Below are positions 1 through 33,390 of a stretch of 33,390 nt of DNA, one piece after another. The stretch is from an uncultured bacterium. GTDB lineage: Bacteria > Desulfobacterota > Binatia > HRBIN30 > CADEER01. The notes beneath the pieces are model-generated. The model worked only from the letters and a program-made list of their open reading frames with translations, did no database searches and was not told the origin of the DNA. The stretch's first letter is position 1, and each line of letters opens with the position of its first letter. The translations under genes were made by a program, and so were the position numbers. Location of the stretch: contig CADEER010000006.1 in the NCBI GenBank assembly GCA_902826395.1, positions 57,505 to 90,894 of the forward strand, in the 5' to 3' direction.

Positions 1-1109
1 GGGACGCAGGGCATCAGTCGTCTGGGCTGCGACATCGGCGGCGCGACGGTGAGCGGGGGGCCAGGCGTGCCCGGGGCGGTGCGGAGGTCGGTGGGAGGGA
101 TCGGGGGCGGGGTGGTCGGCGTGCCCGTCGGCGTATCCGTCGGCGTGCTGGTCGGGGTGTCGGTCGGCGTGTCCGTCGGCGTGTTGGTGTTGGTCGGCGT
201 ACGGGTAGGTGTGTTGGTCGGGCTGCTCGTCGGAGTATCCGTCGGCGTATTCGTCGGGGTGTCGGTCGGCGTATCCGTCGGCGTGTTGGTCCGCGTCTCG
301 GTCGGCGTACGGGTCGGTGTTGCCGTCGCCGTGTCGGTCGGCGTGCTGGTCGGAGTATCGGTCGGTGTGTCGGTGACGGTCGGCGTCGGTGTGATGGTCG
401 GCGTCTCAGTCGGAGTCGACGTCGGCGTGCTGGTCGGTGTGTCGGTGGGAGTCGGCGTCGGCGGGAACGTGACGTTCAGCACCAGGACCGGACGCTGCGC
501 GAGCGTGCCTTCGCGCGAGGTGTAGTCGATCGCCCCGGTCTGCGCCTCGGTCCGCTTCTTGACGAGCCAACCAAGGTTGGGTGTGCCGAGGATGAAGGCG
601 GCGACGTCGGCGGTGACGTCGAATGTCACGTACACGCCGGTCACGCCGTCGGTCTGGAAGAACGTCGCGCTGGGCGTGATCTCGAAATCGCCACCCGCCC
701 ACTGCACTCCGCAGTCCGCATTGCCGTCGCCGGGCACCGTGTCGATCGGGCAGTTCCAGGTGACTCCCGCCTCCGTCCAGTCGGTGTTCAGCCGGTGGAC
801 GTCGATCTCTCGGCCGGCACCCCATGCGTCGTCATTGGCTTCGATGAAAAGCTCGAGCGATGCCGACAACAGTGTTCCACCGGAGGTCGCATTGAGGATG
901 TCGGTCTGGCTGAAGCGAACGAGCGAGCGCTCCGGGCCGGTGTCCCGGACCAACAGCGCCGTCGACGACCCCGCATTGGCGTTCTGGTTGACGCCGCTCA
1001 GATACGCGTCGGCGGACGCAGACAACGTCTGCGCATGGCCGGCGGCGGCGACCGTCATCACCGCGAAGAGCGCGACCAGAAAGCGCGGGATTCGTCTGTT
1101 GGATCTCAT
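1..1109 (-). CDS. Secreted DNRLRE-domain protein with long Thr-Pro linker (partial, C-terminus beyond left edge)
   Basis: The reading frame opens at ATG 1109 and is still open at base 1, so the C-terminus is missing. Residues 1 to about 26 form a signal peptide (Arg-rich start, hydrophobic core, AGHAQ cleavage site). Residues about 27-212 resemble the DNRLRE family of extracellular beta-sandwich domains: an ADAYL start, then [18 protein letters not shown], the W-T-E-A-G-V-T-W signature and a late [11 protein letters not shown] strand. Residues about 213-331 are an almost pure TPT/TPx linker, followed by Pro-rich sequence at the edge. The gene starts 22 bp after the FG-GAP/dockerin gene upstream, with GAGGAAG as ribosome site, so the two are probably co-transcribed. 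The role is likely cell-surface or extracellular; no enzymatic function can be read. Confidence 0.85.
108..474 (-). repeat. Low-complexity Thr-Pro coding repeat
   Basis: On the minus strand this stretch encodes TPTDTPT-like units, with codons repeating in a roughly 6- or 12-base rhythm (ACG CCG ACC GAC and variants). It is the extended linker of the DNRLRE protein. The plus-strand frame through it (Val-Gly repeats) is a shadow. Confidence 0.85.
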
Positions 1110-1131
1110 TAGCACTTCCTCGGAGAATTGA

Positions 1132-2634
1132 TCAGCGGCCCTGCAGGAGCTCGACGACTGCCGTCAGGTCGGCGGCGGTGACAAACCCGTCGCCGTTGAC
1201 GTCGGCTGCGGTGCACATCGGGGTGAAGATGGCGCGGATGACTCCGAGCACGTCGGCATCATCGATCCGGCCGTCGCAATTGGCATCTCCCGGCCCAGCG
1301 GGTGTCGTTGTAATGATCGGCGTCGGCGTGTCGGTCGGCGTGGTGCTGGTGCGGGTGAATGTTCGGGTACGCGTCGGAGTCGGCGTCCGCGTCGGGGTGC
1401 TGGTAATCGTCGGCGTGTTGGTGATGGTCGGTGTATTGGTCGGTGTGAAGGGCGCGTCGGCGCCGCCGCTCAAAACCACTGTCACCCGGTCCTCCATGGA
1501 GGAGCTGGCGACGATGTCAGGCCGGTCGTCGCCATTGAAATCGGCAACTTCCAGATCGAGGACGCTGAGTGGATCGAGCGAAGCGGTGAAGATCACCTCG
1601 CCGAAGACGAGCCCGCCCGCTTCGGAGCCCAGCCAGAGATCGCCGCCCAGACTCGACGCGATCACCAGATCGGTCGCACCGTCCTGATCGAAATCGTCCG
1701 TCCGCAGCGCGCCGGGCAGAAACACCTGGTGCTGCTCGAGCTCGGCGAACGAGCGTGCCGACGGCTGCTCGAACACGAAAAGGCGATTGCGGCTGGTCGC
1801 GGCAATCGCCGCGAGTGGACCGGTCTGCGGCAACACGGCCACCGCGGTCACCGAATTCACTTCGGCAACCTCTTGCGCCGACGCGAAGTCGCCACCGGTG
1901 CCGAACATCACATAGACGACGGACTCGACGGGATCGCCCACAACGATGTCAGCATCGTCGTCACCGTCGATCAGACCGATCGCCGCACTCGCCGGCTCGA
2001 TGCCGACAACCGTGCTCGAGTCGATGCGGAACTGGCCGTTCGGCGAGCCCTGAGCGACGCTGCCGAGGAGGACCGTAACGCGGCCTTCAGAAGTGCCGCC
2101 GGTGCTCGTCGAGTGACAGACGACAAGGTCGAGCGCCGGATCTCCGTTGACGTCTCCGACTTCGAGACACAGCGGGAAGATGCCGGGCAGGCGGTACTCG
2201 AGCGGTGCCGCGAACTCGCCGTTCCCCTCATTGAGAAAAACGAGCACGACACCGCGCACGGGGAAGTCGATGATGTCGGCGGCGAGAGCGATGTCCCCTC
2301 GCCCGTCGGCATTGAAGTCGGCCATGGCGGCCGTCTGAAAGCTGAATCCGTTCACAACGGTTCTGGTCTCTGGGAAGAAGCTGCCCGAGCCTCGATTGTT
2401 CAGCAGAGAAAACGACGGGCCTTCCGCACCCGTGCTGTTGGCCGTCGCAACATCGAGACCTTGTCCCCCATTCACTTCCAAAGAGCCGACGCCTACTGGC
2501 GCACCGTCCACATCATATGATGCCGGCCGGCCAAAGAGCGGCGCCGCCGTGGCAACCGCCGTTCCGACCGTGGCCACCCCCGCCAGCGACAGTAAAAACC
2601 CTCGTATTTGGGTGCGCCACGAGCATCTTATCAT
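1132..2634 (-). CDS. Secreted FG-GAP/VCBS repeat protein with Thr-Pro linker and C-terminal dockerin
   Basis: The 500-residue protein has a signal peptide (residues 1 to about 31, ending ATAAP). At least five FG-GAP calcium-loop motifs follow, for example [27 protein letters not shown] and [13 protein letters not shown], consistent with an integrin-alpha-like beta-propeller. Residues about 397-441 are a TPT linker. The last about 55 residues are a two-repeat dockerin type I module: [18 protein letters not shown], then [19 protein letters not shown], each with a DxNxDG calcium loop. Dockerins normally bind cohesins, but no cohesin is visible here, so the module may simply be a surface attachment tail. 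The start is ATG 2634. The gene leads a probable two-gene operon with the DNRLRE gene and is divergent from the propeller gene at 2816. Confidence 0.88.
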
Positions 2635-2815
2635 TCATCTCAGTCCGTTGGTTCGCGCATCCTAAGGTGCGTTCCAACTGTTTTGCAAGGCAATTAGTCA
2701 GGTGCCACTAGGGGGCAACCCGTCGATTTTTATTGCCTCTTCGCATTTCGCTTGCTGCATACCGGGCTCCTCACTAAGAACTTGGACTGTGAATTCTTTG
2801 CAACAAGGAGTGCTA

Positions 2816-4051
2816 ATGGAACGGCGTGTCGCCCCTTCGATCTCGGCCGCCGTCCGTGGCGTGAGACGCCTGTCGCACCTCCTCCTTGCGAATGCCCTAC
2901 GCCTGGCCGCCGCTCTGACTCTCGCGGGCATTGTCGCCGCGACACCGGCATGGGCGCAGGAGGAGTGTGCGTTCGTCGGCAACCAGATCGTCGGGACGGT
3001 CCGCATCCTCGCCATCCCGGACGGACAGGATCTCGGCGTCACCCCCCTGCCCGATTGCAACGGTATCTGCCAGCTCACCGATTTGGTCGTCAGCCCGTCC
3101 CTGGAGATCTTCGTCAGCCAGTTCGACGGCAATCGCCTGTGGGTCGTCGATGCTCAGGGAGGCAGCGGTCCGGCCCAGATCGGACTCGCAACCACGCCGA
3201 CCGACTTGGTATTTTCTCCTGATAGTTCAGCAATTTACGTGATTGCAAACGCAACTTCGGAAGCTGCCGTATTGAACGTCGCCAACCGGACGGAGACCAA
3301 TCGCTTCGCCCTCCCGAGTCAGGCGCGCGGCCTTTCCATCACCCCCGACGGCACTCAATTGGTGACGACCAGCCGGAATCAAAACTCCGTTTTTGTTGTG
3401 TCTTCGTCCGATGGCGATGTGTTGCGCGATGGAGATGTCGGCGAGCGACCATTCACGGTGGCGCTGTCGCCGACCGGTGATCGCGCATTCGCCGCTGCCG
3501 AAGACGGTACGTTGACGGTGGTCGACGTCGCCTCGGGCGACGAGGTCGACTCGTTCACGGTCGGCGAGTTGCCGACCGCAGTCGCCGTCTCGGCGGATGG
3601 CGATACCGTCTACGTAGCCAATCGCGGCGATGACACGGTATCGATGATCGACTTGGGCGAACAAAACGTCAGCACTCTCGAGGTTGGCGACGAGCCGGTC
3701 GCGTTGGCTCTGACGAGCGCCGGGCACTTGGTCGTCGCGAACAAACAGAGCGGCACCCTGTCGGTGATCGATACGGCGAACGGCAACACCGCCCTGACCC
3801 CGATCCAGGCGGGAGTGAATCCATCTGCCCTCGCCATCGCCCCGTGCCCGGGGCGCTCGGTCGCGTGCGTCGGCGATTGCAACGCGAACGGCAGCGTGGC
3901 GATCAACGAGCTGATCATCGGCGTCGGCATATCTCTGCGCATGCGCGACACGGCCGACTGTCCCTCATTCGACGCCAACGAGAGTGGCGCCGTCGAGATC
4001 GCCGAGCTCATCCGCGCCGTGAACAACTCCCTCGACGGCTGCCCGTCGTGA
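2816..4051 (+). CDS. Secreted YVTN/NHL-type beta-propeller protein with Cys-flanked double EF-hand (dockerin-like) tail
   Basis: The start is placed at ATG 2816 because AAGGAG lies 6 bases upstream and a signal peptide follows (basic start, then LRLAAALTLAGIVAATPAWAQ region). The in-frame upstream extension to 2702 has neither. The body holds repeats of the YVTN propeller type, such as LPTAVAVSADGDTVYVAN and SPTGDRAFAAAEDGTLTVVDV. The last about 60 residues form a paired calcium-loop module, GDCNANGSVAINELI and DANESGAVEIAELI, bracketed by four cysteines and ending LDGCPS. The same module closes the FG-GAP protein at 23129-24529. Its stop overlaps the next gene's GTG by 4 bases. It is exported and probably surface-associated; its ligand is unknown. 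Confidence 0.88.
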   Translation: MERRVAPSISAAVRGVRRLSHLLLANALRLAAALTLAGIVAATPAWAQEECAFVGNQIVGTVRILAIPDGQDLGVTPLPDCNGICQLTDLVVSPSLEIFVSQFDGNRLWVVDAQGGSGPAQIGLATTPTDLVFSPDSSAIYVIANATSEAAVLNVANRTETNRFALPSQARGLSITPDGTQLVTTSRNQNSVFVVSSSDGDVLRDGDVGERPFTVALSPTGDRAFAAAEDGTLTVVDVASGDEVDSFTVGELPTAVAVSADGDTVYVANRGDDTVSMIDLGEQNVSTLEVGDEPVALALTSAGHLVVANKQSGTLSVIDTANGNTALTPIQAGVNPSALAIAPCPGRSVACVGDCNANGSVAINELIIGVGISLRMRDTADCPSFDANESGAVEIAELIRAVNNSLDGCPS

Positions 4052-4899
4052 AGCGCCAGGCCGTCGCGATGGCGGTGCTGACCGCCGTCGCCTGCGCCGC
4101 GCCAAAGCTGCCGCCACCCATCGATCCAAGCTCGGAATACGTGCCGCCTTTCGCGGCTCAGGTGCACCTGCAACGCCCCGGAATGACCTGCCGCGGCGCG
4201 ACCGGCGCTACCCGCACGGCCTTCAGACGCATGGGCTACAGCGTCGAATCGGTCAGGGCTCCGGCACCCGGCGTCGTCGGCGAAGTACGCGCCTTGCGCC
4301 ACACCGGCTGGTACACCGGCGACGCCGGGGACGCCTATCAGGTAGCGGCCCGAATCACCTGCGACAACCATGGCGCGACGATCGAAGCGGCTACCGAAGA
4401 GCCCTTCTCGCAGCGAAGGGTCTTCAAGCGTGACTTCGCTGCTGCAGTCGATGCAGCGGCTCGAGCCCGTACCCAGCGAACGCCGGCGCCGCGAACGACC
4501 AGCAACAACGACGATCTGCGTCTGGCAGTCGAGCCGTTGCGCGGCGAAGGCGCTGCCGCAATCGCGGGCGCCGCTCCGGAAGTGACCGGCCTCACCCCCG
4601 TGCACATTCGCATCGACAACGGCAGTGCACGCCTGTATCGGCTCCACACACGGCGCATCAAGCTGGTCACGCAGGAGGGCCAAACGCATCGGCCGCTGAG
4701 TATCGACGACGTGCTCGCCCGCCTCGCGCCCGAGTGGCATCGCAGCGTTCGCGAAGCGCATCTCGCAGATTCAGACGTCGCGCGCGGTGCGACCGTCAGC
4801 GGCTACGTCTTCGTCCCGGCCTCGGCCTACCAGCGCGCACAAGTCATCCTCATCGAAGCCGAAAGCGAGGAAGCGGAAGGATTCTCGGTCGAGTTTTGA
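4048..4899 (+). CDS. Putative exported or lipoprotein of unknown function
   Basis: The frame is open from 3844, but GTG 4048 overlaps the upstream stop (GTGA) and gives a short hydrophobic leader with Cys at residue 16 (LTAVAC, a weak lipobox with Ala at -3). This start yields 283 residues. I do not recognise the family. The protein has a mixed alpha/beta look, with a C-terminal segment GATVSGYVFVPASAY that resembles an Ig-like beta domain. A shorter segment (TPVHIRIDNGSARLYRL) resembles the conserved strand of such a domain. Translational coupling to the propeller gene suggests a shared envelope role. Membrane anchoring through Cys16 is an inference. Confidence 0.75.
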   Translation: MKRQAVAMAVLTAVACAAPKLPPPIDPSSEYVPPFAAQVHLQRPGMTCRGATGATRTAFRRMGYSVESVRAPAPGVVGEVRALRHTGWYTGDAGDAYQVAARITCDNHGATIEAATEEPFSQRRVFKRDFAAAVDAAARARTQRTPAPRTTSNNDDLRLAVEPLRGEGAAAIAGAAPEVTGLTPVHIRIDNGSARLYRLHTRRIKLVTQEGQTHRPLSIDDVLARLAPEWHRSVREAHLADSDVARGATVSGYVFVPASAYQRAQVILIEAESEEAEGFSVEF

Positions 4900-5027
4900 C
4901 CCGCACCGACCGTCAGCTCGACTCATCGAGCTACGACTGTTTCCGACGCGGGGTTCACTAGAGTGAGCGAGCGTTTGCGGACATGTCTCCTTGACCCGTC
5001 TCGCCGCGCCGTGTTCAGTGGCGGTTT

Positions 5028-5744
5028 ATGAAACGTCCCACCAAGAAGGGGTCCGACACCGCCGGCGCCACCGGCGAGCCGGAAAGCGACTCGCTGATCG
5101 CCTCGGCGATTCGCGGCGCCAAAGATCTCGCAAAGACGTTCGTGCCGGCGATCCTCATCGCCCTCGCAGTGCGCTCTTCGGTCGTCCAGGCGTTTTGGGT
5201 GCCGTCCGGCTCGATGTTGCCGACGATCCAGATCGGCGACCACATCTTCGTCAACAAGCTGGCGTATACCGTTCGCATGCCGCTGGCCGGGCCGATCACC
5301 GAGATCAAATCGCCGGAGCGCGGCGACATCGTCGTATTCGTCAGGCCCGGCGATCCCGGGACCGATCTGATCAAGCGCGTCGTCGCCGTCGCCGGGGACA
5401 CGATCGAGATCCGCCGCAAGAAGCTCTTCGTCAACGGCGTCGCCGCCGAGGACGTTCACGCCCACTTCGAGGAACCGGTCGCGGCGGGGCAACGCGACAA
5501 CATGAGGCCGCAGACCGTGCCGTCCGGCAAGTTCTTCGTCATGGGCGACAACCGCGACAAGAGTTACGATAGTCGGTTCTGGGGTTTCGCCAACATCGAG
5601 GACATCAAGGGCCGCGCCACCTTCGTGTACTGGTCGCGCGACAGTCAGACGTGTTGGGAAGACTTGCGCCAGCACGGAGTGGGACAACTGTTCTCCAGCA
5701 CCTGCATGCCGCGCTGGCGCCGATTCGGCATGTACATCCGCTGA
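5028..5744 (+). CDS. lepB: Signal peptidase I
   Basis: The enzyme cleaves signal peptides from exported preproteins at the outer face of the inner membrane. The 238-residue sequence has one membrane segment (about 38-57). The catalytic Ser62 lies in PSGSMLPTIQIGD and the general-base Lys116 in DLIKRVVAVAGD. The family box MGDNRDKSYDSRFWG (172-186) is also present. The N-terminal 35 residues are polar and charged. No strong ribosome site precedes ATG 5028. The gene is followed at 97 bp by a small charged-protein gene. Its presence fits a region full of secreted proteins, though lepB is a housekeeping gene. Confidence 0.95.
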   Translation: MKRPTKKGSDTAGATGEPESDSLIASAIRGAKDLAKTFVPAILIALAVRSSVVQAFWVPSGSMLPTIQIGDHIFVNKLAYTVRMPLAGPITEIKSPERGDIVVFVRPGDPGTDLIKRVVAVAGDTIEIRRKKLFVNGVAAEDVHAHFEEPVAAGQRDNMRPQTVPSGKFFVMGDNRDKSYDSRFWGFANIEDIKGRATFVYWSRDSQTCWEDLRQHGVGQLFSSTCMPRWRRFGMYIR

Positions 5745-5769
5745 AGCAAGGCTCCGCACGTACCGTGCA

Positions 5770-5798
5770 TTGCCATCCGTCACTCACGTTGTTAGCCT
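5770..5798 (+). promoter_or_regulatory. Weak sigma-70-like promoter ahead of the 68-aa protein gene
   Basis: TTGCCA and TAGCCT are separated by 17 bases, 42 bases before the start codon. The -10 match is poor, so this is tentative. Confidence 0.25.
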
Positions 5799-5840
5799 AA
5801 CCAATTCGAGAAATTCGCGAGCGCGAAAGGAGAACATCCG

Positions 5841-6047
5841 ATGGCTGGCGGAAAGACCTTCAAGCGTGATCAGAAGCGGCGCAAGGAGATGGCGCGCCGA
5901 CTGAAGCAAGAAGAAAAAAACCGCAAGCGCCTGGCGCGCAAGGAAGAGGGAAAGAAGTCACTCGACGAGCTCGAGCTCGACGCCGAGATCGACGCGGAAG
6001 AGCACGGCCTGGGCGAGGACGATCTCGACGAGGCGGGGAACTCTTAA
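5841..6047 (+). CDS. Small highly charged protein (68 aa), unknown function
   Basis: A clear AAAGGAG ribosome site precedes ATG 5841. The protein is bipolar: residues 1-40 are strongly basic (KTFKRDQKRRKEMARR onward), probably a long single helix, while residues 41-68 are acidic (LDELELDAEIDAEE). There is no signal peptide or membrane segment. The charge split suggests a nucleic-acid- or ribosome-binding helix with an acidic tail. I do not recognise a named family. It is real by its ribosome site, spacing and composition. Confidence 0.75.
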   Translation: MAGGKTFKRDQKRRKEMARRLKQEEKNRKRLARKEEGKKSLDELELDAEIDAEEHGLGEDDLDEAGNS

Positions 6048-6095
6048 GTCACGCCCATCCCCAAACCGAGAGCGGCGGATTTTCGAAGATACGGG

Positions 6096-8279
6096 TTAGA
6101 CCGGTTCGAGATTGGCAAAGCGGAGTGACAGCTTCTTCACGCCCGAGGAACGAAAGAGGATCGTCACCTTCCGCGCATCGCCGCTGCCCTCGAGGCCGCG
6201 GATCACACCGACGCCGAACGATGCGTGTCGCACTTGGGCTCCGACGCGCAACCCATCCTCTCCCTCGTAAACGACGCGCGGCTCGGATCCGTCGCTCTCT
6301 TCGCGGTCCATCCACGCTGGCCTCCGGCCGTTCCCGCGTTCGAACCCGTTGAGCGAGACGGTGCGCCGCTGCGGCTCGCGGACGACCCGCAGCAGCTCGA
6401 CGGGCACCTCGTCGAGAAATCGCGAGCGCCGATTGGCCTGAAAGTCGCCGAAGACACGCCGCCGTTCGGCGTGCGACAGATAGAGCCGCTTCATCGCCCG
6501 CGTCATGCCGACGTAGCAGAGGCGGCGCTCCTCCTCGACATCGACGTCGTCGACGCGGGCGTGAGGAAACAGTCCTTCCTCCATGCCGGTCATGAAGACG
6601 TACGGAAACTCGAGTCCCTTGGCGGCGTGCAAGGTCATCAGCGTCACGCGGTCTGCCGCATCGTCGAGCGAGTCGAGATCGGTGACCAGCGCGATCTGCT
6701 CGAGATACTGCTCTAGGCTCTCGCCGGCGGCAGCGCGCTCCTCCATGCCGGATAGGAGCTCCTGGAGGTTCTGCAATCGATCGCGCGCCTCGAACGATCC
6801 GTTCTCGCGCAACATCGGTCCGTATCCCGACTCTTCCACGATCGCCGCGGCCAACTGCGGGAACGCCAGCTCGCTGCTGCGTTCGCGGAACGAGTCCATG
6901 AGCCGCACGAATGCCGAGACCTTGTCCAGCGCGCTCCCGCGCAACAGGTCGCGCTCGATTGCCGCACGGCAGGCGCCCATGAATCCGCCAGCGACATCCT
7001 CTTCGAGTGCCGCGATCCTGCCGACGGTCACATTGCCGATACCGCGCGACGGCACGTTGACGATTCGCTTCGCCGATACCGAATCGGCCGGATTCATGCA
7101 GAGGCGCAGGTAGGCGAGCACGTCCTTTACCTCGGCGCGCGCGAAGAACTTGACGCCGCCGACCATCGCATACGGAATCTGATTGCGGGCGAAGGATTCC
7201 TCGATCGATCGCGACTGCGCATTGGTGCGATAGAAGACGGCCACATCGCGGCGTCGCGCCCCGTCGGCGACCAGGCGGTTGATCTCCGAAGCTACGAACC
7301 GCGCCTCCTCGAGGTCGTCGCCGAGCGTCGCCAGAGCGACGGGATGGCCGCTAGCGTTCTCCGTCCACAGGGTCTTGCCCTTGCGGTTGGTGTTGCACGC
7401 CACCACGGCGCCGGCAGCGGCGAGGATGTTGCCGGTCGAGCGATAGTTCTGTTCGAGGCGAATCACTACAGCGTCGGAGAAGTCGCGCTCGAAGTTCAAG
7501 ATGTTCTCGATCTCGGCGCCGCGCCATCGGTAGATGGACTGGTCGTCGTCACCGACGACGACCAGGTTGCGATGCACCGACGCCAACGAGCGCGTCAGGC
7601 GGTACTGCACGGCATTGGTGTCCTGGTACTCGTCGACCAGAACCGCGCGGAATCGCTCCTGATAACGCGCCGCGACCTCGGGGAACTCGTCGAACAGCCG
7701 GACCGTGAGAACCAACAGGTCGCCGAAGTCCAGCGCGTTCGATCGCCGCATTCGCTCCTGGTACATGCGAAACACGCGCGCGACGATGCCGCTCTTCTCG
7801 TCTTCGACGACAATGCTCTCCGGCCCGACCCCGCGATTCTTGGCCGCGTCGATGCGTGCCGCTACCGCGCGCACGCTCATGGCCGCGTCGCGCACGCCGC
7901 AATCGGTCAAGCAGTCCTTGAGCAACCGCTCTTGATCCTTCTCGTCGTAGATGACGAACTGCTTCGCATATCCCAGCGCCTCGATCTCGCGGCGCAGGAT
8001 GCGAACGCCGAAGGAATGGAACGTCGACACCCAAGGCGATTCATCCGCGTCGACCAGCTTGTCGACCCGCTGGCGCATCTCCGCCGCCGCCTTGTTGGTA
8101 AAGGTCACGGCGAGGATCCGCCAAGGCGCCACCTGGCGCTCGCGGATCAAGTGCGCCACCCGGTGTGTCAGCGTGCGCGTCTTGCCTGAACCGGCGCCGG
8201 CTAGAATCAACAGTGGCCCGTCGCCGTGCAGCACCGCCTCGCGCTGCTTGTCGTTCAGGGATCCGACCAGATCAACCAT
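6096..8279 (-). CDS. pcrA: ATP-dependent 3'-5' DNA helicase, UvrD/PcrA type
   Basis: This SF1A helicase acts in excision repair, replication restart and removal of recombinase filaments. The 727-residue protein starts with the Q motif LNDKQREAV, then Walker A GAGSGKT (28-34), motif Ia TFTNKAAAEM (59-68), Walker B VDEYQD (215-220), motif III GDDDQSIYRWRGA (243-255) and QNYRST. Later motifs are VTLMTLHAAKGLE and YVGMTRAM. The C-terminal about 50 residues (VGAQVRHASFGVGVIRGLEG, ending in Leu-Glu-Pro-Val) are the Tudor-like domain of PcrA/UvrD that contacts RNA polymerase. Length is normal. The gene is divergent from moaB across a 254-bp spacer. Confidence 0.95.
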   Translation of the reverse strand: MVDLVGSLNDKQREAVLHGDGPLLILAGAGSGKTRTLTHRVAHLIRERQVAPWRILAVTFTNKAAAEMRQRVDKLVDADESPWVSTFHSFGVRILRREIEALGYAKQFVIYDEKDQERLLKDCLTDCGVRDAAMSVRAVAARIDAAKNRGVGPESIVVEDEKSGIVARVFRMYQERMRRSNALDFGDLLVLTVRLFDEFPEVAARYQERFRAVLVDEYQDTNAVQYRLTRSLASVHRNLVVVGDDDQSIYRWRGAEIENILNFERDFSDAVVIRLEQNYRSTGNILAAAGAVVACNTNRKGKTLWTENASGHPVALATLGDDLEEARFVASEINRLVADGARRRDVAVFYRTNAQSRSIEESFARNQIPYAMVGGVKFFARAEVKDVLAYLRLCMNPADSVSAKRIVNVPSRGIGNVTVGRIAALEEDVAGGFMGACRAAIERDLLRGSALDKVSAFVRLMDSFRERSSELAFPQLAAAIVEESGYGPMLRENGSFEARDRLQNLQELLSGMEERAAAGESLEQYLEQIALVTDLDSLDDAADRVTLMTLHAAKGLEFPYVFMTGMEEGLFPHARVDDVDVEEERRLCYVGMTRAMKRLYLSHAERRRVFGDFQANRRSRFLDEVPVELLRVVREPQRRTVSLNGFERGNGRRPAWMDREESDGSEPRVVYEGEDGLRVGAQVRHASFGVGVIRGLEGSGDARKVTILFRSSGVKKLSLRFANLEPV

Positions 8280-8533
8280 GCAACGACGTCGCCTTCATCC
8301 ACACATCCGACCGCATCGGGGCTCGCTACCACGAACGCCGCTTCGAGCCAACCGCGACCGCCGGCCCGATGCGCGCGATGCCGGACGATTCACCTTCCAC
8401 GGCCCACAGTTCACGGTTCACGGTTCACGGGGGTCGTCGAATCCGATCTCGATTTGGATTTTGATCCAGACGTCCGACACGGTTCGGGATTTCCGCATTG
8501 CCGGAATCCGGGGCGTCTCCTATTCTCTGCCGC
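8280..8533. other. Divergent spacer between pcrA and moaB
   Basis: This 254-bp spacer must hold the promoters for both divergent genes. It contains the TTCACGG heptamer array at 8410-8430 and an imperfect inverted repeat around GGGATTTCCG/CCGGAATCC near 8488-8510. I see no gene in it. Confidence 0.5.
8410..8430 (+). repeat. Short tandem repeat, (TTCACGG) x3
   Basis: Three exact 7-base copies follow a degenerate related stretch (TTCACCTTCCACGG) from about 8390. This is a second heptamer family, different in sequence from the CAGGGGN arrays. It has no inverted partner nearby. Confidence 0.8.
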
Positions 8534-9040
8534 GTGGCGCACCAGCGACATCACCGACAGGATGCAGCCGCCGCCAGCGTGCGCTTCGGCGTCCTCACCA
8601 TCAGCGACACGCGCAGCGAGGCTGACGACACGAGCGGACGCAGCATCCGCGACGCCGCGCTCGGAGCGGGGCACGCGATCGCGTTCTACCGAATCGTCAA
8701 GGACGAGCCACAGCAGATCCTCGACCTGCTGCGCCGGCCACCAGCTACCGCCGACGTCATCGTCACCAACGGCGGCACCGGGCTGGCGCCGCGCGACACG
8801 ACCTTCGAAGCGGTCTCCGGGCTGATCGACCGTGAGATCCCGGGCTTCGGCGAGTTGTTTCGCATGCTGAGCTACGAACAGGTGGGCGCGGCGGCGATGC
8901 TCAGCCGCGCCGTCGCCGGCACGATCGGCGATCGCGTTGTGTTTTGCCTGCCCGGCTCGACGAAGGCCGTCGACCTGGCGATGAACCGATTGATCCTGCC
9001 GCAGGTCGGGCATCTGGTGGGACTACTGGCGGTGAAATGA
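8534..9040 (+). CDS. moaB: Molybdenum cofactor biosynthesis protein MoaB (MogA/MoaB family)
   Basis: Family members bind molybdopterin, and MogA adenylylates it before molybdenum insertion. The frame is open from 8498, but GTG 8534 gives a 168-residue protein whose core begins RFGVLTISDTR, as in the family. Diagnostic motifs are VTNGGTGLAPRDTT (the molybdopterin-binding GGTG loop) and later FCLPGSTKAVDLAMNRLILP. Sequence and length match MoaB-type proteins. ATG of the next gene overlaps its stop (ATGA), placing it first in a four-gene operon that also encodes MoaD. The start choice between GTG 8534 and upstream codons is not settled. Confidence 0.88.
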   Translation: MAHQRHHRQDAAAASVRFGVLTISDTRSEADDTSGRSIRDAALGAGHAIAFYRIVKDEPQQILDLLRRPPATADVIVTNGGTGLAPRDTTFEAVSGLIDREIPGFGELFRMLSYEQVGAAAMLSRAVAGTIGDRVVFCLPGSTKAVDLAMNRLILPQVGHLVGLLAVK

Positions 9041-9504
9041 GCCCGAGCATCGATTCCGGTGTGCGTCACCAGTCCGTGCGCGGTCTCCACATGATCTGGT
9101 TGGCGTTCCTCGGCAGCATCTTCTGCTACGTGCTGATCCTGATGTTGCTCTCCCAGCAGAGTGAGGCCGTCGACGAGGACGTTCTCGTAGTGCTGCGGCC
9201 GCTGTTCTGGATTCTCGCCACGTTGCTGACCATCGCGAGTTTCGTCTGGCGGACCCAGGTAGCGGATCTGCGGGGACGTCGCGGCAGCGACCCGACCGAC
9301 GGCTTCACCCGCCTGCGTGTTGCTTGCATCGTCACCTGGACGTTCTGTGAGGTGATCGCGGTGCTCGGCCTCTGCCTGGGGGCCATCACCTATCGCTTTG
9401 CGGACTACGCACCGCTGGTGACGCTCGGGATCGTCCTGCTCTTCGTGCACCGACCGGCCGCGTGGCCGATCGAGCGCTTCCTGCTCGAGGACTTGCGGCC
9501 GTGA
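9037..9504 (+). CDS. Four-helix integral membrane protein, unknown function
   Basis: ATG 9037 overlaps the moaB stop by 4 bases, and the stop overlaps the moaD GTG by 4 bases, so it is translationally coupled on both sides. The 155-residue product has about four hydrophobic segments (roughly 18-40, 51-69, 92-113 and 119-136 in residues), with a polar RGRRGSDPTDG loop between the second and third. I do not recognise a family. A link with molybdopterin genes is positional only. Confidence 0.8.
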   Translation: MSPSIDSGVRHQSVRGLHMIWLAFLGSIFCYVLILMLLSQQSEAVDEDVLVVLRPLFWILATLLTIASFVWRTQVADLRGRRGSDPTDGFTRLRVACIVTWTFCEVIAVLGLCLGAITYRFADYAPLVTLGIVLLFVHRPAAWPIERFLLEDLRP

Positions 9505-9746
9505 AGGTGCGCGTCCTCTTCTTCGCGTCGCTGCGCGAGAAGGTGAAAGCGAGCGAGGCGACCGAAACGCTCGCGGATGGGGCGCGTGTCGCCGATCTGT
9601 GGGAGCAGTTGTGCGGCAAGCACCCCGCCATCGCGCCGATGGCGGCGTCCGTGTCGTTCGCCGTCAACCGCGAGTACGCCGACCGTGAGCTGGTTCTGCA
9701 CGACGGCGACGAAGTGGCGCTGATCCCACCGGTCAGCGGCGGCTGA
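9501..9746 (+). CDS. moaD: Molybdopterin synthase small subunit MoaD (ThiS/MoaD ubiquitin-like)
   Basis: MoaD carries a C-terminal thiocarboxylate that donates sulfur to precursor Z through MoaE. The start is GTG 9501, which overlaps the upstream stop, giving 81 residues starting VKVRVLFFASLRE. The ubiquitin-like fold pattern and the obligatory C-terminal IPPVSGG with terminal Gly-Gly are present. The frame upstream of 9501 lies inside the preceding gene. No moaE is visible in the window. Confidence 0.92.
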   Translation: MKVRVLFFASLREKVKASEATETLADGARVADLWEQLCGKHPAIAPMAASVSFAVNREYADRELVLHDGDEVALIPPVSGG

Positions 9747-9751
9747 ACGGC

Positions 9752-10240
9752 ATGAGTGATCTCGAAGAGATCCGCCAACTGGCGTATCGCTATGCGCTGG
9801 CGGTCGATTCGCGCGATCTCGAAACCCTCGTGTCGCTGTTCGTCGACGACGTGCGCGTCGGGCGTGACGGAATCGGACGCGCCGCCCTGCGCGCCGACTT
9901 CGAGCGCCAGCTACACGCCGTTGGCGCCACGATTCTGCACGTCACCAACCACATCATCGATCTCGACGGCGCCGACGCGGCGCGCGGCACGGTGTACTGC
10001 CGGGGCGAGATCGAGCTCGGCGAACAGTGGATCCACCAGGCGATTCTCTATCTCGACACCTACGCGCGCCGCGACGGCAAGTGGCTCTTCGTCCGCCGCA
10101 TCCACAAGCTCTGGTACGGCGCCGCCGTCGCGATCAATCCGCGATCCCAGCCGCCCGCCGAGTGGCCGCGCAGCCAGATCGGCCGCGGCACGCTGCCGGA
10201 GGAGTGGGCGACCTGGCGGGACTTCTGGAAGAAGTCCTGA
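9752..10240 (+). CDS. SnoaL-like / NTF2-fold protein
   Basis: The 162-residue protein begins EEIRQLAYRYALAVDSRDLETLVSLFVDDV, the typical opening helix and strand of the SnoaL/NTF2-like superfamily, which includes hydratases, cyclases and non-catalytic binders. Later strands include HVTNHIIDLDG, GTVYCRGE and YLDTYARRDGKWLFVRRIH. The Y-x-D pattern and His in HVTNH could form an active-site pocket, but substrate cannot be inferred. It starts 5 bp after moaD and ends 6 bp from the convergent histidine kinase. Confidence 0.82.
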   Translation: MSDLEEIRQLAYRYALAVDSRDLETLVSLFVDDVRVGRDGIGRAALRADFERQLHAVGATILHVTNHIIDLDGADAARGTVYCRGEIELGEQWIHQAILYLDTYARRDGKWLFVRRIHKLWYGAAVAINPRSQPPAEWPRSQIGRGTLPEEWATWRDFWKKS

Positions 10241-10246
10241 ATCGCA

Positions 10247-12019
10247 TCAAACGACGCGACGGATCGGACGCACGTTGTCGTCGGCCGCGTCGAGCGCCGG
10301 CCGCTTCTCGACATGGATCAGCTTGCCGGTGATCTCGCGCGGCAATTGCAGGCGCACCGTCGTGCCCTTGCCGAGCTCGCTCTCTACGTCGAGACGACCG
10401 CCCAGCAGCGTGGCGAGCTCGCGCACCAACGGCAGACCGACACCGAGACCGCCGTAGCGGCGCGTGAACGAACCGTCGACCTGGCGGAAGTCGTCGAAGA
10501 CGAGCGCCAGGTCGGACGATGCGATGCCGATACCCGTATCGGAGATCGAGAGCTCGACTGCCATTTCACCCGAGCGCCGCACCATGACGTTGATGCGACC
10601 CTTCTCGGTGAACTTGGCAGCGTTGCTGAGCAGTCCGCCGACCGCCTGCATCAGCTTGCGACGGTCGGTCGTGATCGTGTCCGCGTCGGCGTCGACCTGC
10701 CAGGAGACGGCCACCGGCTTGTCCGCGACCTGCCCGCGCACCTGGCGGCCGAGCTCGTCGATGAGCGCGGTCAGCGAGACCGACTCGGCCACCACGCGGC
10801 CGTAGCCGGCGCGCAGCTCGGCGAACGTCAGCAGCTCCTCTAGCAGGTTCTTCAGGCGCCAGCCGTTCACCCGCATGCGCTCGAGGCTCTCTTCGACCAT
10901 CGGGTCGCTGGTCTTGTCGACGGCACTCTCGAGGATCTCGAGGTATCCGAGGATGGCGTGCAGCGGCGTGCGGAACTCGTGCGACACCGTGGCGAGGAAC
11001 TCGTCCTTGGCTCGCGCCGCCGTCTCGGCCTCGGTCGACTGCGCGGCGGAGTGCAGCGCCGCCGCCGCGGTATGGGCGACGATCTGGCAGATCCACTGCT
11101 CCTGATCGCTCAGCGGCTGGCGACTTGAGCAATCGACGATCAGCGAGCCGAAGCACTCACCGCGCGAACGCAAGGGAAACGCGATCAGCCCGCGCTCGCG
11201 AAAGCTCTCGATCTCGACGCCGACGACTCGACAGCGGACGCCGTCGCAAGCGCTTTCGACGAAACGCCCCATGCCGCGAACGAACTCCTCGGTGACCTCG
11301 CTCTCGGAGAAGGCACCGGCGAGGTCGAGAAGCAGGCGCAATTGGCGGCTCTCGTACTCCGCGGTCAGGCGGCGCCGGCGCTCCGTCTTCAACTGCTCGA
11401 TCACCATCGCGTAGAAGACACCGACCAGGAAGAAGAACGGCAGGCGAACCCAGACCGCCGGCGTCAGCGCCGAGCCGCCGTCGAGCCACAGCCAGTAGCC
11501 GTACATCGCCGCGACGAGCGCGCTGCCGATCGCGATCTGGCCAAGTGTTTCGCCGATCGATACCAGGAAGATGGTGAAGAAATAGACGAGAATCAGATCC
11601 TGCGAGACGGCGTGGCTCCACGACAGACAGGCCAGGATCATGGCGCTGTCGGCGAGCAGGAGCAGCGGACCGAAGCGCGAATCGTCGAAGCGCTCGCGTG
11701 GCAGGAAGATCAACACGGCATGCGACACAGCGAATGCGAGGACGGCGAGGATCGCGACGGCGATGCCGACCGAACCCGAGCCAAACGCGAGGTAGGCCGC
11801 GGTCGCAAAGACGATCGAACGCACCGCCAGGATCAATCGCTTGCGACCGATGGGACCCATCCAGGACGGCGGGCTGGGAAGAGCCTCCGGCGCTTCGGCC
11901 GGCGGCATGGTGGGCGGCTCTTCCATACGCTCTACCGGGTCCATGCGGTCCATGAGGTCGGAATTGATCGCTCGTATCGGTGGTGTCACGGAGCCCATGG
12001 GACGGCGGCGGCGGCCCAC
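10247..12019 (-). CDS. Membrane sensor histidine kinase (TM region, GAF-like, HisKA, HATPase_c)
   Basis: The 590-residue protein has a Pro-rich cytoplasmic start, about six membrane segments (60-208), a coiled linker, and a GAF-like domain (about 228-325). HisKA follows with the phospho-acceptor His347 in SHEFRTPLH, then HATPase_c with N466 in LLSNAAKF, DTGIGI (494-499) and GGLGVGL (523-529). The short C-terminal tail is basic. The start is uncertain: GTG 12019 opens the frame, and ATG seven codons later is equally plausible. No response regulator lies beside it, so it is an orphan kinase here. It is convergent with the SnoaL-like gene. Confidence 0.92.
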   Translation of the reverse strand: MGRRRRPMGSVTPPIRAINSDLMDRMDPVERMEEPPTMPPAEAPEALPSPPSWMGPIGRKRLILAVRSIVFATAAYLAFGSGSVGIAVAILAVLAFAVSHAVLIFLPRERFDDSRFGPLLLLADSAMILACLSWSHAVSQDLILVYFFTIFLVSIGETLGQIAIGSALVAAMYGYWLWLDGGSALTPAVWVRLPFFFLVGVFYAMVIEQLKTERRRRLTAEYESRQLRLLLDLAGAFSESEVTEEFVRGMGRFVESACDGVRCRVVGVEIESFRERGLIAFPLRSRGECFGSLIVDCSSRQPLSDQEQWICQIVAHTAAAALHSAAQSTEAETAARAKDEFLATVSHEFRTPLHAILGYLEILESAVDKTSDPMVEESLERMRVNGWRLKNLLEELLTFAELRAGYGRVVAESVSLTALIDELGRQVRGQVADKPVAVSWQVDADADTITTDRRKLMQAVGGLLSNAAKFTEKGRINVMVRRSGEMAVELSISDTGIGIASSDLALVFDDFRQVDGSFTRRYGGLGVGLPLVRELATLLGGRLDVESELGKGTTVRLQLPREITGKLIHVEKRPALDAADDNVRPIRRVV

Positions 12020-12190
12020 GGCGGTTTATCCGCTCGTGGTGCAAGGGCGATGCCATGGCGGATTCTCGGCAGCATGCGGAAGCGCGCCGGTCGAGTGATG
12101 CGATCTGCGGGGAACTCTCGCCACGGTCGCCGAAAAGTTGCCGGCGCCAGAGCCGCGACGGCAGTTGGCGAAAGGCCCCCCTCCCGTTCC

Positions 12191-12325
12191 GAGACTGTCG
12201 GAAAACGAAAGATCAGTGACCGTACACGTACTCGTACTCGTACACGGAGTTTCCTGCAGAATTCGGGCATGAATCGTGTACGGGTACGCGTACGAGTACG
12301 TGTACGGGAGAAAATCGACGGTCTC
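12191..12325 (+). mobile_element. Miniature inverted-repeat element, copy A (GTAC-hexamer palindrome)
   Basis: The 135-bp element begins GAGACTGTCG and ends CGACGGTCTC (10-bp terminal inverted repeats, one mismatch). It is bounded by the direct repeat TTCC on both sides (12187-12190 and 12326-12329), as left by transposition. Inside are two facing arrays of GTAC hexamers: four GTACs on the left and five on the right. They flank a loop containing CTGCAGAATTC, so a single strand can fold into a long hairpin. A near-identical copy in opposite orientation is at 29450-29577. No transposase is present, so it would be non-autonomous. Confidence 0.85.
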
Positions 12326-12361
12326 TTCCGAGGAGTGATCGCAAACGCCCCCCCGTTCATC

Positions 12362-12442
12362 CCGAGTAGCGAGCGCAGCGAGCGTATCGAGGGACGGCCC
12401 CCGCGTGCCTCGATACGCCGGGGCTCCGCCCCGGCTACTCGG
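12362..12442. repeat. Cloverleaf-like palindromic sequence
   Basis: The outer arms CCGAGTAGC (12362-12370) and GCTACTCGG (12434-12442) are perfect inverted repeats. Inside them are a 10-bp pair CGTATCGAGG/CCTCGATACG (12383-12392, 12408-12417) and a CCGGGGC/GCCCCGG hairpin (about 12418-12434). It sits 29 bases beyond the thiolase stop, so it could serve as a terminator or mRNA-end structure. It resembles REP-type intergenic palindromes. Only one copy is seen here. Confidence 0.75.
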
Positions 12443-12471
12443 CATGGACGGCTTTTGTGTCGAGACGCCGC

Positions 12472-13620
12472 CTATTTCTCGTTGCCGAGGACCACGACGC
12501 AAGAAACCGCGCCGGGACCGCCGACATTGTGCGCGAGACCGAGTTGCGCATCGGCCACCTGGCGCTCACCGCAGTCGCCGCGCAATTGCTGCACACATTC
12601 GTAGATCATTCGCACGCCGCTGGCTCCGATCGGATGGCCGAACGACTTGAGGCCGCCGCTCGGGTTGATCGGCAGATCGCCGCCGAGCGTGGTGCGACCC
12701 TCCTCGACCCAGTGCCATGCTTCGCCCTTGGCGCAGAAGCCGAGGTCCTCGACGTTCGAGATCTCGGTCCACGTGAAGCAGTCGTGAACTTCAGCAAAGT
12801 CGATGTCGCCTGGAGCGATGCCCGCCATCTCGTACGCACTGCGCGACGCGACGGCGGTCGATCGAAAACCCAGGTAGTCGAAGGTCGGATCGTAGTACGG
12901 GCGTCCGGTGGTCACCGACAGCCCAACTCCCTTCACCCAGATCGGCTCGGACTTGAAGCGCGGCGCCAGATCGGCGCGGCAGAGGATCGCGGCAGCGGCG
13001 CCATCGGTGGTGGGGCAACAGTCAAACAAGCCGAACGGCGACGAGATCATCGGCGCTGCCAAGACCTTGTCGACAGTGACCTCGGAGCGCAGATGCGCCT
13101 TCGGATTGCGGGCGCCGTTGTAGTGGTTCTTCACCGCCACCTTGGCCAGCGTCTCGCGCCCCATGCCGTAGGTGTGCATGTAGCGGTTCGCCGCCAACGC
13201 GAACAGACCCGGCGCCGAATTGCCCTTGCCGAGCAGCGGATGGCCGAATCTCGGCAAGCCGCGGCCGCCGCGATCCTTCAGCTTCTCGGCGCCGACGACG
13301 AGGACGATGTCGTACGTGCCGGAGGCGATGGCCATGCAGGCGTTGCGAACCGCATCGGTACCGGTCGCGCAGTAGTTCTCGACGCGCGTCACCGGCCGAT
13401 CGTAGAGGCGCAGTGCGTCGGCCAGAGACACCGCCGCCTTGCCGCCCGACGGCCCCGGCATGTACGTGCCGAGATACGCCGCCCCGATGTCGGCGGGATC
13501 GACGCCCGCATCGTCATACGCCTGGAACGCCGCATCACAAATGAGATCTTCGTAGCCCTGCTCGAAGAGGTCCCCGAAGCGAGTGCAGCCGACGCCGACT
13601 ACTGCGATTTGGTCGCGCAT
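12472..13620 (-). CDS. Thiolase-family acetyl-CoA acetyltransferase (SCP-x/lipid-transfer type)
   Basis: The enzyme class condenses or cleaves acyl-CoA thioesters. The 382-residue protein carries the nucleophile Cys84 in VENYCATGTDA, the EVHDCF box (277-282, His279) and GGLKSFGHPIGASG with His329, followed by the Gly-rich C-terminal HNVGGPGAVSC. Spacing of these motifs matches the SCP-x-like thiolase subgroup, which often works with DUF35 OB-fold proteins. The neighbouring gene at 13840 carries such an OB-fold domain, so the two products may form a complex as in the archaeal thiolase/HMG-CoA synthase assembly. The two genes are separated by a heptamer-array element. ATG 13620 is the start. 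Confidence 0.9.
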   Translation of the reverse strand: MRDQIAVVGVGCTRFGDLFEQGYEDLICDAAFQAYDDAGVDPADIGAAYLGTYMPGPSGGKAAVSLADALRLYDRPVTRVENYCATGTDAVRNACMAIASGTYDIVLVVGAEKLKDRGGRGLPRFGHPLLGKGNSAPGLFALAANRYMHTYGMGRETLAKVAVKNHYNGARNPKAHLRSEVTVDKVLAAPMISSPFGLFDCCPTTDGAAAAILCRADLAPRFKSEPIWVKGVGLSVTTGRPYYDPTFDYLGFRSTAVASRSAYEMAGIAPGDIDFAEVHDCFTWTEISNVEDLGFCAKGEAWHWVEEGRTTLGGDLPINPSGGLKSFGHPIGASGVRMIYECVQQLRGDCGERQVADAQLGLAHNVGGPGAVSCVVVLGNEK

Positions 13621-13662
13621 TGATGCAGTAGTCCCGTCGATTCGAAGCTTTGCAACACAATG

Positions 13663-13833
13663 CAGGGGTCAGGGGCCAGGGGCCAGGAGCCAGGGTTCAG
13701 GGAATGTAGAATCTTCGCGTTCCGCGAAGATTCCGTCAGTTGGTTGAACGTTCGCGCGCTGATCTCTCCAAACGACGCGCCTTCGCGAAGGCGCCACCAC
13801 CCCTGGTCCCTGACCCCCGATCCCTGACCCCTG
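13663..13833. repeat. Inverted heptamer-array element E1 with short hairpin core
   Basis: Six tandem CAGGGGN-type heptamers run on the plus strand (13663-13704) and are followed by TGTA. A 94-bp core (13705-13798) ends in the spacer CACC. Five heptamers then run on the minus strand (13799-13833). The core holds a perfect 11-bp hairpin (GAATCTTCGCG, TTC loop, 13709-13733) and an 18-bp palindrome (GCGCCTTCGCGAAGGCGC, 13777-13794). No gene is seen in the core. The element follows the stop of the HMG-CoA-synthase-like gene. The arrays are G-tract rich and could also form G-quadruplexes. Confidence 0.85.
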
Positions 13834-13880
13834 GGAAGGTCAGGCCGAGGCGGGCAACGCCCGCCTCGGCCTGGCCTTCC
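13834..13880 (-). terminator. 22-bp hairpin overlapping the end of the HMG-CoA-synthase-like gene
   Basis: The arms 13834-13855 and 13859-13880 pair along 22 bases with a single mismatch and a 3-base loop. The stem encodes the last about 12 residues (ARPRRALPASA region) and the TGA at 13840-13842. No U-run follows, so it is terminator-like or mRNA-protecting rather than a classical intrinsic terminator. Confidence 0.65.
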
Positions 13881-15249
13881 AATAGTAGTTGCGGTTGCCG
13901 CCGCCCTCGTGCAGGCGGCGGTAGGTGAGCACGACCGGAGCGCCGATGGCTATGTCGTCGGCGTCGGCGATCTGCAGGTAGAGGCGGCCGCCGGCCTCGG
14001 CATCGACGACGGCCATCGGCAGCGGGTGCTCGAGGTTGGCGATCAGGTGATCGACGGTAAACGTGAACACCGTGCCGCGGCGCCGGATCGCCACGTCGTC
14101 CAAGCATTCGCGCCGCCGGCAAGCGACGCAGACGCGCGCGACCGGATACTGCACCTGGCCACACTCGCGACAGCGGCTGCCGTGCAGGCGGACGTTCTGC
14201 GCCAGCTCCTTGTGCTCGAGCACGTTGGTGACCACGTCGCTCGGCTCGTCGACTTCCACGAGGCGCCGGTACTTGAGGTACTTCTCGTACGACGCCAGCG
14301 GCTCGCCGGCGTCGATCCACGCCTGCACCGGCACCTCGCCGCGCCGCTGAGCAATGGCATCGGTCGCACGTAACAGCAGCGCATCGGCGCCCTCACCGAA
14401 GCCGCCGACGAGGATCCAGTCGCCCGGCGCCGCGGCGTCGAGCGCGCGCGCCAGCAGCAGCGGCGCCTCCGCCGAACCGGTGCAGCCGACGTCGGCAGAC
14501 AGCGACGCCGTCAGTTGCTCGGGCTTGAAACCCATCGAGCGCGCCAGATCGGAGGCGGCACGGGCGTCCGGCGAATACAGCGCCAGCGCCGCGATCGATG
14601 CCGGCGCCAGGGATTGGCGGCGCAACAGCGTTTCGATCACCGGTCGCAGATCGCGTGCGTAGCCGTAGTCGTTGGCGAACTTGCCGCCGGCCACCTGGAC
14701 GCCGCTCTGCCGATCGGTGCGCCAGTGATACGTGAACTCCTCGCTGACCGACGCCGCATCGACGATCTCGGCGATCACGTCGCGATCCGAGACGACGAAT
14801 GCCGCCGCACCGTCGCCGAGCACGCCTTCGAGCTCGCTCTCCGGCGCCGCCAGGCGCACATCGGCGGCGGTCACCAACACGCGCGAAGCCGCGCCCGCTT
14901 GCACAGCTCGCGTCGCAGCCAGCAGAGCACTCACCCCACAGCGCGTCGAGCCCGAAAAATCAGCGGTGAAGATCTCGCGCGACAGATCGCACACCGTCGC
15001 GACGACCCCGGCGCACTGCTTCTCCAGATACGGCGCACTGACACTGGCGAAGTACACACCGTCGATCGCGTGTGGCGCGTCGCCCAGACACCCCATCGCC
15101 GCCTCGATCGCGAGCGTCAGCGAGTCTTCGTCATAGTTCGCGACAGCGACACATCCCTTGGGCTGCCGACTGCCCCACGCGGAGCCGATGGCGGAACGCG
15201 GCAACCGCGGTTTGGGGATGTAGCTGGCGTAGTGGGAGATTCCGATCAT
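13840..15249 (-). CDS. HMG-CoA synthase/ketoacyl synthase III-like protein fused to a zinc-ribbon OB-fold (DUF35) domain
   Basis: Residues 1 to about 335 form a thiolase-fold condensing enzyme with the probable nucleophile Cys104 in GSTRCGVSAL and a G-G-F-G-E-G-A box (282-288), as in HMG-CoA synthase and KAS III. Residues about 345-460 are a DUF35 module: a zinc ribbon with Cys360, Cys363, Cys374 and Cys377, then an OB-fold (GTVFTFTVDH, MAVVDAEAGGRLYLQI). Together with the thiolase downstream it recalls the archaeal thiolase/DUF35/HMG-CoA synthase complex, but here DUF35 is fused to the synthase. The start ATG 15249 lies 4 bp from a CAGGGGN array and lacks a visible ribosome site. Product and pathway are unproven. 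Confidence 0.85.
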   Translation of the reverse strand: MIGISHYASYIPKPRLPRSAIGSAWGSRQPKGCVAVANYDEDSLTLAIEAAMGCLGDAPHAIDGVYFASVSAPYLEKQCAGVVATVCDLSREIFTADFSGSTRCGVSALLAATRAVQAGAASRVLVTAADVRLAAPESELEGVLGDGAAAFVVSDRDVIAEIVDAASVSEEFTYHWRTDRQSGVQVAGGKFANDYGYARDLRPVIETLLRRQSLAPASIAALALYSPDARAASDLARSMGFKPEQLTASLSADVGCTGSAEAPLLLARALDAAAPGDWILVGGFGEGADALLLRATDAIAQRRGEVPVQAWIDAGEPLASYEKYLKYRRLVEVDEPSDVVTNVLEHKELAQNVRLHGSRCRECGQVQYPVARVCVACRRRECLDDVAIRRRGTVFTFTVDHLIANLEHPLPMAVVDAEAGGRLYLQIADADDIAIGAPVVLTYRRLHEGGGNRNYYWKARPRRALPASA

Positions 15250-15391
15250 CGATCAGGGGCCAGGAGCCAGGGGCCGGGGGTCAGGGAATGTACTCTCATC
15301 TGATTCAACATCCTCAGCGCCGATGGGACATTCGGCAGGTTGCACTGACACGCGCACCTGGCCACTATCTGAATTGGTATCTGATTGATCT

Positions 15392-15760
15392 ATGGCGATA
15401 CGTAGCTATCGAGATCTGGTCGTCTGGCAACGGGCCATGGCGCTGGTGGCGGAGTGCTATCAAGCGACCTCGGCACTTCCAAGCTCAGAGCAATACGGGC
15501 TGGTGAGCCAGATCCGTCGGGCTGCCGTTTCAGTGCCATCGAATCTGGCCGAGGGACACGGACGCGCCCACACGGGCGACTACCTGCGTCACATATCCAT
15601 CGCCTATGGATCTCTGATGGAGCTCGAAACCCAGATCCTGATTGCGATCAAGCTGGAGATGATGGCGCGAGGAACAGGCGGCTCCCTCCTTGGCAAGGCC
15701 GCCGAGATCGGCCGAATGCTGAACGGCTTGGAGCGCTCCCTCAAGAATCGAAAACCATAG
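15392..15760 (+). CDS. Four-helix-bundle protein (23S rRNA intervening-sequence protein family)
   Basis: The 122-residue protein has the family hallmarks SYRDLVVWQRAMALV, then QIRRAAVSVPSNLAEGHGR with the conserved S-x-P-x-N-x-A-E-G, then DYLRHISIAYGSLMELETQI. Relatives are encoded in intervening sequences of 23S rRNA genes or as stand-alone genes, and are structurally related to the Avd accessory proteins of diversity-generating retroelements. The molecular function of the stand-alone forms is not established. It is the only plus-strand gene in a long minus-strand run and sits inside inverted CAGGGGN arrays. No ribosome site is visible before ATG 15392. No reverse transcriptase is nearby. 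Confidence 0.9.
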   Translation: MAIRSYRDLVVWQRAMALVAECYQATSALPSSEQYGLVSQIRRAAVSVPSNLAEGHGRAHTGDYLRHISIAYGSLMELETQILIAIKLEMMARGTGGSLLGKAAEIGRMLNGLERSLKNRKP

Positions 15761-15776
15761 CCCCGCCAGGGGCTAT
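15757..15776. terminator. Bidirectional hairpin between convergent stop codons
   Basis: ATAGCCCC and GGGGCTAT form a perfect 8-bp stem with a GCCA loop. The two TAG stops, of the four-helix gene (15758-15760) and the FG-GAP gene (complement of 15773-15775), lie in the two arms. It may end transcription from both sides, although no U-run follows. Confidence 0.6.
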
Positions 15777-17302
15777 CTCCGCCCCTGGCCCCTGGCCCCC
15801 GATCCCTGGCCCCTGACGACATTCCTACCCAACATCATCACCGCCAAAACGAGCAGCAGCGGCCACGCGCCGCCGGTCGCCGCCGGCGCGATCGTCAGGC
15901 AGCCTTCGCCGCGCACTTCGAAGAAGCCGGGCGTCGTGGTGATGGTCGGGGTTGAAGTGCGCGTTGGGCCTTCGGTCCTGGTCGGCGTCTCGGTCGGCGT
16001 CTCCGTCGGTGTCGACGTCTGGGTCGGAGTGCCGGTTTCAGCGGGCGTCAGGGTGACCGTCGGCGTTACGGTCGGAGTGAAGGTCGCGATAGCGATGTTG
16101 TTGCTGAGGAACATATTGATCGAGCCGCCGTCCTGGTTGCCGACGGCGATGTCGAGCTCGGTGTCGCCGTCGAAGTCGGCGACCATCAGCGTTGCCGGTC
16201 CACCGCCCGTGGGGTAGTCGCCGTTCGGCGTCAGGCCGAGATTGCTCCCCCGGTACAGCAGCATGCGGTTGCCGGCGGCATCGGCGGCAATGACGTCGAG
16301 GCGTCCATCGCGATCGAGATCCCCCAGCGCGACGTCGGAGGGGGAGAATCCCGCCGCGTAGTCGCCGCCGTCCTCGACCGCGTAGCCGTTCGGACCGCCT
16401 TGCACGCCAATCAGCACCCGCAGCTCGCCCTCTTCCGCACCCGTGCCGACGAGGACGATGTCGGGAGTGCCGTCGTTGTCGAGATCGCGACCGAGCGTTT
16501 GCGGATCCGCGATCGCGAACGCCGCGAGCTGCAGCTCCGGTGCCTCGAAGAGCAGTTGGCGATCGAGGAACAGGTTCGGAGGAGCCGGGGTGCCGGTCGG
16601 TGTCGGCGGCGGATTCGGATTTTGCCGAAAGAGCTGCAGCCGGCCTCCCTGGTCGAGCACCACGACATCGAGCAGCGTGTCGCCGTCCACGTCCGCCACG
16701 GCGAGCGAGTCGACGGCGTTGCCGACGCGCAGCGACTGGAACGAGGGGGTGATCGCCCCGGGGCCAATGATCTCGACGGAGTTGTCGCCGATGGTACCCA
16801 CCAACAATTCGCATCGGCTGTTCGAGTTGCCGCTGCAACTCCCGACACCGTCTCCGTCGATATCGGCGGCGACGATGGCGCTGGCGTCGAGCCCGCTGAT
16901 CGCGCGGCCAGCCGAGGCCGCGCCTCCGAGGCCGTCGCCGAAGAACACGGCCGCACGGCTCACACTGGCGACGGCGATATCCAGGTTCAGGTCGTCGTTG
17001 TCGAACAGCACGTCGAGGTCACGGGGACCATTATCGGTCAGGGTCGTCACCGTCGTCGCGCGCGAGCAGTCGACGCGCCGCAACGCGATCGGGTCCAGAA
17101 CGATCAGCGAGACGGAGTCGCCGTCGGTGTCGGCGACCACCAGGTCAGGGATGAAATCGGCGCGATTGAGATTGCCGACGACGCCCACGTCGATCGACGA
17201 GAGCCCCGTCTGGCCGCCGGTGATCGCGCAGGTCTGAAACGTCTGCGCGCCGGCGGTGCCGGCCAGCAATGCGATCGCCAAAAGCGAGATGCCGTGTTTC
17301 AC
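15773..17302 (-). CDS. Secreted FG-GAP repeat protein with Thr-Pro linker and Cys-containing C-terminal anchor
   Basis: GTG 17302 is preferred as start because GGGAG lies 8-12 bases upstream; ATG 17320, six codons earlier, is the alternative. A signal peptide (HGISLLAIALLAGTAGAQ) precedes repeated FG-GAP loops such as DLDRDGRLDVIAADAAG and DFDGDTELDIAVGNQDG. A TPT linker of about 50 residues follows, then GEGC, a hydrophobic stretch (WPLLLVLAVMML) and a basic tail. This Cys-hydrophobic-Arg end resembles MYXO-CTERM-type sorting signals. The final about 13 residues (VRGQGSGARGQGR) are encoded by the right arm of element E2, so the original tail was probably shorter. The start follows the larger FG-GAP gene by 21 bp, likely as one operon. 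Confidence 0.85.
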   Translation of the reverse strand: MKHGISLLAIALLAGTAGAQTFQTCAITGGQTGLSSIDVGVVGNLNRADFIPDLVVADTDGDSVSLIVLDPIALRRVDCSRATTVTTLTDNGPRDLDVLFDNDDLNLDIAVASVSRAAVFFGDGLGGAASAGRAISGLDASAIVAADIDGDGVGSCSGNSNSRCELLVGTIGDNSVEIIGPGAITPSFQSLRVGNAVDSLAVADVDGDTLLDVVVLDQGGRLQLFRQNPNPPPTPTGTPAPPNLFLDRQLLFEAPELQLAAFAIADPQTLGRDLDNDGTPDIVLVGTGAEEGELRVLIGVQGGPNGYAVEDGGDYAAGFSPSDVALGDLDRDGRLDVIAADAAGNRMLLYRGSNLGLTPNGDYPTGGGPATLMVADFDGDTELDIAVGNQDGGSINMFLSNNIAIATFTPTVTPTVTLTPAETGTPTQTSTPTETPTETPTRTEGPTRTSTPTITTTPGFFEVRGEGCLTIAPAATGGAWPLLLVLAVMMLGRNVVRGQGSGARGQGRR

Positions 17303-17323
17303 GTGAGCTCTCCCATGCATGAC

Positions 17324-20140
17324 TCAGTCCACCTCGCGACGCCGACGCCGCCCCGCCCACAGCGCGGCGAGGCCGAGCGATAGCGCCGCGGGCGTGTCCG
17401 TCGCTTGCGAATCGGCGATCGCGCAGCCGCCGGAGAGTTGGAATGTCCCGGGCTTGGGCACCGTCGGTGTCCTCGACGGAGTCACCGGTGTCGAGGTAGG
17501 CACCGTCCCAGTAGCGGTCGGCGTGGCGGTGGAGATTGGTGCTTCCGTTGCTGGCGTTACCGGCGTCGGAGTCATGGTAATCGTTGGTGTGGGCGTCGGC
17601 GGCGGCTCGCTGCTGATCAGGATCGAAACCGTGCCATCGCCGTTGGCGGTGACGACATCGTTCTGGGTGTCGAGGTCGACGTCCGCCGTCGCCAGATCGC
17701 GCGGCAGCGGGCCGGTCGCAAGCGGCGCCAGCGACCTGGCGATGCCGCCGGCGGCGTCGCCGAGGCCGAAGACGAGCTGGGCGGTGTCCGGTAGTGAGAC
17801 GACGACGTCGAGCGCCGCATCGAGCGGATCGAAGAACATCGTCGACGCCGCGCTCGCCTGGACGAACAGCGGAAAAGCCAGGACACGCGTCGGCGAGCTC
17901 AGCGTGGCGGTGGTGAGGAGAATCCGCGCCGCCGGCGTCCGGTCGGCGAGGAACACGTCGGCGAGTGCGTCGTCGTTGAAGAATCCGGTTTGCAGCGAAA
18001 CAACCGGGGCCGGCACGGTGGCGGTGCCGGTCGTCGAGAAGGTCGGCCGGCCGCCGGATGGAGCTCCTTGCACCAGGTACAACACGCCGCTATCCGTGCC
18101 GACAACGATGTCGACTCGCCCGTCGCCAGTGACGTCGCCGGCCGAGATCGACCGTGAGCGCGCGTTGATCGGCTGAGTAACCACGGTAAAAGCCGCGCCG
18201 CCGGGGTTGCCATAGAGGATGCTGATCGAGTTCGCCCCGTCGTTGGCCACCAGAACATCGGTCGTATCGTCGCCGTCGATGTCGAGCTCCCGACGCATTT
18301 CGGCGCCGATCGGATTGGCGGCGTAGTCGGTGACGATCTGCACCGGATTGCCGGGCACTGTCGCCTGCAGGGTCGCAATCGGCACCGGCACGCCCTGACC
18401 GTTGATCTGCAGGAAGGAGACCAGGCCGGGCCGCGCGACGGCGATCTCGAGGTCGCCGTCGCCGTCGGTGTCCAGCACCGCCAGATCGCCGGCGCCGGAG
18501 AGCGCCTCCGACATCACCGAGCTGGGCGGATCGGTCGGCGGATCACCGGCGCGCTGATCGCGCGCGCAGGCGCGCAAGTCTGCAGTGCCGGTATTGTAGA
18601 TGATGTGGACACGGCTGCCGTCCGAGACGGCTATGTCCGGTCCGCCACCGTTAAGATCCGCGACCACGACGCCGCGCGCCGCATCGGCCGCACCAACATT
18701 AGATATGTTGTAGTCGCACCGCCCCAGCCCAGCCGTCGGCACCGGAGTCCGCGTCGCCGTCGGCGGCGGCATCGTGCGGGTAGCGGTGGGCCCGGTCGCC
18801 GTCGGGGATCTCGGTGGTGTCGGTGTGCCCACAAGCGGCGTACTCGGTGTGGCCGTCGCCTGATCCCGCACATTCAGAGCGACTCGAAGTTCCTGACCTT
18901 CGGCAGCTAGACCGACGAGATCTAGCAAGCCGTCTCGGTCGATGTCCGCGACCTGGAGGACTTCAGCACCGTTGACCCGAGGGAATCCATCGGAAACACC
19001 TACCGCTCCTACCCCTCCACTCAGGTCTCCGGACTCGTTGCCCGAAATGTAGGAGAGCTCCGAACTGTCGGAGAACACGACGTCCGGCGTCCCATCGCCG
19101 TCAAAGTCCCCTGTCGCAATGCCGTTTGGAATAAACGGTGCATCGAAGTTCGTGCTGGTAAATCGCCGATTGCTGCCAAGTCCCACAAATGTAGTCGCGT
19201 TGAAGTCAAACTGTTGGTCGTTCACTCCCAGAAAATCGTCCGGGCCGGTGTTGTTGAAGTTCGTCACAGCAAACCGGGCTTCCTCGTCTCCGGCAGGCAA
19301 TGCCTGGCTGAGCGAATCGAGAGTGAAATTACCCGCGCCATCACCGTAGATCAGATACGCCACGCCCGTGGGATCGGCGGCAACGACGTCGGTGTTCCCG
19401 TCACCGTCAAAGTCCCCTGTTCGAATATCCGAGACGACAGCATCCTCGAACACGTCGCTGATGATGACGACTTCTGTCGGACATGGGACCAGCATGCCTC
19501 CGTCGTTACAAACAAAGAGGATCTCATCATCGTCCGCTAGTGCGACATCGGCCGCGCCATCCTCGTCAAAATCCGCCGACACAGCCCCAGATATGAAGTC
19601 AGCAAGGTCCTCCACGAAATCGATGGCTTGATCCGGCTGAGCGAACCCACCCTCGCCATCGCCGATCAGCAGGGCGATGTCGCCCGAGTCGTCAGTTACA
19701 AACAGGTCGATATTTCCATCAGGTGCCCCCTGATTCTGATCGAAAGGACCCGTAAAGTCGGCCGCCACAACTGCGATTGGGTCGAGCACCTCTCCAGGCT
19801 CGACTCCGATCGGCTCTTCGAAGGTACCGTCCCCATTTCCGAGGTGCACATTGACGATGCTATCTTCGTTGTTGATCGCTACGATGTCGGGACCGTCGCC
19901 GTCGACATCGGCGATCGCGAACGTATTATAGCGCGGCACGTCAAAGGGAATCGGTCCCGTCAAATCGATCACCGGCTCGTCCAAGATCTGGGAGACACGA
20001 AATCGAGCGCCGCCTGTTGTTTGGCTGAGGCCCTTCGGAGCGTGAACAACGGTCATCACGAACAGAAGGAACAGCCCAACCAACGCGATAGGCGAACACC
20101 ATCTAAACCCGACCTTCAGTAAACGCCTCACGCGCATCAT
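17324..20140 (-). CDS. Large two-part FG-GAP protein with internal and C-terminal Thr-Pro linkers and Cys-containing tail
   Basis: ATG 20140 (or 20137) is chosen because GAGGAG lies directly before it; the frame runs on to 20203 from a TTG. The protein is about 938 residues, with a signal or anchor segment near residues 15-40. Part one is an FG-GAP propeller paralogous along its length to the protein at 21448-23010 (PRYNxxAxAD, FTGPFDQNxGxPDGNID, FVCNDGGMLVPC). A short TPT linker leads into a second FG-GAP part, then a final linker and the end GGCAIADSQA, a hydrophobic stretch and WAGRRRRREVD. Part one is visibly less GC-rich than part two, suggesting a fusion at the internal linker. Function: surface or extracellular binding, not further resolved. 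Confidence 0.87.
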   Translation of the reverse strand: MMRVRRLLKVGFRWCSPIALVGLFLLFVMTVVHAPKGLSQTTGGARFRVSQILDEPVIDLTGPIPFDVPRYNTFAIADVDGDGPDIVAINNEDSIVNVHLGNGDGTFEEPIGVEPGEVLDPIAVVAADFTGPFDQNQGAPDGNIDLFVTDDSGDIALLIGDGEGGFAQPDQAIDFVEDLADFISGAVSADFDEDGAADVALADDDEILFVCNDGGMLVPCPTEVVIISDVFEDAVVSDIRTGDFDGDGNTDVVAADPTGVAYLIYGDGAGNFTLDSLSQALPAGDEEARFAVTNFNNTGPDDFLGVNDQQFDFNATTFVGLGSNRRFTSTNFDAPFIPNGIATGDFDGDGTPDVVFSDSSELSYISGNESGDLSGGVGAVGVSDGFPRVNGAEVLQVADIDRDGLLDLVGLAAEGQELRVALNVRDQATATPSTPLVGTPTPPRSPTATGPTATRTMPPPTATRTPVPTAGLGRCDYNISNVGAADAARGVVVADLNGGGPDIAVSDGSRVHIIYNTGTADLRACARDQRAGDPPTDPPSSVMSEALSGAGDLAVLDTDGDGDLEIAVARPGLVSFLQINGQGVPVPIATLQATVPGNPVQIVTDYAANPIGAEMRRELDIDGDDTTDVLVANDGANSISILYGNPGGAAFTVVTQPINARSRSISAGDVTGDGRVDIVVGTDSGVLYLVQGAPSGGRPTFSTTGTATVPAPVVSLQTGFFNDDALADVFLADRTPAARILLTTATLSSPTRVLAFPLFVQASAASTMFFDPLDAALDVVVSLPDTAQLVFGLGDAAGGIARSLAPLATGPLPRDLATADVDLDTQNDVVTANGDGTVSILISSEPPPTPTPTITMTPTPVTPATEAPISTATPTATGTVPTSTPVTPSRTPTVPKPGTFQLSGGCAIADSQATDTPAALSLGLAALWAGRRRRREVD

Positions 20141-20190
20141 CTCCTCGACGGTCCGGGACAGGGGAAATTCACGCTCGTGAGCGATGCCCG

Positions 20191-20229
20191 GACAAAGACG
20201 CAAGTCTCTGGGCCGACTTGCGGTTTGTC
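20191..20229. repeat. Imperfect hairpin downstream of the nucleotidyltransferase gene
   Basis: CGCAAGTC/GACTTGCG (20199-20206, 20215-20222) form a perfect 8-bp stem, extended by GACAAA/TTTGTC across a small bulge. It lies between the stop at 20361 and the FG-GAP start at 20140, and may terminate the upstream toxin-like operon or shape the FG-GAP leader. Confidence 0.5.
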
Positions 20230-20360
20230 AACCGCGCCGGCGGTGTTGTCGGATGAGAGACCTGCCGCAAAACGCGCCGCGCGTCTCCGCGATATGGCGC
20301 ACTTCCCGGCGCGCCGTCCACGGCGAGCGTCGAGGCTGCTTCGCGAGCACCCGGTCGTCC

Positions 20361-21179
20361 TCAACTCTGGCGGGACAGCTCCGGGAGGACGCCGCGGATC
20401 GAACCCCGGTGGTAGTGAAGTGCGCCTGCGCGGACGGCCGCGCTCACCTCATCATTGCTTCCGCGATAGAGGTCGCCACGCGCGGTCAGGACGCACTGCC
20501 CCGCCTCGGCCGCCGGTAGGGCTGCGATCACGTTTACCGCCTGATCGAGGATACGATGCCACTGCCGCGACAGGTCGGCGGCATCGGGAGGCGGCCCGCC
20601 AAAGTCCAGGCTGGCGACCTCTTCTGCAGAGTAGCGCGCCGTCCGACCCGCTTCGGCGAGGATCGAAGCGGGACTGAATCCGGGATCCTTGCCGCTCGCT
20701 GCCCAGGCGAGATAGCCGAGCGGTTGGACGCGGCGGTCGCACTCGATGACGTCGACCCAGTCGCGCACCTCGAGCCGGCCGACCAGGGCGAGAACCTTGT
20801 TGGTGGCGAGATCGAAGGGATGCAGGGTTAGGCCGAAGTCCACGTGCTCGACGAGCGGGAAGAACCGGAACGCGCTGTCACGAGCCCACTCGAGGATTAC
20901 CGATTCTCCGTCGGCCGAGGCGACCGCCTCGATCAATCCCGCCCGCTGGCGACGGATTTCGAGGTCGAATCCAGCATCGCGCAGGAGTTTCGAGTCGAGG
21001 TCCCAGGACGCGTCGAGCGCGGCGTCGCTGTCGTGAAACAAGTCGACATCGCGCGACCTCCTTGCCGCGCCAATCAGTTCGTTGAGCGCCGCGCCACCCG
21101 CGACGTAGCTCTCGCCCGATCGCCGCCGTTGCTCGGCGATCAGGCGGCAGATTCGTCGCTGGATGGCGGTGAGAGACAT
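20361..21179 (-). CDS. AbiEii/AbiGii-like nucleotidyltransferase (possible toxin)
   Basis: ATG 21179 gives 272 residues; the frame is open further but upstream codons lie inside the partner gene. The N-terminal domain has the nucleotidyltransferase signature: a Gly-Gly at 28-29 followed by D-V-D at 44-46 (ARRSRDVDLF). LHPFDLATNKVLALVGR and RDWVDVIE match the AbiEii-type pattern. Proteins of this class are toxins of type IV-like systems or tRNA-modifying nucleotidyltransferases. The gene overlaps its small upstream partner by 40 bases, typical of toxin-antitoxin pairs, but the partner is not the AbiEi winged-helix antitoxin I would expect. The toxin role is inferred. Confidence 0.8.
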   Translation of the reverse strand: MSLTAIQRRICRLIAEQRRRSGESYVAGGAALNELIGAARRSRDVDLFHDSDAALDASWDLDSKLLRDAGFDLEIRRQRAGLIEAVASADGESVILEWARDSAFRFFPLVEHVDFGLTLHPFDLATNKVLALVGRLEVRDWVDVIECDRRVQPLGYLAWAASGKDPGFSPASILAEAGRTARYSAEEVASLDFGGPPPDAADLSRQWHRILDQAVNVIAALPAAEAGQCVLTARGDLYRGSNDEVSAAVRAGALHYHRGSIRGVLPELSRQS

Positions 21180-21364
21180 GCTCGAATCCGGCCGGCTCGC
21201 TGGAACGCCGCCAGGTCGCCGTACCTGGCGATCGCATTCAGGATCCGAAGCGCCGACTCGACCGATTGCGGGTAGTAGTCCTCGCGCAGATACCACAAGC
21301 ACGCGGCGCGGTACTCGTCTATGAAGTCGCGGAGCTCCGGCTCAACGGTCGCGAGCGAATCCAT
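21140..21364 (-). CDS. Small protein paired with the nucleotidyltransferase (candidate antitoxin)
   Basis: The 74-residue frame starts at ATG 21364 and its end overlaps the nucleotidyltransferase start. It contains LREDYYPQSVESALRILNAI and RYGDLAAFQRAGRIRACL, a helical, mixed-charge sequence consistent with a compact helical protein. I know no named family for it. Overlap and tight order argue for co-translation and a functional pair. It could be an antitoxin or an accessory subunit. Confidence 0.7.
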   Translation of the reverse strand: MDSLATVEPELRDFIDEYRAACLWYLREDYYPQSVESALRILNAIARYGDLAAFQRAGRIRACLSPPSSDESAA

Positions 21365-21447
21365 GCGGCATACTACCGCCTGCCTGTCCTCCGAGTCGAG
21401 TCGAACGGCGAGGCGCGGACCGATGTCGACGGCCGAAGCACCAAAAC

Positions 21448-23010
21448 TCAGCGCCTCCTCCTGCGCCGGCCCACCGCAAGAAGAATCGCGCAGCAGAGGC
21501 CCAGCCAGGACGGCGCGATCGCTTCACGGGCGGCGACGACGGCGCAGCCGTCGTCATCTGAGTCGAATGGCGCGATTGTCGGCCGCACCGTCCCGGTCCG
21601 AGTGGGCTCCGCCGTACGCGATGGCGAAGGCTCGGCGGTCGGCGATGTGGTCGGCTCGACGGTCGCGGTCGGCGAAGGACTCGCCTCGGGGGTCGCCGAC
21701 GCAGTGGGAGTCGGTATCACCGGAGTCTGCGTCGGTTGCCGGACGACGTTGAGGGCGACTTCGAGCTGAGTGCCGTCGCGGACCAGTCCCACCAAGTCCG
21801 GGAGGCCGTCATTGTTCAGATCGGCCGACTTCAGGACGAGAGCATCCGAAAGGAACCGATTGTCGATTCCCCGATCGATGATGATCTCGGCCCCGAGCGA
21901 AGTACTGAAGTCCCCCGTCCCGTCGCCTACAATGTAGGCAAGGCGCGGCGAAGTGGAGAAGAGCAGGTCGGCATCGCTGTCCTCGCTGAAGTTACCCGCA
22001 GTAATCGAAGAAGCGGGCACGGTTTCGAAGGGCAATATGCGCTGAAAATTGCGATTCGCAGCGCCCAGGGAAACCTGGGCATTGTCACCAAATTCCTCAT
22101 CGCTGACCGTTACGACGTCATCAAACCCGTCGTTGTTGAAGTCGGTCGCGGTAATACTCGCGTACAGATCAAAGGCGTCCCCAGGCACAACGATCCCCAG
22201 GCCCAGCGTGAAACGACCGCCTCCGTCGCTGAAGATCGGATAAACCAGGCCTCGGTTGCTAGCGAGCGCGGCGACATCGGGGCGATCGTCATTGTCGAAG
22301 TCGCCAACGGCGAGGTCGACGATGATTGCGTCGCCCTCGTTGTCCACTACGACGTAGGTCTCCGAGCATAACTGGAGTACCCCGTCCTCATTGCAGACGA
22401 AAGCAACCTGGTCTTGGTCGGCAAGAGCCAAGTCCAGATCGCCATTCCCATCGAAGTCGGCCGCCACGGCGCCAAAAACATCAACTGTGCCGAGCTCGTC
22501 GAGAAGCTGATCGGGCGTCGCGAAGTTGCCATCGCCGTCGCCGATCATGATCGTCACGGCGCCGAAATCATCGACCAAGGCCAGGTCGATGTTGCCATCC
22601 GGCCTGCCCTCATTTTGGTCGAACGGTCCCGTGAAGTCGCCCGGCACCACGGCAATCGGGCTGAAGGTGTTGTCGTCTGAGTCGACTGCTTCGATGGTGA
22701 CTGGGTCCTCGAAGAGGCCCGAACCGCTGCCGAAGTTCAGGTTGAGCTCATCTTGATCCGTATCCACCGTCACCAGATCGACGATGTTGTCTCGATTGAG
22801 GTCGGCGAGCGCGATCAGGTTGTAGCGGGGCGTATCCTCGGGCGGCGAATCCTCGAGGTCGATGACGAACTGGTCGATCACTTGATCGACGCGCAGGCGG
22901 ATGCTCGGGCTCACGAAGCCAGCCCCAGATCCGACCGCCGACAGCGCCACCAACGCAACGCCGGCCAAGGCGCAAGAACTCCCCCATACAATGATGGTTC
23001 GCCAGCTCAT
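21448..23010 (-). CDS. Secreted FG-GAP protein with Thr-Pro linker and Cys-containing C-terminal anchor
   Basis: ATG 23010 follows AGGAGGGG. The 520-residue protein starts with a signal peptide (WGSSCALAGVALVALSAVGSG) and then a propeller of FG-GAP loops (DFDGNGDLDLALAD, DFNNDGFDDVVTVSD). It is paralogous to part one of the neighbour at 17324-20140, sharing FTGPFDQNEGRPDGNID and FVCNEDGVLQLC. A TPT/TxEP linker leads to DDDGCAVVAA, a hydrophobic segment (SWLGLCCAILLAVG) and a six-Arg end, the clearest Cys-hydrophobic-Arg sorting tail of the set. Likely exported and attached to the cell surface after processing at the Cys region. The processing enzyme is not in the window. Confidence 0.88.
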   Translation of the reverse strand: MSWRTIIVWGSSCALAGVALVALSAVGSGAGFVSPSIRLRVDQVIDQFVIDLEDSPPEDTPRYNLIALADLNRDNIVDLVTVDTDQDELNLNFGSGSGLFEDPVTIEAVDSDDNTFSPIAVVPGDFTGPFDQNEGRPDGNIDLALVDDFGAVTIMIGDGDGNFATPDQLLDELGTVDVFGAVAADFDGNGDLDLALADQDQVAFVCNEDGVLQLCSETYVVVDNEGDAIIVDLAVGDFDNDDRPDVAALASNRGLVYPIFSDGGGRFTLGLGIVVPGDAFDLYASITATDFNNDGFDDVVTVSDEEFGDNAQVSLGAANRNFQRILPFETVPASSITAGNFSEDSDADLLFSTSPRLAYIVGDGTGDFSTSLGAEIIIDRGIDNRFLSDALVLKSADLNNDGLPDLVGLVRDGTQLEVALNVVRQPTQTPVIPTPTASATPEASPSPTATVEPTTSPTAEPSPSRTAEPTRTGTVRPTIAPFDSDDDGCAVVAAREAIAPSWLGLCCAILLAVGRRRRRR

Positions 23011-23033
23011 TTCCCCTCCTGGGTCGATCGCGG

Positions 23034-23076
23034 GCAGAGGAAACCTCTGCGTTCATCCGCGTTCATCTGCGGTTCC
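23034..23076. repeat. Hairpin plus 10-base tandem repeat
   Basis: GCAGAGG/CCTCTGC (loop AAA, 23034-23050) is followed by two GCGTTCATCY decamers (23049-23068) and the related GCGGTTCC. It lies between two FG-GAP genes on the minus strand. The TGCGTTCATC pattern resembles short dispersed repeats I have seen in environmental bacterial genomes; this is memory, not a search. Confidence 0.65.
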
Positions 23077-23128
23077 GATCTCTTCGCCGCTTCGAGGTTT
23101 CCAACTACCTCGACCTCGTGCATCGCCG

Positions 23129-24529
23129 TCAGACGCAGCCGTTCAGGGCGCGATTGACCGCCGCGATCAACTCGTTGATCGCCACGACGCCGTTGCCGTT
23201 GCCGTCCATTGCCTGGCAGGCGCCGACCTCGGTGTTGCCGAGGGCGATGTTGACGCCGGTGATCAGCTCGTTGATGGCGACGGCGCCATTGCCGTTGCAG
23301 TCGCCGGCACAGGCGATCGGCTGGGGGCCGTTGCGCAAGGCCTGGATCTCGGTGGCGAAACTGATGACCGCAACCAGATCCGGCGTGCCGCTGCGGTCGA
23401 GGTCGGCGCTCTCGATCGCGATGCCGCCGGTGATCGGCTCGAGGCCGGCGGTAACGGGCGCGCCGAAGACACCGCCTTCGGCGCCCTTCATGAAGGCGCT
23501 GGACATCAGATTCTCGAACTCGTCAAAGCCGACCACGACCACGTCGAGCAGGTCGTCATCGTCGAAATCGTCGAGCACCAACGCGCTGCCGATCTCGCCG
23601 GCTGGGTAGTCGGTGCGGATGAAGCCGTCCGGGGCGTCGCCGGCGATGAAGACGCTGAGCATCGCCGTGGGAGCATCGCCGCTGGTGTCCGACGAGAGCA
23701 CGACGATGTCGTCGGTTGGCTCGCCGGCGATCGACCCGACGCGCAGAGCCCGCGGCTCGACGCCCGCCTCGGCCGCGATGGTGATCGGCTCGACGATCTC
23801 GTCGAAGGTGCCGTCGCCGTTGCCGTGGATGACGTAGAGCTGGCCGGAGTCGAAGTCGACCGCCGCGACGTCGAGGCCGCCGGCGCCGTCGAAGTCTCCG
23901 ACGTCGATGTCGACAAGGTCGAACGAGAACTCGTCCAGGAAGACCACCGGCGTCGGGCAGCCCTGCAGTGTGCCGCCGTCGTTGCAGAGAAAATAGACGC
24001 CGTCGAAAGATTCGAGCAGGGCCAGGTCGTCGCGGCCGTTGCCGTCGAAGTCGGCTACCGCAACGCCGGCGATCTCGACGGTGTCGAGATCGTCGAACGC
24101 CTGGTCGGGTTCGTCGAACGTCCCGTCGCCGCGCCCGATGAAAATCTGCAGACCGCCGATCTCGTCGACCACGACGACATCCGGGATCCCATCGATGTCG
24201 CCTCCGGTCGCGAACGGCGACGTGAGGTCGGCGATCGCCACGGCGCTGGGCAGGTCGGCCAGTCCGACCAGGGATCCCCCGTCGAACGTCCCATCGCCGT
24301 CGCCGAGGTAGACGGTGACCTCTTCACTGTCGGCGTCGATCACCACCATGTCGGTGATGCCATCGTCGTCGAGATCGCCGAGCGCCAGCGACTGCACCCC
24401 CGTCTCTTCGCCGACGTTGTGCTCGATCGGCGGCAAGGTGGTGAACTCCGGAATGCCGCCGGCGAACGCCGTCAGTGAGAGAAGACAAACGAGAAAGAGC
24501 TGATTGGTCGCGCGCATCGCCTTGGGCAT
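23129..24529 (-). CDS. Secreted FG-GAP protein with Cys-flanked double EF-hand (dockerin-like) tail
   Basis: ATG 24529 starts a 466-residue protein with a signal peptide (LFLVCLLSLTAFAGG). The body is the third paralogue of the local FG-GAP family (DLDDDGITDMVVIDAD, DFDGNGRDDLALLES, FLCNDGGTLQGCPTPVV). There is no Thr-Pro linker and no Cys-hydrophobic-Arg tail. Instead, the last about 65 residues are ACAGDCNGNGAVAINELI and DGNGNGVVAINELI calcium loops framed by four cysteines and ending LNGCV. The same module ends the propeller protein at 2816-4051. So this paralogue has swapped its C-terminal tail type. Confidence 0.88.
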   Translation of the reverse strand: MPKAMRATNQLFLVCLLSLTAFAGGIPEFTTLPPIEHNVGEETGVQSLALGDLDDDGITDMVVIDADSEEVTVYLGDGDGTFDGGSLVGLADLPSAVAIADLTSPFATGGDIDGIPDVVVVDEIGGLQIFIGRGDGTFDEPDQAFDDLDTVEIAGVAVADFDGNGRDDLALLESFDGVYFLCNDGGTLQGCPTPVVFLDEFSFDLVDIDVGDFDGAGGLDVAAVDFDSGQLYVIHGNGDGTFDEIVEPITIAAEAGVEPRALRVGSIAGEPTDDIVVLSSDTSGDAPTAMLSVFIAGDAPDGFIRTDYPAGEIGSALVLDDFDDDDLLDVVVVGFDEFENLMSSAFMKGAEGGVFGAPVTAGLEPITGGIAIESADLDRSGTPDLVAVISFATEIQALRNGPQPIACAGDCNGNGAVAINELITGVNIALGNTEVGACQAMDGNGNGVVAINELIAAVNRALNGCV

Positions 24530-24550
24530 GAAACGAGCGATACCAAAGAG

Positions 24551-24613
24551 CAGGGGCCAGGGGCCAGGGGTCGGGGCTTGGCCTGGTCCCTGGCCCCTGG
24601 CCCCCGACCCCTG
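24551..24613. repeat. Inverted heptamer-array element E3, hairpin without core
   Basis: Four plus-strand heptamers (24551-24578, CAGGGGC CAGGGGC CAGGGGT CGGGGCT) face four on the minus strand (24586-24613), separated by about 7 bases. It lies 4 bases past the dnaA stop and could form a long hairpin. The plus strand has four G4 tracts with loops of 3, 3 and 2 bases, a canonical G-quadruplex motif. Confidence 0.85.
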
Positions 24614-24617
24614 ATCT

Positions 24618-25946
24618 TCAGTTTTCCCGCAGCTCGGCTTCGATCCCCACCAGGACCTGGTCGACGGCGGCGTCGCGGGAGCGCCGGTCTTCGATGGCGC
24701 GGACCGCGTACATCACCGTCGTGTGGTCGCGGTTGCCGAACTCCTGGGCGATGCGCGGATACGACGCCTGCGCCACGGTGCGGCTCAGATACATCGCGAT
24801 CTGGCGCGGGAACGACACCTGGCGGCCGCGGCGGCGCGACGTGAGATCCGCGATCTGCAGCCCGAAGCGATGACTCACGGTCTGCTGGATCGCCTCGACC
24901 GAAACGGCAGCGCGGAACGAATCGAGCGGACCGAGAGCGTCGTTGGCCAGCTCGACCGTCAGCGGCACGCTGCGCACATCAGCCATCCCGACGACGCGAT
25001 TGAGAGCCCCTTCGAGCTCGCGCACGCTGACACCGCTGCGCCGTACCAACACCTCTGCGACTTCGGGAGGTAGATCGACACCCTTTCGCCCTGCCTTCGC
25101 GTGGACGATGGCGATCCGCATCTCACGCGTCGGCGGATGGATGTCGGCGATCAAGCCGCCCTCGAAGCGCGACCGCAATCGCTTCTCGATACCGACGATC
25201 GCCGACGGCGGCTGATCGGACGTCAGAACGATCTGCCGCTGCCCGTTCTCGAGCGCATTGAATGTATGGAAGAACTCTTCCTGCGTGCGCTCCTTGCCGG
25301 ACAGAAATTGGATGTCGTCCAAGATGAGAGCGTCTACACGACGGAAGCGATCGCGGAACTGCGGCATCTGATCCTGGCGCAGAGCCGTGATCAGTTGATT
25401 CATGAAGTTCTCGGCCGACAGGCACGCGATCACCGAACGACCGCGACGCCGCAACATCTCGTGGGCGATCGCGTTGATGAGGTGCGTCTTGCCGAGTCCG
25501 ACACCGCCGTGGAAGAAGACCGGGTTGAACGCTTTGCCTGGCTTCTCGCACACGCTGCAGGCGGTACGGAACGCCATCTCGTTGCTCGGCCCGACGACGA
25601 AGTTGTCGAACGTGTAGTGCGGAATCAGTTTGCCGATGCGCGGCGCGCGTCGCTTCGGCGCAGGCTCCGGTGCGAGCCGCTTGTCCTGCTCGTCGCGAAC
25701 GGCCTTGCGATCGGCGACGACCTCGAAACGAACTGCGCAGTCGCTACCCGCGTATCGCTCGACTGTCGTTCGAATCGTCTGGAGAAAGTAGCGTTCGATC
25801 CACGACTGGAAGAACACGCTGGGCACGCGCAACAGCACCTGCCCCTCTGTCGGAACCGCCTCTACAGGATCGATCCAGGCAAGGTAGTTCTTCTCCCCCA
25901 AGCGCTCGCGAAGCTCCGGAACGACCGACTCCCACGGAACCACCAT
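24618..25946 (-). CDS. dnaA: Chromosomal replication initiator protein DnaA
   Basis: DnaA binds DnaA boxes and melts the origin. The 442-residue reading from ATG 25946 begins MVVPWESVVPELRERLGEKN, matching the family's N-terminal domain I. The frame continues upstream to 26027 but lacks family resemblance there and overlaps a DnaA-box-like site. Domain III has Walker A GGVGLGKT (147-154), Walker B LILDDIQFL (207-215) and sensor motifs; domain IV has the helix-turn-helix signature NRDHTTVMYAV. Length is typical. The 3' end abuts heptamer element E3. No dnaN is adjacent in this window. Confidence 0.96.
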   Translation of the reverse strand: MVVPWESVVPELRERLGEKNYLAWIDPVEAVPTEGQVLLRVPSVFFQSWIERYFLQTIRTTVERYAGSDCAVRFEVVADRKAVRDEQDKRLAPEPAPKRRAPRIGKLIPHYTFDNFVVGPSNEMAFRTACSVCEKPGKAFNPVFFHGGVGLGKTHLINAIAHEMLRRRGRSVIACLSAENFMNQLITALRQDQMPQFRDRFRRVDALILDDIQFLSGKERTQEEFFHTFNALENGQRQIVLTSDQPPSAIVGIEKRLRSRFEGGLIADIHPPTREMRIAIVHAKAGRKGVDLPPEVAEVLVRRSGVSVRELEGALNRVVGMADVRSVPLTVELANDALGPLDSFRAAVSVEAIQQTVSHRFGLQIADLTSRRRGRQVSFPRQIAMYLSRTVAQASYPRIAQEFGNRDHTTVMYAVRAIEDRRSRDAAVDQVLVGIEAELREN

Positions 25947-26004
25947 GCGTACCCGCCCCTCCTCCGTTGCATTGGAGAACGGACTTGCCGGGCGGCTGCG
26001 CCGG

Positions 26005-26024
26005 TTGTCCACACCTGGGGACAA
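26005..26024. promoter_or_regulatory. Pair of DnaA-box-like sites
   Basis: TTGTCCACA on the plus strand differs from TTATCCACA at one base. TTGTCCCCA on the minus strand is a weaker second site 2 bases away, forming an inverted pair about 60 bp upstream of the dnaA start. Autoregulation of dnaA is plausible. Confidence 0.5.
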
Positions 26025-26275
26025 CACGACAACTCACCGCCACCTCGGCCCTTTCACAACCACTCCACACTTCGCCCACAGGCCCCGGATTCCCCACGCC
26101 TTTCCCCCGAGAAGGAAAGCGACGCGCGCGCCCGGCAAGATTCATTCTCAGCGTAAAATCGATCTGCTTCTTTTGGTTCGGAAGACTGCCAAAGAAGTTG
26201 GAGAGGCGCGTTTCTATTCGCGTGACGATGCGGTGTCAATACGCGATTTCCCGCAACACAGTGGTTTGCAAACGT

Positions 26276-26339
26276 GTTACGCGCGTAAGTCACTTACGCT
26301 TCGTCGTTTCGTCGCGCGCGAATTTTTTTCCGCGCGACG
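26276..26339. repeat. Cluster of perfect palindromes upstream of dnaA
   Basis: TTACGCGCGTAA (26276-26287), GCGTAAGTCACTTACGC (26283-26299) and CGTCGCGCG/CGCGCGACG around an AT-rich loop (26310-26318, 26331-26339) follow one another. The last could terminate the VKOR-DsbA transcript on the minus strand only if read past its stop from 26366. The others could be operator sites. Confidence 0.55.
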
Positions 26340-26365
26340 CGAATTGATTTGATCCAAACGAAGGA

Positions 26366-27553
26366 TCAGTTTCGACGCGCGGCGATGTCGCGCTCGATGC
26401 GAATCACGTGCTCGAGATTTTCTTCTTCCAACGCGCCGACGACAGTGCGTCCATTCACGAACAACGTCGGTGTCGACTTGATCTCGAGGCGCGTTCCTTC
26501 GGCGACATCGCGCGCCACTGCTTCGCGCGTCGCGTCGCTGGCGATGCATTGTTCGAACGCTGCGCGATCGAGACCGACCTGGTCGGCGAAGCGAAGCAGA
26601 TTGTCGCGCGAGAGATCTCCCTGATTGTCGAAGAGAAGATCGTGGTACGGCCAGAACGCGTCCTGCGCGGCGGCGCACTCCGAGGCATACGCGGCGAGAC
26701 AAGCGTTCTGATGAAAAGATCGAGCCATCGCGGGATTGCACGTCGAGTCGAGCGGGTAGTGGTGAAACTCGATACGCAGATCGTCGCGGTAGCGTGGCCA
26801 CACCGACTTGAACGCTCGGTAGATTTGGGCGCAGTGCCCACATTCGAAGTCGGAGAACTCTGCGATCACGACCGGGCTCGACGGATCGCCCTTTGCATGC
26901 CCACCGCTCGGCGGTTGCTCGGCCATCGGTCGCGCCAGATACCACTTCTTGAAGTCGGCCGGGATGACATCGCGCGGACGCATCGCCTCCCAGCCGAAAA
27001 GTGCCGCGACGATCGATACGCCGATCGCGGCACCGCCGATCGACCATCGCACCAGACTGAAGCTCTCTTCAGGACGACCGCGCCCCGACCGCGCAGTTTC
27101 GTGGCGAACGGCTTGGAACAAAAGCGCCGATGCAACGAGCAGGCCGGCATTCACGACATACAGGGTCGCACAGAACAAACAGACGGCTCGCAGGATCGAC
27201 GTCGCGATCCATGCGAGAGCGATCGAGTAGATCGCCGCACCGATCGCCACCGCGAGGATGAGTCCCGCGGCACGGCGCCGTTGCACGGCACGCGGCATGG
27301 CGAGGACCAGCGCGAGCGCGACACCGCCGATCACGAGATAAGTCGCGAGGGCGAGCCAGGCGACGGGGATGCTGCCGAACAGGTACGCGTATTTGCTCGA
27401 CAGGATGACGGTGCAGGTGAACGTCTCGTTGACGTCGCAGCCCGGCGTCTGGCTGGCGGCGATCTGCTGATGGACGCGCGAAATGTAGGCGCTGACCGCG
27501 ACGCCCGCCGTCGCTAGAGCTCCGACCAGAGCCGCCGCACGCTTACTGGACAT
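26366..27553 (-). CDS. VKOR/DsbA fusion disulfide-forming protein
   Basis: The 395-residue protein joins a vitamin K epoxide reductase domain (residues 1 to about 150, four to five membrane helices, loop Cys39 and Cys47, active CLFC with Cys125 and Cys128) to a periplasmic thioredoxin-fold domain (about 220-395) with the DsbA-type CGHC (Cys238, Cys241). It would reoxidise itself through quinone and introduce disulfides into exported proteins. That matches the many Cys-bearing secreted proteins nearby. A cis-Pro region (KSTPTLFVNG) is present late in the DsbA part. The start is ATG 27553. The organisation is known in bacteria that lack DsbB. Confidence 0.93.
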   Translation of the reverse strand: MSSKRAAALVGALATAGVAVSAYISRVHQQIAASQTPGCDVNETFTCTVILSSKYAYLFGSIPVAWLALATYLVIGGVALALVLAMPRAVQRRRAAGLILAVAIGAAIYSIALAWIATSILRAVCLFCATLYVVNAGLLVASALLFQAVRHETARSGRGRPEESFSLVRWSIGGAAIGVSIVAALFGWEAMRPRDVIPADFKKWYLARPMAEQPPSGGHAKGDPSSPVVIAEFSDFECGHCAQIYRAFKSVWPRYRDDLRIEFHHYPLDSTCNPAMARSFHQNACLAAYASECAAAQDAFWPYHDLLFDNQGDLSRDNLLRFADQVGLDRAAFEQCIASDATREAVARDVAEGTRLEIKSTPTLFVNGRTVVGALEEENLEHVIRIERDIAARRN

Positions 27554-27666
27554 GGTTGGTTACCTTACAGAGTCCAGCAGTCGGTCACTAGGGACGGCGA
27601 CATATTTCGCGGGCCGCAGACCGAACAGCGGAGATCGACAACCGGCTGTGACAATCCGGTCGTCGG

Positions 27667-28119
27667 TTATTCGGGCTCGTCGACGTCGATGTCCACTTCG
27701 TCCCAGCCCAGTTGGCCGGCGGCATCGACGATGCGGATCGTAACCGTGTAGCTCCCCGCCTTTTCGAAGACGTGGGTGGGGGAAGCGTCGGTGGCGACCG
27801 GCGATCCGTCGCCGAAGTCCCACTTGTACTGAGGGTTGTTCATCTCGTCTTCGATCAGCGATTCAACCGTGAACTTCACGGTCAGCGGCGCGTCGCCATC
27901 CTCGGGTTCGCCTTCGGCGAGCAGAACCAACGCGTCCTCGTCGACCTCGTCCTCCGCGTCGGCCGCCGCCGGCGCGCCCTCGGCGGCGGGCTGTTCGGCG
28001 GCGGGCGGCGCCGCGGGCGGCGCTTCGCCGGTGTTCTGGCAGCTCTGGCACCCAGTCATCACGGCGGCACCCGACAAGAGGAGTAGCCAGCCCAACCATC
28101 TATATGAAGCAGCGCGCAT
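27667..28119 (-). CDS. Lipoprotein with PKD domain
   Basis: ATG 28119 follows GGGAG and gives a 150-residue lipoprotein; the longer open frame runs back through the adjacent gene's end and is unlikely to be used. The lipobox is MTGC, with Cys at about residue 21. A Pro/Ala/Glu-rich and acidic linker follows. The last about 85 residues are a PKD domain, with WDFGDGSPVATD and the HVFEKAGSYTVTIRIVD strand. PKD domains mediate surface protein-protein or carbohydrate contacts. The gene is between the VKOR-DsbA gene and the glycosyltransferase. Confidence 0.87.
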   Translation of the reverse strand: MRAASYRWLGWLLLLSGAAVMTGCQSCQNTGEAPPAAPPAAEQPAAEGAPAAADAEDEVDEDALVLLAEGEPEDGDAPLTVKFTVESLIEDEMNNPQYKWDFGDGSPVATDASPTHVFEKAGSYTVTIRIVDAAGQLGWDEVDIDVDEPE

Positions 28120-28229
28120 CTCTGATCTCCCAGCAATCTGACCCGTCTCGGAGGCCCACCCTTTAGCAAGGAACCCAACGGATCCCAAACCGGTGTGGCG
28201 ACATTCACGGCTGGGACCCGTGCTTCGCA

Positions 28230-29339
28230 TCAGGCCCCCTCGTAGATCTCCTTCAGACGCGACGCGATGCCGTGCCAACCGAACGCCGCAACCGATTCGC
28301 GAGCGCGACGCCCCAGCTCGTCGCGATTGCGCAGCGCATCGCCGATGCGATCGGCGAGCTCGGCTTCGTTGCCCGCGGTCACCAGGTAACCGCTGCGGCC
28401 ATCCTCGACCAGGGTCTGCACGCCGCGAAGGCGGGAGGCGACCACGGGCGTGCCGCACGCCATCGCCTCCAGCAGCACGAGGCCGAAGGCTTCGGTGCGG
28501 TCGACCGAAGGCAGCACCACGACGTCGGCGGCCGCGTAATAACTCGGCAGATCGCGATCGCTTATGTCACCCACAAAGAGAGCGCGCCGGCCGAGGTGTT
28601 CGGCCGCGTGGCTCTCGTAGCGCGGCTGCAACTCGCCCGCTCCGCCTACTACCAGCGTTGCGTCGGGCACGTTGCGCAGCGCGCGCACGAGGACGTGCAG
28701 CCCCTTGAAGTAATGAGCGCGGTCGAGTCGCGATAGAAAGAACACCAGCGGGCCGTCGGGCAGGCGCAGGTCGCGGCGCGCCGCGGCACGGTCGCGCGGC
28801 TGGAACACTGCCGTGTCGACGCCGGCCGGCAACACCCTCACCCGCTCGTCGAGCGACGGCATGCGCTTGCCGAGAAACTGCGAGGATTCAGCGTAGTCGA
28901 GCGAGGTCACGAGGATTCGGTCGGCGGCGCGAAGGATTGCCGGAAAGGCGAGGCGGCGATGCCATTCGAATAAGGTGGCCTTCCAGCTCACCCCAACGAC
29001 ATCCATCTGGTACTGGACGAACAGCGGCGGTCCCCCTATGAGGCGGCGCGCCGCCGCCAGCTCCGCCGTGCCGAAGAACGGATAGTGCAGGTGGACGATG
29101 TCAAAATCGCGACAGCGGCCGAGGATCTGCGGCAGGCACGCCGCGTTGCCGTAGCGCAGCAGCGGCGTCAGCTCGACCACCTCGACTCCCCGCGGCGTCA
29201 GACGCGGCGTGTCGGATGCGGGAGTGAATACGGTGACCTGTACCCCCAGATCGGCCAGCGCCTCGGCCTGATGGTATGCCACGCTCCCCATGCCGCCGCG
29301 GTATGGGGGAAACACCGGGGTCAGGTGTGCGATGCGCAT
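28230..29339 (-). CDS. Family-4-type glycosyltransferase
   Basis: The 369-residue protein begins RIAHLTPVFPPYRGGMGSVA, the GT-B/GT4 opening that binds the acceptor. The donor-binding E-x7-E box is TEAFGLVLLEAM, followed by GTPVVASRLRG. FLSRLDRAHYFKGLHVLVRA is the usual donor-domain strand. GT4 enzymes transfer sugars from NDP-sugars. Divergent from the gmd-fcl-ABC exporter genes, it probably contributes to the same surface polysaccharide. Substrate is not inferable. Confidence 0.9.
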   Translation of the reverse strand: MRIAHLTPVFPPYRGGMGSVAYHQAEALADLGVQVTVFTPASDTPRLTPRGVEVVELTPLLRYGNAACLPQILGRCRDFDIVHLHYPFFGTAELAAARRLIGGPPLFVQYQMDVVGVSWKATLFEWHRRLAFPAILRAADRILVTSLDYAESSQFLGKRMPSLDERVRVLPAGVDTAVFQPRDRAAARRDLRLPDGPLVFFLSRLDRAHYFKGLHVLVRALRNVPDATLVVGGAGELQPRYESHAAEHLGRRALFVGDISDRDLPSYYAAADVVVLPSVDRTEAFGLVLLEAMACGTPVVASRLRGVQTLVEDGRSGYLVTAGNEAELADRIGDALRNRDELGRRARESVAAFGWHGIASRLKEIYEGA

Positions 29340-29728
29340 CCGCCTACAATTTTCCGCGTCGTCCGCCGCGCCATCGCGACGTTCCTATTCTGTCGCGGAT
29401 GGGGAGTCGAGCGCCGGCGAGCGAAACGCAAGCCGCCGCCACCGCCGACGAGACTGTCGATTTTCTCCCGTACACGTACTCGTACGCGTACCCGTACACG
29501 ATCAATGCCCGAATTCTGCAGGAAACTCCGTGTACGAGTACGCGTACGGTCACGAATCATCGTCTTCCGACAGTCTCCGACCGCAGGGGGGAAAGTCGGA
29601 GCGCGTGCGACGGCGGGCTTGTCTCCTCGTACCCGCTTGTCTAAAGAGGGGCGTCACCGTCGGACGCCTTCCCGTGCAGCTCCCACTGCCCTGTGGCCCC
29701 GGTGAAATCATCTTCTTATGGAGTCTGT
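29340..29728. other. 389-bp divergent spacer between glycosyltransferase and gmd
   Basis: It contains GTAC palindromic element copy B (29450-29577). The rest should include two divergent promoters. I cannot assign them convincingly. Open frames through it are shadows of the palindrome. Confidence 0.7.
29450..29577 (-). mobile_element. Miniature inverted-repeat element, copy B (GTAC-hexamer palindrome)
   Basis: The 128-bp element has perfect 10-bp terminal inverted repeats (GAGACTGTCG ... CGACAGTCTC) and flanking direct repeats CGAC (29446-29449 and 29578-29581). Read on the minus strand it matches copy A at 12191-12325, but one arm has three GTAC hexamers rather than four. The CTGCAGAATTC loop is conserved. 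It carries no gene. Confidence 0.88.
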
Positions 29729-30694
29729 GTGCCGAATGCGTTGATCACCGGGGTAACCGGTCAGGATGGCTCGTACCTGGCCGAGTTTCTCCTCGAGAAG
29801 GGTTACACCGTCTTCGGCGTCGTGCGCCGGGCCAGCACCGAGAACTTCGAGCGCATCGAGCATCTGCGCGACCGCATCAACCTCGTCCAGGCGGACCTCC
29901 TCGACCAGCTCTCGCTGATCGAGGCGCTCGAGGAATCGGAGCCCAACGAGGTCTACAATCTGGCGGCTCAATCGTTCGTCCCCACCTCGTGGAAGCAGCC
30001 GGTTCTGACCGCCGAGTTCGACGCGGTCGGCGTGACCCGCCTCCTCGAGGCGATTCGCACCGTCGATCGCCGGATTCGCTACTACCAGGCGTCGTCGAGT
30101 GAAATGTTCGGCAAGGTGCTCGAGGTGCCGCAGCGCGAGACGACGCCGTTCTATCCGCGCAGCCCGTACGGCGTCGCCAAAGTGTACGGGCACTTCATCA
30201 CCGTGAATTACCGCGAGAGCTACGACCTGTTCGCCTGCGCGGGCATTCTCTTCAACCACGAATCGCCGCGGCGCGGGAAGGAATTCGTCACCCGCAAGAT
30301 CAGCGACGCCGTGGCGCGCATCGTCGAAGGCGTGCAGGACGAGCTCGTGCTCGGCAACATCAACGCCGAGCGCGACTGGGGATTCGCAGGCGATTACATC
30401 CGCGCCATGTGGCTGATGCTGCAGCAGGAGGAGCCGAGCGATTACGTCGTCGCTACGGGCGAGACCCACAGCGTGCGCGAGTTCGCGCAGCTCGCCTTCG
30501 ACCACGTCGGCCTCGAATGGGAGAAGTACGTAAAGACGGATCCCGCCCTGCACCGCCCGGCCGAGGTGGATCAACTGATCGGCGACCCCAGCCGCGCTCA
30601 CTCCACCCTAGGGTGGCGGCCGGAGGTCGACTTTCCCGGTCTCGTCCGAATGATGGTCGACGCCGACCGCGAGCGCGTGCGGCGCGGCGAGTGA
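29729..30694 (+). CDS. gmd: GDP-mannose 4,6-dehydratase
   Basis: The enzyme converts GDP-mannose to GDP-4-keto-6-deoxymannose, the precursor of GDP-fucose and GDP-rhamnose. GTG 29729 with GGAG 6 bases upstream gives 321 residues; the upstream frame lacks family sequence. The Rossmann motif [13 protein letters not shown] starts the protein. The catalytic group is SSEMFG (124-129) plus Tyr147 and Lys151 in YGVAK. It pairs with the GDP-fucose synthase downstream. Confidence 0.93.
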
Positions 30695-30721
30695 GCGCGC
30701 GGCGCGGCGCCATTTTGCGTA

Positions 30722-31799
<1,078 letters not shown>

Positions 31800-31817
31800 C
31801 AGGCTGTTGCCTCGTTC

Positions 31818-32684
31818 GTGACCAACGGCGCTCCGGAAGCGACCGAATCAGCACTCCGCGCGATCCGGCGGCTCGCCGATCCGCGCCGATTGGTGCGCAG
31901 TCTAGTTCGCAATCGCGAGCTGCTCTGGCAATTGACGCGGCGCGAGGCTCTCGGCCGCTATCGCGGCGCCTACCTCGGCGTCTTTTGGGCGCTGCTGACA
32001 CCACTGGCGTCGCTGGCGGTCTATACCTTCGTCTTCTCCTTTGTCTTCGAGGCGCGGTGGGACGACGCCCTGGCCAATCGAGGCCTCGCCGGTTTCGCTC
32101 TGGTGCTGCTCACCGGGATGGTCGCCTACAACGTCTTCGGCGAAGCGCTGGTGGACTCGCCGTACACTGTCCTCCACAACCCCAACTACGTGACCAAGGT
32201 GGTGTTCCCGCTCGAGATCCTGCCGGTGACGATCGTCGGCGCCGCGGTCTTCCACTCGCTGATCGGCATGGCCGTGATCAGCGCGGCGCTACTGCTGATG
32301 CACGGCGCCATTCCGCCGAGCATCGCGTACCTGCCCGTCGTGTACGCGCCACTGATCGCCCTGACCGCCGGGGTGAGCTGGCTGGTCGCGGCGCTCGGCG
32401 TGTTCCTGCGCGACGTCGGCCACATGGCGACGGTGGCCGTCCAACTGCTCTTCTTCCTCACCCCGATCCTCTATCCGGTGACGGCTCTGCCAGACTCCAT
32501 GCAGCCGTGGATGCGCCTCAATCCGCTCGCCACCATCATCGAGGATTTCCGACGCGTCGTGCTGTGGAATCAGCCCCCCGACTGGGGGTGGTACACCGCC
32601 ACTCTGGTGGGTTCGCTACTGGTGATGATCGGCGGCTACGCCGTTTTCATGGCCCTGCGGCGGGCGTTCGCCGATGTCCTTTAG
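31818..32684 (+). CDS. wzm: ABC-2-type polysaccharide export permease (Wzm-like)
   Basis: GTG 31818 gives 288 residues. A basic amphipathic start (RELLWQLTRREALGRYRGAYLG) precedes FWALLTPL, the hallmark of Wzm/TagG-type permeases, and six hydrophobic segments to about residue 280. FFLTPILYP and LNPLATIIEDFR are family motifs. It forms the membrane pore for lipid-linked polysaccharide with the ATPase encoded 11 bp downstream. Confidence 0.92.
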   Translation: MTNGAPEATESALRAIRRLADPRRLVRSLVRNRELLWQLTRREALGRYRGAYLGVFWALLTPLASLAVYTFVFSFVFEARWDDALANRGLAGFALVLLTGMVAYNVFGEALVDSPYTVLHNPNYVTKVVFPLEILPVTIVGAAVFHSLIGMAVISAALLLMHGAIPPSIAYLPVVYAPLIALTAGVSWLVAALGVFLRDVGHMATVAVQLLFFLTPILYPVTALPDSMQPWMRLNPLATIIEDFRRVVLWNQPPDWGWYTATLVGSLLVMIGGYAVFMALRRAFADVL

Positions 32685-32695
32685 CAGCCCGTGCC

Positions 32696-33390
32696 ATGAG
32701 TGAGCCGATCGTCGTCGCCGAGAACCTGGGGCGCGTGTACCACCTTTACGATTCGCCGCGCGATCGGCTGGCGCAGGCGTTTCTCTGGGGCCGGCGCAAG
32801 CTGTATCGCGACTTCTGGGCCCTGCGCGGCGTTTCGTTCCAGGTCCGTCGCGGCCGGTCGTTCGGCATCATCGGTCGCAACGGCTCCGGCAAGTCCACAC
32901 TCTTGCAGATCGTCGCCGGGACGCTGCGGCCGAGCGAGGGAACCTGCCGGACGACGGCGCAGCGGACCGCCGCCCTGCTCGAGCTGGGCAGCGGGTTCAA
33001 TCCCGAGTTCAGCGGCCGCGAGAACGTCTTCATCAACGGCGCCATTCTCGGTCTGTCGCGGCGCGAGATCACCCGCCGCTTCGACGAGATCCTCGACTTC
33101 GCCGAGATCGGCCAGTTCATCGAACAGCCGATCAAGAAGTACTCGAGCGGCATGGTGGTTCGCCTCGCCTTCGCCGTCCAGGTCTGCGTCGAGCCCGACC
33201 TGCTGATCGTCGACGAGGCGCTGAGCGTCGGCGACGTGTTCTTCCAGGAGAAGTGCTTCCGCAGGATCGATCAGATGCTCGGCCGCGGCATGACGTTGCT
33301 GTTCGTATCGCACGACGCCAACGCGGTGCGGACGCTCTGCGCCGACGCGATGATCCTCGACGACGGCGCCGTGGTGTTCTGCGGCGACGC
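32696..33390 (+). CDS. wzt: Polysaccharide ABC exporter ATPase (Wzt-like), partial
   Basis: The reading from ATG 32696 remains open at the right edge. The nucleotide-binding domain has Walker A GRNGSGKST (60-68), the LLELGSGFNPEFSGREN motif of Wzt/TagH-type exporters, the signature YSSGM (149-153) and Walker B LLIVDEAL (169-176). SVGDVFFQEKC follows. Any C-terminal sugar-binding domain lies outside the window. It follows wzm by 11 bp and completes the exporter. Confidence 0.94.
   Translation, partial: MSEPIVVAENLGRVYHLYDSPRDRLAQAFLWGRRKLYRDFWALRGVSFQVRRGRSFGIIGRNGSGKSTLLQIVAGTLRPSEGTCRTTAQRTAALLELGSGFNPEFSGRENVFINGAILGLSRREITRRFDEILDFAEIGQFIEQPIKKYSSGMVVRLAFAVQVCVEPDLLIVDEALSVGDVFFQEKCFRRIDQMLGRGMTLLFVSHDANAVRTLCADAMILDDGAVVFCGD

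Follow-up and report, generated by a model that had tools for sequence, protein, structure and literature searches.

The window, a 33,390-nucleotide stretch of DNA from an uncultured bacterium (contig CADEER010000006.1), contains a GTAC-rich palindrome that raises two questions: whether it is a transposable element and, if so, how it chose its targets. A sequence-only reading had proposed that this palindrome and an inverted second copy are an unrecorded miniature transposable element with 4-bp target duplications. The coordinates given for the two copies (12191 to 12325 and 29450 to 29577) were exact, and 10-bp terminal inverted repeats, each pair flanked by its own 4-bp repeat (TTCC or CGAC), could be read at both. 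The copies and their parts are as follows.

12191 to 12325, plus strand: miniature transposable element (MITE) copy 1, 135 bp, from its sequence, the count in the assembly, and the reading of its ends
12187 to 12190, no strand: left target duplication of copy 1, TTCC, read from the sequence
12191 to 12200, plus strand: left terminal inverted repeat of copy 1, GAGACTGTCG, an IS1182-type end
12220 to 12246, plus strand: internal hairpin of copy 1, left arm (GTAC hexamers), from inverted repeat I12 and the fold
12250 to 12264, plus strand: conserved loop core of copy 1, TTTCCTGCAGAATTC, the probe for copy counting
12281 to 12307, plus strand: internal hairpin of copy 1, right arm (GTAC hexamers), from inverted repeat I12 and the fold
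12316 to 12325, minus strand: right terminal inverted repeat of copy 1, reading CGACGGTCTC on the plus strand
12326 to 12329, no strand: right target duplication of copy 1, TTCC
29450 to 29577, minus strand: MITE copy 2, 128 bp, in the orientation opposite to copy 1
29446 to 29449, no strand: left target duplication of copy 2 (L035), CGAC
29578 to 29581, no strand: right target duplication of copy 2 (L035), CGAC

The two ends of copy 1 (GAGACTGTCG and CGACGGTCTC) match at 9 of 10 positions, with the mismatch at the right end, and those of copy 2 (GAGACTGTCG and CGACAGTCTC) match at all 10. Both copies are intergenic, and they are complementary to each other at 93% over 107 nt. In their interior, two arms built of degenerate NCGTAC hexamers pair with each other, and a conserved loop contains TTTCCTGCAGAATTC; folded as single-stranded DNA, copy 1 reached −37 kcal/mol (z = −5.3 versus shuffles). 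The window also holds a dispersed repeat, GAGTAGCGAGCGCAGCGAGCGTATCGAGGGAC, at 12350 to 12440, which is present in congener genomes too, and several proteins with FG-GAP-like repeats, long linkers of Thr/Pro, and 12-bp degenerate repeats in the DNA (49 to 525, 1132 to 2634, and 15773 to 24529).

Across the source assembly (a 6.09-Mb draft in 423 contigs), the TTTCCTGCAGAATTC core gave 111 matches with at most 2 mismatches, and the reversed control gave none. Both ends could be read for 62 of these copies. An exact 4-bp direct repeat flanked 39 of the 62, compared with a mean of 2.3 and a maximum of 7 when the pairing of left and right flanks was shuffled. Exact repeats of length 3 and of lengths 5 to 9 were absent among the 62 copies, and the per-base identity of the flanks was 0.82 at length 4 versus approximately 0.2 to 0.3 at the other lengths from 2 to 9. 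The duplicated 4-mers comprised 25 different sequences. Copy lengths were mainly 122, 128, 134/135, 140/141, and 146 bp, that is, in steps of one 6-bp GTAC unit, indicating that the arms gain or lose hexamers. The median pairwise identity of the copies was 93%; six pairs had identities of 98% or more when gaps were included (98.6 to 99.3%), with unrelated flanks in 6 of 6, so that movement went on until fairly recently.

Core searches of three congeners (G001, G002, and G003) found no copy of the element anywhere. Orthologous loci were also compared, as the sequence-only reading had suggested along with a search for further copies: the copy 2 locus is syntenic in all three congeners and the element is missing there, but the exact orthologous empty site was not found, because this intergenic stretch has diverged too far and borders on a local inversion. 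In the region 28230 to 29693, the glycosyltransferase gene beside copy 2 has the opposite orientation to that in each of the three congeners. In the congener contig that matches best, the neighbors of copy 1 do not lie next to each other, and the locus of another copy (L012) had no long match in the congeners. In collections from which records very near the source genome may be missing, GTDB contigs yielded no match to a longer core pattern, plasmids and phages no copy of the element, and viral contigs no core.

Neither result that would have refuted the sequence-only reading was obtained, as further copies with 4-bp duplications are numerous and the three congeners lack the element. The copies, their duplications, and their absence in relatives show that the element is mobile, and the GTAC-rich palindrome is a MITE (a nonautonomous DDE element). 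It is short (122 to 146 bp) and without a transposase gene, it has GRGACTGTCG terminal inverted repeats at both ends and a target duplication of fixed length (4 bp), and its copies are dispersed (111 matches) and missing at related loci (none in three congeners). Its palindromic form, its high copy number, and the intergenic position of both window copies would also suit a REP/BIME-like palindrome that owes its spread to a tyrosine (RAYT) transposase or to recombination, with coincidental flanking repeats. We consider this origin extremely improbable and rejected it, given the true terminal inverted repeats and the exact 4-bp duplications at 39 of 62 copies; to our knowledge, RAYT/IS200-type movement leaves no target duplication.

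The sequence-only reading could not assign the ends to a family. We searched 395 genomes of the phylum, regardless of their genes, with the end pattern GRGACTGTCGNAAAAC and found it in 20, the source genome included. Outside the source genome, the pattern marks, among others, short paired-end elements (MITEs). It also marks complete 1.8-kb elements (approximately 1.84 kb) that have nearly the same ends on both sides and an open reading frame of 529 to 538 aa; such frames scored 303 and 298 bits on the IS1182 model NF033551 (NCBIfam cutoff, 270). These matches, in which the identity of the ends covers 10 to 16 bp only, show that the MITE ends are of the IS1182 type, and an IS1182 transposase probably did the moving. 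IS1182 elements of the same order were tried as well and rejected, their ends being different. In the phylum, IS1182 elements and MITEs that have GAGACTGTCG at their ends (L159 to L188 and L202 to L205) often lie after a TAAC- or CAAC-like sequence and have 3-bp AAC/GTT duplications, a context that recalls integron attC core sites.

Searching for a transposase through the ends thus led to IS1182 elements in other genomes of the phylum but not in the element's own assembly. The absence of a transposase from the window had been noted from the start, and it extends to the draft assembly of 423 contigs for the two DDE domains searched, DDE_Tnp_1_6 (PF13751) and DDE_Tnp_1 (PF01609); DDE_Tnp_1_6 was not found in the source organism's family either. 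Therefore, the parent has been lost, was not assembled, or belongs to another family. The last case, in which another DDE family (rve-type or unknown) moves the MITE and the IS1182-like ends arose by chance, would account for the assembly without PF13751 and PF01609. It would also account for the length of the duplication: IS1182 elements with the same end (in G120 and G155) duplicate 3 bp (AAC), compared with 4 bp for the MITE, although we do not regard the family as a whole as defined by this length. We regard such a coincidence as unlikely. A search with the 16-letter end pattern that took no account of genes arrived at IS1182 transposases and at paired-end MITEs elsewhere, and another IS1182 element of the same order ends in GAGCTTGTAGAAAAAC, which is identical to the MITE end pattern at 12 of 16 positions. 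Moreover, IS1272, also of the IS1182 family, targets hairpins (PMC4923244, PMC5678879).

Target choice was absent from the sequence-only account. We rebuilt empty sites by joining the left flank to the right flank minus the second repeat. Perfect stems, 7 bp or longer, were present at 35 of 56 rebuilt sites, compared with 2% of random window positions, and most of them had their center no more than half a base from the midpoint of the duplication. When mismatches were allowed, at least 7 of 9 pairs formed at 45 of 58 rebuilt sites, compared with 3.6% of random positions. The target palindromes belong to at least three unrelated families, which take most of the targets:

Family 1: CCCCGGC-TTTC-GCCGGGG
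Family 2: CCTCTCCC-NNNN-GGGAGAGG
Family 3: CCCCTCCTTGNCAAGGAGGGG

Families 1 and 2 also occur uninterrupted in the source genome, and an uninterrupted CCGGCGAAAGCCGG palindrome (family 1) is present in the congener G002. The possibility that the outer palindromes are part of the element was rejected on these grounds, namely, the several families and the two that occur uninterrupted in the same genome. Copy 1 sits in a degenerate CTCC/GGAG palindrome; at copy 2 and a few other sites, no clear palindrome was found at the rebuilt site. These results show that insertion occurred mostly at the axis of preexisting palindromes. The elements are a family of hairpin-axis-targeting MITEs, of the IS1182 type by their ends. 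RNA folds of two sites had the host stem still paired, with the element stacked on it. In targets with 3-nt loops, the 4-bp duplication includes one closing base, so that a 4-bp staggered cut centered on the axis fits better than strict duplication of the loop.

Taken together, we think it likely, with good confidence, that the MITE is a nonautonomous DDE transposon moved in trans by an IS1182-type transposase that cuts at palindrome axes. Acting in trans on the GRGACTGTCG ends, the transposase would make a 4-bp staggered cut with a palindrome's axis of symmetry at its center; most such cuts would fall in the loop of a hairpin already present and leave that loop duplicated. The MITE being itself a long hairpin, its insertion in a loop would lengthen the host hairpin and leave the host stem still able to pair, and for this reason the insertions are probably mild; the preserved host hairpin would lower their cost. 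What the enzyme recognizes would be a cruciform or a single-stranded hairpin rather than symmetry of the duplex. A transposase that recognizes a small number of intergenic repeat families by their duplex sequence, and not by hairpin structure, is a possible but distinctly less probable explanation. Symmetric duplex targets would center the cut too, and most targets do fall in three repeat families; however, no sequence is common to these families, 25 different 4-mers were duplicated, and the feature that the targets share is symmetry about the cut.

Recognition of a hairpin by an IS1182-type transposase has a precedent in IS1272/TnSha1 (IS1182 family, Staphylococcus), which targets hairpins of unrelated sequence, often terminators, removing part or all of the target hairpin without a duplication (PMC4923244, PMC5678879). 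The MITE resembles IS1272 in its IS1182-type ends and its hairpin targets of unrelated sequence. Unlike IS1272, it is an element of 122 to 146 bp and not an insertion sequence, and it keeps the hairpin arms on both sides with a 4-bp duplication at the axis, so that IS1272-like hairpin replacement does not describe it. Insertion into a cruciform loop with duplication of the loop only was drawn as a theoretical alternative (pathway c in Fig. 13) in a study whose own data supported hairpin replacement (PMC5678879), and the natural sites of the MITE, read from sequence alone, mostly fit this alternative. Insertion at an axis as such is not new, since ISRm22 insertions lie at the axis of the palindrome and come with direct repeats (PMC1525189). 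ISRm22, IS1397 (IS3 family), and IS621 (IS110) all insert in intergenic REP palindromes (PMC1525189); those elements target REP sequences, whereas the MITE uses several unrelated palindromes.

The interior of the element has counterparts of its own. Inverted arms of GTAC hexamers, almost the same as the MITE arms, flank PF05635 (23S_rRNA_IVP/TIGR02436) genes in G004 and G012, and the arm in G012 matches the MITE arm at 28 of 28 bases (loci with such arms, L247 and L255). PF05635 is the family of the 23S rRNA intervening-sequence protein. A second MITE subfamily in the source genome has the ends of the GTAC-type elements, with arms of GGCGAG; of its four examples (L024, 1639 to 1780; L026, 140 to 281; L009, 1221 to 1372; and L113, 730 to 883), one lies in a TTTC loop. 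In the source genome, a PF05635 gene (L084) is likewise enclosed by GGCGAG arms. Across the order, inverted repeats (at least 20 of 24 bases, at most 330 bp away) were present at 20 of 29 PF05635 genes and at 0 of 216 control positions; the arms are 6- to 8-bp degenerate repeats whose unit is usually different each time. These cassettes differ from the MITE in carrying a gene, and those of the source genome have no GRGACTGTCG end pair around them. Our literature search found no published description of inverted arms at PF05635 genes. In the window, a TIGR02436/PF05635 four-helix-bundle gene (15392 to 15760) is enclosed by inverted arms made of short repeats of the CAGGGGCC type (15253 to 15816), and the arms of hairpins at 13663 to 13833 and 24543 to 24613 are of the GGGGCCAGG type, like those of the PF05635 cassette, and are separated by little sequence or none.

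Our guess is that IS1182-type ends captured a PF05635-type hairpin, which gave the MITE its arms. More broadly, and tentatively, the interior of the MITE may be a gene-less member of an unrecognized class of mobile cassettes, PF05635 genes in short-period degenerate inverted arms, such hairpins having been captured by IS1182-type ends at least twice in this genome (GTAC and GGCGAG). If true, this capture would join two hairpin-based mobile systems, and the match of the arms points to a possible mobile context for the little-understood PF05635 family.

For the choice of hairpins by DDE transposases, the best-documented case that we found is one staphylococcal element, which destroys its target. 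The more than 50 rebuilt natural sites described here, most with the hairpin kept and a 4-bp duplication at the axis, make the loop-duplication alternative directly testable, and they support a rarely documented way of transposon target choice. A hairpin element that lands in the loops of hairpins can multiply with terminator-like stems left unbroken, which suggests a route by which this MITE may have reached its approximately 110 copies.
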